Of a DNA stretch of 64,000 nucleotides, positions 1-64,000 are shown in pieces. Position 1 is the first letter of the stretch. Every line of letters begins with the position of its first letter. This DNA is from Amedibacillus dolichus DSM 3991. GTDB lineage: Bacteria; Bacillota_I; Bacilli_A; Erysipelotrichales; Erysipelotrichaceae. Both the position numbers and the translations under genes were made by a program. A model generated the notes under the pieces. The model searched no databases and was not told the DNA's origin. It saw only the letters and a program-made list of their open reading frames with translations. The DNA is taken from positions 186,001 to 250,000 of the forward strand of contig NZ_DS483475.1 in the NCBI RefSeq assembly GCF_000154285.1. Reading direction: 5' to 3'.

Positions 1-467
1 CCTGTTAAACCAGTTGCACCGGATAAGTCTGTGATATACGTATATGAAGAAGCACCTTTAACATATAATTTAGCGTTATCCGCATCATTCACATTGCCTG
101 TGTCAATCATTACAAATTGCCCTTGCTTTACTCCATCGCTTGCAAAACCTGCGTTCATTGCACTTACAGAGGCATACGTCTTTGCGATTTTAAACGCTTC
201 TCCTGCCGGTCCCTGCGGTCCTTGTACTCCTTGTGGTCCTCGTTCGCCAGTACTTCCTTTAGCGCCTTGAGGACCTTGCGGACCGGTTTCCCCTTTATCT
301 CCCTTTGCTCCTGTTGCTCCTCTTAATTCTCCTGCGTCATATTTTTGCTGAAACGTCTTTCCGTCTGAAAAGCTTACGCAATCCGCACTTGTTAATGGAT
401 CTACATCTCCAATAACTTCTCCGCTCGATTCATTCAATAGCTGAATTTGTACTTTTTGTTTTGCCAT
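1..467 (-). CDS. Collagen-like phage tail fibre protein (partial, 3' end outside window)
   Basis: An open frame starts with ATG at 467 and runs off the left edge without a stop (155 residues seen). It begins MAKQKVQIQLLNESSGEVIG. Residues about 50-89 are 13 uninterrupted Gly-X-Y triplets rich in GPQ, GAK and GER, the pattern of collagen-like rods in phage fibres. After the rod the sequence returns to a globular type. It lies directly after the baseplate genes, so a receptor-binding or fibre role fits. The C-terminal half is not visible, so the tip domain is unknown. Confidence 0.75.
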   Translation of the reverse strand, partial: MAKQKVQIQLLNESSGEVIGDVDPLTSADCVSFSDGKTFQQKYDAGELRGATGAKGDKGETGPQGPQGAKGSTGERGPQGVQGPQGPAGEAFKIAKTYASVSAMNAGFASDGVKQGQFVMIDTGNVNDADNAKLYVKGASSYTYITDLSGATGLT

Positions 468-477
468 TTTCTAATCC

Positions 478-1293
478 TCACACTTTCTTAAGTCCCATAT
501 TCGGACTCACTCTTATTTCATTATTAAAACCACTTTCGACTCTATCTGTGGTATTGAAATATAATCTACCTATTTTTCTTTCTTCCGGTGGTATATAACT
601 ATCTTCTTCCATTACGACAAATATGTCTTTCAAATCATTTACCTTATTATTCAGGCTATTTATTTGATTTTGTAAATTACCTGCTGCATCTTCTGTTAAT
701 TGATTTTTTATATCATCAAACCATTTTTTAAAATCTGCTTGTGAATTACTAATCCAAGACTTCATTTGATCGTCATACTGTTTTGTTGGAATTTTCGCTA
801 AAGTATCAACAGCAATTCCGCATAATTCTTCATTAAGAATTGCATCTTTGATATCTGAATTTGTAATAGTTCCTACACCTGCCACAATATACACGTATTT
901 AATAACTAATTCATACTCTGTCTCTGATCGTTTAGGTATATATTTTGTCGGTTCACTAGAAGGTGTCCCTTTTATAAGCTTCAACGCACAAGCGTTTGTC
1001 TCTTTATCATAACGAATAATAATTGCATCATACCGATTAAACAACGCATCTGCAACATCATGATTAAAAACCACATTATCTGTGTTCGCATAGACAACAC
1101 CACCTAGTCCGTCAATCTGCGTTAATAAATATGCTACCCCTTTGCCGACAATCGTTTGCATTCCTGCTCCGGCAACCGTATGAAAATCATTACCAGTAAC
1201 TTGCATGACGCCAACTGTTCGCCCTGCATGGAATAATCTCAAATCTTCCGCTAGATAATCTACATCATTAAGTGGAAAGCATTTTTGTGCCAT
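478..1293 (-). CDS. Phage baseplate/tail structural protein
   Basis: The 271-residue frame starting MAQKCFPLNDVDY is chosen because an AAGGAGGT ribosome-binding site lies 8 bases upstream; a longer in-frame start overlaps the previous gene. The N-terminal about 110 residues resemble the conserved N-domain of structural proteins that follow Gp37-type tail genes in Bacillota siphoviruses. Near residue 160 it has VAGVGTITNSDIKDAI, a phrase typical of these proteins. The C-terminal part is partly coiled-coil (NNKVNDLKD). No enzymatic motif is seen. Its exact position in the baseplate is inferred from gene order. Confidence 0.6.
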   Translation of the reverse strand: MAQKCFPLNDVDYLAEDLRLFHAGRTVGVMQVTGNDFHTVAGAGMQTIVGKGVAYLLTQIDGLGGVVYANTDNVVFNHDVADALFNRYDAIIIRYDKETNACALKLIKGTPSSEPTKYIPKRSETEYELVIKYVYIVAGVGTITNSDIKDAILNEELCGIAVDTLAKIPTKQYDDQMKSWISNSQADFKKWFDDIKNQLTEDAAGNLQNQINSLNNKVNDLKDIFVVMEEDSYIPPEERKIGRLYFNTTDRVESGFNNEIRVSPNMGLKKV

Positions 1294-1297
1294 TTTT

Positions 1298-2302
1298 TTA
1301 ACCTCCTTCATACTCTGTAAAAGTCGCAACGATAGAATGCCCACTCTCGTCAATATCATTTATTTCAGAAATTCTAAACCATTTCGAGACATTATATTTA
1401 AGTGATCGTATTTTAACAATATCTCCTAAAAAATAATCTTTACCAAAAATAAATGATTCATTACTCAAATCAACATCACAAGAAAATTCTATAATACGTT
1501 CTTGCTCATCAAGTTTTAAATTCCCTCGTTGCTCCAATATTTTTTTATATTCTTCATCTGAGTATGTATGTGAAGAGCCGCTACTATCCACCCAAGTACG
1601 TTGTATATCTTTTGCATCTACATATATTTCATAGCGTTTTCCCTTTCCACTGCGGTCAACCTCAACTACTATCCGTTCTTTCCCTTCTCCTTCACCAGCT
1701 ACATACGCATAATTTTTATATTTACTTATATCTTGTAAATATGAATTTATAACAACATTTCCAATATCTTCAGAAAATGAAACATCGTAATTCTTATCTC
1801 TTTTATAAATTTCCACCATATTAGAGTTTTGCTCTGTCATTATCATTTGATATCCACAGCCGCTAAGTTGGCAGACCTCATGAAAAGTTGCAGATAATTC
1901 TTGCCAAGTCGTCTCGATATCAACTTCTTCCACTATTCCTTTCGGCTTCATAGTAACTATATTTAAGCCACGCTTATTTTTGTTTACGAGAGCATATAAA
2001 TCTTCTTCTACCTTTTTAATATGAGACGTTGTAGGATTGATGCGTTCATTCAAATTATCAAGGTATCCTCGTACTTCAACTTTTCCATTTTTGCAATTGA
2101 CATATTTAATAAACCCAATGGTCTTATCATCGTTCCTCACAATACGATTTTCTTCTATTAAGTTTTTTAAATTTTCCTCATTTTCAATTGCATGAATTTC
2201 AAAAGTTCCGGTAGTATCGTACGCTTTTTTCCATTGAATAGATTCGTAATTTTGAAGAACTCCTATACGTCTGTTCCGTTGATCATAAATATAGTATTCC
2301 AT
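1298..2302 (-). CDS. Siphovirus Gp37-like tail/baseplate protein
   Basis: 334 residues. The N-terminus (YDQRNRRIGVLQNYESIQW, then TGTFEIHA) matches the pattern of Gp37-like proteins of siphovirus ReqiPepy6 type, which lie after the distal tail protein and form part of the baseplate hub. The ATG at 2302 sits directly after the upstream TGA (TGATATG) with a weak AGGTG site, so the two genes are translationally coupled. A start 30 bases upstream (MSAQPW) is possible but less likely. No peptidase motif was noticed. Confidence 0.7.
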   Translation of the reverse strand: MEYYIYDQRNRRIGVLQNYESIQWKKAYDTTGTFEIHAIENEENLKNLIEENRIVRNDDKTIGFIKYVNCKNGKVEVRGYLDNLNERINPTTSHIKKVEEDLYALVNKNKRGLNIVTMKPKGIVEEVDIETTWQELSATFHEVCQLSGCGYQMIMTEQNSNMVEIYKRDKNYDVSFSEDIGNVVINSYLQDISKYKNYAYVAGEGEGKERIVVEVDRSGKGKRYEIYVDAKDIQRTWVDSSGSSHTYSDEEYKKILEQRGNLKLDEQERIIEFSCDVDLSNESFIFGKDYFLGDIVKIRSLKYNVSKWFRISEINDIDESGHSIVATFTEYEGG

Positions 2303-2303
2303 A

Positions 2304-3173
2304 TCAAACACCTGCCAAGGTTGTGCTGACAATAATACTTACTTCAAGCCCTTCGTAATTATTATCCGCTCCATAACGAACAATATTATCACCCGGATCA
2401 AGTTGCCAAAAAACAGAGACATCGGAAAGGTACGGAAATGCATTTATCTCTCTTCCATCTTTTGCGCGAATAAGAATTACTTTTTTTCTTCCGCTCAATG
2501 TACTAACTTTCAAAACATCACCGGTATCCAAAACAAAATCACTATTCATTTTAAGTATTTCTTGTGTTTTTATTTTTAATAATTCCGGCGATGTAACAGG
2601 AGTAACGGCTCTAAAAACTACAGTAAATCCGGTTTTTAATGTTCCGTTATTTTTGATATTTTCTATCATAAGCAATCGTCTTTCCGAAATCTTCCACGAT
2701 ATTTCATTTGAAAAAGAACGCGGAAATCGAAAATGTGAAATATAACTTGTAAAAGATGTTTCTTGCACCATTGTCATAGACCAAAACGGAAAAGGTAAAT
2801 GAAATACGAATTGAAACTTTTGATATACTTGATCTTCAGATAAAATCGGAGTTCTTACAGGTGTTCCTTCAGCATATACATCTAAATTAATATCTTCATC
2901 GATTATGCGAATAGTAGCCATAAGACCAGGAGCTAGTGTATCAATCAATAAACGTCTATTTTCATAAGTTGCCTTGAAATCACCTTCAAACGTTATGTCC
3001 TTAGACTCTATTTTTTTATTTGTAGAAGTCGCACCGATTTGAGAATTACCAGAAACTTCATTAATTGCTATAGTGTTGGTCGATAAGCCATCTATAGCAG
3101 TAAAGCGAAACCCTGACTTTTTAGAAAATTCTATTTCTTTACCATATTCGTTTTTATATATGTATCTTCTCAT
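2304..3173 (-). CDS. Distal tail protein (Dit-like)
   Basis: 289 residues from the ATG at 3173, which overlaps the tape-measure stop as ATGA. A GTG at 3185 with AGGAG six bases upstream is the alternative start. The opening MRRYIYKNEYGKEIEF followed by an IDGL phrase is characteristic of the siphovirus tail protein family (Dit), which caps the tail tube and nucleates the baseplate. Length and place between tape measure and Gp37-like gene fit the family. Confidence 0.75.
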   Translation of the reverse strand: MRRYIYKNEYGKEIEFSKKSGFRFTAIDGLSTNTIAINEVSGNSQIGATSTNKKIESKDITFEGDFKATYENRRLLIDTLAPGLMATIRIIDEDINLDVYAEGTPVRTPILSEDQVYQKFQFVFHLPFPFWSMTMVQETSFTSYISHFRFPRSFSNEISWKISERRLLMIENIKNNGTLKTGFTVVFRAVTPVTSPELLKIKTQEILKMNSDFVLDTGDVLKVSTLSGRKKVILIRAKDGREINAFPYLSDVSVFWQLDPGDNIVRYGADNNYEGLEVSIIVSTTLAGV

Positions 3174-6100
3174 TTCCTTTCCCACTCCATTCTCCTGATA
3201 GTATCTTGCATCTCTCTCGCAGCTTCACTTGGTTTTATAGGCCCGTTACCATTGAATGTTTGATGTACTTCGTATTTAACGGAATTATCATTCGTATTCG
3301 AAGAATACCCGCTTGCCGTATTTAAAGTATCAAAAGGTCGCATGTTTCTCATTCTAGCAGCATCTTCTAACATCTCTATAGCTTTTATATTAAAACCGGG
3401 CATTTTCTTGACTCCGTCAGACATAGTACTGATTGCAGTATCGGCAAAACGAATAATTGTTTTTTTAACAGTAGGTATGCTGTTATCTAACCCGACTGCA
3501 TATCCCTCACCTGCCATTAAACCGATTTGATCACGCCATACACGCGATGGCGAATGTGAGTCTTGCGCTCTTTTAGCACTTTCGATTGCCGAATGAATGA
3601 TATCCGCCGCTGCATTAGCGACTTTACCAACAGATCCCCATAGGCCATTCGCAAGTCCATCACCAGCTGATATACCAACACTATACATACCATCAGGAAT
3701 TTTATTCAATTCATCTTTAGTCAATTTGGCAAGTTTTTTAGCTGCATCAGCAGGTAATAGTTTACCTGAAGTTACTCCATCGGAAATTTCTTTAGGAATA
3801 GCAATACCTGCAGCATCAGCTTCAGCAACCATATCATAATATGTTACTAAATCCTTCATCTGTTCTACAGCAGCACTTGGCTGAATTTTCCCGTCAAGTA
3901 TAGCTTGGCTTAAAGATTCCGGAACCTTTATCCCTGCTGCACTGCTTTTAGCAAGTAAATCACTAAAAGTGATAAGATTATTCATTTGCTTTACTGCTTG
4001 TGATGGAACAATTTCACCACTGGTTATTCCTGCAGCAAACATACTCGGTAATACAATCCCTGCATCAGATGTTTTCTTCAGTAGGTCATCATAAGTAACT
4101 AATGACTTCATTTCTTCAACTGATTGTGGCAAAGCATATTTACCCTCAAGTATTCCACTTGCTACAGCTTGCGGTATCTTTATTCCTTGTGCTTTCGCAT
4201 TCACAATCATTTCATCTAATTGTTTTTGAATACCTGCGGAATTTAATTTCGTTTGTGCATATTTTGAAGTATCATCAAATTCTTTATTTAGACCTTTTAC
4301 CTTATTTTTATACTTATCAACAATCTCCCCGGATTCTTCATAAGCACTACGCAAGTCAGCTTCTGCATTGCTCGCTTTATAGTAAGCATCGGCTATTTCT
4401 CCATCAAAGGGTTTTCCAGCTTCTCTCCAAGCTTTTGCTGTTTTGATTGTTTCCTTCTTAGCTTCATTAAGTGCTTTTTCATTTTTAATATGTTGCTGTG
4501 TTGCTTTGTCTAATGCTATTTCAGCGCTAGCCATATCCTCAGCTATTTTTTGAAGATTTTGTTGAGCTGCTTTTGCAAGCACTAATTCTTTTTGTGCAGT
4601 AATATTCTCACGAATTGCCTCGGTAGACATATTCAATGCATCTTTCTCAGCATCATATTGAAGATTTAAATCCGGGAGTATGTTGTTCAATTCTTCAACA
4701 TAATACTTCATCATTTCTTTTTCAGCATTAGATTTATTTTCCTTATTGCTCAACTCGTCCAACTTTTGACTAAGGATATCAGCTGATTCTATTTCCGCTT
4801 GTGATGAAGCCATTGCATCTTGGCGAGCTTCTTTATTGGTTTTAAACGTTTCACTCAGTTTTTCATATTCACTGATAATCTTTTCCGTAGCAAGCACGTT
4901 GGCATTAGTTTCTTCAATAGAATCTCTTGTCGCAAAAGAATATGCGACAATACCGGCACCAACTGCAGCAATGGCAGTAACCAAAACACCAATCGGTCCG
5001 CCTAAAGCCGTACATGCTGCATTCCAAGCTGTTGTTGCTGCAGTAGCTAAAGTAACTTTTCCGGTAAGTACCCCGACCGCAGCTTGCCCCAATGTCAAAG
5101 ATCCTGCAAATTTCTTCCCTGCTGCTGTACTAGCTATTAATTTAATATTGTATAGATCAACTGCATCTTTCGCTGCCTTAAATGCTTTTACACCTTTTAA
5201 AACAGGATCGGCAATTTTCATACCAAGCATCGCTCCGCCAATTGCTCCTGCAGTAGTAACAATTTGCTTCCCATGATCTACAATAAAAGCAAATCCATCA
5301 ATAACAAGAGGTATAGCATCAGTAGCTAAATCAATCGCCACTTCCGCCATAGTGCCAAGACCATCTGCACACGTATCTAAAGATTTAGATAGCTTACCGG
5401 ATTCCATTTCTTTAGAAAGATCTTCAACTTTTTCTATGGAAGCTTGGACAGCTTTTTTCATTGGTTTTTCAAACTTCTCATATGCTTGGATTCCAAGACC
5501 CTCTAACGAACTCCCTAAAATGACAATCTGACCTTTCAAATTATCTTGCATAGTTTCTGCCATTTCTTGTGCTGCACCATCTGAATCGTTAATTGCAGAT
5601 GCTAATTTGTTAAAATCAGATTCACTAGCATTTACTATTGCAAGAAGTCCGGACATAGCTTCTTGCCCTGCTATCATAGAAGCATATTGCGTTTTTTCAG
5701 TATCTGTAAGCTTAGCGAAACTTTCTCTCATTTCAAGCAATGTCTGTTTTAATGGTTTAGCGGAACCATCTGCATTTTTAATGCTGATATTCAACACTGC
5801 CATTGCTTCCGCACATTCATCGGTTGGCTTTGCTAGACGAGTAAACATTGAACGTAAAGCGGTACCTGCTTGCTCGCCTTTAATACCTGCATTAGCCATA
5901 AGTCCTGTTGCTAAAGCTACATCTTCAATTGAATATTTTAAAGCTCCTGCAAGTGGTGCCGCATACTTAAAAGTAGCACCCATCATCGCAACATTTGTAT
6001 TAGAATTAGAAGATGCCTTAGCAAGTACATCAGCAAAATGAGCACTATCCTTTGCCTGCAATCCGAATGCGGTTAGAGCATCAGTAACAATATCTGAAAC

Positions 6101-6490
6101 TAATGCCAATTCCTCTCCGGACGCAGCTGCTAAATTCATCACACCATCAATACCGCTGAGCATATCAGCAGATTTCCACCCAGCCATCGCCATGTATTTC
6201 ATCGCTTCCGCAGATTCTGTAGCACTGAATTTAGTCTTAGCGCCCATTTCTTTTGCTTTTTCTGTTAATGCTGTTAATTCCTCACCTGTTACTCCGGAAA
6301 TAGCCGATACTTTTGACATTCCTTCTTCAAAGTCTGCCCCGACTTTAATAGCATATGTACTTGCTCCGGCTAATGCCGTTGTTACGACCGCCATACCTTT
6401 AGCGGCCATATTTCCAATTTTTTCTATTCCTTTTTCTAGCCCGTTAGAATCTAGTTTTGTATCAAACTTTAATGATCCATCTACTGCCAT
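3170..6490 (-). CDS. Phage tail tape measure protein
   Basis: 1106 residues starting MAVDGSLKFDTKLDSNGLEK. The N-terminal core (GADFEEGMSKVSAISG, TESAEAMKYMAMAGW, ALRSMFTRLAKPT) is the TP901-type tape-measure domain. Hydrophobic, Ala/Gly-rich stretches lie near residues 400-520, followed by a long coiled-coil. Around residues 760-930 about four copies of a roughly 41-residue unit occur, each with an AGI-x-(V/I)P motif and a TY-x-DLL-like end. Together they set tail length and line the tube lumen. AGGAAG lies upstream of the start. This is the largest prophage gene. Confidence 0.92.
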   Translation of the reverse strand: MAVDGSLKFDTKLDSNGLEKGIEKIGNMAAKGMAVVTTALAGASTYAIKVGADFEEGMSKVSAISGVTGEELTALTEKAKEMGAKTKFSATESAEAMKYMAMAGWKSADMLSGIDGVMNLAAASGEELALVSDIVTDALTAFGLQAKDSAHFADVLAKASSNSNTNVAMMGATFKYAAPLAGALKYSIEDVALATGLMANAGIKGEQAGTALRSMFTRLAKPTDECAEAMAVLNISIKNADGSAKPLKQTLLEMRESFAKLTDTEKTQYASMIAGQEAMSGLLAIVNASESDFNKLASAINDSDGAAQEMAETMQDNLKGQIVILGSSLEGLGIQAYEKFEKPMKKAVQASIEKVEDLSKEMESGKLSKSLDTCADGLGTMAEVAIDLATDAIPLVIDGFAFIVDHGKQIVTTAGAIGGAMLGMKIADPVLKGVKAFKAAKDAVDLYNIKLIASTAAGKKFAGSLTLGQAAVGVLTGKVTLATAATTAWNAACTALGGPIGVLVTAIAAVGAGIVAYSFATRDSIEETNANVLATEKIISEYEKLSETFKTNKEARQDAMASSQAEIESADILSQKLDELSNKENKSNAEKEMMKYYVEELNNILPDLNLQYDAEKDALNMSTEAIRENITAQKELVLAKAAQQNLQKIAEDMASAEIALDKATQQHIKNEKALNEAKKETIKTAKAWREAGKPFDGEIADAYYKASNAEADLRSAYEESGEIVDKYKNKVKGLNKEFDDTSKYAQTKLNSAGIQKQLDEMIVNAKAQGIKIPQAVASGILEGKYALPQSVEEMKSLVTYDDLLKKTSDAGIVLPSMFAAGITSGEIVPSQAVKQMNNLITFSDLLAKSSAAGIKVPESLSQAILDGKIQPSAAVEQMKDLVTYYDMVAEADAAGIAIPKEISDGVTSGKLLPADAAKKLAKLTKDELNKIPDGMYSVGISAGDGLANGLWGSVGKVANAAADIIHSAIESAKRAQDSHSPSRVWRDQIGLMAGEGYAVGLDNSIPTVKKTIIRFADTAISTMSDGVKKMPGFNIKAIEMLEDAARMRNMRPFDTLNTASGYSSNTNDNSVKYEVHQTFNGNGPIKPSEAAREMQDTIRRMEWERK

Positions 6491-6545
6491 ACATTACACT
6501 TCCTTTCTTCTTGTGCATGTACGGCTCACAGGCTCACTAGTACAT

Positions 6546-6698
6546 TTATTTAATTCTTATTTCAATAATTTCACGGCATTGTTTACACATCATATATACC
6601 CCTTCACAGTATGCCGTATTATCGTAATAAAAAAGTTTTTTTCCGCAGAAGGGGCATCGAAACCAGCGTTGTGTTATCGGTGCTTTTTTTATTTTCAT
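6546..6698 (-). CDS. Small Com-like zinc-ribbon protein
   Basis: A 50-residue frame starts at 6698 in a TAATG overlap with the Gp15-like gene and ends with TAA at 6546-6548. It contains RCPFCGKKL at residues 14-22 and CKQC at 38-41, a CxxC...CxxC zinc ribbon with the EIIEIRIK ending typical of Com-like regulators. Mu Com activates translation of mom; such small proteins also sit among structural genes of Bacillota phages with unknown roles. The coupled start and intact ribbon support a real gene. Confidence 0.7.
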   Translation of the reverse strand: MKIKKAPITQRWFRCPFCGKKLFYYDNTAYCEGVYMMCKQCREIIEIRIK

Positions 6699-7252
6699 TA
6701 AAATGCCGATGCAATATCTTCATCGGATAACTCTGCCGCAGGTATTGCTATTTGTCGCTGTATTTTCTGTATTTGCCTTCTTTCTTTTTTATCCTTTATT
6801 TCAGATAAACATATAGACCGGTAATAAATTCGTTTTTTTAATTCACATGAATCATTCAAAGCATTCAAAAGCGCATTAAATTTCCACCAATGCATGGACG
6901 TAGATAACAAATCAATACCGTAACATTCCATAAATCCGCCGATAATATAATCCTGATCATAAGTAAAAGAAAAAACATATCGTGATTTATTTTTCTTTTT
7001 TGTTTTCCGTTTATCATAGTAAATATTTCCTTGTAAAAATTGCATGACAGCGACAATCATAGATTCATAATCTTCAGGTATCGTTTCTTTAAAAACACCT
7101 AAAATTATATATCCTTTTTCTTCTTGCGTAAGTGTGATATCCTGCATTGCTTCATTCAAACCTAACCATACAGTAAAATCTGTATAAATAGGATAATTAC
7201 GTCCACTTATAACAAGTTCATCAGGATAATTTTCCAGCAGAGCATTAAACAT
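6698..7252 (-). CDS. Phage Gp15-family protein (tail assembly)
   Basis: 184 residues. The sequence has the Gp15 family pattern: an N-terminal MFNALLENYPDELVISGRNY and a central FSFTYDQDYIIGGFMECYGI-type segment followed by LHWWKF-like (MHWWKF). The gene overlaps the one before it as TAATG and precedes the tape measure, where tail assembly chaperones are encoded; the preceding small gene plus this one probably make up the chaperone pair. A chaperone role is inferred from position. No frameshift signal was established. Confidence 0.75.
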   Translation of the reverse strand: MFNALLENYPDELVISGRNYPIYTDFTVWLGLNEAMQDITLTQEEKGYIILGVFKETIPEDYESMIVAVMQFLQGNIYYDKRKTKKKNKSRYVFSFTYDQDYIIGGFMECYGIDLLSTSMHWWKFNALLNALNDSCELKKRIYYRSICLSEIKDKKERRQIQKIQRQIAIPAAELSDEDIASAF

Positions 7253-7635
7253 TAGTGAAAATTCCTTTTTTGCTGATTTCTTTTACCACTGTACTTATTC
7301 ACTTTATTCATCATTGCTTGCTGCGTCTGCATGCGACAGCGTTTTACAAAACCAATAAAATCATCATAAGTCTTGTCATATAAACGAATATTTTTGCGTC
7401 CTTCAAAAATTTTATCCGCAGTCCCGGCTCCGAAAATATGATCATACATCTTATCGAATAACGCACAATAAGAACGTATTTCATCAGCTCTTGTGCCTTC
7501 TGTAGCAATATTTTTTGCATCTTCTTGAAGTTGCATTATCGCTTCCATATATCGATCCATTGTATCTGCATCATCAAAATCAAATGGTAGCTTCATACCA
7601 TTTACTTCCCATTGGGGTATTTTAAATTGGCTCAT
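7252..7635 (-). CDS. Phage tail assembly chaperone-like protein
   Basis: 127 residues from the ATG at 7635, preceded by GAGGAG with 5-base spacing; an in-frame GTG two codons earlier is less likely. Starts MSQFKIPQWEVNGMKLPFDF. Mostly helical and charged, with a basic C-terminal tail (SGKRNQQKR). Its position between tail tube and Gp15-like gene corresponds to the gpG-type chaperone of other siphoviruses. This is inference from gene order; no diagnostic motif is seen. Confidence 0.6.
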   Translation of the reverse strand: MSQFKIPQWEVNGMKLPFDFDDADTMDRYMEAIMQLQEDAKNIATEGTRADEIRSYCALFDKMYDHIFGAGTADKIFEGRKNIRLYDKTYDDFIGFVKRCRMQTQQAMMNKVNKYSGKRNQQKRNFH

Positions 7636-7661
7636 AGGCACTCCTCTCTCTCTTTTATTTA

Positions 7662-8165
7662 CTATGGCTCTTCTACTGATGTAACAATTTCACAAGTTTG
7701 CCATTCGTCTTTAGAGGATACTTCCACCTCTTCCATATCCGACTTTGATTTGAAGTTACCAGAATATGTATATGTATTTTCATCATCTCCATCAGAATCA
7801 GGAATGATTGCATATTCTCGTTTAATTCCTACGAAATTACCATCTTTTTTTCCTTTGCGAGTAAAATCAACATTGATAATAGTACGAATTGCATCATCTC
7901 CTACTTTTTCTCCATCGGTAATACCAATAATTTCTTCGTGCACCGGATCTTCTGTATACTGATCAAACCCATAGGCAATTGATGGTGAATACCCTGTAAC
8001 GTCGGTATTTTCTCCCTTTTCATCAACGTATTTTCTAGAATATTCATTTGGGTTACTAGATCGGCTCATTGAAGTAAAATGCTTCATTCGATGAAATGTC
8101 GTTGTTAATTCTTTTGTACAGCCCATAAATGCTACTTTCTTTTCACGTGTTACTAATTTACTCAT
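7662..8165 (-). CDS. Major tail (tube) protein
   Basis: 167 residues starting MSKLVTREKKVAFMGC. It contains the tail-tube pattern of ARN-like small tube proteins: YSRKYVDEKGENTDVTGYSP, then EEIIGITDGEKVGDDAIRT and an acidic beta-rich C-terminus. It follows the connector genes and precedes the chaperone-like gene and tape measure, as expected for the major tail protein of a siphovirus. Confidence 0.8.
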   Translation of the reverse strand: MSKLVTREKKVAFMGCTKELTTTFHRMKHFTSMSRSSNPNEYSRKYVDEKGENTDVTGYSPSIAYGFDQYTEDPVHEEIIGITDGEKVGDDAIRTIINVDFTRKGKKDGNFVGIKREYAIIPDSDGDDENTYTYSGNFKSKSDMEEVEVSSKDEWQTCEIVTSVEEP

Positions 8166-8168
8166 ATA

Positions 8169-8588
8169 CTAAATCTCCTTTAAATATAAAATTCTACATT
8201 GTATTTGGTATCTTGCTATTCCTTGTTCTGCGTCGAATAAATAACCAGGCGACAAGACCTCCATACTTTGTATTCCTTTAATACTCGGTAAATTTCCTTT
8301 TTTACTTTGTATTTCTATCCATTCTTCCAACTGTTCATAAAATCCACAAGCATTGATTTGATCAATTATATCCTCTGAATAAAACTCAGTTGATGTGAAT
8401 GCAAAAGCTTGTTGTCGTAACGTGCCACCATCGCTATATTTCCGAACAACAGGATCAGCGACGGGCATGGTATCTATGGAATACTGTATTGGCTTTTCTC
8501 CGCTATAGTCTATATTCAATGCACCATCTTTCAAAAATGGGCATTTCCCAAAAAAGCTGCGTATTGCTTCAACCCTACTTGCTTGCAA
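8169..8588 (-). CDS. Tail terminator / minor capsid-3-like protein
   Basis: 139 residues with a TTG start at 8588, overlapping the upstream gene by 14 bases; AAGGGAG lies 9 bases upstream and no ATG is available until deep in the protein. The sequence (KPIQYSIDTMPVADPVVRKY, then QQAFAFTSTEFYSEDI) follows the Minor_capsid_3 family found between connectors and tail tube. Its place suggests it closes the tail tube at the neck. The exact role is inferred. Confidence 0.65.
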   Translation of the reverse strand: MQASRVEAIRSFFGKCPFLKDGALNIDYSGEKPIQYSIDTMPVADPVVRKYSDGGTLRQQAFAFTSTEFYSEDIIDQINACGFYEQLEEWIEIQSKKGNLPSIKGIQSMEVLSPGYLFDAEQGIARYQIQCRILYLKEI

Positions 8589-9000
8589 TCTTACCAGCTC
8601 CCTTCAAAATATCTTTTTTATGCTGCACTTTCATACGCTCAAACCATTTTGGCCCTCGCTGCGGTGCACCTTGATATGTCATAGTTTTATTTGTCAATCG
8701 TTTTGGCGCTCTTCCAACCATAAGTTTGCCATAATAATGATAACGTGCATAAGGGGTTCTATATTCTACCAAGCCGCTTCCTACATCTGTTGCTCGCATA
8801 ACGGAACGTATCAACTCTTTACTGCGCATAGGTGTTAACGGATCGTTTAATCTTAATACCTCGCTGTCTACAAAAATCTGTGCCTTGTGATATGCTTTTG
8901 TTTTTGTCATACCAAAATCAGCTCGCCATTTTAACTGACATTGTATTTTTCCGTTTTTTGTATTTCTTTGATATGTTGTATTTTTAGGGGTTTTTATCAT
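8575..9000 (-). CDS. Minor capsid protein 2-type connector
   Basis: 141 residues. The segment YRTPYARYHYYGKLMVGRAP followed by PKWFERMKVQHKKDIL is typical of Minor_capsid_2/HK97 gp10-like connector proteins. Very basic N- and C-termini. It overlaps its upstream neighbour as ATGA-type and lies in the usual order of connectors between coat and tail tube. A structural neck role follows from family and position. Confidence 0.72.
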   Translation of the reverse strand: MIKTPKNTTYQRNTKNGKIQCQLKWRADFGMTKTKAYHKAQIFVDSEVLRLNDPLTPMRSKELIRSVMRATDVGSGLVEYRTPYARYHYYGKLMVGRAPKRLTNKTMTYQGAPQRGPKWFERMKVQHKKDILKGAGKIASK

Positions 9001-9359
9001 ATACCGCTACACCTGATATGCCGACTATATGAATTGCTGTGAGTGTTATAAGTAACCGATTGGACTTCCATACTATCCGGATACTCATTACGCAACTCTC
9101 CAAGCGTTAATCCCTCAATTTCAGCTTTTCCGTGAATCAAAATATCTCCCTTTGCAATTTGCGGCACATCATCTCTTTTGATAAGCGGAATTCTGACCTT
9201 TACGATATCGGTAGTCGATACTTGCTTATCGCTTTGCACACATCGTTCTTCGCGAAACCATGAAACGTTTTCTATTAACGCTGTTACAATTTTATTTTGT
9301 CGAGTGTTGGCATCATATACTTTATGGCAATGAGTTACCAATTCCGTGCAGTCGAGCAT
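8997..9359 (-). CDS. Minor capsid protein 1-type head-tail connector
   Basis: 120 residues from ATG 9359, with GGAGG nine bases upstream; a GTG six bases earlier is too close to the site. The body (VRIPLIKRDDVPQIAKGDIL) resembles the putative minor capsid 1 family of Bacillota phages. Overlaps the previous gene and the next one, as part of a tightly packed head-to-tail connector series. Confidence 0.68.
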   Translation of the reverse strand: MLDCTELVTHCHKVYDANTRQNKIVTALIENVSWFREERCVQSDKQVSTTDIVKVRIPLIKRDDVPQIAKGDILIHGKAEIEGLTLGELRNEYPDSMEVQSVTYNTHSNSYSRHIRCSGI

Positions 9360-9718
9360 AAGCACACACCTCCATAAAGCAACCCTGTGTTATTCAAATA
9401 ACCAACAGCGATTAAGTATAGTTCTTTATTCATTTGCTCTATACTTTGCTTTTTTTCAAATGTAACAGAATGTCCATCAGTTGATTCACTAACAATTCCG
9501 GAAAAGTTTTCTTTGCTTTCTTCAAGGCTTATCTTTTCAGCCATATCACAGATACAATCACCTACTTCATCAGGCACGTTTTGCAAACAATCAATACGTC
9601 CAAAAGTAAAGCTCGACAACTTTCGCCGAGCTTTCTTTTCGTATCTTTTAAAATCTTCCTCATTAAGTATATTTCCGTAGTACTTTTCTTGGTAGTACTT
9701 ATAAGTTATTGCTTCCAT
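9335..9718 (-). CDS. Head-tail connector (gp6-like) protein
   Basis: 127 residues starting MEAITYKYYQEKYYGN at the ATG which overlaps the coat gene stop as TAATG. The family is small, helical and follows the coat gene; the YLNNTGLLYGGV C-terminal phrase is common in these proteins. It probably binds beneath the portal as an adaptor. Evidence is gene order and this short motif. Confidence 0.65.
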   Translation of the reverse strand: MEAITYKYYQEKYYGNILNEEDFKRYEKKARRKLSSFTFGRIDCLQNVPDEVGDCICDMAEKISLEESKENFSGIVSESTDGHSVTFEKKQSIEQMNKELYLIAVGYLNNTGLLYGGVCLCSTARNW

Positions 9719-10818
9719 TATCCAACTAGCTTGCAAGCAAGTTCCGGATAAAGCAACTTAATGCCATAAAGGATATCTAAAGAAATATAATCTTTCTTAG
9801 TCTTTTGATCATAATCATATACAACGCGAATACCTAAACCATTATGCTGAATAACGGCAGCGTTTTTATTTCCCATAGGCAACTCTAATGGACGAGTTAC
9901 TAAACAAATAGCATTTCGGTGGAACGCAAGAGAGTGATGCTTATTTACAATATAAGCTTTCATTGGACTATCCATTGTTAAATGCAATGGCATATCCAAT
10001 TTTACTTTTGCAATAGCACCAGAAGCCGCTGTAGCATCTTCCTCTATACGATACATACGCCCATCAATAATAAGTCCGTCTCCTTTTTTCAAAGTTGCGT
10101 TTTCTGCTTTAGCCCCACTTACCGCAACTTCTTTGGCGTTTACTTTCCCTGTTACGTTACATTCTGTCATAGTCCCCGGTTTATCAGAGTAGGAATATGG
10201 CGCATTTTGATCCATATATGTATCAAGTGAATAAATCTTTCCTAATTCAGCATTGCGTAACGTATCGCCCGTACCTGCATACGAAACTTTAGATAAATTA
10301 TCAGTAAGTGCATAACGATATTTATGCTCGGGGTTTAATACAAGACGTCGCATAGACATCGGAGCCTTATTAATATCCATGTGCTTTGCAATTTTTGCAA
10401 TATCCTCTAAATTGGTTGGCTTTGCTGTTGCAGAAACACTATTCGTTACTTCGGCAACTGTATTTAATAAATCTTCGTCCATTGTTTGTGCAATGGCCAT
10501 AAGTGCAGGCTGTAAAAACTGTTCGGAAAAATTTTTGATATCTAACGTCATTTCTTTGGAAGAAACCGTAAAAGATACATCGCGGAAATGATCCAGCTTT
10601 ACTGATGTTTTACCCTCAACCGCATCTTGCACATTGATTTCGCCGGTGAAATTATGTGCAACAAATTTAGCAGGTTTACGAATAGAAATCGTATCGCCTA
10701 CTCCTGCAACAAATTCATCATTATAATCACGATGAACCAAATTAGCCATTACTAAATTATTCTCTAGTACCATTAGCGCCTCTCGCGCAATAATTTGTGG
10801 TGTTAAAATTTCATTCAT
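9718..10818 (-). CDS. Major capsid protein, P22 coat-like
   Basis: 366 residues. The start (MNEILTPQIIAREALMVLEN) and the segment GDTISIRKPAKFVAHNF are characteristic of the P22 coat-protein family seen in many Bacillota siphoviruses. A central RMYRIEEDAT region corresponds to the inserted domain. It assembles the icosahedral shell with the scaffold encoded just before it (18-base gap). Confidence 0.88.
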   Translation of the reverse strand: MNEILTPQIIAREALMVLENNLVMANLVHRDYNDEFVAGVGDTISIRKPAKFVAHNFTGEINVQDAVEGKTSVKLDHFRDVSFTVSSKEMTLDIKNFSEQFLQPALMAIAQTMDEDLLNTVAEVTNSVSATAKPTNLEDIAKIAKHMDINKAPMSMRRLVLNPEHKYRYALTDNLSKVSYAGTGDTLRNAELGKIYSLDTYMDQNAPYSYSDKPGTMTECNVTGKVNAKEVAVSGAKAENATLKKGDGLIIDGRMYRIEEDATAASGAIAKVKLDMPLHLTMDSPMKAYIVNKHHSLAFHRNAICLVTRPLELPMGNKNAAVIQHNGLGIRVVYDYDQKTKKDYISLDILYGIKLLYPELACKLVG

Positions 10819-10835
10819 AATTTATATTCTCCTTC

Positions 10836-11402
10836 TTATTGTTTGCTGCGCCATGCTTTATATTCTTCCATAGACATTTTAGATGGATCTTTTTCTACAG
10901 GCGGTTTACCGTGTGGCATACCTCCATTTCCTCCATCATTTGTACTTTCAAACATATCTGCATAGCTCTCTGTTAATGTTTTACCGATTTCATCAATTCC
11001 TTTAACAGTATCATTTTCAATTTGTAACTTTGAATAATCAAACTGCGAGCGAATCAATGCTCTGTGTTTGGTCGGATGTGCATCAAGCCAAGCATCTATT
11101 GCATCACGCTTTTTCATATCTTCTTGTAATTTTGCAATATCAGCATCATACTTAGCTTTATTATCTGTAATTTGTGTTTTCAAATTTTCGATATCAGTTC
11201 CTTCGAATTTAGATGCAGCATCTTGAAGTGAGGTAATCGTATTGTTTGCTTTTACCAACTCAGCTTCTTTATCATCATATTTAGCTTTTGAAACATATTC
11301 TCCACTCGCTAAATTGGCCAATTTAACATCTTTGTTATCTTTTAGCTTCGCTTCAACTTGAGAATATAAGTCATCACCTAATAATTCTTTTAAAAATTCC
11401 AT
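10836..11402 (-). CDS. Phage scaffolding protein (GP20 family)
   Basis: 188 residues starting MEFLKELLGDDLYSQVEAKL, the signature of the GP20 scaffold family. Residues about 45-100 form a coiled-coil; HPTKHRALIRSQFDYSKL then follows, and the C-terminus is a GGNGGMP linker plus DPSKMSMEEYKAWR, the coat-binding helix. Strong AGGAGG upstream. It is expelled from the procapsid in related phages. Confidence 0.88.
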   Translation of the reverse strand: MEFLKELLGDDLYSQVEAKLKDNKDVKLANLASGEYVSKAKYDDKEAELVKANNTITSLQDAASKFEGTDIENLKTQITDNKAKYDADIAKLQEDMKKRDAIDAWLDAHPTKHRALIRSQFDYSKLQIENDTVKGIDEIGKTLTESYADMFESTNDGGNGGMPHGKPPVEKDPSKMSMEEYKAWRSKQ

Positions 11403-11504
11403 TTTTTCCTCCTGTGTTTTTTATATTCGGTTCTCTCCGCTAGGCAGCAATTTATATCCCGTGCAATTGGGTGCTTAAGTAGTTTATATGCCATTCCTTC
11501 AGGG

Positions 11505-11684
11505 CTACTTTAATCTTGTTCCAAAATACGGTAACTTTCTCCGTGGTGGATCGTTCATCCAAATCACCCTTTCTTTTAACTTTTTGCCACAAAAAATGCA
11601 GGTATCCGTTTCCTTACGAACCCTGCAATCAAGTTTTCGATCATAATAAATTCTTGCATTGGTTACATACGCATGATTACACAC
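11505..11684 (-). CDS. Small zinc-finger-like phage protein
   Basis: A 59-residue frame with a GTG start at 11684 and GGGGAG seven bases upstream ends with TAG at 11505. It has MCNH at the start, Cys20 and a CIFC knuckle at residues 29-32 followed by GKKLKERV, so one zinc site is plausible. The C-terminus is basic and Pro-rich. It lies between the toxin/immunity-like pair and the scaffold. Function is unknown. Confidence 0.6.
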   Translation of the reverse strand: MCNHAYVTNARIYYDRKLDCRVRKETDTCIFCGKKLKERVIWMNDPPRRKLPYFGTRLK

Positions 11685-11708
11685 CTCATCACTCCCCTAA
11701 AAATAAAA

Positions 11709-11727
11709 ACGCCCTTATTGAGCGTTA
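11709..11727 (-). terminator. Intrinsic terminator-like hairpin
   Basis: On the minus strand AACGCTC and GGGCGTT can form 7 base pairs (one G-U) around an AATAA loop, followed by TTTATTTTTA. It lies just downstream of the 66-residue gene. It could cap or attenuate the packaging operon before the coat genes. Confidence 0.6.
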
Positions 11728-11761
11728 AATAATTTTGAATTTAACAATGTTTTTCAAAACA

Positions 11762-11962
11762 CTATTCTTCATACACTATCCTGTCTATAATTCTTTCAGC
11801 GGTTCTCACTTTATCATTTACTATGTCTTGCATTAAATACTCTACTGTAAAATCGTGTAATGCTTCGATAAGTTCGTTAGGATCGTTTGAATTCAATAAA
11901 TTTTCTGCATCATTAATATATCCTTTTATAAATTCAATTTCTTCTTTCCTTAATTTTACCAT
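11762..11962 (-). CDS. Small acidic protein, candidate immunity protein
   Basis: 66 residues, starting MVKLRKEEIEFIKGYIND, rich in Asp/Glu and predicted helical. No family recognised. It begins 12 bases after the minor head protein whose C-terminus looks like a nuclease toxin, and it is followed by a terminator-like hairpin. Small acidic proteins directly after a toxin-tailed gene are commonly the cognate immunity proteins. That role is inferred from context only. Confidence 0.5.
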   Translation of the reverse strand: MVKLRKEEIEFIKGYINDAENLLNSNDPNELIEALHDFTVEYLMQDIVNDKVRTAERIIDRIVYEE

Positions 11963-11974
11963 ACTATCTGCCTC

Positions 11975-13543
11975 TTATTTTTTAGGAGTTGTCTGTATTA
12001 GATTTCCTGTATTAGGATTTACAGTGATGATACAACTATTCGAATGATAGTTTCTGCTTTTTCCGCTTGCCGTATTCTTTTCAGAAATCTTATCAGGATT
12101 CTTCAAAGTCGCCAAAACATCACCTACTGACACTCCCTTACGCTTTCCTTTTACGGGGTAATTGCTACTCTCATATTGCCCAATGATACGATCAACAAAA
12201 TGTGTTTTATACCCTGTTATCATTATACCATCTTTTGTAGTAACACCAACAAGTTCTTTTTCGATTTGTTTAGCAGTATCTTGATAAATTTCAAATGTTA
12301 TGAAAGATGATATATCTCCCTTATTTATTGCCTTTTTATATCCCTCGTAAAGTAGAATATTCTTTTCTAATTGCTTGTTGGATATAGAGTTTGATATTCT
12401 TCCTAACCCATCCATATAAATGCGTTCTTTCTGCTGTTTCAAACCCATTACTTTTGCAAATTTTACGTATTCGTCCATTGCAGTACGATACCTTGCTTGC
12501 GCATACATGATATCAAGCGGATCACCTTTGCCTTCTTTTAATAATGTAATCCTTTCTCTCATTGCTCGTATATTGGTTTCCATTCGTCTCATATGTTGTG
12601 TTGCTTCATATCCTGTATATGTTTTTCCCAAATACATTTTTACATCTTGAGAACGCCATTCTCTAAGTTGATGCTCGGTATAGGCCCTTTTAGATACCCC
12701 AGGTACAAACGGATAATATAGATGATAACAATTTGCTCCTTGAAGTCCTGTTACCGTGCCTAATCCACAAGTACTTTCTAATTCCGCAGACGTATAAATG
12801 CCTCCTTGCCAAATCGCATGAGTAGGTCGCGCATTAGGGTGGGCGGTTACCTCAAAAGTATCTATACCTAATTTAGCAGCAGTATCTCTGGCTGTCATAT
12901 TACAAATGTCTGAAATCGACGACATTACCGCTCTTCTGGCCGCGACAGTAATTCGATTGTGATATTTACTTTCATAATCTATCCACCGAACGCCTGAGTT
13001 TGTCATTTCTTGTACTGCTTTTCTTAACGTCGTATTATAATCAAAAGCACCTGTCTGTATGTCAACAACTATTCTATCTAAGACTTTTTTAAAATACTCT
13101 GTCAAACTAACTTCAACTAATCCGTTTTTTTCGTTTAATACAAATCCTAATGATTGTGTCAAATTTTGCATTTTTTCATGTGTTTTCTGTTTTGCTGCTT
13201 TTACAATCCCTTGCAAAAAAGTATTTTTCTCATAAGGAATAAAGTTACCGTTAATCTGTTTATACAATTCTTTATTCCCGATATAGTCCGTTTTAATTGC
13301 CATATCATATAAATAATCTACATATTCATCAGAATATTTAATTGTCTCTTTTAGCATTTTTTTAATATCTTCACTACTATATCCTATGTTATACAACTGA
13401 TTGATCTGGAAATCCGCTGAACGCGTTATAACACCTGCATTGTAAATACGTCTTACAATATCTAACATGATTCGTTGTTCTAATTTAATGAAAATTGCTT
13501 CTCCACCATATCCATAGGATTCCATTTGATTATGCGTAATCAT
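11975..13543 (-). CDS. Phage minor head protein with C-terminal toxin-like domain
   Basis: 522 residues. Residues about 1-390 are a Phage_min_cap2-type head protein: WIDYESKYHNRITVAARRAV, then HPNARPTHAIWQGGIYTSAE and NCYHLYYPFVPG. Residues about 435-522 are a separate module: THFVDRIIGQ (His448), GVSVGDVLATLKNPDKI and a beta-rich SCIITVNPNTGNLIQTTP ending. This module layout resembles the BECR-fold nucleases (PBECR type) attached to minor head proteins. The start overlaps the portal stop as ATGA. The toxin assignment is from pattern recognition, not a search. Confidence 0.82.
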   Translation of the reverse strand: MITHNQMESYGYGGEAIFIKLEQRIMLDIVRRIYNAGVITRSADFQINQLYNIGYSSEDIKKMLKETIKYSDEYVDYLYDMAIKTDYIGNKELYKQINGNFIPYEKNTFLQGIVKAAKQKTHEKMQNLTQSLGFVLNEKNGLVEVSLTEYFKKVLDRIVVDIQTGAFDYNTTLRKAVQEMTNSGVRWIDYESKYHNRITVAARRAVMSSISDICNMTARDTAAKLGIDTFEVTAHPNARPTHAIWQGGIYTSAELESTCGLGTVTGLQGANCYHLYYPFVPGVSKRAYTEHQLREWRSQDVKMYLGKTYTGYEATQHMRRMETNIRAMRERITLLKEGKGDPLDIMYAQARYRTAMDEYVKFAKVMGLKQQKERIYMDGLGRISNSISNKQLEKNILLYEGYKKAINKGDISSFITFEIYQDTAKQIEKELVGVTTKDGIMITGYKTHFVDRIIGQYESSNYPVKGKRKGVSVGDVLATLKNPDKISEKNTASGKSRNYHSNSCIITVNPNTGNLIQTTPKK

Positions 13544-14895
13544 TGCATCACATCTGCTTGCTGAGGGAGCATTGATTGAGCTGTATTTTTGTCTTCATTG
13601 TATACTTTCATACGATACTCTAAAAGACTCATAGCCCCTAAAGCGACATCTTCTTTATATTGTTTTCTTTCTGCTTCCTTATCTTCAATAATAGAATCGT
13701 CAAAGTCTATTGTGATAATTCCTGAATATACTTGTCCCACGGAAATATATAAAACTGCGCGCACAAGTTCTTCTAATGCTCTACGTAGAATAATTTCGTG
13801 TTTTTTTAAACGACGAAACATCTTAGAGTTGCTACTGATAATATCTGTTGTATTCGTATATATCTTTCCTTCCTTAAAAACGTAATAATTAGTACCGAAG
13901 CCCACCTTATCACTAAACAAATTCAAGGAATCTTGCAAACCTAAGCTATGTTGTTCAACACGCAAATCAAAATCCGTTTGTTCAATTTTCCTCTTATTAT
14001 CTTCACCAAGACCAGCTACACCATAAAATGCGATATCATCGGGATCAAATACCGGTTTTGTATTTTCATTATCGACTGTTGGTACAACATTGATTGATGA
14101 CGGATCAACAAATATCCTTTTTTTTCCTAATTGAAACTCATTAAAATAAGAGTCAAACTTCTCATCAACATCCATCATTTCATCTGTTGCATTGGCGAAT
14201 ACGGACAATCCCATAGGTTCATCCATATCAGAATTATTTGCTATGTTAGGTTTTATTATTTGAAATAATGGAACAGGACTATAATATACATTCTCTATGC
14301 CTTTCGGAAGTTCGCTTATTTGATACTTTCCATATCGTTTAGAGCTGATAATAATATTTTCAATGCGATATTTATCCCCTTTCTTTTCGTGTATATTGAC
14401 GTAATATTTTCCATTTGATATTTCACTAGCAAAAGCTACGTCTACAATTCTTCCGTTTGCTATGCGTAAAGGGAAAATCATATCAGCAGAAATATAATTG
14501 ATACAACAATTATTGTTTATATCTGATGATTTATACTCTACAAAAGCTCCCGTTCCAAGCGCAAATGTTTTTTCTAACAATACATTAGCTTGCTCACGAA
14601 AATCATTTTCTTTTAAAATGCCATCTAGATGCTCTTGCATAGAATCTATTGTTATTTTAACTTTCTCATTCAATAATAAATCTGCCCAATCCTCGCACGC
14701 TTTTTTTGCCATACCTAGTGATTTTTTTGTTTTCTTAACCTCTTTGACACCGTTATACACTTTATAATTATGAAAAGCATCTACCTTCCCTCGATACCAT
14801 TCACGCCATAGCTGCATATGTTCCCTATGTGTTATAGTCGTTTGCACTTGATATCCCATCTGCTCAAGAAAATCTCTCACTTCACTCACAACCAT
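13540..14895 (-). CDS. Phage portal protein (SPP1 gp6-like)
   Basis: 451 residues from ATG 14895, with AAGGAG 8 bases upstream; another ATG two codons earlier overlaps the terminase stop. The body shows the SPP1-type portal pattern: WREWYRGKVDAFHNYKVYNG near the N-terminus, then FATA-type dimer regions (DEPMGLSVFANATDEMMDVD) and VGFGTNYYVFKEGKIYTNTT. It forms the dodecameric DNA channel and follows terminase in the usual order. Confidence 0.85.
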   Translation of the reverse strand: MVVSEVRDFLEQMGYQVQTTITHREHMQLWREWYRGKVDAFHNYKVYNGVKEVKKTKKSLGMAKKACEDWADLLLNEKVKITIDSMQEHLDGILKENDFREQANVLLEKTFALGTGAFVEYKSSDINNNCCINYISADMIFPLRIANGRIVDVAFASEISNGKYYVNIHEKKGDKYRIENIIISSKRYGKYQISELPKGIENVYYSPVPLFQIIKPNIANNSDMDEPMGLSVFANATDEMMDVDEKFDSYFNEFQLGKKRIFVDPSSINVVPTVDNENTKPVFDPDDIAFYGVAGLGEDNKRKIEQTDFDLRVEQHSLGLQDSLNLFSDKVGFGTNYYVFKEGKIYTNTTDIISSNSKMFRRLKKHEIILRRALEELVRAVLYISVGQVYSGIITIDFDDSIIEDKEAERKQYKEDVALGAMSLLEYRMKVYNEDKNTAQSMLPQQADVMQ

Positions 14896-14900
14896 AAGCA

Positions 14901-16235
14901 TTACTCCTTTCGTAAAATTGGTAACATGTTTACAATGTATTTCCACAACCCCATAACAACATATCTCAACGCATCCATACAATGATCGTTTTCTTTTAAT
15001 GGTTTTTCTATTCCTCGTTCAATAGAATCAGGATCATAACCATAAATATATATTTCACTTTTCAATTCTTTTTGCTTGTTTGTGAATGATAATGCGTTAT
15101 ATATTAACAATTTTTGTACTCTGCTTATTCCTAGCTCTACTGAATTATCAACATCGGGAAATTGTATCTCCGGACATAGTCGTTTAATTTCTTCTTTCAA
15201 TCCTCTTGCTGAAGGATCAATAAAACAAAAAACAGGCTTATGCCCGTATTGCTCGTAAATACTATCTATCAAGTCTTTGAAGTCCTTCGCATACTCACTT
15301 GGACTTTTCTGCCTTCCGCTCGTTCTACCACAATGATAATACTCATCTAATCCTTGAATTCGTTTATTACTGAAGTCTAATCCAACGACTTGATATGTTG
15401 TAGGATTCATTTGTCCATAATCAACACCTACCCCATACAGTGTTATATTATCTTCACTATTGGTTTTACGTACATGGTGTTCTTCATCGAACATATAATA
15501 AATTAAATCATCAAGTCCAACCGCTTCTCCTAACCATATCCAACGATACATTTTAAAATCAGCCAATTTCATTGCTTCCGCTTCATCAATCAGCTTTCGC
15601 CCTAACCACTTCATCGGAACATCACGATAATCCGTATGAATATGAATGCAATCTGCACGCTGCTCCATCTTACGGCACCATTCATTGACAGGTGCTTTTG
15701 GATTTTTAGGCGGATTATACAGATACATCATTCTAAAATCTTCATCATTACCACGCACAAATGTTGCAACTATGTTAAGGATCTCATCCTCTCCCTCTCC
15801 TTTATCGAAAAATTCAGTAAGTTCATCTAGTACCACTAAACGTATATGATTTTTCTCATCTATCATACCTTTTGTATCATCGATGCTATCTGATCCGGTG
15901 AAATATATAGTGTTACCATTCTTTTTGTAAGTAATTTGCATCGGACTTCGAGTAATCGTGAAATGTTTTTTGGATAATCCCAAGCGCCCAATTGCACGTA
16001 CGCATTCTTGATATACTGTTTTTCGTAATTTATTATGATGCTTACGCATAATAACTGCAGCGGAGTCATCTTCTGATACAATAAGAAAATCTGCCATAAT
16101 CGCCATTGCCGAGGATTTTGTACCGGCACGACCCGATGTAAGTATTTGGTGCATGTGTTCTCGATCGTTTACCAATGGTTGAAATTTAGGAATAATAATA
16201 TCACTGAGTTTTACTGTTTTTTTATTTGATGTCAT
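14901..16235 (-). CDS. Terminase large subunit (PBSX type)
   Basis: 444 residues. The ATPase half has a Walker A variant GRAGTKSS (35-42) and Walker B LVVLDE (133-138). The nuclease half has GVDYG with Asp272, FIDPSARG with Asp340 and HCMDALRY with Asp421, the three acidic residues of the RNase H-like fold. It packages DNA through the portal. The start overlaps the small subunit by 14 bases. All key residues are present. Confidence 0.92.
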   Translation of the reverse strand: MTSNKKTVKLSDIIIPKFQPLVNDREHMHQILTSGRAGTKSSAMAIMADFLIVSEDDSAAVIMRKHHNKLRKTVYQECVRAIGRLGLSKKHFTITRSPMQITYKKNGNTIYFTGSDSIDDTKGMIDEKNHIRLVVLDELTEFFDKGEGEDEILNIVATFVRGNDEDFRMMYLYNPPKNPKAPVNEWCRKMEQRADCIHIHTDYRDVPMKWLGRKLIDEAEAMKLADFKMYRWIWLGEAVGLDDLIYYMFDEEHHVRKTNSEDNITLYGVGVDYGQMNPTTYQVVGLDFSNKRIQGLDEYYHCGRTSGRQKSPSEYAKDFKDLIDSIYEQYGHKPVFCFIDPSARGLKEEIKRLCPEIQFPDVDNSVELGISRVQKLLIYNALSFTNKQKELKSEIYIYGYDPDSIERGIEKPLKENDHCMDALRYVVMGLWKYIVNMLPILRKE

Positions 16236-17079
16236 TGATAATCACCACACCTTCATCATCCTCTTGCACACTTTCTACTTCCAACTTTTTCTTCTGTGCC
16301 TGCAACAATTCAACTTTTGCCTTTTGTTCGTCTGTAGCCCAACCGATATGATCAGCTAACCATTCAAGTGCTTTCATTCGATCTGCAAGTTTGATAGAAA
16401 CACCGTCTTTTCCTTTTTTGACTTCACTTAAGATTGTTCCGTCTACCTCATCAGACTCTTTAAATCGAACTGTATTGACCATCTTCGTTACCGGGTTACC
16501 ATCTTCCATTACAGGACCGAAAGCAGACATGACAATGGTTTCTTCTTGGCCAAATTCAATATAATCATTCAAATCCGCAAAAGCAATATCCATATACTTC
16601 TGAAAGATATCTTCCTTTGTAAGCAGATCCCTTTTACATCGCTCTTGCTTTAACTTCATGATTTCGGCTTTTATTCTATCTTTACCAAGCAGCCTAGGCC
16701 CACATGCCATTGCTACTTGATACGATACACCGTAAACCTTTTGATAAGATTTTGTAGCATTAAACGTCCTTGAATACAACAAACAAAAAAGACGCTGTTT
16801 TTCGTTTAATCCATCTGCTTCAAGCGTCTCTATATCTTCGGGGTTTAATTCATTTAAAGGCTGGATATTTATGCCTTTCTTTTGTTTGGTAACGTTACTT
16901 TTTGTTTTAGTAACATTACCTTTCAATTCTTCGTCCCATTTATCTTGTGATTTCCATTTTCTTATCTGTGTATCACTAATATTTAACTGCTCTGCTATAT
17001 CCTTCAATAAGAGCTTTCCTTTACCGGATATATAGAGTTCTTTTGCTTTATCTCTGTTTGGACTTCTTTGTCTAGGCAT
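16222..17079 (-). CDS. Terminase small subunit
   Basis: 285 residues. The first 60 residues are a helix-turn-helix (GKLLLKDIAEQLNISDTQIR, then KWKSQDKW). Residues about 90-165 form the Terminase_2 core (LNEKQRLFCLLYSRTFNATK). It recognises the packaging site. A NVTK motif is repeated at residues 55-66; its DNA contains GTAACGTTAC and GTAACATTAC sites 21 bases apart. SD AGGAGG lies upstream. Confidence 0.85.
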   Translation of the reverse strand: MPRQRSPNRDKAKELYISGKGKLLLKDIAEQLNISDTQIRKWKSQDKWDEELKGNVTKTKSNVTKQKKGINIQPLNELNPEDIETLEADGLNEKQRLFCLLYSRTFNATKSYQKVYGVSYQVAMACGPRLLGKDRIKAEIMKLKQERCKRDLLTKEDIFQKYMDIAFADLNDYIEFGQEETIVMSAFGPVMEDGNPVTKMVNTVRFKESDEVDGTILSEVKKGKDGVSIKLADRMKALEWLADHIGWATDEQKAKVELLQAQKKKLEVESVQEDDEGVVIINDIK

Positions 17080-17111
17080 TCATATCACCACCTCCTTTTT
17101 AGGTATAAGAA

Positions 17112-17131
17112 AAGCACCTCATTGGGTGCTT
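17112..17131 (-). terminator. Hairpin terminator after the accessory gene
   Basis: AAGCACC and GGTGCTT form a 7-base-pair stem on the minus strand, followed by TTCTTAT. It lies 44 bases after the 281-residue accessory gene and before the small terminase, so that gene can be an independent transcript. Confidence 0.6.
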
Positions 17132-17174
17132 CTATCAAATCATCAATATAATGGTTTTATTTAGTGAAAAATTT

Positions 17175-18020
17175 TTAATCGTTAATAATTTCATACACCT
17201 TAGCAATATTCTGGCTTATTATTTCAGATGATTTGTTATTTTGAAGATTTGCCTCTTTATATCTAACAATCATTTTTATTTTTAATTTTGTATTATGCGC
17301 AAAATGAATTTCATTGTTATGTACTTTATTTATGAAATCCTCATCGGAAATACTGCACCATATTTTACTTCCGTTTAGGGTTACTCCCCATTTTGATTTG
17401 CCACTTAAATCAGGTTTATTCACTTTTACTACTGTTATGATTTCGTTTTCCTCAATTTCTTTATTAAATTTTTCCACATCTTGTGGTGTCGACAAGTATG
17501 ATAAGCTTTCTCTATCTAAATTTATCGTTTCTTTGGATCCTTTACCATCATCAAATTCATAAGATAGATCAGTTCTATCATGGTCATTCAAAACTGCTTT
17601 AACCGCTTCAGCCATTCCTTTCTCGACGATATTATTATATATATTTACTGTCATCGTATCTGCATAATATACATTTCCTCTTTCATTTATTATTTTAACT
17701 TTATCATCCTGTTGCTCAAATCCTTTTGGTGGTAACCCCTTTAAAAAAGTTCTAATTTTTAATATGTCTTTAAAAGCTGTTATTACAGTCGGGACATAAG
17801 GAAAAATAGTTGGTGCTAATTGTATAATCTGTTCGATATCTATTACAAAACTTCCTTTTTCGATGTTTAATACTTTAAATTTGCAAAAATCATTCTCATT
17901 AATAAGATTATCTGCAAGATTCTTTAAAGTACAAACAGTAGCGCTAAGAGAAGCAGATAATGTTTCTAAATCAATATCATTTTCTCCTCCAAAACGTATT
18001 GTTAACTTCTCAGACATCAT
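17175..18020 (-). CDS. Accessory (moron) protein of unknown function
   Basis: 281 residues from the ATG at 18020, eight bases after AGAGGGG. Residues about 50-120 read FKVLNIEKGSFVIDIEQIIQ, then a hydrophobic segment, IRTFLKGLPPKGFEQQDDK and VKIINERGNVYYADTMTVNI. I have the impression that related proteins occur as scattered accessory genes in Bacillota, but I cannot name a family. It is enclosed by terminators on both sides within the late region, the layout of a phage moron. An effect on the host or on competing phages is possible but unproven. Confidence 0.65.
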   Translation of the reverse strand: MMSEKLTIRFGGENDIDLETLSASLSATVCTLKNLADNLINENDFCKFKVLNIEKGSFVIDIEQIIQLAPTIFPYVPTVITAFKDILKIRTFLKGLPPKGFEQQDDKVKIINERGNVYYADTMTVNIYNNIVEKGMAEAVKAVLNDHDRTDLSYEFDDGKGSKETINLDRESLSYLSTPQDVEKFNKEIEENEIITVVKVNKPDLSGKSKWGVTLNGSKIWCSISDEDFINKVHNNEIHFAHNTKLKIKMIVRYKEANLQNNKSSEIISQNIAKVYEIIND

Positions 18021-18095
18021 AATAAAATCCCCTCTAAATTTACTTTTCTTTAAGAACATTTTATCACACATCCTTTCACTTTTAAATATACAACA

Positions 18096-18121
18096 TAATG
18101 TTACGATATTACGTAACATTA
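18096..18121. promoter_or_regulatory. Perfect 10-bp inverted repeat upstream of accessory gene
   Basis: TAATGTTACG and CGTAACATTA flank a 6-base spacer. It lies between the leader terminator and the accessory gene, near a TTTAAA-N17-TAAAAT promoter-like sequence. It resembles a dimeric repressor operator. Confidence 0.5.
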
Positions 18122-18129
18122 CAAAATAA

Positions 18130-18295
18130 AAAAAGCATCCTTCGATGCTTTTTACCCTAAGTTACTAACAAACATACGCTCATAAGTAACTTAGGATAAT
18201 CGCCATTTTACGATTATCCATAAATGAATTGAGAAAGTTTGATTGCAACAGGAATGTAGCGAGTGAGGGGAGGCTCTATCTCGCCACCAATTCCT
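18130..18295 (-). ncRNA. Structured late leader RNA with internal terminator
   Basis: Transcription from the late promoter would give about 165 nt. In order: a hairpin with outer GGAAT/ATTCC and inner GCGAG/CTCGC arms (about 18,250-18,294); GGATAATCG/CGATTATCC (18,194-18,219); CCTAAGTTACT/AGTAACTTAGG (18,156-18,195), which shares two bases with the one before; and the terminator at 18,131-18,153. No frame is coding here. It may be an antitermination leader or a stable small RNA. Confidence 0.5.
18131..18153 (-). terminator. Strong terminator at end of late leader
   Basis: AAAAGCATC and GATGCTTTT make a 9-base-pair stem with a 4-base loop, with T-rich tracts on both strands. It would stop transcripts from the late promoter before the accessory and terminase genes unless read through. 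Confidence 0.8.
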
Positions 18296-18301
18296 AATAT
18301 C

Positions 18302-18337
18302 ATTATATCATGTCAAGTAGGTACACCGAGGGTACAC
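18302..18337 (-). promoter_or_regulatory. Candidate late promoter with activator direct repeats
   Basis: On the minus strand an extended -10 (TGATATAAT, 18302-18310) has no good -35. Two direct repeats GTGTACC, exactly 11 bases apart (18320-18326 and 18331-18337), lie in the place of the -35. That is the expected form of an activator-dependent promoter, and the ArpU-like regulator gene ends two bases away. Confidence 0.55.
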
Positions 18338-18339
18338 TT

Positions 18340-18828
18340 TTATGAAAATTCTTTAAAATTTGCGTATATTCTGTTGATTGCTCGATTTGTTTGCTTCATT
18401 ATTAGTTCTTCCGAGCATTTTAATTCAGCTGCAGCATGACTTCTTTCTTGACACTGATATTTAATCACATAGATCTTAACGATCTTTTGTTGTGATTTTG
18501 TGATGAAATTCAACCAAGAATCTAGGACATTCATCTTGTTTATGTAATATTTGAGGTTTTCCTCCATGTCATTTAATTTCCGCATGAGGATCATAACCTT
18601 GTTATCACTACACATTGATCCATCTGGCATCTTTATAATGCTGCCACCAACACTTGGATTGTTCAATTCCTCTTGATACTCTAGTTTAAATTCTTCGATA
18701 TCTGCGTTGATATCTTTGACTCTCCCTAAATAAAAATAATATCGCATCAATTCTTCTTTAATGAAGCGTTTTTGCAGCGATTCCCGTGTGATGCGTGATG
18801 TCTGTGTTTCTTCCTCCTTCCAATTCAT
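18340..18828 (-). CDS. ArpU/RinA-like late transcription regulator
   Basis: 162 residues from ATG 18828 (AGGAG 7 bases upstream). The C-terminus is a sigma-region-4-like helix-turn-helix: QQKIVKIYVIKYQCQERSHA, AAAELKCSEELIMK and INRIYANF. The central part is coiled-coil. Such proteins switch on late genes in Bacillota phages and lie, as here, last in the early operon and before terminase. The repeats in the adjacent promoter may be its binding site. Confidence 0.7.
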   Translation of the reverse strand: MNWKEEETQTSRITRESLQKRFIKEELMRYYFYLGRVKDINADIEEFKLEYQEELNNPSVGGSIIKMPDGSMCSDNKVMILMRKLNDMEENLKYYINKMNVLDSWLNFITKSQQKIVKIYVIKYQCQERSHAAAELKCSEELIMKQTNRAINRIYANFKEFS

Positions 18829-18832
18829 CACA

Positions 18833-18964
18833 TCACTCCTTTTCGCGATATAATGAGGAATCTATCTTTTCTTCCTTTTTAGATTCCATTGATGAAATTA
18901 TACATATTGCTGCAATCGCATACCCAATGATTATCCCGATAAATAGGATGACAAAATTAATCAT
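18833..18964 (-). CDS. Small single-pass membrane protein (DUF3789-like)
   Basis: A 43-residue frame begins in an ATGA overlap with the previous gene and ends at TGA 18833. Residues 2-24 are a hydrophobic helix with IGIIIGYAIAAICII, followed by a charged tail (ESKKEEK). The layout fits tiny DUF3789-type phage membrane proteins. Role unknown. Confidence 0.6.
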   Translation of the reverse strand: MINFVILFIGIIIGYAIAAICIISSMESKKEEKIDSSLYREKE

Positions 18965-19224
18965 CGTCTACCACCTCTCAATTCTCTATTTTCTGCTTTT
19001 AATTTAGCTATTTCATTACACTTCATTTCATTATCATCAGCTAGAGCCTTGTTTTCACGCTTCAGTAGCGCTATTTCCTCTTGCGCCTGTTTATATGCTT
19101 CTTTGAATGTTTCCAGCTGTTGACGCACTCCATGAAGGCATGTATCAATCATTTCTTTATCCGCAGCACTGCACTTCGAATAAATCTTGTCATTGTATAT
19201 GAATTTTTCGATATCAGCTAGCAT
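18961..19224 (-). CDS. Coiled-coil phage protein
   Basis: 87 residues from ATG 19224, with AGAGGTG upstream; the longer frame overlaps the previous gene. The C-terminal half (FKEAYKQAQEEIALLKRENK, then NEIAKLKAENRELRG) is a clear leucine-heptad coiled-coil. No family recognised. It lies in the small-gene tail of the early operon. Confidence 0.6.
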   Translation of the reverse strand: MLADIEKFIYNDKIYSKCSAADKEMIDTCLHGVRQQLETFKEAYKQAQEEIALLKRENKALADDNEMKCNEIAKLKAENRELRGGRR

Positions 19225-19462
19225 TATTAAACACCTCTTTATACTGATTAAGTTCTGCCTGCAATCCATAAATAATCTTAATCAAATGCTTTTTTGAAAA
19301 GCTTTTTAGATTGACTTTTGTAAAATCATATTCTTTTCTATTTGGTTTTGGTTTTTCAATAACTTTTGTTTTTATTTTTTCTTGTTCAAGAATTGGTTTT
19401 ATTTTCTCTAATTGTTCATCAGTTAAATTTATATCATCTAAAATTTTCCCATCATTAGTCAT
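19214..19462 (-). CDS. Hypothetical phage protein
   Basis: 82 residues, starting MTNDGKILDDINLTDEQLEK. Lys-rich middle (KTKVIEKPKPNRKEYDF) between helical ends. It overlaps the following gene by 11 bases. Not recognised. Confidence 0.55.
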   Translation of the reverse strand: MTNDGKILDDINLTDEQLEKIKPILEQEKIKTKVIEKPKPNRKEYDFTKVNLKSFSKKHLIKIIYGLQAELNQYKEVFNNAS

Positions 19463-19472
19463 CTCTCACACC

Positions 19473-19919
19473 TCATTTCGCAATATACACTGGATAGAAA
19501 CGATTTTCTTCAAATTCAACAAAATCTAAAGTTTCTTCACATGAGTCTGCCCATGCTTTAAAACTTCCTTTAGGGTATTGTTTACATGGCTTGAAAAGAA
19601 TTACTATATTTCTTATCCACATCTCTTTACTATCCCAAACCCACATACCTTCTTTCAAATCCTCAAATTTGTATGGTTGTGGGTTTAAATAATCTTCACA
19701 AATCATGCTATATGTGTTGTCTAACATTTCATACTTTTCAACAAGTTCAAAGTGTTCTTGTATAAATTCTTCCAATAAATCAACTGCATAGGGTGTTGGG
19801 TCTTGACACTTTTGAGTGTTATTATCGAAACACTTACAACAAGGACAATTTCTACTACAATCTAACGCTTTTAAAGCAGATAATAAATTTTCTTTTTTAA
19901 ATTCTTCTTTATTCAACAT
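19473..19919 (-). CDS. Cys-rich phage protein
   Basis: 148 residues. Near residue 20 it has CSRNCPCCKCFDNNTQKCQD, six Cys that could bind zinc. The second half contains KFEDLKEGMWVWDSKEMWIR, the pattern of small beta-barrel phage domains. It overlaps its upstream gene by 11 bases. Function unknown. Confidence 0.6.
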   Translation of the reverse strand: MLNKEEFKKENLLSALKALDCSRNCPCCKCFDNNTQKCQDPTPYAVDLLEEFIQEHFELVEKYEMLDNTYSMICEDYLNPQPYKFEDLKEGMWVWDSKEMWIRNIVILFKPCKQYPKGSFKAWADSCEETLDFVEFEENRFYPVYIAK

Positions 19920-20274
19920 CTTCGTCCTCCTCTTTTATATGCTTGTCTATATATTGCATAATTTGTTCTTTTGAATAATTACACAAAGATAAACAAAGAT
20001 ACAATGTTGATTTATTATCTTTTTTCTTTCCAATAGCATCATAACTATGCTTTTTAAATCCATATTTTCCATTATCCAATATTGTAAATTCTTCATAAGG
20101 TAACTTAATATAATAATCTCTAATCTTTGATGATTTATAATATTCTTGTTTAGGCTCTTCTTGTGGATAATTAACTACTTCATGTAGCACATATCGAAAT
20201 TCTTTCACAACGTCTAATTTTTCTAATTCTTGTAATCTATCAGCACATTTTAGTATTTCTTCTTTACTCAACAT
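19909..20274 (-). CDS. Hypothetical phage protein
   Basis: 121 residues starting MLSKEEILKCADRLQELEKL, chosen because GGAG lies 8 bases upstream and the longer frame covers the zinc-ribbon gene. A middle motif, IRDYYIKLPYEEFTIL, then KKHSYDAIGKKK. No known family. Confidence 0.55.
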   Translation of the reverse strand: MLSKEEILKCADRLQELEKLDVVKEFRYVLHEVVNYPQEEPKQEYYKSSKIRDYYIKLPYEEFTILDNGKYGFKKHSYDAIGKKKDNKSTLYLCLSLCNYSKEQIMQYIDKHIKEEDEDVE

Positions 20275-20551
20275 TTTCATCACTCCAATCAATCGCTTGC
20301 CCACAATTAGGACAATGGTCATATTCATCATAATCAACTTCATATTTTTTATCGCAATTAGGACAAATCCAAGTGTCATATATCAGTTCACCATTCTCAT
20401 CATACCCATCAGCTTCATAATCAGGTTTCTTCGGTACAGCCTTATCGACTAATTCCTTTAATACATCTAAATATTCATGTGCTTCTTCTACTGTATCTGT
20501 ACATAAACAACATAAACTTGCTTTTTCAAACGCATCTTGATACTTGTTCAT
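20264..20551 (-). CDS. Zinc-ribbon phage protein
   Basis: 95 residues. Residues about 62-82 hold WICPNCDKKYEVDYDEYDHC and then PNCGQ, a CxxC-x15-CxxC zinc ribbon. N-terminal CCLC may also bind metal. Acidic overall. Such ribbons occur in early phage proteins of unknown function. Confidence 0.65.
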   Translation of the reverse strand: MNKYQDAFEKASLCCLCTDTVEEAHEYLDVLKELVDKAVPKKPDYEADGYDENGELIYDTWICPNCDKKYEVDYDEYDHCPNCGQAIDWSDENVE

Positions 20552-20563
20552 TTCAATATCCTC

Positions 20564-21040
20564 CTAAAATGGCAAATCATCACTTGCAATATCTAAAGTA
20601 TCACTGCTCGCAAAATCATTGGAATAAGATGGTGTGGTACCTGCTCCCGGTTCATAAGTTGGCTCATAGCTGTTTTGAGGAACATAGGTATTTGTGCTAA
20701 CATTTGCATTTGCACTTGCGCTGTCTTTCGGCTCCAAGAATTGAACACTATCCACAACTACCTCAGTTACATATACACGCTTACCGCTTCTATCGTCATA
20801 GCTGCGCGTTTGTATGCGTCCCTCAACACCAATCAGTGAGCCTTTTTTAGTATATTTATGTAATACATCTGCTACTCCCTGCCATGCTTGACAGTTGATG
20901 AAATCAGCATCCGGCTGCCCTTCTTTTTTGATGCGTCGATTAACTGCTAAGGTAAATGCGACAACACTTATTCCTGACGTTGTCTTACGAAGTACCGGAT
21001 CCTTTGTAATTCTACCGACTAATACTACTCTGTTTATCAT
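20564..21040 (-). CDS. ssb: Phage single-stranded DNA-binding protein
   Basis: 158 residues. Starts MINRVVLVGRITKDPVLRKT, the classical SSB OB-fold opening, with FINCQAWQGVADVL and GRIQTRSYDD in the core. The Gln/Asn/Ser-rich linker ends in the acidic tip ASDDLPF that recruits replication and repair proteins. It differs from the short chromosomal SSB-like protein at 35101, which lacks a tip. Confidence 0.95.
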   Translation of the reverse strand: MINRVVLVGRITKDPVLRKTTSGISVVAFTLAVNRRIKKEGQPDADFINCQAWQGVADVLHKYTKKGSLIGVEGRIQTRSYDDRSGKRVYVTEVVVDSVQFLEPKDSASANANVSTNTYVPQNSYEPTYEPGAGTTPSYSNDFASSDTLDIASDDLPF

Positions 21041-21055
21041 GTTTAACCTCCTAGT

Positions 21056-21676
21056 CTATAAGATATCCTTCAATTTATATCCGGTTGAAATTAACAAATC
21101 ATACGGAAATTTATTTGATGAAAGATATTCGAAATATTTAATTGTTTCTTTAAATGATTTAATATTATCTACATGTGAATGTGTATATTGTGTAAATATG
21201 ATATTTTCTAATGCCTTCACATAATCATTATTTACAATACTTCTCGGTGCTGATCCGATACAAATTCTATTTTCTGTCAACATATTAGGCATTGGATATT
21301 TAAATAATTCGGTTTCTTTGCCCTCATACTCTTTATACGAATATGCTTCAATATTTTTTATTTTTCCATCTACATAATCAATGAAATAAATCGAATTCGG
21401 AAATAGGATATTGTAGGCTTTATTTTGATAAGTAACAATACGCTTATGCTCCTGCTGATTAATCACTACACATTTATCATTGAAAGCGATATACTGATCA
21501 TCTAAAAAAATTAACTTTTGGCGTTTGTTATCTGTGGCAATTGGTTTCATTTTCTTTAACTTATCCATGAGAGATTGAATATCAATGGCCGAAAAATACT
21601 CATTACCATTTTCATCAACTTTTAATACCTCTATATCTTCGCTGATTGTATCTGCTCTAAATATAATCTGTTTCAA
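21056..21676 (-). CDS. Prokaryotic E2-like (PRTRC B / family D type) protein
   Basis: 206 residues. The C-terminal half contains KYPMPNMLTENRICIGSAPR, in which Cys139 occupies the place of the catalytic Cys in prokaryotic E2 family D (PRTRC protein B), followed by VKALENIIFTQYTHSHVDN. The N-terminal half is a beta-rich region. Its gene overlaps the unknown gene before it and belongs to the cluster with ThiF-like and Ub-like genes, so it probably carries the Ub-like protein as a thioester. Assigned by motif and neighbourhood. Confidence 0.68.
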   Translation of the reverse strand: MKQIIFRADTISEDIEVLKVDENGNEYFSAIDIQSLMDKLKKMKPIATDNKRQKLIFLDDQYIAFNDKCVVINQQEHKRIVTYQNKAYNILFPNSIYFIDYVDGKIKNIEAYSYKEYEGKETELFKYPMPNMLTENRICIGSAPRSIVNNDYVKALENIIFTQYTHSHVDNIKSFKETIKYFEYLSSNKFPYDLLISTGYKLKDIL

Positions 21677-22464
21677 AATATTACCTCCCGATTACTTCCT
21701 TTCAATTCAAATAAATCGTAGAAATAAGGATTTAAATCTACTACAAAATAGCTAAACATTCTATCAAATTCCGATAAATCACGCTTCTTATTAATTTGGC
21801 TATCAATATATTCTAATGTAGACTTTCCTAATGTGTCATATCCAGAAAATTCTCCACTAAAATTCATTGATGCATATACATACTGTCCTGGCTTTACTTT
21901 ACAAAAACAAAGTTCATCGAGTACCATATCAAGCTCTGCAGTTTCTTCTAACTCATCAAAATTCAATGCAATATGGTTAAAATATAAATCTTCGCAAACT
22001 TCGTCTCGAAATACTGGATTATTATAGTTTTCCTTGATATCTTCATCACTTAATTCTTCAAATAAAGATATGAATTCTTCCCAATGATCAAATACGTTTA
22101 CAATCGGATTCGAATGAGTTAATCCTATAATTTTCCTTCCTCTTGTTGTATGATCAAGAAAAATATCAAATGGATCCGTTGAACTTGTATGAATTTCAAA
22201 TTTATCTAGAAAGCAAGATAATATTAGCTTTAATATAGGATATTCTTCATTAAAGATATCTTCCCAATGGTATGCAAATTCCAACATGCATTCAAATGGA
22301 CCAAAATCGGTGTCGATTTGATTTCCGTTTTCTACAAGACTCTCTATAAATTCAGTTACATATTTTTCATCTTTGCTACATTCACACAGACGCTTGATAT
22401 ACCATGCTTCCGTCCTTTTTAGAAGTTCCTCCTTAGTAATGTACTTCCTCAAATCTTCGTACAT
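21673..22464 (-). CDS. Unknown protein of the Ub-like cassette
   Basis: 263 residues from ATG 22464, preceded by GGAGGGAG and overlapping the ThiF-like gene by 32 bases. Acidic. Segments include DPFDIFLDHTTRGRKIIGLT, FDELEETAELDMVLDELCFC and KVKPGQYVYASMNFSGEFSG. I do not see the JAB peptidase motif, a RING, or a nucleotide-binding loop. Its place between E1-like and E2-like genes implies a role in the same pathway, such as a target, partner or ligase. Confidence 0.6.
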   Translation of the reverse strand: MYEDLRKYITKEELLKRTEAWYIKRLCECSKDEKYVTEFIESLVENGNQIDTDFGPFECMLEFAYHWEDIFNEEYPILKLILSCFLDKFEIHTSSTDPFDIFLDHTTRGRKIIGLTHSNPIVNVFDHWEEFISLFEELSDEDIKENYNNPVFRDEVCEDLYFNHIALNFDELEETAELDMVLDELCFCKVKPGQYVYASMNFSGEFSGYDTLGKSTLEYIDSQINKKRDLSEFDRMFSYFVVDLNPYFYDLFELKGSNREVIF

Positions 22465-23095
22465 TCGTAACTCCCTCCTTGATTTCTCCATGTAATATGG
22501 AGCTAACATGCTCAATGATTGTCATGGCCATTTTTAAATTTGTTACCATATACTGCGTATTCCCTGCCGCCGCTTGTGCCTCACAAGACTTTTCTGTAGG
22601 GTGGATATCTTTGTCTAACGCATATACTTCGCTCCTTAGATGCCCCGCTCTTTGCCCATCTTCTTTTGCAACAACATATACATTTCCTTCATATTCCGAA
22701 TTAGCGGAATCGATATAGACACATCTATCCAATTGATGAAATGTATGTTCTAAGATTTCTCTAGTTTTGTCATTATCCACACAACCGATCAATACTGGAA
22801 GAAATGTTGGATACTGCTTCCTAAGCATAAGCAATATTTCATCTTTCGTTACATATTTATCTATCACGCCACATCTATTACCGTAGAAAGCATTGATCTT
22901 TCTAGCTAAAGCTATTGCCTTATTTTCGTTGATATCGTGTTCTTGATAGCTTTGGCGTACCATGTTTTTCTCTTCTACTCTATCCCCGTCTACAAGCACA
23001 ATTCGATGCTCTTGATGTAAAATTAGTTTTGGAATATCTCTTGCTAAAAGCGAACCTGTTCCACCAACTCCGACGATCACAAATACATATTTCAT
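22433..23095 (-). CDS. ThiF/E1-like adenylating enzyme
   Basis: 220 residues. A Rossmann motif GVGGTGS (9-15), then LVDGDRVEEKN (35-44), and CVDND (105-109) are the ATP-binding features of ThiF/MoeB/E1 enzymes. CEAQAAAGNTQ places a Cys at 171 in the position of the E1 catalytic Cys, as in PRTRC ThiF proteins. It lies three bases after the Ub-like gene. The expected reaction is adenylation of the Ub-like C-terminal glycine and thioester formation. Confidence 0.85.
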   Translation of the reverse strand: MKYVFVIVGVGGTGSLLARDIPKLILHQEHRIVLVDGDRVEEKNMVRQSYQEHDINENKAIALARKINAFYGNRCGVIDKYVTKDEILLMLRKQYPTFLPVLIGCVDNDKTREILEHTFHQLDRCVYIDSANSEYEGNVYVVAKEDGQRAGHLRSEVYALDKDIHPTEKSCEAQAAAGNTQYMVTNLKMAMTIIEHVSSILHGEIKEGVTNVRRFEEVHY

Positions 23096-23097
23096 AA

Positions 23098-23424
23098 TTA
23101 CCCTTTCTTGTGCTGTTGAAATGTCGGAACAAGCACATTATCCTTTTCAATGAAATCATAAGTTACATTTCCGGAAAATTCATAGAAACCATGCTCCAGC
23201 ATCTTCTTTGTTATCTGTTCTGGTGCATACTCAACACCTTCCTCAAAAATATACGATACATCTTTCTTTTCAGCTGCGAGATAAATTTCAAATGGATATT
23301 TGAATACTTTATCTGCTTTTTTAGATTCCGTTTTCTTAGACTCTGTTTTTTTAGCAGCTACCCTCTTCTCTTTCGATTCGCTCTTTGTTTCTTCCACTGG
23401 TTTTATCATATCCATCAAATTCAT
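23098..23424 (-). CDS. Ubiquitin-like beta-grasp protein (PRTRC C / Prok_Ub type)
   Basis: 108 residues from ATG 23424, with GGGAGGT upstream and a TAATG overlap with the clamp-like gene. Residues 12-38 are a Lys/Glu-rich linker with a repeated KKTES unit. Residues 40-108 match the Prok_Ub layout: VFKYPFEIYL, YAPEQITKKML, VTYDFIEKD. The protein ends HKKG with a single terminal Gly, as PRTRC C proteins end in a single Gly. No processing is needed for a free C-terminal Gly. Confidence 0.72.
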   Translation of the reverse strand: MNLMDMIKPVEETKSESKEKRVAAKKTESKKTESKKADKVFKYPFEIYLAAEKKDVSYIFEEGVEYAPEQITKKMLEHGFYEFSGNVTYDFIEKDNVLVPTFQQHKKG

Positions 23425-24395
23425 TACTCTACCTCCCTCGGCTCTTGTTGCGCCACATACATATCGCCGGCAGAAATATTGCCACAAACATAAAGCATCA
23501 TTCTGTCTGCAAAACGTAATTCGATATCTGTATTTGTCTCCAATTCGATAATTCGGATCAAATGCTCTAGGCTTACCGTTACGTTCAACTTAGATCCTTT
23601 TATAAATTTAGATTCTACCTCGAGATCAAATACATCGGTTTCTTCATGTGAATACAGATGTAAGATATTATCGTATTGCTTCAAATTGACATAATCGGTA
23701 TAACCCTTCATAATACACAACTGATGCAATAAATCGTTTGTCTTACACTTCAATACAACTGGCGTATCTATATCTAATTTCAAAAGCGGTTGCGCCTTTA
23801 AAAGAAGCGATGAATAGAACAGTTGGTTACCAGCATCATTGATAAATACCACCGTTTTATTATCTGTCATACAAGTGGCCATATCTTTGATAAAACCAAA
23901 TATTTCTTTAGGAATACAGATTGATTCGCTGACACCTGTATTTATCCTCTGCATGTAGAAGTGATAAGAATCTGTTAGCAAATATCCATCGGGACTGACA
24001 TTCACTCCATTCACTTGAATTTTCGTTTTGCTATTCCCTACGAATGATTTTCCTTTTAAAAAATCATTCGGTTTCACGTCGACTGTTCTGGCATTTTTGG
24101 TATCAGGTATTACCGCTTTAACATCAATTAAGTTTGCTAAATTGATATTGCTGTTTTTGGCTTTTACCTTGATTACATCTTTTGATACCGTTAAATCAAA
24201 TACATCAAAGCGTGAAAGCATTTGATAATCTTTCTTTGATAGCGTGAAGGTCAATTCTCCTCTTTCATCAGTTTTTATGTAAGTAATGAAGCCATATCCT
24301 TCTTCATCTGTATTGTGAATTGAAATGACTTGATCCTTTACTGTGATAAAGTTATACATCATTGCATTTTTAAACATATATCCGTTAAGATTCAT
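23424..24395 (-). CDS. DNA sliding clamp-like protein
   Basis: 323 residues, near the length of three beta-clamp domains. The segment GYLLTDSYHFYMQRIN followed by ICIPKEIFGFIKDM and VVFINDAGNQLFYSSLLLKA matches the ATDGhRL...PKK..L...isenqilf pattern of beta-clamp domain 2. The final third (SLEHLIRIIELETNTDIELR) resembles domain 3. It lies between the DnaD-type initiator and the Ub-like gene, in ATGA overlap with the former. Likely a phage processivity clamp; divergence keeps this uncertain. Confidence 0.58.
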   Translation of the reverse strand: MNLNGYMFKNAMMYNFITVKDQVISIHNTDEEGYGFITYIKTDERGELTFTLSKKDYQMLSRFDVFDLTVSKDVIKVKAKNSNINLANLIDVKAVIPDTKNARTVDVKPNDFLKGKSFVGNSKTKIQVNGVNVSPDGYLLTDSYHFYMQRINTGVSESICIPKEIFGFIKDMATCMTDNKTVVFINDAGNQLFYSSLLLKAQPLLKLDIDTPVVLKCKTNDLLHQLCIMKGYTDYVNLKQYDNILHLYSHEETDVFDLEVESKFIKGSKLNVTVSLEHLIRIIELETNTDIELRFADRMMLYVCGNISAGDMYVAQQEPREVE

Positions 24396-25099
24396 CGTTT
24401 CCCCTCCTCATAATCTTTCGTGGTGAAATCTCTTTGTTTCCAATCACCAAGTATTCTGTCAATATACTGTACACTCTTTTTTCCTCTCGTCATTGCTTCG
24501 CGTAAAGCATAACGTATGAGCAGATCATCGTAATCATTTTCCATCTGCGATATAAGCATTGCTTCATTCGATGATATCGTTCTAGCAAATTCTTCTTCAA
24601 ACAATGACAACAACGGAATGGACCATACATCGTCCTGTGCGCACGCGCCTATAAATGTATTATTCTTATCTTTCTTATCTTTCTTTTCTTTCTTGATTGT
24701 GGTTAGCTGTTGGTTAGTTGTTGGTTGATTGCTGGTTACTTGTTGGTTAGATATTTGGTTATTTTGTTGGTTATCATTATCATTACAAAACTGATATTCT
24801 TCCCATTTTACTATTGTTGCAACAGTAAATCTGTTGGTTGTTTCGATGGTTATTTGGTTGGCTGAAATTAGCTTGTTTATGCATGTGCGTATGTTCTGCT
24901 CTGAAAGACCTAATGTTTCCGCTAATTCCTTTCTTCCAAACACAACTTGCCCTTTTTTTAACTCTACTCCTCTATACGTTGTACCCTCATAACTAGCTCT
25001 TAGCAGCAATTCTAACCACACCGCCACCATGTTAGGCACGTCATAATATTTCCATTCACGCAGCTTCCTATGTATCTTGATAAATCCGTTTGGTTGCAA
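24392..25099 (-). CDS. DnaD-type replication initiator
   Basis: 235 residues. The N-terminal 110 residues are a winged helix (GQVVFGRKELAETLGLSEQN). The middle is a NQQ/TTNQ-rich linker encoded by phased repeats. The C-terminal half is a DnaD domain ending DYDDLLIRYALREAM, YIDRILGDWKQR and DYEEGKR, very like the chromosomal DnaD at 58434. It probably loads the host helicase at a phage origin. Confidence 0.85.
   Translation of the reverse strand: MQPNGFIKIHRKLREWKYYDVPNMVAVWLELLLRASYEGTTYRGVELKKGQVVFGRKELAETLGLSEQNIRTCINKLISANQITIETTNRFTVATIVKWEEYQFCNDNDNQQNNQISNQQVTSNQPTTNQQLTTIKKEKKDKKDKNNTFIGACAQDDVWSIPLLSLFEEEFARTISSNEAMLISQMENDYDDLLIRYALREAMTRGKKSVQYIDRILGDWKQRDFTTKDYEEGKR
24701..24861. 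repeat. Phased iteron-like repeats, candidate phage origin
   Basis: GGTT(A/G) occurs at 24701, 24712, 24723, 24733, 24745, 24757 and 24769, spaced 10-12 bases, about one helical turn, often as TGTTGGTTAG. Three more lie at 24836, 24848 and 24856. They fall inside the linker of the initiator gene. Lambda-type phages carry the origin in the same place, within the initiator gene. Confidence 0.55.
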
Positions 25100-25114
25100 T
25101 CAAACCACCTCAAT

Positions 25115-25636
25115 TCATGTCAGCATCTGCCGATAATACATCGTATCAATGCCGAGCTTCTCAGCGTACTCCAGCGTTGTATCTATGAGCTTTCCCATTT
25201 CCTCTTTATTCATCTTGCTGCTTCCGATAAACACCTTACAGCGTGCCCATAGCGTGCCATTCTCGCGGCGTTCATATCCAAGTAACTCAACTGCTCTTAC
25301 TTCCTGTTTCAGCGTCTCCAATGCACTCTCTAGGCACACCATATATTCATACTTTGCACCGGCTTGTGATAATAAGTAACAATACATTTCCCATTCATCA
25401 TTGCTAGATGCATTGTGTTGCCCTGCTATCTCGTGTATCAGCGCCCACAAATAGTTATTTTGATTGATAGAACGCTTGCTTTTTACTTCATTGATCTCTA
25501 GCGAATATGCTTTCTTTTCCAGCCCTTCGCAATAATTTCGATAATTGTAATTACTTACTTCAAAAGTAATCTCTAGGTTGCCTTCTTCATTGATGCTCTT
25601 TCGCTTATAGTTGCCGATAATTTTTGTCTTTGCCAT
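25115..25636 (-). CDS. NinB/Orf-like recombination protein
   Basis: 173 residues. KSKRSINQNNYLWALIHEIA at about 52-71 matches the R-S-x-x-QN-x-x-W pattern of NinB/Orf-type proteins, which bind single-stranded DNA and assist recombination. The C-terminal half has conserved aromatic and basic residues (YERRENGTLWARCKVFIGSS). Position between annealing genes and the initiator supports the role. Confidence 0.55.
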   Translation of the reverse strand: MAKTKIIGNYKRKSINEEGNLEITFEVSNYNYRNYCEGLEKKAYSLEINEVKSKRSINQNNYLWALIHEIAGQHNASSNDEWEMYCYLLSQAGAKYEYMVCLESALETLKQEVRAVELLGYERRENGTLWARCKVFIGSSKMNKEEMGKLIDTTLEYAEKLGIDTMYYRQMLT

Positions 25637-25917
25637 TATAAGTAATTCCTTCCAAACACCATCATGAATGTGTTATGACCATACAGCTGCTCAAACTTTG
25701 CTTGACATTCCTGTTTTAAAGCCAAATCTAACGACTTATCAAAATGGACACCTTGATTGCTTGCATTATGATAATCGGCTCTCAGATAAACCCAACAACC
25801 CCACTGCTCGGATTTTTTACGATTCGCATTTCCTCCGAAAATATGATGCTTATGCAGGTTGGAAGTGGAGTGCGTTATATAACACTCCCTTTCCGTTTGC
25901 ATGATCGACTTAGCCAT
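25636..25917 (-). CDS. HNH/Ref-like nuclease
   Basis: 93 residues. LHKHHIFGGNANRKKSEQWG is followed by YLRADYHNASNQGVHFDKSL and ends KFEQLYGHNTFMMVFGRNYL. The HH...H...H arrangement is typical of small HNH proteins of the Ref/NinG kind. One CYI near the N-terminus leaves few zinc Cys. It overlaps its neighbours on both sides. Confidence 0.6.
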   Translation of the reverse strand: MAKSIMQTERECYITHSTSNLHKHHIFGGNANRKKSEQWGCWVYLRADYHNASNQGVHFDKSLDLALKQECQAKFEQLYGHNTFMMVFGRNYL

Positions 25918-26452
25918 TTTGCTGTTCCTGTTTCGGATATCCGTAGCTATATCGAAGATTTCCTGCTTTATCTACAATGGATAGCTTACTAATTCTTCGT
26001 GAAGCATACTCAATTGCCGAAACCCTAAATTTAACTCCGCTCTTGACTTTGAATTTCCCCTTATCCTCATAAAATTCATTTTCTGATAAGGTTACGTATG
26101 TAAATGGTGCGGTGTATAATTCTCTACCGATGCCCCAATTGAAACAAGCTCTTTTAAAAGCATCGCTCGCTTGCCCTTTCTCCGCTTCTGTATTGCTTTC
26201 CGTTCCTACATCTTGCTTAGAAACCCATTTACCTGTGTTTTCATCAAGTATGGATACAGTGCAATATAATCGATCCCCAATCAACTCATGTTTTCTTTCC
26301 CACCCCATAGGACCGACACTTTCATCAAGAATGTTCATATCACAACGTGCATCTTTATATAGCAATAGGATTGCTCCTACATTCTTGCCTTTTTTTACCG
26401 ATTGCACTCTAACGTCTATTTCATCGGCGCGTAATGTTCTGAATTCTTCCAT
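25910..26452 (-). CDS. Rad52-like single-strand annealing protein
   Basis: 180 residues from ATG 26452, with GAGGTA six bases upstream; the longer start lies in the exonuclease gene. Residues about 86-113 read TESNTEAEKGQASDAFKRAC followed by FNWGIGREL, the core signature of Rad52/Sak-type annealing proteins. With the exonuclease next to it, this is a two-component recombinase. It overlaps the Ref-like gene by 8 bases. Confidence 0.85.
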   Translation of the reverse strand: MEEFRTLRADEIDVRVQSVKKGKNVGAILLLYKDARCDMNILDESVGPMGWERKHELIGDRLYCTVSILDENTGKWVSKQDVGTESNTEAEKGQASDAFKRACFNWGIGRELYTAPFTYVTLSENEFYEDKGKFKVKSGVKFRVSAIEYASRRISKLSIVDKAGNLRYSYGYPKQEQQNG

Positions 26453-26462
26453 ATCTACTACC

Positions 26463-27335
26463 TCACGCTGCATGTTTACTCTTGTAATAAGGGCACCATT
26501 TATTTACATTGCAATAATTCTCGCAACGATTATCCGTTCCTTCACGTTTCACGATACTATGCTTATTATCTAACATCTTGCTGTCAATATATGCCTGTGC
26601 ATCGCCATGTGTCTTAAACACTCTAACTGCTGATTTACGACCTTCCTTCATCACAGCATAGGTATCTTCCTTATGCCATCGCTCTTCCGGAGTACATGCA
26701 GGCAAATCATCATCAGTCATTTGTTCACAATCGCTTAATTCTTCAAAACGGTCATGAATCCATTCATCAATCTGGTTAAATTCTTCTTCAGTAAATTCCC
26801 AATTGATTGGATATACAGGGTGCTGTGGATAATCCCCACCTTGTAAGGCTTTGGTCTTACTATGATCTTTCAACATTGCTACGATTTCTCCACGGTGTGC
26901 ATGAAAACCGATCTTGCGCAGCATCCAGCAATAGATCAGTGTTTGCTTACGATAGTCATCCCAATCATTGAATAATACTTTATTGACCGATGCAGTCTTA
27001 TAATCTGTTACCGTTCCCGTCTTATCATCGTATAGATCAAATATCCCACTCAGCTTATACCCGTTTGTCAATTCGACAACAATTTTATTTTCTTTCAACT
27101 GATTTTCCGTTTCCTGTGATTGTTCCAAGACTCCGTGCACTGCCGTTCCAAAGATAAGCCATATCATTTCCGATACATCTTGTTCTATTTCATTATCATG
27201 CCTGCGTTCCAAAATAGTTTGACACGTTCCCTTCAATAAAGCTGTAACACTATATTGTTTCGGTGTGTATGTATGTTCTCGCATTACCGCTGCCATGATT
27301 GGTTGTGGTAAATTATATTCATTTGTAATTTTCAT
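26463..27335 (-). CDS. PD-(D/E)XK exonuclease, Cas4/AddB-like with Fe-S Cys
   Basis: 290 residues from ATG 27335 (AGGAAG upstream). SGIFD (Asp100) and TDYKTA (Asp111, Lys113) form the PD-(D/E)XK active site, with GTAVH (His67) before it. Cys38 with Cys271, Cys275 and Cys281 give the C...C-x3-C-x5-C layout of Fe-S nucleases such as Cas4 and AddB. It should resect DNA ends for the annealing protein encoded next. Confidence 0.82.
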   Translation of the reverse strand: MKITNEYNLPQPIMAAVMREHTYTPKQYSVTALLKGTCQTILERRHDNEIEQDVSEMIWLIFGTAVHGVLEQSQETENQLKENKIVVELTNGYKLSGIFDLYDDKTGTVTDYKTASVNKVLFNDWDDYRKQTLIYCWMLRKIGFHAHRGEIVAMLKDHSKTKALQGGDYPQHPVYPINWEFTEEEFNQIDEWIHDRFEELSDCEQMTDDDLPACTPEERWHKEDTYAVMKEGRKSAVRVFKTHGDAQAYIDSKMLDNKHSIVKREGTDNRCENYCNVNKWCPYYKSKHAA

Positions 27336-27447
27336 TCTCAAGCTTCCTTTCTTTTTCAATTTCTTCTAAATACTCCGCTTTCATGTCGATCAATTCTTCA
27401 TCAGAATACTTCGGTGCAACATAATCCGGATCACGACGATCAATCAT
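27319..27447 (-). CDS. Small acidic phage protein
   Basis: A 42-residue frame starts at 27447 (ATGA overlap, GAGGAG upstream) and ends in TGA at 27319, overlapping the exonuclease start by 17 bases. Sequence: MIDRRDPDYVAPKYSDEELI, then a charged helix. No family. Coupling on both sides supports translation. Confidence 0.5.
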   Translation of the reverse strand: MIDRRDPDYVAPKYSDEELIDMKAEYLEEIEKERKLENENYK

Positions 27448-27776
27448 AATAACTCCTCAATGGACATTTGCCCTGTATTCTTAAGCTCTTGGCGCATTGT
27501 AGTGCCGACACCGAAACAATGCTTGCCATAGCTTTCCATCATTTTTAAATACTCTTTCTTCTCATCGTCGTTTTCAGCTAACCAATAACCTGCACATGAT
27601 GATGAAGAAATAATCGCAACCCCTTTACGACGCATAGAAGCGATACAAGAACGTACTTTTCTATCATGAGTATTTGTTAGCTGAACTATCGTTTCGCGTC
27701 GCACTGCGTTCGATTTGCCTACCTTAAGACAATTTAAAATTTTATTTTCCGTTTCATCTAAAATAATTTGTTTCAT
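27444..27776 (-). CDS. Winged-helix phage protein
   Basis: 110 residues. RRETIVQLTNTHDRKVRSCI and the ASMRRKGVAIISSSSCAGYW wing are the pattern of phage winged-helix proteins. The remaining tail is charged. It begins in an ATGA overlap with the 3D-domain frame. A DNA-binding or regulatory role is likely. Confidence 0.65.
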   Translation of the reverse strand: MKQIILDETENKILNCLKVGKSNAVRRETIVQLTNTHDRKVRSCIASMRRKGVAIISSSSCAGYWLAENDDEKKEYLKMMESYGKHCFGVGTTMRQELKNTGQMSIEELL

Positions 27777-28057
27777 GGCTGCTCCTTTATATACACTTCT
27801 GTGTAATATACTCCACGCTCAATACTCTCTGCTTCTGTTCCGACGAACACGTCAATCACATTTCCTTTAATTGCACCACCACGATCTTCTACGATATAGA
27901 TATTTCCATTTATCATCACTTCGCTGCCGGCAGGAATGATGTTCCAATCCGTTGCAATGGTTCTGCCCTCTTGTGGCATTGTTCCGGTTGCTGTGATGCC
28001 GCTACAACCGATGCAATCAGCTCCGTAGTGCGTGATTTTGAAGGTGCCTAGTGAAGT
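27773..28057 (-). pseudogene. 3D-domain (murein-active fold) cut off by an in-frame TGA
   Basis: The frame codes for GTFKITHYGADCIGCSG, TATGTMPQEGRTIATDW, IIPAGSEVMING and IVEDRGGAIKG, a full 3D domain as found in murein-active proteins. It follows in the same frame as the 71-residue membrane protein, with only TGA at 28058-28060 between them. No ATG, GTG or TTG lies in the frame before residue 27 of the domain, inside its fold. So it is either a nonsense mutation (for example from a Trp TGG) or a readthrough product. Confidence 0.7.
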
Positions 28058-28273
28058 TCATTTAGCTTCTTCTACCTGTTTCACTTCTTTTAAACTAGCT
28101 AACTCTTGACGAACATCGCTTACCTTTTCTTCTGCAATCATAATTTGATCAATAGCATCTGCAGCTTTATTGGCATTTGAATGTGAAATAATTCCAAGTC
28201 CAAAGTTCAAAGCTACAGAGCAAGTAAGTGATATTGTTAATACTGTAATCTTTCTATCCTTTTTCACGTCCAT
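28058..28273 (-). CDS. Membrane-anchored coiled-coil protein (N-terminal half of 3D protein)
   Basis: 71 residues. Residues 9-28 are a transmembrane helix (TVLTISLTCSVALNFGLG), followed by a coiled-coil (KAADAIDQIMIAEEKVSDVR). The stop TGA is directly continued by an open 3D domain in the same frame. Typical 3D proteins have this order: anchor, coiled-coil, 3D domain. The gene is probably the 5' half of one split or recoded gene. GGGAG lies upstream of the ATG. Confidence 0.65.
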   Translation of the reverse strand: MDVKKDRKITVLTISLTCSVALNFGLGIISHSNANKAADAIDQIMIAEEKVSDVRQELASLKEVKQVEEAK

Positions 28274-28493
28274 GTTTTATCTCCCTTTCCAACAATAATT
28301 TCAACATTCCGTTATCCCTAACATACTCACACACATCTTTGAAACAAAAATACAACCCTCGACTATTCCCCTCTTTAACTACATATACACCTAGCGGACA
28401 ATCACCATATCGAATCCATGTTTGTAATGTTTCTTTGGTAATCTCATGATTCAATATTTCAACTGCTTCACTCGTCTTGATAAACGTACTCAA
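28254..28493 (-). CDS. Helix-turn-helix phage protein
   Basis: 79 residues with TTG start (28493) and AGGTGA upstream. TSEAVEILNHEITKETLQTW followed by IRYGDCPLGVYV is an excisionase/MerR-like DNA-binding region. Overlaps both neighbours. Possibly regulatory; role unknown. Confidence 0.55.
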   Translation of the reverse strand: MSTFIKTSEAVEILNHEITKETLQTWIRYGDCPLGVYVVKEGNSRGLYFCFKDVCEYVRDNGMLKLLLEREIKHGREKG

Positions 28494-28939
28494 AACTCTT
28501 CACCTACATTTATAAGATTTCTGACAATTTCATAAATTTTATAGAGGGTTGGCAGTGTGTTTTCTTTAAATAACAATTCTTCTTCCGTTGTTCGTTGCCC
28601 ATCTGCGTACATTTGATAAATTTCATGAAAGACCTTTTCCATATCATCAGCAGCCTTTCCACTCATAAAGCCAAGCGTCTGCAAATCTCTTTGACAATAC
28701 CCGTTCGGGTTCTTGCATCTGCCAATAGGACATTCCTGTGCGCAATATCTATCGCGCATATTCAAATCATGAAGATAAGCAGATAAGCTAACAACAAATT
28801 CCGGTGGAGCATTTCTATCGCTCATATAGTTATAAACAGTTGATTCACTTGTACTGCAAGCTTCCGCAATCTTTCTAACACTAAATGTGTCTTTGTCTTT
28901 TCCTTGCGCCTTCAAAATGGCGTCTCTTATTAAATTCAA
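28490..28939 (-). CDS. Helix-turn-helix regulator with Cys motif
   Basis: 149 residues with a TTG start at 28939, seven bases after AAAGGAG; the longer frame lies in the upstream gene. Residues 15-45 read DTFSVRKIAEACSTSESTVY and NYMSDRNAPPE, a helix-turn-helix. Then CAQECPIGRCKNPNGYCQRD has four Cys that may bind metal. The C-terminus is helical. Likely an early phage regulator. Confidence 0.6.
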   Translation of the reverse strand: MNLIRDAILKAQGKDKDTFSVRKIAEACSTSESTVYNYMSDRNAPPEFVVSLSAYLHDLNMRDRYCAQECPIGRCKNPNGYCQRDLQTLGFMSGKAADDMEKVFHEIYQMYADGQRTTEEELLFKENTLPTLYKIYEIVRNLINVGEEF

Positions 28940-28940
28940 T

Positions 28941-29282
28941 TTACTTCTCCTTTCGCTCCGTCTGAATAAGGTTACTTTCATCACCTTTGCTAAATGCCTC
29001 TATCACTTTGATACAAAGCGTTTCAGCAATATTGGCAGCTTCCTCAAATCTAGTTTCAGGAATATCTTTTGACTTCTTATAGCCAAGCAAATAAGCTGTC
29101 ATACGTCGGATAACTTCCCAAGTAGACCCCATATTGATTCTTATTAGCTGTTCCCAATACTTACGTTGGACAGAAACAAGCGGTTTGTTATAAACAGATA
29201 TTTTCTTTTCCGCTAATATTTCTATCTTAATTTGTTCTTTCAATTCTTCTAACTGCTCTTTTGTTAAAGTGATTTCTTCCAT
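28941..29282 (-). CDS. Hypothetical early phage protein
   Basis: 113 residues. N-terminal coiled-coil (LTKEQLEELKEQIKIEILAE), then VQRKYWEQLIRINMGSTWEV, a phrase common in early phage proteins. The start has AGGAGG and the mRNA leader carries the early promoter. First gene of the leftward operon. Not recognised further. Confidence 0.6.
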   Translation of the reverse strand: MEEITLTKEQLEELKEQIKIEILAEKKISVYNKPLVSVQRKYWEQLIRINMGSTWEVIRRMTAYLLGYKKSKDIPETRFEEAANIAETLCIKVIEAFSKGDESNLIQTERKEK

Positions 29283-29330
29283 ATAAAAAACCTCCTGTTT
29301 TCCTTTCCATAATCAAAGAACTCAAAGAGG

Positions 29331-29359
29331 TTGTTTAATATACACTAAGATGTTATAAT
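29331..29359 (+). promoter_or_regulatory. Promoter of hairpin RNA 1
   Basis: TTGTTT (29331-29336), 17 bases, TATAAT (29354-29359). It overlaps the opposing early promoter almost completely, so the two probably exclude each other. Confidence 0.65.
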
Positions 29360-29364
29360 TTCAG
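29337..29364 (-). promoter_or_regulatory. Candidate leftward early promoter
   Basis: On the minus strand CTGAAA (29359-29364), 16 bases and TATATT (29337-29342). It would start the early operon that begins with the 113-residue gene. The -35 is imperfect. Confidence 0.45.
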
Positions 29365-29365
29365 C

Positions 29366-29439
29366 GTAATCCTTAACCTCGTTGAGGGTTGCTCTGTGAG
29401 TAGCACATGACTATTTGGCGATAGGTGCTACTCTTTTTT
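29366..29439 (+). ncRNA. Hairpin RNA 1, facing RHH gene 1
   Basis: About 74 nt. A short hairpin AACCTC-gtt-GAGGGTT is followed by a terminator hairpin GAGTAGCAC/GTGCTACTC (29398-29433) with an 18-base loop and a T-tract. The loop contains TTTGGCGA, exactly complementary to TCGCCAAA in the loop of RNA 2. The T-tract overlaps the stop codon of the opposing RHH gene. No coding potential is seen. Confidence 0.55.
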
Positions 29440-29596
29440 ATTTAAGTAGTTTACTAACAACATAATCCGTTAAGGACATTCCGCTTTTTTTTGCGTTTGA
29501 TAAAATCTTTTCTTTTTCTTCCTTAGTCAGTCTTATGTTCAGCCTTTCATTCCTAGGGTTTTCTACTTTAGGTCTACCCATAGTTTTGTTTGTCAT
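29438..29596 (-). CDS. Ribbon-helix-helix DNA-binding protein 1
   Basis: A 52-residue frame from ATG 29596 (GGAGG upstream) to TAA 29438. Starts MTNKTMGRPKVENPRNERLN, then IRLTKEEKEKILSNAKKSGM: a GRP-type N-arm and a CopG/MobC-like ribbon-helix-helix. Similar to the second RHH protein at 29859. It ends inside the T-tract of RNA 1. Probably represses local promoters. Confidence 0.72.
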   Translation of the reverse strand: MTNKTMGRPKVENPRNERLNIRLTKEEKEKILSNAKKSGMSLTDYVVSKLLK

Positions 29597-29755
29597 GGTC
29601 CTCCTTTCTGACTATTTGGCTACCCATAATATACTATATACTTTTTGGGTTGTCAATTAGTCTTAGGATTATTTTTGAAATTAACATCTTAGGATATAAA
29701 AAACCTCCTGTTCACAATTTGTGGAAAATTGCCCAAGAGGTTGCACATTTCGTAT

Positions 29756-29784
29756 TTGAAAATGTATATCGAAAATGATATACT
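29756..29784 (+). promoter_or_regulatory. Promoter of hairpin RNA 2
   Basis: TTGAAA (29756-29761), 17 bases, TATACT (29779-29784). AAGAGGTTGCAC before it and GTGCAATCTCTT after it form a near-perfect 12-base inverted repeat that flanks the promoter, possibly a split operator. Confidence 0.65.
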
Positions 29785-29789
29785 ATTTG

Positions 29790-29860
29790 TGCAATCTCTT
29801 GAGATTGTAGTTGAGGTACATGACCTTAGTCGCCAAACTTACTTCATGTGCCTCTCTTTT
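29790..29860 (+). ncRNA. Hairpin RNA 2, facing RHH gene 2
   Basis: About 71 nt. CAATCTC-tt-GAGATTG (29792-29807) and then a terminator hairpin GAGGTACATGA/TCATGTGCCTC (29813-29854) with a 20-base loop and T-rich end. Same order as RNA 1. The loop holds TCGCCAAA (29830-29837), complementary to the loop of RNA 1. The T-tract overlaps the stop codon of RHH gene 2. Confidence 0.55.
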
Positions 29861-30032
29861 ATTTTGCTTTCTTGATTAGTTGTCTGATGAGTTCAGCATA
29901 ACTAATCTTTTTTTGTTCACATAAGACATCGAGTTTGTTTTTTGTATCTTCATCAATTTTAATCTGTAATCTTATGTCTTTGGGTTTTCCTATAATAGGA
30001 CGCCCCATTTTCTTTTTTGTAGCACCTGCCAT
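29859..30032 (-). CDS. Ribbon-helix-helix DNA-binding protein 2
   Basis: 57 residues from ATG 30032, AGGAG four bases upstream; an earlier in-frame start is less likely. Starts MAGATKKKMGRPIIGKPKDI, then RLQIKIDEDTKNKLDVLCEQ. The same GRP arm and ribbon-helix-helix as RHH 1, so the modules are duplicates. Its promoter carries a TACACAT/ATGTGTA inverted repeat that may be its own operator. Confidence 0.72.
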   Translation of the reverse strand: MAGATKKKMGRPIIGKPKDIRLQIKIDEDTKNKLDVLCEQKKISYAELIRQLIKKAK

Positions 30033-30051
30033 TTCACTCCTTTCCCTCACT

Positions 30052-30113
30052 TACACATAGATGTGTACCTTAGTGCCTACTAATATAATAATATAGGTGT
30101 GTAAGTAAGTCAA
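30052..30113 (-). promoter_or_regulatory. Promoter and operator of RHH gene 2
   Basis: On the minus strand TTGACT (30108-30113), 17 bases, TATTAT (30085-30090). TACACAT-ag-ATGTGTA (30052-30067) lies downstream and a half-site TGTGTA (30098-30103) within the spacer, fitting autorepression. Confidence 0.65.
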
Positions 30114-30155
30114 GGCTTTTATATGGATTTTGAAGAAATGCTATATTTTTATATA

Positions 30156-30210
30156 ATACGTAACTTTTACGTATAAATATATTGACATACGTATATAATA
30201 CGTATATAAT
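30156..30210 (+). promoter_or_regulatory. hicAB promoter with operators
   Basis: TTGACA (30182-30187), 17 bases, TATAAT (30205-30210): a perfect consensus promoter. ATACGTAA/TTACGTAT forms an inverted repeat upstream (30156-30174), and ATACGTAT occurs at 30187 and 30198, 11 bases apart within the promoter. HicB commonly autoregulates from such sites. Confidence 0.75.
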
Positions 30211-30236
30211 ATAAGTGTGATGAGGAGGTACAACAT

Positions 30237-30428
30237 ATGCCAATGACGTCTAAGGAAATGTGTAAACTCCTTAAGAAGAATGGCTTCATTGAAATGAAAC
30301 ATGCTCCTACGGGACATCGTAAATTTCATAATCCTACTTCTAAAAGGACTACCATAGTTCCTTATCACAACAAAGAATTGGGAAAAGGCTTAGAACAAGC
30401 CATTCTCAAGCAGGCGGGACTTAAATAA
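30237..30428 (+). CDS. hicA: HicA-type mRNA interferase toxin
   Basis: 63 residues. MPMTSKEMCKLLKKNGFIEM and GHRKFHNPTSKRTTIVPYHN are the HicA double-stranded RNA-binding-like fold; His27 is in the catalytic position. GGAGG lies upstream. The toxin cleaves mRNA and is held by HicB, encoded 38 bases after. Complete length suggests it is active. Confidence 0.92.
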   Translation: MPMTSKEMCKLLKKNGFIEMKHAPTGHRKFHNPTSKRTTIVPYHNKELGKGLEQAILKQAGLK

Positions 30429-30466
30429 GTCCTCCTGCACTATTTAAGAAAGTGAGGCTAACATTT

Positions 30467-30874
30467 ATGTCTAAATTCTATTATCCTGCTGTATTCCATG
30501 TTGCTGACGATGTAGGAGGCTACTGGGTTGAATTCCCTGATCTTCCGGGGTGTTTCTCTCAAGGAGAACAAATTGAAGATACAATGGAACACGCCAAAGA
30601 AGCTTTAGGTCTTTATCTTGATACAAGCGATGATATTTATGAACGTACCATTCCAGATCCATCATCTATTACGAAAGTAATGGAACAATTCCCTAAAGAA
30701 ATTGTCGTGCTTGTCGAATATGACGATATCAAATACGCTCGTATGTATAAGAACAAAGCAATCAAGAAAACTTTAAGCATTCCCGAATGGCTAAATGATG
30801 AAGCGACCAAAGAAGGCGTTAATTTCTCACAAGCTTTACAGGAAGCTCTCCTCGCTAAATTAAATTTATTATAG
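30467..30874 (+). CDS. hicB: HicB-type antitoxin
   Basis: 135 residues from ATG 30467. The N-terminal RNase H-like part has GYWVEFPDLPGCFSQGEQIE and MEHAKEALGLYLD; the C-terminal part (SIPEWLNDEATKEGVNFSQA) is a DNA-binding helix set. It neutralises HicA and represses the operon. A terminator follows at 30884. Confidence 0.92.
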   Translation: MSKFYYPAVFHVADDVGGYWVEFPDLPGCFSQGEQIEDTMEHAKEALGLYLDTSDDIYERTIPDPSSITKVMEQFPKEIVVLVEYDDIKYARMYKNKAIKKTLSIPEWLNDEATKEGVNFSQALQEALLAKLNLL

Positions 30875-30883
30875 CATTTCTCC

Positions 30884-30908
30884 AGCACTCTTAATTGAGT
30901 GCTTTTTT
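30884..30908 (+). terminator. hicAB terminator
   Basis: AGCACTC-ttaatt-GAGTGCT with a 7-base-pair stem and TTTTTT. Confidence 0.85.
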
Positions 30909-31002
30909 GCAACCTTATTCAGTTTTCAAAGATCTTTATTTTCAATTTGAGAAATAAACAAACCTTTTATCACACTTTGTATATTCCAATATACTGTTTC
31001 TT

Positions 31003-31011
31003 TGATATAAT
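31003..31011 (+). promoter_or_regulatory. Extended -10 promoter of hairpin RNA 3
   Basis: TGATATAAT (extended -10) without a good -35. Transcription would begin near 31018. Confidence 0.45.
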
Positions 31012-31017
31012 ATCAGT

Positions 31018-31099
31018 GTAAACAAAATATGTGTTTTGTTTATTCCTAGGAATGAATCGCTACAACTTTGGTCGGGAGTGCGGTTCATTTTTATTTTTT
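31018..31099 (+). ncRNA. Hairpin RNA 3, facing the Cro-like gene
   Basis: About 82 nt: AAACAAAA/TTTTGTTT hairpin (31020-31041), then the palindrome ATTCCTAGGAAT, then a 10-base-pair hairpin AATGAATCGC/GCGGTTCATT (31051-31089) and TTTTTATTTTTT. The 19-base loop has CTTTGGTCGGG, similar to the loop of RNA 1. It faces a DNA-binding protein gene, as RNAs 1 and 2 do. Confidence 0.45.
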
Positions 31100-31122
31100 A
31101 AGGACATTTGTTTCCTCCTTTC

Positions 31123-31308
31123 TCACGAATAAAACTTAGTCCATTCAAAGCCAAGCAACTTGCCTAGCTTCTGCGCAGTAGCAGGTCTTGGTGTTCTTTC
31201 CCCTCTCTCGTATTTACCAATAAGGGTTGCATCTACACCGATTTCTCTACCTACTTCTGCTTTCGATAAGCCTTTCTTATTACGCTTATCAATAAGCCAT
31301 TCTCTCAA
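31123..31308 (-). CDS. Cro-like small repressor
   Basis: 61 residues with TTG start (AGAGGTG upstream; no ATG in range). GLSKAEVGREIGVDATLIGK followed by YERGERTPRP is an XRE helix-turn-helix, and no dimerisation domain follows. It is divergent from the CI-like gene, with operators between them. Probably the lytic-side regulator. Confidence 0.75.
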   Translation of the reverse strand: MREWLIDKRNKKGLSKAEVGREIGVDATLIGKYERGERTPRPATAQKLGKLLGFEWTKFYS

Positions 31309-31325
31309 TTTATCACCTCTTTTTT

Positions 31326-31448
31326 CAAGACTACTTGTCTTGATATATTTATATTATAAGGACTATTGTCTTGTTTGTCAATTATTTTTGGTCGATTTGT
31401 CTCAAAATAGTAAGCAATATTTAAAAAGACTGATTGTCTTGGTATAAT
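31326..31448. promoter_or_regulatory. CI/Cro operator region with divergent promoters
   Basis: CAAGAC-tactt-GTCTTG (31326-31342), TAAGGACTATTGTCTTG (31357-31373) and AAAGAC-tgatt-GTCTTG (31425-31441) are three related operators. The minus-strand promoter is TTGACA-N17-TATAAT (31376-31381, 31353-31358) with operator 2 in its spacer. The plus-strand -10 TATAAT is at 31443-31448, next to operator 3, with a poor -35. Confidence 0.85.
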
Positions 31449-31466
31449 TTATTAAAGAGGTGTCAT

Positions 31467-31922
31467 ATGTTAGCGGAAAATTTAAAAAAATTAAGAAAAC
31501 AAAAAGAACAAAAAGAACATAGACGCATTTCTAAATCTAATGTTAGTAAAGAATTAGGTTTAGATTTGTCTGCCTATGGAAAATGGGAAAATGGCGACCG
31601 TAATCCTGATATGTTTTCTTTAATAAAATTAGCCAACTATTTTGATGTATCTATTGATTATTTACTGGATAACGAAAAAAGCACTCCCCTATGCGATGAA
31701 GTGCTAGAAATCAATAAGGCTATGGAGAAAGTAAATCAAGAAGATAGACAGCGAATGGTCGAAACATTAAAAGCTGCGTTTCCTTATGCGTTCGATGATT
31801 ATTTATGGGCTATGAATGTCTTGCAACAAAATGATTATGTTATGTATAACAGTATAAAAGCTGGAAATAGTGAATTAAGCAAACAAGATATTATTAGAAT
31901 AGCGAATGAATTGAAAAAGTAA
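31467..31922 (+). CDS. CI-like XRE-family repressor
   Basis: 151 residues from ATG 31467 (GAGGTG). The N-terminal XRE domain (ISKSNVSKELGLDLSAYGKW, then ENGDRNPDMFSLIKLANYFD) binds DNA; the C-terminal part is helical and has no LexA-type Ser-Lys protease. The ImmA-like protease encoded at 33293 may cleave or relieve it upon induction, as in Bacillota elements. Lysogeny repressor is the likely role. Confidence 0.8.
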   Translation: MLAENLKKLRKQKEQKEHRRISKSNVSKELGLDLSAYGKWENGDRNPDMFSLIKLANYFDVSIDYLLDNEKSTPLCDEVLEINKAMEKVNQEDRQRMVETLKAAFPYAFDDYLWAMNVLQQNDYVMYNSIKAGNSELSKQDIIRIANELKK

Positions 31923-31935
31923 GTGGGGGACAAGC

Positions 31936-32388
31936 ATGACAGATGCAGAAGCAAGAGTGTTAATTAACGAATTGAAAGAATTAGTTACGAAACGTTTTGA
32001 AATCCCTCAAATAGGATTATCAAAAGAATACGAGATCAAAGGAATAAATAATCCAAAGTTTAAGTTTATTTTTGTTATGCAAAGAAAAGGAACTGTAAAT
32101 CCTAACAAATGTACGTATATTGTCAGAGATAAGAATACAGGAATAAACTTACTTAGACTAGATATTGGGTCGCGCCCTCACAGAAATCCTAACGGAACAG
32201 TTTTAAATGGACCACATTTGCATATTTATAAAGAAGAATATTATTACACAAATACTAACTTACCCTATGCTATTGAATTTGATATAAACGACCCCTCTTT
32301 AATGGAAAATTGCATAGCTTTCCTAAAAGAATTTAATGTCATAGAATATCCTGTTTTAATTGAACAGCCTGCTCTATTATTAAATTAG
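31936..32388 (+). CDS. DUF6978-like accessory protein
   Basis: 150 residues. LLRLDIGSRPHRNPNGTVLN and GPHLHIYKEEYYYTNTNLPY form a His-containing core (GPHLHIY) that recalls the DUF6978 family. It follows the repressor by 13 bases and precedes the DUF1828-like gene, a recurrent pairing in Bacillota. A toxin-antitoxin or immunity role is possible but not established. Confidence 0.6.
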   Translation: MTDAEARVLINELKELVTKRFEIPQIGLSKEYEIKGINNPKFKFIFVMQRKGTVNPNKCTYIVRDKNTGINLLRLDIGSRPHRNPNGTVLNGPHLHIYKEEYYYTNTNLPYAIEFDINDPSLMENCIAFLKEFNVIEYPVLIEQPALLLN

Positions 32389-32446
32389 TTGTATTTACTT
32401 CACAATGTTGTTGTGTATAATATAAATATAGAGAGGAAGTGAAACC

Positions 32447-33196
32447 GTGATTGATAGTTTGATTCAAAATTATTATGACTTTATAAAATCAAATATCCAA
32501 GTAAAGGAGATTCATGGTTACCACGAGATTACCACTCCTCTGCTTGATCATTCGAATGATTTTATTCAAGTTTATGTTAGCATTGATAATGACGATATTA
32601 CAATAACTGATGATTCCTATACAATCAGCAATTTAAAAGCTTGCGGATTAAATTTTTCTGACAAGAGAAATAAAGTGGTAGCTGGTGTCTGCGCACAATT
32701 TGGAGTAAAAGTTGAAAATGAAGAAATATTTGTTAAGACCGATAAAAATAATTTTGGTCTTAAATTAGACTCACTGCTACAATGTATTGTAAAAATTGAT
32801 GATCTATGCTATGTTTCAAGAGAAAGTGTAGCAAGTTTTTTTGATGAAGATGTGAAACAATACTTCGAGAAAAATAATTTGTACTTCACCGAAAATATAT
32901 CTTTAATGGGGCAGTCTGGTTATCAATTTAAAATCGATCTCTCTTTCCAAAGGACAAAGGATAATCCAACACGTTGGGTTAATATTATTAATAAAGCTTC
33001 TAAATCTAATTGTATGATAACATCATTCGGTTGGTTAGATACAGTTTCTCAAAGAAATCATACGGAAAAAATGTATGTGATAATAAATGATAGTAATCCT
33101 ATAGATAAAGGAGTATTAGAAGGCTTTAGAAACTATGATATTACCCCTATCTTATGGAAGGATATAGAAACAAAAATCAGTTTATTTTCTAACTAA
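32447..33196 (+). CDS. DUF1828/DUF1829-like accessory protein
   Basis: 249 residues. HEITTPLLDHSNDFIQVYVS, then DDITITDDSYTISNLKACGL is the DUF1828 N-domain. The second half (SFGWLDTVSQRNHTEKMYVI) fits DUF1829. AGAGGAAG lies upstream. A terminator follows directly. Its function is unknown; similar pairs lie in prophage and mobile element regions. Confidence 0.65.
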   Translation: MIDSLIQNYYDFIKSNIQVKEIHGYHEITTPLLDHSNDFIQVYVSIDNDDITITDDSYTISNLKACGLNFSDKRNKVVAGVCAQFGVKVENEEIFVKTDKNNFGLKLDSLLQCIVKIDDLCYVSRESVASFFDEDVKQYFEKNNLYFTENISLMGQSGYQFKIDLSFQRTKDNPTRWVNIINKASKSNCMITSFGWLDTVSQRNHTEKMYVIINDSNPIDKGVLEGFRNYDITPILWKDIETKISLFSN

Positions 33197-33230
33197 GTTG
33201 CAAATAATATATAAAATTGCAACTTTTTTT
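33197..33230 (+). terminator. Terminator after DUF1828-like gene
   Basis: GTTGCAA and TTGCAAC form the stem, followed by TTTTTTT. Confidence 0.75.
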
Positions 33231-33292
33231 ATTATTGTTACACCTATCGGTAACATTATGTTCTATTATTTATACGTAAAGGAGTGAATGGA

Positions 33293-33724
33293 ATGTTACC
33301 GAATAAAATTCAAAGTGCCCTTTCCTACTGTGAAGGGAAAAATGTTTATGAAATTATGGAAGATAACAACATAGAATTGCTATCTATCCCCTTAGAAAGT
33401 GCTTATGGTGTTATTTTAATCAATGATGATAAATCTATTATCATTATTGATAAAGCTTTACCTTGGCAATGCAAGGAGTTTGTCTTATGGCACGAAATCG
33501 GACACTTCTTATTAGACCATAAAAACGGAGAGTTTCATTTTCTTAAAAATTCTAAAGGAGAAAGGGACATCAATGTATTTGCTTGCCTTATGCTTGGCGG
33601 AAATATGCGGGAATGGACTTATAAAGGTGTTCCAATCGAAATCGCTGTAAATGTATATGATTATCTCTCACAAAACGTGTACGTCAAAGAGCTGCTATCT
33701 GATGTATATTTTTTAAAGAGGTGA
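33293..33724 (+). CDS. ImmA/IrrE-family metalloprotease
   Basis: 143 residues from ATG 33293 (GGAG 8 bases upstream; a GTG three codons earlier is less likely). HEIGH (His67, Glu68, His71) is the zinc active site, within KEFVLWHEIGHFLLDH. In ICEBs1 and phages such enzymes cut the element's repressor on induction. TGTTAC/GTAACA (33236-33255) lies in its upstream region as a possible operator. Confidence 0.85.
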   Translation: MLPNKIQSALSYCEGKNVYEIMEDNNIELLSIPLESAYGVILINDDKSIIIIDKALPWQCKEFVLWHEIGHFLLDHKNGEFHFLKNSKGERDINVFACLMLGGNMREWTYKGVPIEIAVNVYDYLSQNVYVKELLSDVYFLKR

Positions 33725-33728
33725 TGAT

Positions 33729-34802
33729 ATGCAAAAGAAAAGAAAAACTTATCGTAGAGGGAATGGAGAAGGAACAGTTTACAATCTAGGAAAAGGAAGA
33801 AGTAAGCCTTGGGTTGCTAAAGTATTTATGCAAAATGAATTAGCTGAGACTAAAAGAGGTATGCGACAGGTATATAAAACCATTGGATATTATTTTACAA
33901 AGCAAGAAGCTCAAATGGCACTTTTGGAATATAACAAAAATCCTGATGATATTAATTTTGCTAAACAAGTAGAGAATAAAACCTTCAATGATGTTTTTGA
34001 AGAATGGTTTGATATGTTACCAAAGGATATAAGCGAAAATACAGTCAAAGGCCATCTGTTCGCATACCAGCATTGCAAAAAAATAGTAAATAGGAAAATC
34101 AAAAGTTTGCGCACTATCGATTTTCAAAACGTCATAAATGATTGTAGTCTGTCTGATAGTTCGAAAATTAAGATTAAATCCCTCATGGTTTCCGTTTGCA
34201 AGTACGCAGAAATGAACGATTATATCAATAAAAATTACGCTTCATTTTTGCCTGCTATCAATGAAAAGCAATCCGACCTACATCAACCTTTTACTAAAGA
34301 AGAATTAAGGATATTATGGGAACATAAAGATATGCCTTATGTAGACACGATCCTCATTATGATCTATACCGGTTTCAGAATCAACGAATTGTTAGAAATG
34401 GAAAACTGCAAAAATATCGATATTGAAAATAAAACGATGAAGGGTGGTTTTAAAACAGATGCCGGAAAAGATCGCATCGTGCCAATCCATTCTTCTATAA
34501 TGCCACTTGTAATGAACCATTATGATCCTGCGCAAAAATATTTCATAAGAAACAAGAGGAACGGATCACGTATGAAATATCAAAATTATCGGAATAACTA
34601 TTTTGATAAAATTATGATAAAACTAAAAATGGAGCACCTCCCTCATGATTGTAGGCACACGTTTGCAACCTTATTGAATGATGCTGAGGCAAACAGCACC
34701 AGTATCATGAAATTAATTGGGCATTCCTCTTTCGATATAACCGAGAAAATATACACTCACAAAGATATAGAAGAATTACGAAAAGCTATTGAATTAATCT
34801 GA
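33729..34802 (+). CDS. int: Tyrosine recombinase (phage integrase)
   Basis: 357 residues. The N-terminal arm-binding region begins KRKTYRRGNGEGTVYNLGKG; the core-binding SAM-like domain is about 83-180. Catalytic residues: Arg217 (TGFRINEL), Lys242, His306 and Arg309 (HDCRH), His332 (GHSS) and Tyr342 (KIYTHK). All are present, so the enzyme looks active. It lies at the prophage end, followed by repeats and a terminator. Confidence 0.95.
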   Translation: MQKKRKTYRRGNGEGTVYNLGKGRSKPWVAKVFMQNELAETKRGMRQVYKTIGYYFTKQEAQMALLEYNKNPDDINFAKQVENKTFNDVFEEWFDMLPKDISENTVKGHLFAYQHCKKIVNRKIKSLRTIDFQNVINDCSLSDSSKIKIKSLMVSVCKYAEMNDYINKNYASFLPAINEKQSDLHQPFTKEELRILWEHKDMPYVDTILIMIYTGFRINELLEMENCKNIDIENKTMKGGFKTDAGKDRIVPIHSSIMPLVMNHYDPAQKYFIRNKRNGSRMKYQNYRNNYFDKIMIKLKMEHLPHDCRHTFATLLNDAEANSTSIMKLIGHSSFDITEKIYTHKDIEELRKAIELI

Positions 34803-35008
34803 TTTGTGAGAGTTTTGTGAGAGATAAGCTTATTTTTAATCCGTTTTATTCAAAGAAAAACACGAAAACTGCCTATTATTAAGCTTATAAAATTATTGGT
34901 AGTAGAATTCTACAACCGTTAATAGTTGAAGAAAAAGCCTTATTTAAGGGCTTTTTTCTTTTTATACTTTTACATTTGTGAGAGTTTTGTGAGTGATAAG
35001 ACTTATTT
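34803..35008. repeat. Direct repeats after int, candidate integrase arm sites / att region
   Basis: A 34-35 base copy at 34803-34836 and 34975-35008 differs by one substitution and one inserted base. Each holds two TTGTGAG units (TTTGTGAGAG, TTTTGTGAG), then GATAAG and CTTATTTT. Between them lies the int terminator. The repeats fit integrase arm-type binding sites; the attachment core cannot be fixed because the other end is missing. Confidence 0.55.
34932..34958 (+). terminator. Terminator after integrase
   Basis: AAAAAGCCTT-attt-AAGGGCTTTTTT. Confidence 0.75.
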
Positions 35009-35077
35009 TATTTATACATTCATCATAATCCCATCATTACGATAACTGTCATTTCCTTTTCTATCTCATACCAATAA

Positions 35078-35102
35078 AAAAACCAGCGTTACTGGTTTTT
35101 TT
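35078..35102 (-). terminator. Terminator of chromosomal ssb-like gene
   Basis: AAAAACCAG-cgtta-CTGGTTTTT, with T-tracts on both strands; it overlaps the end of the gene. Confidence 0.8.
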
Positions 35103-35424
35103 AAGCCTTCCTTTGACCGATAAAAGAAACATGCTCCGCAATGATATCTATGCTTCGATGCATATTGCCATCATTCCCCTCAAAGCTTCGAGACTGTAAT
35201 CTTCCCTTAATTGCAACATAATCACCAAGTCGAGCAACACTAGCCGTTGTTTCCGCTATTCCTCTCCATAACGTGCAGGATAATTCGTCTTGTTCATAGA
35301 CCCCCTCATTATTCATAAAAGGCCTGGACACTTTCAACACCATATTAGCATATTTATTCCCGTTTACAGTTTCTTTTACCACGGGAAGCTCTGCAATTTC
35401 ACCGACAAAAGCAACAACATTCAT
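35101..35424 (-). CDS. Single-stranded DNA-binding protein, short form
   Basis: 107 residues: MNVVAFVGEIAELPVVKETV, then SCTLWRGIAETTASVARLGD and YVAIKGRLQSRSFEGNDG form an OB fold. It stops at FIGQRKA and lacks the acidic DDLPF tip. So it is probably a secondary SSB that does not recruit partners, in the way of competence-type short SSBs. First host-like gene to the right of the prophage end. Confidence 0.85.
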   Translation of the reverse strand: MNVVAFVGEIAELPVVKETVNGNKYANMVLKVSRPFMNNEGVYEQDELSCTLWRGIAETTASVARLGDYVAIKGRLQSRSFEGNDGNMHRSIDIIAEHVSFIGQRKA

Positions 35425-35555
35425 AGGAACCTCCTTTCCGGTGATGTCAAGCTACCGCATAAGCATCACTCCTTACACTTGCTATTATGCCTTAGAAGAA
35501 TGAAATCTTCAAATAACTGTATTTGTCATCTTCAATATCACAATTAAAAATATAT

Positions 35556-35588
35556 ACAAAAAAAGAATGAAAACCATTCTTTTTTTGT
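35556..35588 (-). terminator. Terminator after M16 peptidase genes
   Basis: ACAAAAAAAGAATG-aaaac-CATTCTTTTTTTGT, a long perfect stem with T-tracts. Confidence 0.85.
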
Positions 35589-35615
35589 ATAATATGACAA
35601 ATACATAAAATAGTA

Positions 35616-36896
35616 CTATGAATTTTCTGGTTCTATTACGACATACGCCATATCTGCATTTTTCAGCATCTCTCTTGCCTGTTCAAAATCTTCTTCACAA
35701 ATATGATCGATACACTCCAATGCATCAAACATATCCAATCCTTCAAAATAATTACGAATATACGTAATGGCGATATCATCAAAGCTATTTAAGCTTCGAA
35801 GCGATTGTCCGAAATAACGACGCTTTAAACGCTCTACCATTTCTTTATCCACTGCTTCCTGCTGCATACGCTTCCATATTTTCGCAACAATATCTTTAAA
35901 ACGCATTTCATCATTGCTTTCTCCATAAAACATAATCAGTCCATGATCTTCACCAAAGTCTACTTCACTGCCAATATAATCATTGATAATGCCTCCATCA
36001 ATCCATGCTTGAAACTCCGGATTTAATGAAGAAAAATAAGCATCTAGCATGATTTTAAAGCACCATTCCATTCGATTACGCATACTAGAATCTTTCAAAC
36101 CTGTTAATTTATAAGTAATCGCTTGTTTTTTTATAGATATGTCCATTGCAAAGCGATATTCCTTACGTGCAACCTCATGGGGCTCTACAACTTCTTTTCG
36201 ATATAACCGAGGTTGGTTTGAAAACTCTTTTTTATCTTGATTTTCACGAATAAGCTGCATCACTGCTTCCACATCAAAATCACCAATACCAAACAACACC
36301 ATGTTACTTGGGTGATAATTACGGCAGTAGCATTGTTGTAGTTCTTCAAGTGTCGTAGCACAGACACTTTCCGCATCTCCACCTATATCATATTTTAACG
36401 GGTGATTTTGGAATAGCGAAGAAAAAGTTTCCATCAAAAGACGATTATCCGGCATTTGTTGATACATATTCAGTTCTTGTACGATAATCCCTTTTTCTTT
36501 TTCTACACTTTCTTTAGAAATTTGTAACGTCTGTACAAAATTCATCAACAATTCCAATGGCTTTTTGATGTCGTTGCTTGTGGAAAAATAATATGCTGTT
36601 TCATTGTAAGAAGTAAAGGCATTGACATTCGCACCCATACGGGAAAACAGTTCCATAACATCTTGTTCTCCCATTTCAAACATTTTATGCTCCAAAAAAT
36701 GAGCAATTCCCGCATGATAGCAATAGTGCTTTCCGGCTTCATCAACCTGTTCAAGATCCATTGCTCCAAGTGGTGTGGACATCATAAATAAGCTTTTCGC
36801 ATAATCTTCTTTCTTCCATAAAACCACATGCAAGCCATTGCTTAAGGTTTCACTATAATAGCTTTCTTGATACTTTTCATTGATATGTTTTTCCAT
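35616..36896 (-). CDS. ymfH: M16 zinc peptidase, YmfH type
   Basis: 426 residues. The inverted zinc motif HFLEH (in AGIAHFLEHKMFEMGEQDV) is complete, with a downstream Glu in EKEKGIIVQELNMY. Two M16 domains. Paired with the non-catalytic YmfF-type partner encoded just before it, as in Bacillus, where they likely form a heterodimer peptidase. The neighbours ymfF-ymfH and spoIIIE/ftsK are a conserved group. Confidence 0.88.
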   Translation of the reverse strand: MEKHINEKYQESYYSETLSNGLHVVLWKKEDYAKSLFMMSTPLGAMDLEQVDEAGKHYCYHAGIAHFLEHKMFEMGEQDVMELFSRMGANVNAFTSYNETAYYFSTSNDIKKPLELLMNFVQTLQISKESVEKEKGIIVQELNMYQQMPDNRLLMETFSSLFQNHPLKYDIGGDAESVCATTLEELQQCYCRNYHPSNMVLFGIGDFDVEAVMQLIRENQDKKEFSNQPRLYRKEVVEPHEVARKEYRFAMDISIKKQAITYKLTGLKDSSMRNRMEWCFKIMLDAYFSSLNPEFQAWIDGGIINDYIGSEVDFGEDHGLIMFYGESNDEMRFKDIVAKIWKRMQQEAVDKEMVERLKRRYFGQSLRSLNSFDDIAITYIRNYFEGLDMFDALECIDHICEEDFEQAREMLKNADMAYVVIEPENS

Positions 36897-36902
36897 AATA
36901 TT

Positions 36903-38132
36903 TTACCTCTTTGTTAAAAGAAATGTCATTTTTAAACGACACTTAGCCATTGCATCTACTACCTGCTGCTTTGTAACCTCATTAATCTTGGTGATAATAT
37001 CTTGTGTTGTATCCCTTCTGGAAAGCAAAATATTTTGATATGCCAAGGCAATAAGCGATGCCATATTATCATTGCTCGCCCTTAGAGAATTAACAATCAT
37101 CTGTTTACTAACCGTAAATAACTCATCAGAAAAATCACCGTTTACCATGCGTTCGAACTGTTCTTTAATTAAGGCTATTGTCTTTTCACTGTGTTGCTTA
37201 TCAATTCCGGTCGTAACCCCTAAAGCACCGTCATAAGAGATTAAATTAGAAAAAATAGAATAGCAAAGACTGTTTTTCTCACGTACCTCTTGAAATAATA
37301 GACTTGTAGCATATTGACCTAAAATAGCATTTCCGACTCGCAAAGGATAATAATCATCATCAACGATCCTTGTATCACTAAACCATATCATTGTAATATT
37401 TGTTTGTGAAATGTTACGGTTTTCTTCAACAAAGCGATTTTTTACATCACTTTTTACAGCATAATAAGTAAGTAGATTTATCTCTCTTGCCGCAAAATCC
37501 AAATACTTTTTGACATAATCCAGCACTTTTTGTTCTTCTACATCTCCGCATATCAAAATATCAACAGCATCTTCATGAATTAAACTATAATATGCCCTCT
37601 CAACATCTTGCAGTGTTATACTTTGACAAATTTCGCTTTCTCCTAATGATGAAATTTCCAAAGGTGTACCTTCTCCCGCTAATTTTAAAGCTTTGCTGAT
37701 AGAATACTGTGCTGGATCATCAATATTTCGCTTAATCTTTGCTTCTAACATCTTTTTAGCTTCAATAAACACATCTTCTCGGATTGCCGGAAAAAATAAA
37801 ATTTCTTTCAGAAAAGCAAAAATCTCTTCATTTAAATTTACATTATCACAATATTTCGGATTGATGACCTTCATACGAATATCTACCACATGACTTGCTC
37901 CATAGCCCATGGTTTGAGCATTTAAACTTGCTCCATATAAGGCATCTAAGTGCATGCTCATTTTTTGCTTTGTATCGTAACGAAGTGATCGATCACATAG
38001 CATTAACGCTAATAATGAGCGTACACAGGCTGATTTCTCGTCTAATGGTGAACGAAAGCGTATGCTAATACCGATATCCTTAAATTTTTTCGTTTGTAAA
38101 ACCTCTAAACCAACACCTTGCTTTAATAGCAT
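36903..38132 (-). CDS. ymfF: M16 peptidase-like protein, YmfF type (non-catalytic)
   Basis: 409 residues from ATG 38132 (AAGGAGG 7 bases upstream). No HxxEH is seen at the expected place (ACVRSLLALMLCDRSLRYDT), so it is the inactive half. VAYA-type C-domain motifs (GNAILGQYATSLLFQEVREK) are present. It precedes ymfH by 6 bases and probably supports it. Confidence 0.82.
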   Translation of the reverse strand: MLLKQGVGLEVLQTKKFKDIGISIRFRSPLDEKSACVRSLLALMLCDRSLRYDTKQKMSMHLDALYGASLNAQTMGYGASHVVDIRMKVINPKYCDNVNLNEEIFAFLKEILFFPAIREDVFIEAKKMLEAKIKRNIDDPAQYSISKALKLAGEGTPLEISSLGESEICQSITLQDVERAYYSLIHEDAVDILICGDVEEQKVLDYVKKYLDFAAREINLLTYYAVKSDVKNRFVEENRNISQTNITMIWFSDTRIVDDDYYPLRVGNAILGQYATSLLFQEVREKNSLCYSIFSNLISYDGALGVTTGIDKQHSEKTIALIKEQFERMVNGDFSDELFTVSKQMIVNSLRASNDNMASLIALAYQNILLSRRDTTQDIITKINEVTKQQVVDAMAKCRLKMTFLLTKR

Positions 38133-38207
38133 AACCATTCCTCCTTGTAGTTAGTATATACAAAGTATGCTTTTTTATTGATTTCATTTAACCTATTGAA
38201 AGTGTAA

Positions 38208-38229
38208 AACAGCACGCTAACATGCTGTT
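38208..38229 (-). terminator. Hairpin at the end of ftsK
   Basis: AAACAGCA and TGCTGTTT form an 8-base-pair stem with TTTT on the minus strand. Confidence 0.6.
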
Positions 38230-40583
38230 TATTCCTTATCCGTTTCATTCTCTGCACTGAGATAAACCTCTCTTGGCTTACTTCCTCTTGCAGGACCTAT
38301 AAAACCGTTCTCCTCTAGTGTATCGATCAGACGTGCAGCGCGTGCATAGCCAATACTAAATTTTCGTTGAATCAATGAAGTAGAAGCCTTTTGTGTTATA
38401 CGAATAAACTCCTTCACTTCTTCGAAAAGCGGATCTACGCTCAAACTTCCTGCTTCGGCAATGCCAGAACTTCCATCTAGCATTTCCAAACGTAAAAACG
38501 CATCTTCAAATTTCGGCTTTGCTTGTGAGGAAACATAATCACTGATTTCCGCTACTTCTTCATCGCTGACAAAAACACCTTGAACACGTATTGGATTTGT
38601 TTCTCCAATTGGTATGTAAAGCATATCCCCATGCCCTAAAAGCTTTTCTGCACCGGCTTCATCTAAAATAGTTCTTGAATCAACCGCACTACTAACCGCA
38701 AAGGCGATTCGTGATGGGATATTCGCCTTAATAACTCCGGTAATAACATCAACGCTTGGTCGCTGTGTTGCGACAACCAAATGAATTCCGGCAGCTCGTG
38801 CTAACTGTGTAATACGTTGAATACTTGCTTCTACCTCCTTTGCAGCAGCAAGCATTAAGTCTGCAAGCTCATCGATAATAACAACAATTGCTGCAAGCTT
38901 ATTGATTTGCTCTTTTGGGTGCTGTTCGATATATTCGTTAAAGCCAACGAAATTACGTACACCGACCTTTGCAAAAAGCTTATAACGTTCGTCCATGATA
39001 TGAACAATTACCTTCAAAGCTCGATTGGCTTCTTCTCCATCGGTAATTACCGGACCAAGCAAATGCGGAATTTCCTTATACGGTGTAAATTCAACCTTTT
39101 TCGGATCGACTAACAAAAGTTTCACCTCATCAGGTTTAGCACGCATCAAAATGCTTGTAATAATCGAATTCACACACACCGATTTACCTGATCCTGTTGC
39201 TCCTGCAATCAGCAAATGCGGCATTTTATTCAATTCACCATAAACATTGTTTCCCATCAGATCTTTTCCGAGTGCAAACAACATTTTACTATCCTGATAA
39301 CGTTGTGGTACATTCTTCAAAAGTTCTCGCATAGACACTGTTGTTTTTTCTATATTAGGAACTTCCACTCCCACTGCCGATTTTCCGGGGATCGGTGCTT
39401 CGATACGAATATCCTTAGCAGCCAACGCCATCTTAATTTCGCGATGAAGATTACTGATTTTATCCACGCGAACGCCTAGATCCGGTTTAATTTCATATTT
39501 GGTGACCGTCGGTCCGATATGGGTTGCAACTAAGGTCGTCTTAACTCCGAATTGATCTAAAATTTCGATTAAACGCCTTCCGTTTTCATTTGCAATCGCG
39601 ATATTTTTAGAAGAACGTTGTTTCTTTGCAATATCTTTTAACAGTGTAAGCTTTGGCAAGCGATATTTCGAATAATCTTGTGTAAATGCCGAAACAAATG
39701 TATCCTCCATACCGATTGTTGCTTCAATAACCTGCTGATTCTGTGCATCTTGTAAATTCGTTTTGTTAGAACTATCAAAGCCGATAATCAAATCGTCGTT
39801 TGATTCCTTTCCTTCATCAGACTCGTTTTCCTTTTCACCATCAAATTCATCATCTAAATCGACAAAGGAAAGCTGTCCTGGCTTTATACGCTCCTCCAAA
39901 TCAATCGGAGCAAATATTGTTTCTTGCTCACTGCTTTTTTCCTGCTGTTTCTTTTTCTCTATTGATTTTTGTTTCTTCTCTGCTTTTCGCTTTGCATTGC
40001 TTTTTTTAGCCTCTTCAAACGGCTTGCGCATAGAAGCAAAACCATTCGCAAGATATTGGGAGAGAGCTCCATGCAAAAGTAAAATCACTCCTAAAATAAC
40101 CATGGCGCCGATAACAATCCACGTTCCCATATAATCAAACAAAAAAGTACATACGGATACGAGAAAAGCGCCGATTAAGCCTCCCTTGCTTGCAACCTCA
40201 CCTTTAAAAATCAACACCGAATCCGCCAGATATTGAGAAACGATATCCATTCCTTTTAATCCGCTATCCTTTGGAACAGCCGCAGCAAGTAGCCAAGCGC
40301 TCATAAGTACTCCCACTGCGACAATATATTTCATGGGAATATCCTGTACAGATTTTTTCAACATAAACAACACGCAGAAAACAATGATAATCCCGTAAAT
40401 TACGCCATAAAGATTACCGAAAATATATTGAATGAATCCGGTGGTAATTTCACCGATAAAGCCTATCCTCAATCCACCGATGATGGAAAGTGTAATTAAC
40501 AAAAGGGAATAAATATAAACAAGCACTTCATTTTCCAGACCTTGCTTTTTTTTCTTTGTCTTTCTTTTTTTTGTATTTGCCAT
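38229..40583 (-). CDS. ftsK: DNA translocase FtsK/SpoIIIE
   Basis: 784 residues. Four hydrophobic helices lie in residues about 20-175, then a Lys/Glu-rich linker. The motor has Walker A GATGSGKSV (about 460) and Walker B VVIIDELADLM. The C-terminal gamma winged helix (STSLIQRKFSIGYARAARLI) reads polarity sequences. Moves chromosomal DNA at the septum. The order ymfF/ymfH-ftsK-rnj is conserved in relatives. Confidence 0.95.
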   Translation of the reverse strand: MANTKKRKTKKKKQGLENEVLVYIYSLLLITLSIIGGLRIGFIGEITTGFIQYIFGNLYGVIYGIIIVFCVLFMLKKSVQDIPMKYIVAVGVLMSAWLLAAAVPKDSGLKGMDIVSQYLADSVLIFKGEVASKGGLIGAFLVSVCTFLFDYMGTWIVIGAMVILGVILLLHGALSQYLANGFASMRKPFEEAKKSNAKRKAEKKQKSIEKKKQQEKSSEQETIFAPIDLEERIKPGQLSFVDLDDEFDGEKENESDEGKESNDDLIIGFDSSNKTNLQDAQNQQVIEATIGMEDTFVSAFTQDYSKYRLPKLTLLKDIAKKQRSSKNIAIANENGRRLIEILDQFGVKTTLVATHIGPTVTKYEIKPDLGVRVDKISNLHREIKMALAAKDIRIEAPIPGKSAVGVEVPNIEKTTVSMRELLKNVPQRYQDSKMLFALGKDLMGNNVYGELNKMPHLLIAGATGSGKSVCVNSIITSILMRAKPDEVKLLLVDPKKVEFTPYKEIPHLLGPVITDGEEANRALKVIVHIMDERYKLFAKVGVRNFVGFNEYIEQHPKEQINKLAAIVVIIDELADLMLAAAKEVEASIQRITQLARAAGIHLVVATQRPSVDVITGVIKANIPSRIAFAVSSAVDSRTILDEAGAEKLLGHGDMLYIPIGETNPIRVQGVFVSDEEVAEISDYVSSQAKPKFEDAFLRLEMLDGSSGIAEAGSLSVDPLFEEVKEFIRITQKASTSLIQRKFSIGYARAARLIDTLEENGFIGPARGSKPREVYLSAENETDKE

Positions 40584-40605
40584 GTACTCCCTCCCTATTT
40601 AATGC

Positions 40606-42264
40606 TTATAAATTGATTTCCAAAATAACAGGCAATACCATTGGGCGCTTTCCTGTCTCCTTCATCAAATACTTCGTAATCTTATCTCTTGCCTCTGCAC
40701 GTACTGCCAGATTATCATAGCGTTTTTCTTTAACTGCTGCTATGATACACTCTTCCATCATATTTCCGACTTCCTTAATGATATAATCGGCATCTTTTAG
40801 GTAAATCAAACCTCTTGTTTGAACATCAGGACCATTGATAATTTCTTTATTTTTAAAGTTCACACCAACACCGACAATCATAACTCCATCAGTCGATAAA
40901 ACTTCTCGATCCTTTAAAACCACACCGGTTACGTCCCAGTTTTCTTTTCCATCAATCAAAGTATCCTCTAACTCAATACGTTCAGATACCGAAGTAAGAA
41001 TTTTATTTTCAAATACCGCTACCTGTCCGTTATCTAGCACTAATATACGATCAGCACCATATCCAACCTTCATTGCCAAATTCGCATTCATATATAAATG
41101 ACGATATTCTCCCTTTACCGGAATATAATATTTCGGACGGAATAAATACATCATCATTTTTAAATCTTCACTCGATGGGTGCATGGATAATGCCTTCTTG
41201 GAATCCAAGGTAATCAGTTTACCTCCTTCGCGATAAATATTATTTTCCATGTTGTTATAATCTAGCTCCGTACCGGATACCACCGGTGATGCAATAATAA
41301 TATTATCGCTTGTACGAAAGCTTATCTTAGCATCTTCCTTATTTGCAATATTCGATAATTTACGGAACAAGTTTTTTCCGCTGCCGCTAATGACAACCAT
41401 AACATCTTCCATATCATTATGAAACGTTTTATCCGTTAATTCCATTTCCTTTGGAACTTGGTAATACTTTACCTGCTCTAAGTGCTTTAATAAATCACGT
41501 AAATCCTTATCATGGAAATAAATCTTGCGTTGATGCTTTTTAGCTAAATCAATAATTTCCATGACACGAAATAAAGAATCCGTATAACAAGATACGATAA
41601 TTCTTGAGTTGCTTCTCTCAAATACCGGTTCGATTAAATTCGTAATGCGATGATTCGGTGCACTATGTCCATCACGCTCCACAGCCTGTGATTCACTCAT
41701 TAAGCACAAAACACCCTTTTTACCGATTTCACTAAGCTCATTTAAATCACATAAATATTCATCTTTCAGCATATCGTAATCAACGATGTATTCACCAGTA
41801 TATACGATATAGCCCTGACTGCTTCCAAAAGCAATTCCAAAGTTATCCGGAAACGAATGCGTCATCGGGAACGTACGAACTTCGATTCCATTTATTTTCT
41901 GGCGACTTACTCTTTTTAACCGATGAATTTTCGAACGCTTGATACCTTCCTTCTTCAATCGCTCATGAATAATATTAGCAGTCAAATTACCGGTATAAAC
42001 CGGCGCATCAATCTGTTTTAATAAATATGGCAATGCCGCTGCAACATCATCGTGTGCATGGGTAATAAAAATCCCACCGATTCTATCCTTGTTATCAATT
42101 AAATATTGAAAATCAGGAATAATAAATTCAACACCCAGTTGATCGGATTCCGGAAACTTCATACCGGCTTCAACAACAAATATAACATCGTTAATTTCTA
42201 AAACTGTCATATTCTTTCCATTTTCATCTAATCCGCCAAGCGCAAAAATACGTACTTGATCCAT
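40606..42264 (-). CDS. rnjB: RNase J2-like protein with degenerate active site
   Basis: 552 residues of the RNase J family (metallo-beta-lactamase, beta-CASP, C-terminal domain). The zinc motif is HAHDDV, not HxHxDH, so one metal His is Val; TGEYIVD replaces the usual TGDF Asp; and YIPVKGEY has Lys where J1 has His. Bacillus J2 has a similarly weakened motif and acts in a complex with J1. So this is probably the J2-type subunit with little or no own catalysis. Confidence 0.78.
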   Translation of the reverse strand: MDQVRIFALGGLDENGKNMTVLEINDVIFVVEAGMKFPESDQLGVEFIIPDFQYLIDNKDRIGGIFITHAHDDVAAALPYLLKQIDAPVYTGNLTANIIHERLKKEGIKRSKIHRLKRVSRQKINGIEVRTFPMTHSFPDNFGIAFGSSQGYIVYTGEYIVDYDMLKDEYLCDLNELSEIGKKGVLCLMSESQAVERDGHSAPNHRITNLIEPVFERSNSRIIVSCYTDSLFRVMEIIDLAKKHQRKIYFHDKDLRDLLKHLEQVKYYQVPKEMELTDKTFHNDMEDVMVVISGSGKNLFRKLSNIANKEDAKISFRTSDNIIIASPVVSGTELDYNNMENNIYREGGKLITLDSKKALSMHPSSEDLKMMMYLFRPKYYIPVKGEYRHLYMNANLAMKVGYGADRILVLDNGQVAVFENKILTSVSERIELEDTLIDGKENWDVTGVVLKDREVLSTDGVMIVGVGVNFKNKEIINGPDVQTRGLIYLKDADYIIKEVGNMMEECIIAAVKEKRYDNLAVRAEARDKITKYLMKETGKRPMVLPVILEINL

Positions 42265-42540
42265 ATACTATACCTCCATTATTGTTATCATTATGATTGT
42301 TTATAAATGAACACCTTATGATACGTACAAAAACTATTCATATTATACCATTATCTATTATAAAATACACGAAAATGCAACTATTTTTAAGGGATTTCTT
42401 CTTTTTTATAAATTGTAATCGTTTTCGTTTATACCATATCAAAAAATGCATCATTACCTATGTCTTGAACAAATAAACAAGCAGAATTGAAAATAACACA
42501 TTGCTATTCCAACCCTACTTGTTTTTCTTATAAGTTCAAT

Positions 42541-43983
42541 TTATTCACATTGTTCCCCATCAAGAGAGAATGTCTTACAGCCAGTTATTTTCACAGTAAC
42601 GATATCCCCTGCTTTAGCATCTTTCGCAACAAAATTAACAAGCTTATTCGTTTCCGTATAGCCGCTCATAATCTGATCGTTTTTCTTTGATGCTCCATCA
42701 ACCAAAACACGGACTGTTTTTCCTAAATAAGCATCATTTTTCAACTTAGCATATTGATTCCATCGCTCATTTAAGCGTGCAAGACGATGTTGTTTGACCT
42801 CTAGGCTGACATTATCTGCCATACGCGCAGCCGGTGTGCCTTCTCTTGGTGAATAAATAAATGTAAAGGCATTGTCAAACTGACATTCATCTACCAAGCT
42901 TAACGTATTTTCAAACTGTTCTTCGCTCTCATTTGGAAAACCGATGATAATATCTGTCGAAATGGCACAATTTGGCATACGTTCTTTGATTTTATGGAAC
43001 AAGGTCAAATACTGCTCTCTTGTGTATCGGCGTCCCATAATTTTCAATATCTCACTATCTCCACTCTGCACAGGAAGGTGAATGAATGGCATGATATTAT
43101 CATAACGAGCAATCACATCAATCATTTCATCTGTAAAATCCCATGGGTGTGAAGTTGTGAAACGAATACGCTCAATTCCTATTTTGGCAGTTTCTTCTAA
43201 GAGACTCGCAAAACCACCGACAATACCCGCGTCCTTGCCATAGGAATTTACATTTTGTCCTAATAAGGTAACCTCTTTATAACCTTCCTCTTTCAAAATG
43301 CGTACTTCGTCCAAAATATCCTCCATAGCACGAGAGCGCTCCTTTCCTCTCGTATACGGAACAATACAATATGTACAGAATTTATCACAACCATACATGA
43401 TATTCACCCATGCTTTATGCTTTCCAAAGCGGCGTACAGGTAGATTTTCAATAACCTCGCCTTCTTTAGACAGCACCTCGACAACACGTTTCCCCTCACT
43501 CATCACTTCATATAAAAGTTCTGGCAAGCGATGGATATTATGCGTACCGAAAATCAATTGCACATGACGATATTTTTCTAACAATAACGTTACAATTTCT
43601 TCCTCCTGTGCCATACAGCCACAAACTGCGAAAATCAAATCCGGCTTATCGCTTTTCAAACGCTTTAGGCTGCCCAATTCACCTAAAACCTTATCCTCGG
43701 CATTCTTACGTATCGCACATGTATTAAGTAATATAACATCAGCTTCAGACGGCTCACTACAAGGTGTAAACTGCATACTTTCCAAAATTCCGGCCAAAGT
43801 TTCACTATCGCGTTCATTTGCTTGACAGCCATAAGTTCGCAAATAATATTTCTTACCTTGCCCAATCATTTGAATATGTGGAGGTATGGCAAACAGCGCC
43901 TTTTCAATTACTGTTTGATGATGGCTTCTTTTTTGTGCTTCTTTTAAATCAGGCAATGCCCAACCCGGTTGTTTTTTTACCAT
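42541..43983 (-). CDS. miaB: tRNA-2-methylthio-N6-dimethylallyladenosine synthase MiaB
   Basis: 480 residues from ATG 43983 (AGGAG 9 bases upstream). N-terminal UPF0004 domain with YYLRTYGCQANERDSE; radical SAM Fe-S motif CDKFCTYCIVPYTRG; C-terminal TRAM domain (TVRVLVDGASKKNDQIMSGY). Methylthiolates A37 of tRNAs that read UNN codons. A length of 480 and the 3 + 3 Cys are those of MiaB. Confidence 0.95.
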   Translation of the reverse strand: MVKKQPGWALPDLKEAQKRSHHQTVIEKALFAIPPHIQMIGQGKKYYLRTYGCQANERDSETLAGILESMQFTPCSEPSEADVILLNTCAIRKNAEDKVLGELGSLKRLKSDKPDLIFAVCGCMAQEEEIVTLLLEKYRHVQLIFGTHNIHRLPELLYEVMSEGKRVVEVLSKEGEVIENLPVRRFGKHKAWVNIMYGCDKFCTYCIVPYTRGKERSRAMEDILDEVRILKEEGYKEVTLLGQNVNSYGKDAGIVGGFASLLEETAKIGIERIRFTTSHPWDFTDEMIDVIARYDNIMPFIHLPVQSGDSEILKIMGRRYTREQYLTLFHKIKERMPNCAISTDIIIGFPNESEEQFENTLSLVDECQFDNAFTFIYSPREGTPAARMADNVSLEVKQHRLARLNERWNQYAKLKNDAYLGKTVRVLVDGASKKNDQIMSGYTETNKLVNFVAKDAKAGDIVTVKITGCKTFSLDGEQCE

Positions 43984-44055
43984 ATTCAAAAACTCCTATC
44001 TATCTTATAACATCTTTTGATGTAGTTTATCTAAAAAAACCAAGCATTGCTTGGT

Positions 44056-44229
44056 TTACTGAGAGATTGCTTCAACTGGGCAAGCAGAAATGCAAGACCC
44101 GCAGTCAATACAAGTTCCTTCATCACACTCAGATTTAGAATCAGCGTTCATTGATAAAGCGCCTACTGGACAAACTCCCACACATGCACCACAACCGATG
44201 CAAGTATCTGCATTTACTTTAACTGGCAT
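44056..44229 (-). CDS. 2[4Fe-4S] ferredoxin
   Basis: 57 residues from ATG 44229 (AGGAGG 7 bases upstream). Two CxxCxxCxxxCP motifs: CIGCGACVGVCPVG and CIDCGSCISACPVE. Small clostridial-type electron carrier. Its place before miaB suggests, but does not show, electron supply to radical SAM chemistry. Confidence 0.95.
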   Translation of the reverse strand: MPVKVNADTCIGCGACVGVCPVGALSMNADSKSECDEGTCIDCGSCISACPVEAISQ

Positions 44230-44446
44230 TCTTATTCCTCCTTTTTTAAACACATTTATTATAACATAATGCTTCTCTGTTGCAAATATATACAAAGCAA
44301 ATTCTATATGGAAAATCACATAGATATACGTTAGAAAATCCAATCTCTCTTTTTCTATTAAAGTTGACAGATAGCTTACCAAAACAGCTCGTTCCTATTT
44401 TACTTTTATATACACCTTATCAATTCACCTTTCACAACGATACTCT

Positions 44447-44479
44447 AAGCAAAAAAAGAAAGCCTGTATACCACAGACT
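44447..44479 (-). terminator. Terminator after ymdB
   Basis: On the minus strand AGTCTGT-ggtat-ACAGGCT (7 base pairs) followed by TTCTTTTTTT. Confidence 0.75.
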
Positions 44480-44492
44480 CTCCCTTTCTTAC

Positions 44493-45263
44493 CTAAGGTC
44501 GTATCTGAATACGCTCAATATGTGTTGCTTTGCCACTTGTATCATCAATATGTACAAATGCACCGCAAAGTATTCCTTCACCCTGTGCAATTTTAAACTT
44601 TGTTTTTTCATTGCTAGTAAAACGTGTCAAGATTTCTTCAACATCACGTCCAAGTACACTCTCATACGCTCCGCACATACCCAAATCCGTAATACCTGCA
44701 GTACCATTCACAATGCGTTCATCAGCAGTTTGCACATGTGTATGTGTTCCTACTACTGCTTGTACTCGACCGGCAAAAGCATACGTAAATGCAATTTTTT
44801 CACTTGTAGCCTCTGCATGTAAATCAACAAGATAATAATCGGCATCTACGCTATCTAAAATATCTTCCATGCAAAAGAACGGCGAATCTACGACATCATG
44901 CATCCAAATTTCTCCACACAAATTGCTGATAGCAACACGTTTTCCTTTTACCTCAATGACCGTTGTATGCTGACCATAGGCTAAAGGCTCCATATTGGCA
45001 GGACGCACTAAGCGCTCAGCATTATCAATGAATTGGAAAATATCATTTTTGCTAAAGGTATGATTACCCATAGTTATTACATCAATTCCCATATCTAGAA
45101 GCTGACGATAAATCTTTTGTGTAATTCCTTTTCCATGTGCGGAGTTTTCTCCATTAGCAACCACCAAATCAATCTCATATCGCTCTTTTAAAGAAGAGAG
45201 ATGCTGACGTACAACATCTCTTCCACTCGCTCCCACGATATCTCCTAAAAATAAAATATTCAT
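44493..45263 (-). CDS. ymdB: YmdB-family metallophosphoesterase
   Basis: 256 residues. MNILFLGDIVGASGRDVVRQ, VVANGENSAHGKG, MGNHTF and VVGTHTHVQTADERI form the metal-binding set of the YmdB family, which hydrolyses 2',3'-cyclic nucleotides. It starts one base after the rny stop (TAATATG). Conserved beside rny in Bacillota. Confidence 0.93.
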   Translation of the reverse strand: MNILFLGDIVGASGRDVVRQHLSSLKERYEIDLVVANGENSAHGKGITQKIYRQLLDMGIDVITMGNHTFSKNDIFQFIDNAERLVRPANMEPLAYGQHTTVIEVKGKRVAISNLCGEIWMHDVVDSPFFCMEDILDSVDADYYLVDLHAEATSEKIAFTYAFAGRVQAVVGTHTHVQTADERIVNGTAGITDLGMCGAYESVLGRDVEEILTRFTSNEKTKFKIAQGEGILCGAFVHIDDTSGKATHIERIQIRP

Positions 45264-45264
45264 A

Positions 45265-46818
45265 TTATCTAGCCAATTCACTGGCACGTGTTTCACGGAT
45301 AACCGTTACTTTTATTTGTCCAGGATATGTTAATTCCGCTTCGATCTTATCACGAATATCGCGTGCTAACTTATGGCAGGCAAGATCGTCCATCTTGTCC
45401 GGCACTGCCATAACACGAACCTCGCGTCCTGCTTGAATTGCGTATGCTGATTCAACACCGTCAAATGATTTTGTGATCTTTTCCAAATCTTCCAAACGAT
45501 TGATATAATTCTGTAAAGATTCATAACGTGCCCCTGGACGAGCAGCACTGATGGTATCCGCAGCAATCACCAAATTACTAATCAAGAATGCCGGTTCTAC
45601 TTCACCATGGTGAGATTGGATTGCATTTAATACAACATCGCGCTCTCCATGCTTTTTACAGAATTTATAACCCAATTCAATATGGCTTCCCTCGACTTCA
45701 AAATCAAGAGCTTTACCGATATCATGAAGTAAGCCTGCTCGTTTGGCAAGCTGTTGGTTCAATCCTAGTTCCGCTGCCATCATTCCAGCAAGATGCGCAA
45801 CCTCAACACTATGCTGCAACGCATTTTGACCATAAGAGAAACGATATTTCAAACGTCCGATCAAACGAATGATTTCACGATCGATTTTACCGATTCCAAG
45901 CTTGAATACCGTATCTTCACCGGTTTTCATGATATTGGCTTCCATTTCATTTTTGATCTTGTTTACCACTTCTTCAATACGACCCGGCTGAATGCGCCCG
46001 TCTTTAATCAATTGTTCAAGCGCAAGTCGGGCAATTTCGCGGCGAATCGGATCAAAACAAGAAACCGTAATCGTTTCCGGCGTATCATCAATAATTAAAT
46101 CCACTCCGGTCGCCTGTTCGATTGCCTTAATATTACGTCCCTCACGTCCGATAATTCGTCCTTTCATTTCTTCGCTTGGTAGCGCTACAACAGAAACCGT
46201 ACGGTCAACGGATTCATCACTGGCAATCCGTTGAATGCTCAACGCAACAATATTACGCGCTGTTTCATCTGCTTTCGCTTTTGCTTCTTCTTCACGTTCC
46301 TTGATATAGCTAACAAGCTCTTTATCCATTCGTTTTTCAGTGATCGCAAGCAATTCTTCCTTTGCTTCACTCGTTGTCATTGCCGCAATACGTTCAAGTT
46401 CTTCTACCTGTCCGTCGATTTTGGCTTGTAATACTTTGTCTTTTTCGTCTAGCATTGCCATTTTATCAGCTAATTGTGCATTTTTTAAATCAATTTGTTT
46501 TTCCTTGCTCGTAAGTGTTTCATCACGAAAATTTAAGTTGTCCTCACGACGCAACAGTTTATTTTCCATATCGGTAATTTCCTGTCTGCGTTCTTTGATT
46601 TCTTTTTCTGCTACAATTTTTAATTCGTGTGCCTGTGTACGTCCGTCTAGGACAGCCTGCTTCACAACAGAATCCGCCTTCGATTCCGCTTCTTTTAGAA
46701 GCAATGCGGCTTTTTGCTGATTTCTATTTAAACCTGCACGGGAAACAATCATCATGATTATAATTCCCACAGCAAGACCTGCCAATCCAGACAAAAAGAT
46801 AATCAATGTATTTTCCAT
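45265..46818 (-). CDS. rny: Ribonuclease Y
   Basis: 517 residues. N-terminal membrane helix (LIIFLSGLAGLAVGIIIMMI), a long coiled-coil (about 30-200), a KH domain (GRIIGREGRNIKAIEQATGV), and an HD domain with HSVEVAHLAGMMA and LLHDIGKALD. Initiates mRNA decay at the membrane. Length and motif order are those of RNase Y. Confidence 0.96.
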   Translation of the reverse strand: MENTLIIFLSGLAGLAVGIIIMMIVSRAGLNRNQQKAALLLKEAESKADSVVKQAVLDGRTQAHELKIVAEKEIKERRQEITDMENKLLRREDNLNFRDETLTSKEKQIDLKNAQLADKMAMLDEKDKVLQAKIDGQVEELERIAAMTTSEAKEELLAITEKRMDKELVSYIKEREEEAKAKADETARNIVALSIQRIASDESVDRTVSVVALPSEEMKGRIIGREGRNIKAIEQATGVDLIIDDTPETITVSCFDPIRREIARLALEQLIKDGRIQPGRIEEVVNKIKNEMEANIMKTGEDTVFKLGIGKIDREIIRLIGRLKYRFSYGQNALQHSVEVAHLAGMMAAELGLNQQLAKRAGLLHDIGKALDFEVEGSHIELGYKFCKKHGERDVVLNAIQSHHGEVEPAFLISNLVIAADTISAARPGARYESLQNYINRLEDLEKITKSFDGVESAYAIQAGREVRVMAVPDKMDDLACHKLARDIRDKIEAELTYPGQIKVTVIRETRASELAR

Positions 46819-47032
46819 ACATAATCCTCCATTCGTCTTTCCTTGAGATTTTTGTTCTCATGTATATATTGTATATGAAATTAGCGATTTTCTCAACAAA
46901 AATAAATATTTTACTCTAATTTTCAAAATCTGTTGTAAGCGTTTTTAAGTATACGATTATTGAAAAGCTGCCTCTTTGTTTTCTCTATATACGCACTGGT
47001 TCTTATTGATAGGCTTCATTTCCAGCCCAAAC

Positions 47033-47057
47033 AAAAAGCAGCAACCCCAGTTACTGC
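47033..47057 (-). terminator. recA terminator
   Basis: On the minus strand GCAG/CTGC with inner AAC/GTT pairs, followed by TTTTT. Confidence 0.6.
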
Positions 47058-47064
47058 CCTTTCT

Positions 47065-48084
47065 TTATTCCTCGACTTTATTCGTTGTTTTTTCTTTTAG
47101 CTTAGCCGCTAATTCTTCCATCAACTCCGGACGAGCCTTGATATAGTTCTTAGCAGCTTCCTTGCCTTGACCGATTTTCTCGCCATTATAAGAGAACCAT
47201 GCGCCGCTTTTCATAACAATCTCATGATCAACACACAAGTCCAAAAGCTCCGCAACATAAGAAATGCCTTCCCCATACATGATTTCAATAGCCGCTGTCT
47301 TAAATGGTGGTGCAACCTTGTTTTTCACAACCTTCACATTCACCTTATTCCCAATGATTTCCGTGCCGTTTTTAATCGCCTCACTGCGACGAACATCTAA
47401 GCGTACAGATGAGTAAAATTTCAATGCACGTCCACCGGGAGTCGTCTCCGGATTACCAAACATTACCCCCACCTTTTCACGCAACTGATTGATAAAAATA
47501 GCCGTACACTCACTACGGTTCATAACACCGCTTAGCTTACGCATCGCCTTTGACATCATACGTGCCTGTGCACCGACCTGCATATCTCCCATTTCACCAT
47601 CAAGCTCTGCTTGTGGAACAAGCGCAGCTACTGAGTCAACAACTACCAAATCAATAGCTCCGCTGCGTATTAACAAATCGGTGATTTCCAATCCCTGCTC
47701 ACCGCTGTCCGGCTGAGATAAAATCAATTCATCAATATTAACACCGAGATTTTTCGCATAGTTAGGGTCAATCGCATTTTCCGCATCGATGAAGGCAGCA
47801 CGTCCTCCCTGCTTTTGTACCTGCGCAATCGCATGCAAAGCAAGTGTTGTTTTACCGCTAGATTCCGGACCGTAAATTTCAATAATCCTTCCTTTAGGAT
47901 ATCCACCGATCCCCAATGCTTCATCAATTTTAATAGATCCAGATGAAATCGCATCAACCTCTACACCGCTGCGATCCCCTAATTTCATAATAGATCCTTT
48001 ACCAAACTGCTTTTCAATTTTTTTTATCGCATCATCTAACAATGCGTTTTTTTCTTGATTTGCCTTTTCATTCACTTTTTCCAT
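47065..48084 (-). CDS. recA: Recombinase RecA
   Basis: 339 residues. Walker [10 protein letters not shown] (72-80), Walker [11 protein letters not shown], LexA-cleavage/loop L1 ([16 protein letters not shown]) and L2 ([20 protein letters not shown]). Complete. Follows pgsA-cinA and precedes rny, as in Bacillus. 17 bases after cinA, so probably co-transcribed. Confidence 0.98.
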
Positions 48085-48101
48085 TGTGTACTCCTTTTTC
48101 C

Positions 48102-48557
48102 TTATTTAATATAGGATATCACATTTTCAGCCATGCGCTTTACGACCTCTTCACGAAGTCTGTTTCGCTCATAGGAAAGATGAAATTCGTAAGTTTTTAA
48201 GCCTTTTTCACCGGCAATACAGCAATAAACCAATCCGGCTTCTTTGCCTTCCATACAACCCGGTCCCGCATTTCCGGTAAACGATACACATAAATCGCTA
48301 TGCATCAATTCTCTCGTATGAATTGCCATTGCTTGTGCACATTGGGCACTGATCACACCATATGTATCAATAATTTCCTTTTCAACATGCGCAACCTCTT
48401 CTTTAATATGATTTTGATAAGTTACCAAGGCACCCTGTAAAACACCGGAAGCTCCCGGCACTGCTGCAATTGCCGCGCTGAACATTCCTGCCGTTAAGCT
48501 TTCACAGCTTGAAATCGTTAAATTTCGACTTTTTAACAAAGCTACCAAGCTTTCCAT
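48102..48557 (-). CDS. cinA: CinA C-terminal domain protein (NMN amidohydrolase, PncC type)
   Basis: 151 residues from ATG 48557 (TAATG overlap with pgsA, GGAGAG upstream). [30 protein letters not shown] and SFTGNAGPG give the PncC core with catalytic Ser in the SCESLT motif. Lacks the N-terminal COG1058 domain of longer CinA. Converts NMN to nicotinate mononucleotide in the family. Confidence 0.88.
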
Positions 48558-49144
48558 TACATACTCTCCAATAAAATATCCTTCAGCTTCATAAAGTATT
48601 GCACACCACTGATCAAAGATACCGCAACCGCTGCCCATAACAAGATTTCATCAATCGGTATTGACAAAAAAACAAACGGTGCATTATGCAACAACAAAAA
48701 GATAATTGCAAACATCTGCAAAACGGTTTTCAATTTTCCCAAAAGACCAGCCGCAACCACCTTTCCGGCAGCACTAGCGTTCATACGCATTCCATCTACC
48801 ATCGTATCACGCCAAATCATCAAAAGTGTCGCAATTACCGGAATCGTTCCATCTACTGCCAATAACACAAACATCGTATTTACTAAAAGCTTATCGGCGA
48901 TCGGGTCGATAAATTTTCCAAATGATGTAATCAAATTACGTTTTCTAGCGATGCTTCCATCTAAAAAATCGGTAAACGAAGCAATCGCAAAAAGTGCCAA
49001 CACCACAAGATCCTTAATAGGTACCTCTAGACTTACCTTAGAAACACTCCATACGGTATTGCCGAAATCGCAAAATAAATAGACGACAGCTATAACCGGA
49101 ACCAATGCAATACGAAACAAAGATAGCTTATTCGGTACATTCAT
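48557..49144 (-). CDS. pgsA: CDP-diacylglycerol-glycerol-3-phosphate 3-phosphatidyltransferase
   Basis: 195 residues. Membrane enzyme with the CDP-alcohol phosphotransferase motif DFLDGSIARKRN followed by GKFIDPIADK (D-G-x2-A-R...G-x3-D-x3-D). Makes phosphatidylglycerol phosphate. In ATGA overlap with rodZ; the rodZ-pgsA-cinA-recA order is conserved. Confidence 0.94.
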   Translation of the reverse strand: MNVPNKLSLFRIALVPVIAVVYLFCDFGNTVWSVSKVSLEVPIKDLVVLALFAIASFTDFLDGSIARKRNLITSFGKFIDPIADKLLVNTMFVLLAVDGTIPVIATLLMIWRDTMVDGMRMNASAAGKVVAAGLLGKLKTVLQMFAIIFLLLHNAPFVFLSIPIDEILLWAAVAVSLISGVQYFMKLKDILLESM

Positions 49145-50076
49145 GACTTATCCTCCACCATGGTAAATTCTAAATTACAAGCACTATCACTGTTCATAAT
49201 TGATTCATCTATATTCACAATCTTTCCGTTGATTTTTACTTGAATCTGATTGAACCACCCAAAATAAAGAGTCATCTTCATATTTTCTTTAGCTGTAATC
49301 TTCGTTTTAATCGTTTCCTTCCATTGATAAACTTTAGCAGCCGGATCGCTCAACACCTCTCCGTTTACGCTCATACTGAAAGCCGAGGAAGCATTACCAA
49401 AATAGATTTCAATATCCAATTCATCTCCTGCTTTTACATTTTCCACGGTATACTGCGATAGTCCTACCTTCGTAATTTCGATATCCTGCGTTTTTTTATC
49501 TTCTTTCTCCTCTGTAGGAGAGTCCTTTTTTTCATTTGTTTCCTGCTTATCGGCAATCGGCTGTTCCTTTTTTACCTCACTGTCCTTATCATCGGATTGC
49601 CCAAGTGTCCATAAACTGATTCCAACAACCAAAACAACTACCGCAGCAGCTCCTACAAACGATAATAGCGAAAAGTCAATCCGCTTATGAATTTTTTTAT
49701 CTTTGTTTTGCTTGAAGCTTGTCCGGACATGTGCATGCTCCTGCGTATTTCTTACCTTCGTAAGCTTTTCGCTATGCGCAATATTCTTTTCCATTTCTTC
49801 ATGATCCTTTAAAGCAGAAATAGATATAGTCTGTGTATAATCATCAATGCTATCACGAAGCAAATCCTTTATATCTTCATAATCCATGCCAACCGCTTCA
49901 CAATAGGACTTCACAAAAAAACGCATATATGAAAGATCATCACGAAAAAACTCCATATTACCATCTTCCAATGCTTTAATATGTTTTTGTGTCAATCGTG
50001 TTTTTTCACATACATCATCTATACTCAGTCCTGCCTGCTCACGTTTTTCCTTTAACAACTTGCTAAAATCTTCCAT
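49141..50076 (-). CDS. rodZ: RodZ-like cell shape protein
   Basis: 311 residues from ATG 50076 (AGAGGTG 4 bases upstream). HTH_25 domain (KEKREQAGLSIDDVCEKTRL), then a membrane helix (LLSFVGAAAVVVLVVGISLW) and an extracellular DUF4115-like beta domain (WKETIKTKITAKENMKMTLY). It links MreB to the envelope in other bacteria. The order with pgsA supports this. Confidence 0.88.
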   Translation of the reverse strand: MEDFSKLLKEKREQAGLSIDDVCEKTRLTQKHIKALEDGNMEFFRDDLSYMRFFVKSYCEAVGMDYEDIKDLLRDSIDDYTQTISISALKDHEEMEKNIAHSEKLTKVRNTQEHAHVRTSFKQNKDKKIHKRIDFSLLSFVGAAAVVVLVVGISLWTLGQSDDKDSEVKKEQPIADKQETNEKKDSPTEEKEDKKTQDIEITKVGLSQYTVENVKAGDELDIEIYFGNASSAFSMSVNGEVLSDPAAKVYQWKETIKTKITAKENMKMTLYFGWFNQIQVKINGKIVNIDESIMNSDSACNLEFTMVEDKS

Positions 50077-50221
50077 GCTGCACCTCTTTTCGCACACGCA
50101 TTCCAACACTATATCAAAGATAGTATGAACAATTGCATATTTACTATCATTATAACAACTAATATGTATTCTGTAAATTACTTCAACGGGATTTTATAAA
50201 GAAGTCAGACAGTAAAAAGTA

Positions 50222-50250
50222 AAAAAAGAAACACCCTTTGCGATGCTTCT
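50222..50250 (-). terminator. rnpB terminator
   Basis: On the minus strand GAAGCATC and GGTGTTTC form 8 base pairs (two G-U) around GCAAAG, followed by TTTTTT. Confidence 0.75.
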
Positions 50251-50258
50251 TTTTTGAT

Positions 50259-50604
50259 CACATTACATAAGCCATGTTCTGTGCTCATATATATGAGTGA
50301 CAGTCATTTATCTACGTGCATGCACGTCCCACCGCCGTTTCGTTTCACTTTAGTGGATTCCCCTACCAAATTTGGGTTTCTCGCTTGCGGGGTTTACCCG
50401 TTCCATTCGTATCGTTTCCGATACGACTCGTTTCTGTGGCACTTTTACAGAGGTACACCATAACCGAAGTCTTAGGCTTCCCTCAGCCGTCAGCAATCAG
50501 CTGCCAGAACTTATGTATTCATTCTGCACAAACACTACGATCATCACAGATCGTGCGAGCATGGACTTTCCTCTAGCTTTATAGCCAGCGACTGTCTGTA
50601 ATGT
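50259..50604 (-). ncRNA. rnpB: RNase P RNA, class B
   Basis: The minus strand shows the conserved RNase P RNA segments in order: GAGGAAAGTCCATGCTCGCA, GCTGACGGCTGAG, AAAGTGCCACAGAAACGA, GGTAAACCCCGCAAGCGAGA, AACCCAAATTTGGTAGGGGA, and ACAGAACATGGCTTATG. Ends ACATTAC/GTAATGT form P1. The pattern of the B class of Bacillota. It lies between gpsB and rodZ, next to gpsB as in Bacillus. Confidence 0.97.
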
Positions 50605-50607
50605 CAA

Positions 50608-50919
50608 TTATTTACGGAATACTTCGTTTTCCAAACGGGTTAAGCGCTTCAAAATATCCAAATTCCCTTGGGTTTGTTCCTCGATATTGCCGTTTTTTCC
50701 TTCAAGCTCGACAATTTTAGCTTTTAACGCCATATTCGCCTGTTCATACTCCTGCAGACGTTTGCCCAAGCCTTCGATCATTTCATCATACTCCTGATAA
50801 TCAGAAATAACCAAATCCAAAAACTCATCAACCTCATGAGAAGAATATCCTTTAAAATCAATATTAAACTGTTTATCCAACACCTCTTGAACAGTCAGCT
50901 TAAAGCGCTTTTCCATCAT
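50608..50919 (-). CDS. gpsB: Cell division protein GpsB
   Basis: 103 residues (M1 and M2 both possible starts). N-terminal DivIVA-type domain with FKLTVQEVLDKQFNIDFKGY and SSHEVDEFLDLVISDYQEYD, then coiled-coil (RLQEYEQANMALKAKIVELE) and a short helix with RLENEVFRK. Coordinates class A PBPs with septation. Sits divergent to a class A PBP gene here, a fitting partner. Confidence 0.93.
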   Translation of the reverse strand: MMEKRFKLTVQEVLDKQFNIDFKGYSSHEVDEFLDLVISDYQEYDEMIEGLGKRLQEYEQANMALKAKIVELEGKNGNIEEQTQGNLDILKRLTRLENEVFRK

Positions 50920-51082
50920 GAATCACCTTCCGCCTATTAGTTTCTCAAAAATCCTTTCAAAATGCAAGTACCTCCTTACGAAATCTTCATAAAATACAAA
51001 CAATTTCGTAATCTATATAGAAATCATAAGCAAAATGCATTAAACTATAAAAGAACCAAAAAATCACAAAGGAGGAAATCAC

Positions 51083-53716
51083 ATGTCTGTAAAAAAAGCA
51101 AATGTGTCCAAACCCCAAACCAAGAAAAAAACTAAGCAGAAGCGCAGTCTGTTCCAAAAAATATTGATTGTCTTGATCACAGGCACGCTGCTTGTTGGTG
51201 TTTCCGGTTTTTTTATGCTTTCCAACATCATCGCCGATGTACTTCGCGATAATGCAGCCGATAGTATTATGAATCAGGAGCCAAGCCCTGTCTATGCAGA
51301 TGACGGTACCACAAAAGCCGGTGAATTCGGCGGTATCAGTCGTGAAAATGTTACCTATGATCAAATACCGCAATCCGTTATTGATGCCTTTTTGGCAATC
51401 GAGGATTCCCGCTATTTTAAACATAACGGATTTGACTTGCCACGTTTTATTTCCAGTGCGATCACCAATTTACGCAGTGGTTCCTTAGCTCAGGGTGGAT
51501 CAACACTAACCATGCAGCTGGTGGATAATGCCAAGATGAAACCGGTGGAAGAGGCTATGGCAAAGGAGGGAAAACATTTCAATACGATTGAAAAAATCGA
51601 ACGCAAGGTGCAGGAAATCTATCTTTCCATGAAGCTCGAAACCGATTGGACAAAGGAGCTTATCATCACCAAATACTTAAACGAAATCAACTTTGGAGGT
51701 GGAGCTCTCGGTATTCAAAAGGCTGCACAGTATTATTTCGGTAAAGATGTAACAGCCTTAAATCTTTCGGAAAGCGCTTTTTTAGCAGGTGTCATCAATG
51801 CTCCCTACAACTTTAACCCCTATAACGGATACAGTGCTTATCTCGGCGATGAATCCAATGGCAAATACAATTTCTATGAAGCCGCTACTCAGCGTCGTGA
51901 TGAAACCTTATATATGATGAAATATCATGGCTATATCAGCGAAACTGAATACGATTTGGCAAAATCAACCAAGCTTGCGTTTCAGTTAAACGATACAAGC
52001 GTTATCTCTGATAACGAAAAATACAAATATTATTTAACCCAAGTACAGCAAGAAGTTATCAATTTAACCGGTAAGGATCCGGCAACTACGCCTATGAAAA
52101 TTTACACTTCCTTAAACATTGCGGCACAAGATGAGGCAAATAGCTTAGCATCTGGCAATGGAGTTACCTTACCAAACAACCAATATTATCAACTCGGTGG
52201 CGCAATGGTGAATAACACCAATGGTGAAATCATGGCTGTCATTGGCGGAAGAACCGATATTGATTCCGGTCTTGATACCGGTGAATTCCGTGATCGTTCC
52301 AAGGAGCCAAAGCAGCCCGGTTCTACTGCCAAGCCACTACTTGATTATGCAATGGCATTTGAGCATTTGGGTTGGTGCACGACTCGCGTTATGTCCGACG
52401 ATGGGCCGTTTGCAATCGATTCTCAACATAAGGTAGCCAACTCTGATGGAAAATACTATGGCGATGTTTCCTTGGAAAGAGCCTTAGCCCAGTCATTAAA
52501 CACGATTGCCCTACAAACGATGGACGAATATTTAAATCGTGAGGGTAAGGAATCGCAAATCGAATATCTGAAAAAGCTTGGCTTATCTGATACCACAGCC
52601 GAGGCCTTCGATATCCAATATGCTATCGGCGGCTCTAGTCTACAGCTTTCCCCTATCGAATTAGCTAGTGCTTATGCAATCTTTGGCAATGGAGGAAATT
52701 ACCATAAGCCACACATGGTTCGTAAGGTTGTCATGGAAGATGGTACGACCTACGAAACCAAAACCGAGACAACAAAAGCACTATCCGAACAAGCAGCCTT
52801 TATGGTTTCCGACCTGTTGTATAAGGTTGTTAACGGCAGCTACAAAGGCTATAATTTATTGGGAATGGTCGATTTCTCTAGCTATCCTGTGTATGGAAAA
52901 ACCGGTACTACTAACTGGAGCGATGAGGAAGCTGCAAAATATGGCGGTGCCATGAAAGACGAATGGACCGTTACGTACACGAGTGAATATACCGTAGCTA
53001 CCTGGACCGGCTTCGATTACGGTGTAGCAGGTGGAAATACCAACATCAATGATTATCTCATGATGAATGTTAATACTCTGATTAATAAAGCATTGCTTGA
53101 TAAATGTACAACAAGTAATGTGAAAAAAATCGCTCGTCCCAGCGGCATCAGTGAATACGGTGGCGGCTATATCAAAACCGAATTCTTAAAAAACGCTGCA
53201 AAAAATAACCCTAAAACAGTTGTAAACACAACAAACGAAACCCAAGAGCTGGAAAATCTTATCAAAACGATTGAAGCCTTAAATAGCGAAGAATATACTG
53301 CTGAAAGCTATGAAAGACTATTGCAGGCTTTGGAAAAAGCAAAAAGAGTGTTAGAAGATGACAGTGCGGATATGGACGATGTCAAGCAGGCACTCAGTGA
53401 TTTGCAAGCTGCTTATAACAGCTTAGAGAAAAATGCTCCAAAGGTCGATAATAGCGCATTAAAAAATTTGATTGAAACAGCCAAAACATACGTTGATACC
53501 TCTAAATATAACGCAGCACAGGTCGATGCTTTACAAAAGGCTATCAGCAACGGAATTCAATTAGCTGCTAACAGCAATGCGACCCAAGCTGAAATCGATG
53601 CTGCTGTCAATGCAATCAATATTGCTATTCAAGACTGCATAAATAATCCATTACCATCGAACCCTGAAGAGCTTCCCAACCCAGACACTCCCGAATCAGA
53701 GGATTCTGATGATTAA
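51083..53716 (+). CDS. Class A penicillin-binding protein with FIVAR-like tail
   Basis: 877 residues. Basic cytoplasmic end and a membrane helix (about 32-54). GT51 glycosyltransferase: AIEDSRYFKHNGFDLPRF, GGSTLTMQLVDN and NEINFGGGALGIQKAAQYYF. Transpeptidase: PGSTAKPLL (Ser about 413), QSLNT, and YGKTGTTNW. The C-terminus carries two FIVAR-like helical modules (NALNSEEYTAESYERLLQAL type, and VDTSKYNAAQVDALQKAISN). Polymerises and crosslinks peptidoglycan. Confidence 0.94.
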   Translation: MSVKKANVSKPQTKKKTKQKRSLFQKILIVLITGTLLVGVSGFFMLSNIIADVLRDNAADSIMNQEPSPVYADDGTTKAGEFGGISRENVTYDQIPQSVIDAFLAIEDSRYFKHNGFDLPRFISSAITNLRSGSLAQGGSTLTMQLVDNAKMKPVEEAMAKEGKHFNTIEKIERKVQEIYLSMKLETDWTKELIITKYLNEINFGGGALGIQKAAQYYFGKDVTALNLSESAFLAGVINAPYNFNPYNGYSAYLGDESNGKYNFYEAATQRRDETLYMMKYHGYISETEYDLAKSTKLAFQLNDTSVISDNEKYKYYLTQVQQEVINLTGKDPATTPMKIYTSLNIAAQDEANSLASGNGVTLPNNQYYQLGGAMVNNTNGEIMAVIGGRTDIDSGLDTGEFRDRSKEPKQPGSTAKPLLDYAMAFEHLGWCTTRVMSDDGPFAIDSQHKVANSDGKYYGDVSLERALAQSLNTIALQTMDEYLNREGKESQIEYLKKLGLSDTTAEAFDIQYAIGGSSLQLSPIELASAYAIFGNGGNYHKPHMVRKVVMEDGTTYETKTETTKALSEQAAFMVSDLLYKVVNGSYKGYNLLGMVDFSSYPVYGKTGTTNWSDEEAAKYGGAMKDEWTVTYTSEYTVATWTGFDYGVAGGNTNINDYLMMNVNTLINKALLDKCTTSNVKKIARPSGISEYGGGYIKTEFLKNAAKNNPKTVVNTTNETQELENLIKTIEALNSEEYTAESYERLLQALEKAKRVLEDDSADMDDVKQALSDLQAAYNSLEKNAPKVDNSALKNLIETAKTYVDTSKYNAAQVDALQKAISNGIQLAANSNATQAEIDAAVNAINIAIQDCINNPLPSNPEELPNPDTPESEDSDD

Positions 53717-53766
53717 CTAAACGACCTTTTTCAAGCAAAGCTTCCCTTATTTCGTTGAATCAAACT

Positions 53767-53819
53767 GCCCCTGATAAAACAGATACTGCTATAAGCGTTT
53801 TGTTTTACAGGGGCTTTTT
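53767..53819 (+). terminator. Terminator after first PBP gene
   Basis: GCCCCTG...TAAAAC and GTTTTA...CAGGGGC form a long stem with TTTTT. Confidence 0.8.
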
Positions 53820-53921
53820 CGATAAAAATGCTTTATTTAGCGTATTTTACAATCGTAAAGATTTCACTCTTTATATGGAAATCATTACTAATTTTGTATA
53901 TAATAAAAGATGGTGATATAT

Positions 53922-54509
53922 GTGATTGGATATCCAAATAAAAAACAAACTGCGCAGCCGATAGCTTCGCAAATGCACAGTTATAGCGGTCGAGGAATGT
54001 CGCTTGAGCATGATTTAAACCTCAGTAACACCTACTATAACGAATGCAGCCGCGCTTTAATCCATAAAAAACCTACACCTATTCAGGTCGTTCGGGTAGA
54101 TTATCCGGAACGCAGTGCTGCTAAAATCGTAGAAGCCTATTACAAAACACCTTCTACAACGGATTACAATGGAATTTATCGAGGGAGAGCCATTGATTTT
54201 GAAGCAAAGGAAACACGTTCAAAAACCTCTTTCCCTTTCAAAAGTATCCACCCACATCAAATACTGCATCTCAAACGCGTATTACATCAAAAGGGAATCG
54301 GCTTTTTTATTATTCGCTTTACAAGCTATGACGAAACCTTTCTGATTGATGCCAACACCATTATCACAATGTATGAAAGCGAAAAGCGTAAATCCATTTC
54401 CTATGATACGGTCAAAAGCTGCGGCGTTCTCATACAACAAGGACTTACACCGCGATTAAAATATTTAGATGCTGTTGATCAGGTGTATTTCAAGGAGGAA
54501 GACAAATGA
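53922..54509 (+). CDS. recU: Holliday junction resolvase RecU
   Basis: 195 residues with a GTG start at 53922, because VIGYPNKK aligns with the MIRYPNGK start of Bacillus RecU and GGTGAT lies just before; an ATG at 53910 is possible. GRGMSLEHDLNLSNTYY, STTDYNGIYRGRAIDFEAKE and TKSTSFPF-like (RSKTSFPFKSIHPHQ) are the nuclease core. Coupled to the next PBP gene (ATGA), the recU-ponA operon of Bacillota. Confidence 0.95.
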   Translation: MIGYPNKKQTAQPIASQMHSYSGRGMSLEHDLNLSNTYYNECSRALIHKKPTPIQVVRVDYPERSAAKIVEAYYKTPSTTDYNGIYRGRAIDFEAKETRSKTSFPFKSIHPHQILHLKRVLHQKGIGFFIIRFTSYDETFLIDANTIITMYESEKRKSISYDTVKSCGVLIQQGLTPRLKYLDAVDQVYFKEEDK

Positions 54510-57500
54510 ATTTCAAAAAGACAACTTCCAAGCAAACGGAAAAAAAAGCAAAGAAAGCAATCAAACATAAAAAACGCAGATTGAGCGTTCTCGATCGTAT
54601 AGTGATCGTATTTTTAACAATCGCGCTGTTATGTGGTGCAGGCGGACTGTCTGTAATCGGATATATTATAGCTACCACAGATACGGATAATCTAATTTCG
54701 CAAATGAACAATACCGAACCATCTACTTTCTTAGATCAAAACGGTGAAGAATTTGCTGAACTTGGATTAGAAAGTCGTGAAAATGTAAGCTACCAACAAG
54801 TACCTCAATCAGTCATCGATGCTTTTTTAGCGATTGAGGACTCACGTTTCTATAAGCACAACGGATTTGATTTACCACGCTTTATCTCAAGTGCTCTTAC
54901 AAATCTTAAAAGCGGATCATTAGCACAGGGAGGCTCTACGCTAACCATGCAGACGATTGATAATTTCTTTATCAAGAAACAGGAGCAGGAATTGGAAGAA
55001 CAGGGAATCCAACAAAATACGCTGCAAAAGATTGAAAGTAAAATGCGTGAAATTTATATGAGTATGCGAATTGAACAGGAACTATCGAAGGCGGAAATCA
55101 TGGAACGCTATTTAAACCAAATCAATTTCGGAAACAAAGCCCGTGGTATTCAGCGTGGTGCACAATATTTCTTTGGCAAAGATGTTGAAGATCTAAACTT
55201 AAGCGAGGCTGCTTATTTAGCCGGCTGCATTAACGCCCCAAATACCTTTAACCCTTATAATGGATATAGCTCTTCCGGAATAGGAATCGGTAACTTTTCA
55301 AAACTAACGACTGTTATCTCGACCTATTCTCAGTTATCCTCTGACGGTTATACGCAAGAAAGCTGGAATGCCTTTGTCCAAGCTCTTGATCGCGCCAAGC
55401 GCTTGGCAGAAAAGGAAAGTGAATCACAGGCTACCTACGCTGATGGTTTAGCTGCCCTTCAAGCTGCTTACGAAGGCTTAGCAAAGAGCGATGCTTCTGC
55501 TGATCTTGTTCGTTTGCAGCAATCCGTTAATATGTATGCTACCTTCACAAACAATGCCGGCAGCTCCTTTAGTGATGAAAGTTGGCAGACCTATGCAATT
55601 GCCAGTGAAGAAGCAAATCAGCTTGTTGTAGATAACAGCACCAATCAAGAAGCTGTAACAGCAGCTTTAAAAAAGTTAAACCACGCCTTTACTGCTCTTT
55701 CACCGATAAAATTCAACTACTATGAGGCGGCTACGAAACGTCGTGATGAAACACTATATATGATGAAATATCATGGCTATATCAGCCAAACCGAGTATGA
55801 GTTGGCAAAATCAACCCAATTGGCTTTCCAAGTAGTCGGTGAAAGTGCTAGTGCACAGGATCCTTATGATAATTATTTAAAGGCTGTAACCAAAGAGGTT
55901 ATGGAATTAACGGGCTTAGATCCGGCAACCACACCGATGGTCGTTCATACCTATCTTGATAAAGAAGCACAGCTTGCTGCAAATGAAGCAGCCGAGGGTA
56001 AAGTAGTATCCTTGGATACTAACAAAAATTATCAAATTGCGACTTCGGTCATTGATAATAAAACAGGAGGCATTGTTGCCATGATTCCAGGACGCAGCGA
56101 CTATGAAAGCGAATTTTATCGCAATCGTGCCGATGATCAAGAACGTATGCCGGGATCCAGTGTAAAACCGATTTTCGATTATGCTTACGCCCTTGACCAT
56201 CTAGGCTATTGTACATCTCGTGTATACAATGATAAAAAAATGACCGTTGATGGAACCGTTATTCGAAATTCAGACGGTAAATACTATGGCAAGGTTTCCA
56301 TGGAACGCGCACTTGCTCAATCACTCAACACCCCTGCTATGAAAACCATGGAGGATATCCTAAATCGTGGTTACGAGCAAGATATGAAGGAATATTTGCA
56401 AAAACTTGGTTTCAGCAAAGAACAAGCCGACCAATTCAATATTCGATATGCGTTAGGTGGCTCCTTATCAACTTCCCCTCGACAAATGGCAGGTGCGTTT
56501 TCAGCATTAGCCAATCAGGGAATTGTAAAAGAAACACATTATGTACGCTCCATCGAATTTAAAGACGGAAAGAAGGATCCAATCACTGTTACACCGAAAG
56601 AAACACAAGCAATGTCTCCACAAGCAGCTTACATGACCAGTGAGCTGTTATATAAGGCTGTTCATGGCAAATATCAAGGCTGGAATTTGATGGGTCGTCT
56701 TGGTTGGAGCATTCCGGTATATGGAAAGACCGGTACTAGTGATTGGGCTAGCGATGGCTTGGATCGCGGTATTCCGGAAACTGCTATGCGTGATGAATGG
56801 ATGATAAATTACACCAGTGAATATACGATTGCAACATGGTCGGGATTTGATCAGGAAGTTGCTGATGGAAACAACTATGTTACCGAACAGCTGCTGTTAG
56901 AGAATATTCCCGGTTGGATCAATAAACACATTTTAGAAACCATTTCCAAAAACCCTCAGAAAATTCAAAATCCGGGTGGTATAGCTTCTTACGGTGGTGG
57001 TATGATCAAGCAGGAATTCTTAAAAGATGCTGCAAAAAACAACCCGATGACAGAAGCAAATCAAACACAGGAAATGGATAAGCTACAAGCCTTGTATGAT
57101 CAGGTAAAAGGATATCAGGCGGCTGATTATACAGCGGAAAGTTTCGCTGCTTTCCAAAGTGTTTTAGAAGAAGTTGCTAGAATGCTTGATGAAGATACTG
57201 CTAGCGATGATGAGGTTTATGCCGCTATCACAAAACTACAAAATGCAGTAAATAATCTTGTAAAAACCGTTCATAAAGATACACTTCTTTCTGTTATCAA
57301 TCAAGCTGCTGCTTTAAATCCAAACGAATATACTGCCGATAGCTATCGTTTCTTGGCTTCTGTTGTAGAAGAAGCCCGTGAGATTTATCAAAATCCTAAC
57401 GCTTCTCAAGCAGAAATCAACAGTGCGGTCAATCAAGTACAAAATGCAATTCAAGCACTTGTAAAGAAATCCTCACAAGCAAGCAAAGGTGCACTTGCAA

Positions 57501-57670
57501 ATGCTATCAATATCGCTCGCAGAAAAGCAGCGGAATGGAGCGTAAGCGATCCTAATCGGGCAAACCGATTAAGGCAGTTGATTGCCTCCGCCCAGTCTGT
57601 TTACAACAACCCCAATGCTTCTCAAGCAGAGGTTGATGCACAAACCAATGCATTATATGCAGCAATGTAA
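54506..57670 (+). CDS. ponA: Class A penicillin-binding protein with internal FIVAR-like insertion
   Basis: 1054 residues. GT51: AIEDSRFYKHNGFDLPRF, GGSTLTMQTIDN and NQINFGNKARGIQRGAQYFF. Transpeptidase: PGSSVKPIF (Ser about 550), QSLNT, YGKTGTSDW. Between NGYSSSG (about 255) and NYYEAATKRR (about 404) it has some 150 residues that resemble FIVAR modules (SDGYTQESWNAFVQALDRAK; FTALSPIKF), where the first PBP has only 20. Further FIVAR-like modules fill the C-terminus. Named by the recU-ponA context. Confidence 0.93.
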   Translation: MNFKKTTSKQTEKKAKKAIKHKKRRLSVLDRIVIVFLTIALLCGAGGLSVIGYIIATTDTDNLISQMNNTEPSTFLDQNGEEFAELGLESRENVSYQQVPQSVIDAFLAIEDSRFYKHNGFDLPRFISSALTNLKSGSLAQGGSTLTMQTIDNFFIKKQEQELEEQGIQQNTLQKIESKMREIYMSMRIEQELSKAEIMERYLNQINFGNKARGIQRGAQYFFGKDVEDLNLSEAAYLAGCINAPNTFNPYNGYSSSGIGIGNFSKLTTVISTYSQLSSDGYTQESWNAFVQALDRAKRLAEKESESQATYADGLAALQAAYEGLAKSDASADLVRLQQSVNMYATFTNNAGSSFSDESWQTYAIASEEANQLVVDNSTNQEAVTAALKKLNHAFTALSPIKFNYYEAATKRRDETLYMMKYHGYISQTEYELAKSTQLAFQVVGESASAQDPYDNYLKAVTKEVMELTGLDPATTPMVVHTYLDKEAQLAANEAAEGKVVSLDTNKNYQIATSVIDNKTGGIVAMIPGRSDYESEFYRNRADDQERMPGSSVKPIFDYAYALDHLGYCTSRVYNDKKMTVDGTVIRNSDGKYYGKVSMERALAQSLNTPAMKTMEDILNRGYEQDMKEYLQKLGFSKEQADQFNIRYALGGSLSTSPRQMAGAFSALANQGIVKETHYVRSIEFKDGKKDPITVTPKETQAMSPQAAYMTSELLYKAVHGKYQGWNLMGRLGWSIPVYGKTGTSDWASDGLDRGIPETAMRDEWMINYTSEYTIATWSGFDQEVADGNNYVTEQLLLENIPGWINKHILETISKNPQKIQNPGGIASYGGGMIKQEFLKDAAKNNPMTEANQTQEMDKLQALYDQVKGYQAADYTAESFAAFQSVLEEVARMLDEDTASDDEVYAAITKLQNAVNNLVKTVHKDTLLSVINQAAALNPNEYTADSYRFLASVVEEAREIYQNPNASQAEINSAVNQVQNAIQALVKKSSQASKGALANAINIARRKAAEWSVSDPNRANRLRQLIASAQSVYNNPNASQAEVDAQTNALYAAM

Positions 57671-57717
57671 TGAAAGAAGATCATTTCAAAGTTCTTACTT
57701 GCTTTGAAATAGACATA

Positions 57718-57778
57718 AAAAACGGAGTTTCCGCTATGGTTATATGAAATGACCATAAAAGAAATCTCCGTTTTTTTA
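57718..57778. terminator. Bidirectional terminator between ponA and nth
   Basis: AAAACGGAG...TTTC and GAAA...CTCCGTTTT flank about 40 bases, with A- and T-tracts at the ends; serves both facing genes. A second inverted repeat, ATTTCAAAG/CTTTGAAAT, lies at 57683-57710. Confidence 0.75.
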
Positions 57779-57786
57779 CTTTCTCA

Positions 57787-58434
57787 TCACTTTTTCTTAT
57801 TGCTTTTATACGTATCAAGCTTATCCTTTTTGCATATAGATACAAACGGACAGCCTTCACAATGTGGGTTTTTGGCAGTACAATAATACCTTCCGAAAAA
57901 GATAAATAAATGATGTGCTTTATTCCATCTCTCTTTACGTATCTTACGCTTCAGCTTTTTTTCAACAGTTTCCACATTATCATAAACCTTTGCAAGTCCA
58001 AGACGTTTACTAATTCGTTCCACATGGGTATCAACGGCGATTGCCGGAATATCAAAACATACACTCTGAACCACATTAGCCGTCTTACGTCCTACCCCTG
58101 CTAAGCTTGTTAAATCCTTATGAGCATGAGGTACCTCACTATGAAATCTCTCCACCAATGCTTTACTAAGCGCTTGTACGGATTTTGCTTTATTACGATA
58201 CAAGCCGATTCGCTTAATACAAGCTTCAATATCCTCAAGACTTGCATTTGCCATTGCTTCCGGTGTCGGAAACTTTGCAAATAATCCGGGAGTAACCTTA
58301 TTTACTGCCTCATCAGTTGTTTGCGCAGACAATACAACTGCCACTAGTAGCTCAAAAGGATTTTTATGAATCAGCTCACAATGAGCATCGGGAAACATCG
58401 CTTCTAAAATATCCAAAATTTCATCTGTATGCAT
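57787..58434 (-). CDS. nth: Endonuclease III
   Basis: 215 residues. Helix-hairpin-helix LAGVGRKTANVV with the following AVDTHVERISKRLGL (catalytic Asp in VDTH), catalytic Lys in LSAQTTDEAVNKVTPGLF region, and Fe-S Cys cluster CTAKNPHCEGCPFVSIC. Removes oxidised pyrimidines. Overlaps dnaD; dnaD-nth is a conserved pair. Confidence 0.96.
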   Translation of the reverse strand: MHTDEILDILEAMFPDAHCELIHKNPFELLVAVVLSAQTTDEAVNKVTPGLFAKFPTPEAMANASLEDIEACIKRIGLYRNKAKSVQALSKALVERFHSEVPHAHKDLTSLAGVGRKTANVVQSVCFDIPAIAVDTHVERISKRLGLAKVYDNVETVEKKLKRKIRKERWNKAHHLFIFFGRYYCTAKNPHCEGCPFVSICKKDKLDTYKSNKKK

Positions 58435-58967
58435 CAGCGCTCTCCCCTTTCATAATCTTCAGCGCTAAACCCTCTGCGCTTCCAATCCAAAAGAATACGA
58501 TCAATATAATCGAAGCTACGCTTGTTTTTCGTCATTGCTTCACGTAAGGCATAAACAATTAGTGTTTGATCATATTCCATTGTCCATTGCGATAACAGCT
58601 CTACCTCCATTTGAGAAAGCGGACGTGCAAAATCATCTTCAAATACCTCAAATAAAGATAAATCAAAACTACTTGTTTCTTTTTCATCGGCAAAGATTCC
58701 ATCAATGCAAAACTGAACCTCACCATGATTTGTTTCAATACTTACATATCCCTTAGCACCTAGACGCGCTAGCAAATCATCAACCTGATCCATATCCAAC
58801 TTCAATTTATTGGCTAATACGCCATGATGAACAGGCATATCATGTTCATTAAAAAAATCAATAAGCAAGATCGTCATAGCTTCTTCACTACTAAGTGATA
58901 GATCTTCCAAATGATCTAGGATCCATGCTCGTCGATCAATAAATCGCTCTCTCCACCATTTTTCCAT
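58434..58967 (-). CDS. dnaD: Chromosomal DnaD-like replication protein
   Basis: 177 residues. Winged helix (DMPVHHGVLANKLKLDMDQV) and DnaD domain ending EYDQTLIVYALREAMTKNKR, YIDRILLDWKRR and SAEDYERGER. The C-terminal part is close to the phage initiator at 24392. Primosome protein for helicase loading. In TAATG overlap with the ypmB-like gene. Confidence 0.9.
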   Translation of the reverse strand: MEKWWRERFIDRRAWILDHLEDLSLSSEEAMTILLIDFFNEHDMPVHHGVLANKLKLDMDQVDDLLARLGAKGYVSIETNHGEVQFCIDGIFADEKETSSFDLSLFEVFEDDFARPLSQMEVELLSQWTMEYDQTLIVYALREAMTKNKRSFDYIDRILLDWKRRGFSAEDYERGER

Positions 58968-59425
58968 TATACATCTCCGTCCTTTAAATAATAAACCTCT
59001 TTTAAAGTATCATAATCCAAAAGAATTAAGCCCTTATCACATTCCACAACATAAACCGGATTATCATATCCATAACCAAGTGATACCTCTATATGCTTGG
59101 CATGATAACGCTCTTCCACAGTCCTCTCAACCTTTTCAAAATCCTTCGTTTTCAGCTTGCGTGTAACAATATCCTCACCTAGTTCATTAAACCAAACAAT
59201 ATTCTTGTCGTTTTCTCCGACATAGACCGTATAGTAGAATACATGCCGTTGAATATTTTTTATACCACGATAATTCTTCATTATGGTTGTTTCTATTTTA
59301 CGTATATCATCTTCATATTTTCTTTGAGGACCACTAATAAACATTCCGGTTTCTACAAAAAACACAACGCCCAATACTATCAAAAGTAAAACCGTAATTA
59401 AAATGGATTTGTAATTGATTTTCAT
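58967..59425 (-). CDS. YpmB/TseB-like membrane protein (DUF5590)
   Basis: 152 residues. Membrane helix at 9-28 (ITVLLLIVLGVVFFVETGMF), then two PepSY-like units (YEDDIRKIETTIMKNYRGIK; VYVVECDKGLILLDYD). In Bacillus ypmB (tseB) lies close upstream of dnaD and affects PBP2A-linked elongation. Assigned by layout and neighbours. Confidence 0.72.
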   Translation of the reverse strand: MKINYKSILITVLLLIVLGVVFFVETGMFISGPQRKYEDDIRKIETTIMKNYRGIKNIQRHVFYYTVYVGENDKNIVWFNELGEDIVTRKLKTKDFEKVERTVEERYHAKHIEVSLGYGYDNPVYVVECDKGLILLDYDTLKEVYYLKDGDV

Positions 59426-59496
59426 TCACTTACCTCCAATGCTTTCATTATACATTATTTTATGATGCGCGTAAAATAAAAGATGCATTTAGCATC

Positions 59497-60168
59497 TTAT
59501 CGAAACAATTCCTTACATAATGCCGCACTTCGTTCACTTGCCTTTTGAGCATATTCGCAAAAGTCCATGTGCGAGTTCTCCTTTACCGCAACATCAGATA
59601 ACGAGCGCATAACAACAAAAGGCTTATGATAGTGCGTGCATACCTGAGCAATCGCACCAGCTTCCATTTCTGCACAAACAGATTGTGGAAACTTGGTTAA
59701 GATCATTTGCAGCTGATCATTTCTAGCCACAAATTGATCCCCACTAGCAATTAAGCCGCAATGCACCTTCACTTTCAAGTGCTCCAACGCTTGCTGACAA
59801 CGCTCAAGAAGCTCTTGATTTGCATCAAAATACAATCCGATTCCTTCTTCTCCATCAACCGCACTAGTATCCATATCATACTGAACAACACGCTCACTTA
59901 CAACCGCATCTAAAATATCCTGTTCTTCTCGTAAACCACCGGCAGTTCCGATATTGATAACCGCATCAATTGGATAATTCTCCATAAGAATGGTCGTTGC
60001 CATTGCGGCATTGCCCTTTCCTACACCGCTTTTCATAACGAGAAGCTCTTTATCATAGATACTTCCCTCATAAAAATCAATTCCTGAATGTGTATGCTTG
60101 CATACCCTATCCATAATTTCCGTAATGGCTGTTACCTCTAAATCCATGGCTGCTATTACTGCAATCAT
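59497..60168 (-). CDS. mtnN: 5'-methylthioadenosine/S-adenosylhomocysteine nucleosidase
   Basis: 223 residues. MIAVIAAMDLEVTAITEIMD (Glu11), GVGKGNAAMATTIL, NIGTAGGL, SGDQFV, EMEAGAIAQVC and SLSDVAVKENSHMDF give the full MTAN active site, with Asp in SLSDVA as the acid. Cleaves adenine from MTA and SAH. Follows the methyltransferase gene by 2 bases. Confidence 0.95.
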   Translation of the reverse strand: MIAVIAAMDLEVTAITEIMDRVCKHTHSGIDFYEGSIYDKELLVMKSGVGKGNAAMATTILMENYPIDAVINIGTAGGLREEQDILDAVVSERVVQYDMDTSAVDGEEGIGLYFDANQELLERCQQALEHLKVKVHCGLIASGDQFVARNDQLQMILTKFPQSVCAEMEAGAIAQVCTHYHKPFVVMRSLSDVAVKENSHMDFCEYAQKASERSAALCKELFR

Positions 60169-60170
60169 TC

Positions 60171-60872
60171 TTACTTCCTCCTACAAATATAAAACTGCTT
60201 TTCTCCTTCACAAATTCCTTTGTGTATAAAATCCGTATAAATACTTACTTCAAAGCCTACCTGTCGCAAAGCCGCTAAAATATACTTTGGTTCATATACG
60301 CGTTGAATATGCTGTTCCAAATCCATAGTTCCATCAGGATAGTAAAAAGCAAAATTTTGATAGATACGATCCTCTTCACTTTGAATCGTCCATTGAATAT
60401 CTACATCATAGGCATGCCCTGCTTCATTATATTCTTCAGTAAACTCTGCTAATCGATCCATGGAGTGCATATCCACAACAAAGCAGCCATCACTTTTTAA
60501 ATGGTCATACACATCTTGAAACAGCTGTTCTACCTCACTATTTTTTAATAGGTAATTAAAGCTATCACACAAGCATAAAATACCGTCATAGCATTCCTGC
60601 ATAGCCATATTACGCATATCCATAACGTTCCACTCCACAATGTCGGCACCCGGCTTCTGCTTTGCTACCTTGATCATCTCTGCTGACAAATCACTGGCAT
60701 GCATCTCATAGCCTTTTTTCGCAAGGGCAATCGTAATTTCTCCGCTGCCACATGCCAATTCCAGCACCTTTCCCTTTTTCACATGCTGCTCGATAAACGC
60801 AACCCAAGCCATGCTGGCATCTTCATCTTTTACCAATGCATCGTAATAATGAGCCAATGTCCCATACATCAT
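60171..60872 (-). CDS. yqeM: SAM-dependent methyltransferase, YqeM type
   Basis: 233 residues. VLELACGSGEITIALAKKGY is motif I and DGILCLCDSFNYL motif II/III of class I methyltransferases. In ATGA overlap with rsfS. The yqeL-yqeM order is conserved in Bacillota. Substrate is unknown. Confidence 0.85.
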   Translation of the reverse strand: MMYGTLAHYYDALVKDEDASMAWVAFIEQHVKKGKVLELACGSGEITIALAKKGYEMHASDLSAEMIKVAKQKPGADIVEWNVMDMRNMAMQECYDGILCLCDSFNYLLKNSEVEQLFQDVYDHLKSDGCFVVDMHSMDRLAEFTEEYNEAGHAYDVDIQWTIQSEEDRIYQNFAFYYPDGTMDLEQHIQRVYEPKYILAALRQVGFEVSIYTDFIHKGICEGEKQFYICRRK

Positions 60873-61204
60873 AGAGTGAAATCCTCACAAGGCAAGTCCG
60901 CATATAGCTTCTCCAATTGGAAATGCTTCCGCTCTTCCTCTAAAAATACATGAACAACAACGCTGTCCAAATCTACCAATACCCAACGGGAATCATGATT
61001 TCCCTCCATTGAACGTACAGGATATCCGTATTCACGTGCCCGCTCCTTTACATTTTGTGCAATGGCATGAACCTGACGAATATTTCCGGCACTGCAAAGT
61101 ATCACATTATCAATAAAGGGATTTAAGGAACGAAAATCATATTTGATTACATGCTCTCCCTTTTTCTCATCAATGGCTTTTTTTATTACATCTAATAATT
61201 CCAT
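60869..61204 (-). CDS. rsfS: Ribosomal silencing factor RsfS
   Basis: 111 residues. DVIKKAIDEKKGEHVIKYDF, FIDNVILCSAGNIRQVHAIA and WVLVDLDSVVVHVFLEEERK are the RsfS/YbeB family signature. It binds L14 and blocks subunit joining in stationary phase. In the nadD-yqeK-yqeL operon. Confidence 0.94.
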   Translation of the reverse strand: MELLDVIKKAIDEKKGEHVIKYDFRSLNPFIDNVILCSAGNIRQVHAIAQNVKERAREYGYPVRSMEGNHDSRWVLVDLDSVVVHVFLEEERKHFQLEKLYADLPCEDFTL

Positions 61205-61207
61205 AAG

Positions 61208-62233
61208 CTATCCTTTCCGCTCTTTTTCCAAATATTCTTCCTGTTGTTTTTTCACAAGCTCATAGCCGATCTTTAAATCCTTCCTACATACCGCAATCTC
61301 CTTACTTGAGTCATACCCACGCGAAGGATCTAGCTTATCTGCAACGAAGAGAATACGATCATAATCTGTACGATTTCTTCCCTTCACATGATGAAAGACC
61401 GCCTGCCCAATATGCTTATCGTAAATAGCATACTGTGTCCGTATATAATGCGCCCCGATATACCCATGCCAAATCGCACGCGCTTCCTGTTGAAGCTGTG
61501 GATAATAATATTTCATTTCCACAGCTGCGGATTCATAAGGCAGCTCCTTGCATACATCATGCACCAATCCCATCAAATATGCCGTATGCTCATCTAAATG
61601 ATGTGCCTTAGCTAGTTCAACACATAGTCTTGCTACACTTACACTATGTCGATATCGCTTTTCACTCATGACATTCTGTACCATGCCTTCTATATACAAA
61701 CCTTTTTTTCCGATATACATGCGTACCGATTTGGGAAGCATATACAGCTTCTTACCCTGTCGTATTTCTTGACTGGAAACATCGTATAGTTCCATAGCGA
61801 CTTTATGAAAATCATTTGGTGCTTCAATTTCTTCGCTACCGCGTGAAAACACATAAAAGTCGATTTCTTGTTTCAATTCTTCACTGCTTTTCCAATCCGG
61901 GAAACGAATTGCCTGATCCATACCGATAAGCCAACAAAATTCATGCATCGGATATTGCTTTTTTAATCTTTTTACGGTATCTATCGTATAAGAGGTTCCA
62001 CCCAGCTGCTGTTCCAAGGTACATACCTTCATACGTCGATAGCCATAAATCGCACGCTTTATCATAAAACAGCGATCTGCAAAAGAGGCTTGCTGTCCCT
62101 GCTTTAACGGAGTGCTGAAGGTCGGCATGAACCAAACCTCATCAATCGCTAACTTCTTCAAGGCTGTTTTCGCAATTTGCAAATGTCCGAGATGAATCGG
62201 ATCAAAGCTGCCTCCCAATATAGCAATTCGCAT
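61208..62233 (-). CDS. nadD: NadD-YqeK fusion: nicotinate-nucleotide adenylyltransferase / HD hydrolase
   Basis: 341 residues from ATG 62233 (GGAG upstream). Residues 1-about 190 are NadD: ILGGSFDPIHLGHLQIAKTA, MPTFSTPLK, and GTSYTIDTVKRL. The rest is a YqeK-type HD domain: RYRHSVSVARLCVELAKAHH, GLVHDVCKELP and WHGYIGAHY. Bacillus has these as two adjacent genes; here they are one. The HD half probably hydrolyses diadenosine tetraphosphate. Confidence 0.93.
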   Translation of the reverse strand: MRIAILGGSFDPIHLGHLQIAKTALKKLAIDEVWFMPTFSTPLKQGQQASFADRCFMIKRAIYGYRRMKVCTLEQQLGGTSYTIDTVKRLKKQYPMHEFCWLIGMDQAIRFPDWKSSEELKQEIDFYVFSRGSEEIEAPNDFHKVAMELYDVSSQEIRQGKKLYMLPKSVRMYIGKKGLYIEGMVQNVMSEKRYRHSVSVARLCVELAKAHHLDEHTAYLMGLVHDVCKELPYESAAVEMKYYYPQLQQEARAIWHGYIGAHYIRTQYAIYDKHIGQAVFHHVKGRNRTDYDRILFVADKLDPSRGYDSSKEIAVCRKDLKIGYELVKKQQEEYLEKERKG

Positions 62234-62234
62234 A

Positions 62235-62519
62235 TTATATCTCCAACTTGTTTTTCTTACTGCGGCGATACAATATAACCGTATGTCCGATGATTTGCAC
62301 AACCTCGCTATGCGTTGCTGCCGAAAGTTCGATTGCCGCCTCATTCGGAGTGATCGGACATGTTTTTAATAGTGATAGTTTCACCAATTCATGAGCTTCT
62401 AAAGAATCTTGCAGCGTTTTAATCAAATTCTCGCTAATTGCATCTTTTCCTATTTGAAACAATGCTTTTCTTGTCTGCGCAATACCACGCAATTCACTTT
62501 TTTGTTTACCTGTTAACAT
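62235..62519 (-). CDS. yqeI: CRM-domain RNA-binding protein YhbY/YqeI
   Basis: 94 residues. MLTGKQKSELRGIAQTRKAL, FQIGKDAISENLIKTLQDSL and a VQIIGHTVILYRRSKK end match the YhbY family with the GxxG-like RNA loop. Binds 23S precursor in ribosome assembly. One base before nadD. Confidence 0.94.
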   Translation of the reverse strand: MLTGKQKSELRGIAQTRKALFQIGKDAISENLIKTLQDSLEAHELVKLSLLKTCPITPNEAAIELSAATHSEVVQIIGHTVILYRRSKKNKLEI

Positions 62520-62520
62520 C

Positions 62521-63597
62521 TTATATCATTGCCTTTCTAAATGTTACATTACCGTTTTTTGGTACATATACAACAATCTCATCAAGTTTTCCGCTGATAC
62601 AAAACCAACCTAGACCATGTATCACCACATCAAGCTTTCCATCAACACCATGATGTTCAAAGCGCTGCTGCTCCTCTAAACTAGCAATGGTCGGTGAAAG
62701 CATTTCTGCGTAATGCTTCTTCCAAAGCTCCTCAGCCTTTGGCTGCTTCGAGCGATGCAGCTTTAGATTTTCGCTGAAATAAGCGACACAGCTTACCTGT
62801 TCACAGCCGATAAGATCCAAGCGCACCAAACCGCCTAAAGACATCGTAGAAGCTTCGTATAGCTGATATACTCGAGGCTTTAGTGGCTTTAAAGGAATGA
62901 CTTGCTTCAATAAACGATCATCGACATGCGTCAATAAAGAATCCTCGCGTGTAAGTCCGGGAGTATCGTATAAAAGATAATCGTGATGCAAAATCGCATT
63001 GACATCTAAGGTTGTTCCCGGGTGGCGGGAGGTCGTTAGCTGACGACTATCACACATCGCATTCAGCAGGGTACTTTTTCCGGCATTTGCCATTCCCATG
63101 ACCACTACATCACGTCCCTTTCGATAGTAATCAATGGCTTGCTCTACCTGTTCGATACTATCATTATATTCTTCATGTGCATGCTTTGCCAAATCACCGC
63201 AAATCACAATGCCCGAAACAACGATTCCCAATTCTTTTAAACGAGATAGAATAAACTTCCCTAGTTTTTCATTCCCCAAGGTTGCCGGTAAAAGATCGCG
63301 CTTGGTCGCTACCAAAACAATATCCTTTCCCAACAAATGACGGTTGATGCCATGAAGCATATTTGCCTCAAAATCAAAGACATCAACTACCCAAAGTACC
63401 AAAGCATTCATAGCTTGAATTTTTTGAAGTACCTCATAGCTGTCAATTCCCTGCTTCATTGAAATCGTTACATCGTCATAGTGAATGATACGAAAGCACC
63501 GCTGACACAAATCCGCATCTTTTTTTGGTGTATAGCCAAGTGCCTTAGCATCTTCACTTTGTAAGACAACCCCACACCCCTTGCATTTTCTAGTCAT
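62521..63597 (-). CDS. yqeH: Circularly permuted GTPase YqeH
   Basis: 358 residues from ATG 63597 (GGAG 6 bases upstream). N-terminal zinc site CKGCG...CQRCF; then G4 (ATKRDLL), G5, G1 GMANAGKSTLLN, and G3 DTPGL in the permuted order. Assists 30S assembly. Overlaps the yqeG end by 8 bases. Confidence 0.95.
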   Translation of the reverse strand: MTRKCKGCGVVLQSEDAKALGYTPKKDADLCQRCFRIIHYDDVTISMKQGIDSYEVLQKIQAMNALVLWVVDVFDFEANMLHGINRHLLGKDIVLVATKRDLLPATLGNEKLGKFILSRLKELGIVVSGIVICGDLAKHAHEEYNDSIEQVEQAIDYYRKGRDVVVMGMANAGKSTLLNAMCDSRQLTTSRHPGTTLDVNAILHHDYLLYDTPGLTREDSLLTHVDDRLLKQVIPLKPLKPRVYQLYEASTMSLGGLVRLDLIGCEQVSCVAYFSENLKLHRSKQPKAEELWKKHYAEMLSPTIASLEEQQRFEHHGVDGKLDVVIHGLGWFCISGKLDEIVVYVPKNGNVTFRKAMI

Positions 63598-64000
63598 CAA
63601 ATTCTCCTTTCGTCAAACGTCCGCTAAGCTTCAGCAAACGAAAAATAATAGCTTCGAAAAACCGATTAAATTTTGTAAAGGATAAATCCCGTTCTACTAC
63701 CGGTGCACTTAAAATCGTATAAAAACCCATTAGATTTGCACCGAGCATATCCGTTAAAAGCTGATCGCCGAGTACCGCCACTTCCTGCTTGGAAAGCGCA
63801 AAATCTTTTACTATTCTACGATATGTTTTCGGCAGAGGCTTCATCGCAAAAGAATAGCCTGCTACATCAAGTTCACTTACAAAGCGCTGCACTCGCTCTT
63901 CCACATTATTGCTGATGAACACGATACGTATTCCCGCATTTTTCATACTTTCAACAAAGGTATGCACGTCTCTATCCGGCAGAGGTTCATCGTGTGCCAC
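63590..64000 (-). CDS. yqeG: HAD phosphatase YqeG (partial, 5' end outside window)
   Basis: About 136 residues are seen, starting after the catalytic DxDxT (the visible start AHDEPLPDRDVHTFVESM follows LDNTLV in relatives). Motif II (IVFISNN), the Lys, and GDQLLTDMLGANLMG motif III/IV are present. YqeG family, upstream of yqeH in Bacillota. Confidence 0.88.
   Translation of the reverse strand: MAHDEPLPDRDVHTFVESMKNAGIRIVFISNNVEERVQRFVSELDVAGYSFAMKPLPKTYRRIVKDFALSKQEVAVLGDQLLTDMLGANLMGFYTILSAPVVERDLSFTKFNRFFEAIIFRLLKLSGRLTKGEFDD

Follow-up and report, generated by a model that had tools for sequence, protein, structure and literature searches.

A Terminator Between the Late Promoter and the Late Genes of an Erysipelotrichaceae Prophage and Its Relatives: Could an Ltr-Type Regulator Also Act as an Antiterminator?

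The stretch of DNA analyzed here, called the window, comprises 64,000 nucleotides of an Erysipelotrichaceae-related genome that carries a prophage, and the locus described is the late control region of that prophage. Read on the minus strand of the window, a cluster of small early genes ends with the gene for a small basic regulator, which is followed by a promoter, a gene for a protein with a LAPAL motif, the genes for the small (terS) and large (terL) terminase subunits, and the head genes. The features are collected in Table 1, in which the start of the LAPAL-motif gene (near 18020) is placed where the family alignment begins. Elsewhere in the window, the host's gene for RNase P RNA (bacterial, class B) is found at 50603-50264.

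Table 1. Genes and predicted elements of the prophage late control region, in window coordinates.
Feature	Coordinates	Strand	Basis or remark
ArpU/Ltr-like late regulator, 163 aa	18340..18831	-	PHROG 36 match, predicted model
Operator, GTGTACC twice 11 bp apart, also 15-bp dyad GTACCC-TCG-GTGTAC (18335-18321)	18320..18337	-	
Extended -10 TGATATAAT	18302..18310	-	
Second -10-like block GATATTAG (family consensus GRTAnnnT)	18294..18301	-	overlaps predicted start
Leader hairpin 1, begins at predicted +1	18250..18295	-	folding, hairpin-energy peak, arm-swap test
Leader hairpin 2 (GGATAATCG/CGATTATCC)	18194..18219	-	
Leader hairpin 3 (CCTAAGTTACT/AGTAACTTAGG)	18156..18195	-	overlaps hairpin 2 by two bases
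Intrinsic terminator 1 (stem AAAAAGCATC/GATGCTTTTT), leader end	18128..18153	-	
10-bp palindrome (TAATGTTACG/CGTAACATTA)	18094..18123	-	directly 3' of terminator 1, before LAPAL gene
LAPAL-motif putative phage structural protein	17175..18020	-	first gene past leader; NCBIfam NF053583 1.5e-39; PHROG 3243 2.1e-27
Intrinsic terminator 2	17105..17131	-	~30 nt ahead of terS start
Terminase small subunit (terS)	16222..17079	-	Pfam Terminase_2 2.2e-38; PHROG 2606 1.6e-102
Terminase large subunit	14901..16235	-	Pfam Terminase_3 4.2e-24

The regulator has a pI of 8.3, which rises to 9.5 for the portion from residue 97 to the end. Its match to PHROG 36 ("transcriptional regulator") is weak (E 3.6e-6, 27.7 bits), and the protein scan returned no Pfam match, no above-cut-off NCBIfam match, and no match to ArpU (TIGR01637). 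The predicted model (pLDDT 83.6) combines an N-terminal helical hairpin with a C-terminal helix-turn-helix (HTH) domain that resembles sigma region 4. Residues ~97-160 superpose on region 4 of SigD (3vfz) over 62 residues at 1.4 A, and the C-terminal domain superposes on region 4 of SigR over 63 residues at 1.8 A, although the Foldseek E-values for these matches are weak. Sigma region 4 was listed in the structure search, and no Q or AlpA chain was among the matches listed. An earlier sequence-only reading had placed the late promoter beside an ArpU-like activator gene, and this can be upheld to the extent of the weak PHROG 36 match and the sigma-region-4-like fold. As modeled, such a domain would suit a protein that replaces a missing -35 contact.

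The relatives used for comparison are homologues with 27-44% identity from genomes of the family and from viral contigs, along with more distant ArpU/RinA-like relatives from the phylum, for which searches with TIGR01637 and PHROG 36 were noisy (sigma factors, low scores). Set B consists of hand-picked top matches with intact open reading frames, and its statistics include loci of presumed phage context. The only near relative is a viral contig whose regulator is 99% identical, and therefore it is of no use for covariation. DNA and protein searches found no similarity to isolated phages, and the DNA matches in other genomes span the terminator hairpin only.

The GTGTACC repeats that had been noted 11 bases apart before an extended -10 are indeed present on the minus strand, at 18337-18331 and 18326-18320. 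The exact arrangement GTGTACC-N4-GTGTACC occurs once in the whole window, in which 0.9 occurrences with up to three mismatches are expected by chance. When 16 family loci were aligned on the -10, a dyad was found with its center at a fixed distance from that element (mean arm match 0.59 vs. 0.25, sd 0.08), and the perfect 11-bp direct repeat was found in the window only. Because the relatives share the dyad at the same place, a dyad is the better description of the predicted operator, and the direct repeats were set aside as the main operator. By analogy, the regulator would be expected to bind this candidate site.

The -10 is located +28/29 nt past the regulator stop codon, a distance that is fixed across the window family, and the position of the extended -10 predicts a +1 at about A18295, in agreement with the sequence-only reading. 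The hexamer TTGACA (18316-18311) abuts the extended -10 upstream, as TTGAC(A/G) does in most late promoters of the family (TTGACRTGnTATAATG). It was ruled out as a -35 element by its spacing of 3 bp to the -10. The family consensus beginning at the -10 is TATAATGRTAnnnTGGAA, which includes a second -10-like block whose copy in the window lacks the final T. The bases +3/+4 after the -10 are TA in all 20 family promoters (19 identified by script, plus the true site of L012) compared with 9.4% and 4.8% in control promoters taken from these sequences, a count that overstates independence given the shared ancestry of these promoters. The operator and leader around this block have diverged from one family promoter to another, and two of the 20 promoters (L124 and L130) follow a different regulator. 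Judged from its sequence, the block is a possible sigma-dependent pause element.

Transcription from the predicted start would produce an RNA extending from 18295 to ~18128 (~168 nt), with four hairpins including the terminator. Both the sequence and its folding confirm the earlier description of a predicted ~165-nt transcript that carries three inverted repeats and a terminator before any gene. Taken as 166 nt, the leader RNA folds at -58.2 kcal/mol, compared with -34.3 +/- 3.9 kcal/mol for dinucleotide shuffles (z -6.15), and none of 200 shuffles folds as well. No sense-strand open reading frame of at least 50 aa starts inside the leader, and a scan of the window and the leaders yielded no Rfam match in the late region.

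The comparison of pairing across relatives concerns hairpin 1, since for hairpins 2 and 3 no relative of intermediate distance was found. With the predicted start set from the -10 alone, hairpin energy in the core family peaks sharply at offsets +1/+2 (approximately -10 kcal/mol) over a background mostly between 0 and -4 kcal/mol, and it rises again near +56. In an arm-swap test, the first 13 nt of each leader were paired with nt 21-56 of either its own leader or another one, and own pairs were stronger (z -4.6 for 13 loci; 0 of 20,000 permutations as strong). A z of -4.9 resulted from adding five more loci, which include some that resemble one another. This result indicates that the pairing of hairpin 1 is kept while its sequence changes, and the conservation of hairpin pairs anticipated by the sequence-only reading thus holds for this hairpin. 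Beyond the promoter block, only the position and the pairing of hairpin 1 are conserved, not its sequence. The hairpin is absent in L020, and it is unconvincing in L016, L022, 80alpha, and A118. It would probably protect the RNA end or help in handling the start site, a role that is suggested here only tentatively.

Some leaders of relatives contain additional elements. An RNA element of ~94 nt, named R1, is present between hairpin 1 and the terminator (L118:1937-2030 (+); also in L011, L012, L014, L015, L120, L124, L130, and L131). It is formed by a GC hairpin and by another stem, inside which is a hairpin whose 7-nt loop (UGCAASU) is like the T loop of tRNA. In its alignment 97.7% of cells are paired, and seven pairs have changed on both sides; R1 has no Rfam match, and its strong matches within the family come from one genus only. 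The leader terminators of L118, L120, L124, L130, L011, and L022 hold a large conserved internal loop that goes beyond the needs of a plain terminator (consensus AAGCACGnAGAACYGCCCAnGATAAGGGRTACRGGAGAAAACGTGCTTTT). In L124 and L130, the same promoter block and leader (hairpin 1, R1, and terminator) are found behind a different-looking regulator, and so leader and regulator may be swapped as separate modules.

The terminator at the end of the leader, which had been proposed from the window alone, recurs in place among the relatives. In 12 of 15 loci of the window family, a terminator on the sense strand with an energy of at least -8 kcal/mol in strength was found 30-300 nt past the regulator stop. 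The other loci gave 25 of 37, and the total with two named phages included is 39 of 54, with some script picks being 5' or other hairpins (e.g., L008 at +85) and the counts not corrected by hand. Flank windows of equal length have a terminator in about 13-15% of cases (P <1 in 20,000 by simulation). This count proves little by itself because terminators are more frequent between genes than in coding flanks. The telling point is the position of the terminator relative to the late promoter, not its frequency. All terminator strengths are computed values.

In most relatives, the order is repeats, extended -10, short leader, terminator, and then the ribosome site of the first late gene. The leaders range from ~45 to >200 nt, and many are ~45-55 nt long and contain little besides the terminator hairpin. 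In ~17 loci, the U-tract is only 20-35 nt ahead of the first late start codon, and among these no good -10 was found between U-tract and start codon except in L044. Thus, polymerase that starts at the late promoter must pass the terminator. In the window, where the U-tract of terminator 1 is at ~18134-18128, late transcription must cross both terminators ahead of terS. The LAPAL-motif gene occupies the space between them. A118 has gp68 and MM1 has ORF28-29 in the corresponding space, and this suggests an insertion place for extra genes. A weak promoter-like site is present 5' of the LAPAL-motif gene (18086-18058), and a separate promoter for this gene is possible (-10 near 18063-18058).

Proteins of the Ltr superfamily are known as late activators. 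The order of regulator, promoter, and terminator is also found in phi11 and 80alpha after rinA and in A118 after gp66, and the same late-region order exists in phi13 after ltr, in TP901-1 after alt, and in r1t. MM1 is a weak example in that the -10 and the terminator annotated ahead of terS almost overlap. Between regulator and terS, A118 and MM1 have two terminators, as the window does. The Ltr systems (RinA of phi11/80alpha, LtrC of phi13, Alt of TP901-1, and A118 gp66) share with the window a small basic regulator, whose gene is directly 5' of its own repeat-containing late promoter and before the terminase genes, and a terminator between the promoter and the first late gene. There are also differences. 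For the window regulator, the one profile match is the weak one to PHROG 36, and its operator consists of one short dyad or repeat, whereas the named phages have several repeats of 9-18 bp. In addition, the window family has a compensatory-paired 5'-terminal hairpin, and the window has a gene between its two terminators. The second -10-like block is absent from phi13 and TP901-1. In TP901-1, two tRNA-like genes (tRNA-Lys and tRNA-Ala; L117:3135-3209, 3289-3376) are part of the late leader, 3' of the late promoter and ahead of terS.

The most likely mechanism behind these features, for which confidence and doubt weigh about equally, is that the Ltr regulator both starts late transcription and carries polymerase past the terminators in the manner of Q or AlpA. 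As expected for the Ltr family, the regulator would bind the operator at the would-be -35 position and activate a promoter limited to an extended -10. Polymerase would then make the ~168-nt leader with its 5'-terminal hairpin and, according to sequence and folding, would halt at 18153-18128. Expression of the terminase, head, and tail genes would entail that polymerase crosses terminator 1 and the second one before terS. The regulator might load at the promoter, helped by the second -10-like element at the start site, and then stay with polymerase and suppress termination. Lacking the regulator, stray initiation would give rise to the short leader RNA only, and thus the late genes would be locked twice. 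A protein-based device is preferred because an RNA antiterminator would not fit into the ~45-55-nt leaders of many relatives and because polymerase has two terminators to pass.

Promoters regulated by Q or AlpA require a -10-like element near the start site and a promoter DNA site for the factor, and they have a downstream terminator (PMC9371919, PMC6606751); all three kinds of element can be recognized in the sequences of the window family. The lambdoid Q system, with its pR'-tR' region, further resembles the window in having the regulator gene beside the late promoter and a short leader that ends in a terminator before the late genes. The window regulator, in contrast, has no sequence similarity to Q and, among the structure matches listed, no fold similarity to it. 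Furthermore, unlike Q promoters, Ltr promoters lack a recognizable -35 and need the regulator for initiation, and antitermination at them is a proposal. AlpA of Pseudomonas aeruginosa shares with the window a promoter site, a C-terminal HTH, and a terminator just past the promoter, and its control of lysis genes is a further likeness (PMC9371919). It differs in that its site lies between -35 and -10 and its -10-like sequence at -1 to +5, a few bases downstream of the second -10-like block of the window (about -4 to +2), and no homology was detected. The literature searched, with Ferrer 2011 and Quiles-Puchalt 2013 lying outside the search, contained no report of antitermination by Ltr, RinA, or Q-like proteins in Gram-positive phages. 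The extension of this proposal to the superfamily, in which RinA, ArpU, LtrC, Alt, and the window regulator would all, besides being activators, be processive antiterminators of the Q/AlpA type and the promoter-proximal terminator would be general, is held with somewhat more doubt than confidence.

The main rival to antitermination by the regulator is that of a plain activator combined with a leaky insulator. The regulator would raise initiation only, the terminator would shield the late genes of the lysogen, and polymerase would leak through upon induction. This explanation is on the unlikely side. In its favor, Ltr proteins are described as activators, and PMC5754349, which credits Ferrer 2011 with showing that staphylococcal phages have a conserved terminator at the equivalent place, suggests possible insulation. 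The terminator of staphylococcal phages was therefore already known, and what is new is its generality and its mechanistic meaning. In phi13, the start site TSS23 has been mapped, the TATA box and Ltr are required for late expression, and the late promoter P23 is essential for the late genes, with P23 mutants losing late expression (PMC13123087). As read from the coordinates in this analysis, TSS23/P23 is upstream of the phi13 terminator. A P23 reporter depends on Ltr even though its fragment ends ~50 nt past the start (PMC13123087), which by our estimate is about where the U-tract begins. Thus, Ltr acts on initiation in that construct, and termination is outside the reach of the reporter. Against a leaky insulator, such an element would be expected upstream, but in the window and its relatives the terminator is downstream, at the expense of the late promoter's own output, and the window, A118, and MM1 each have two terminators between regulator and terS.

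Explanations that assign the main role to the RNA itself are less likely than either regulator antitermination or a leaky insulator. The sequence-only reading had likened the leader to the put RNA of HK022, which belongs to early transcripts and needs no phage protein (PMC11658703); in that case, the leader hairpins would themselves make polymerase resistant to terminators. The two systems are alike in having a structured leader near the promoter with terminators after it, and the strong fold of the leader, the location of hairpin 1 at +1 with its pairing kept by compensatory change, and the presence of R1 as a further conserved element in some relatives all fit. Even so, this explanation is improbable. 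The window differs from HK022 in its adjacent activator gene, one relative (L020) lacks the 5' hairpin, no Rfam match was found, and the many related leaders of only ~45-55 nt lack the hairpins and leave no room for them, so that a put-type RNA cannot be the common device. A promoter-loaded protein of the Q/AlpA type fits better. It is more improbable still that the leader is a functional small RNA of late infection. A discrete predicted start, a terminator, and strong folding would be consistent with such a function, and IsrK of Gifsy-1 is a comparable prophage leader RNA (PMC4825925). However, past the promoter block conservation is limited to where hairpin 1 lies and how it pairs, leader length varies widely, and the earlier suggestion of a stable small RNA gained nothing from the analysis. 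Finally, it is very improbable that the terminator merely ends the early transcript and that late genes start from promoters downstream, for which the weak site 5' of the LAPAL-motif gene could be cited, given the lack of room for a promoter between terminator and ribosome site in ~17 loci and the loss of late expression in the phi13 P23 mutants.

In a large share of the phages of Gram-positive bacteria, packaging and lysis are governed by Ltr-type late regulators, and through these phages so is the transfer of pathogenicity islands. If terminators are generally present past Ltr-type late promoters, then the picture of simple activation would be incomplete, and reporter fusions that end before the terminator would measure something different from those that end after it. 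The idea that such regulators also act as antiterminators could be put to trial in established laboratory phages with a few reporter constructs.
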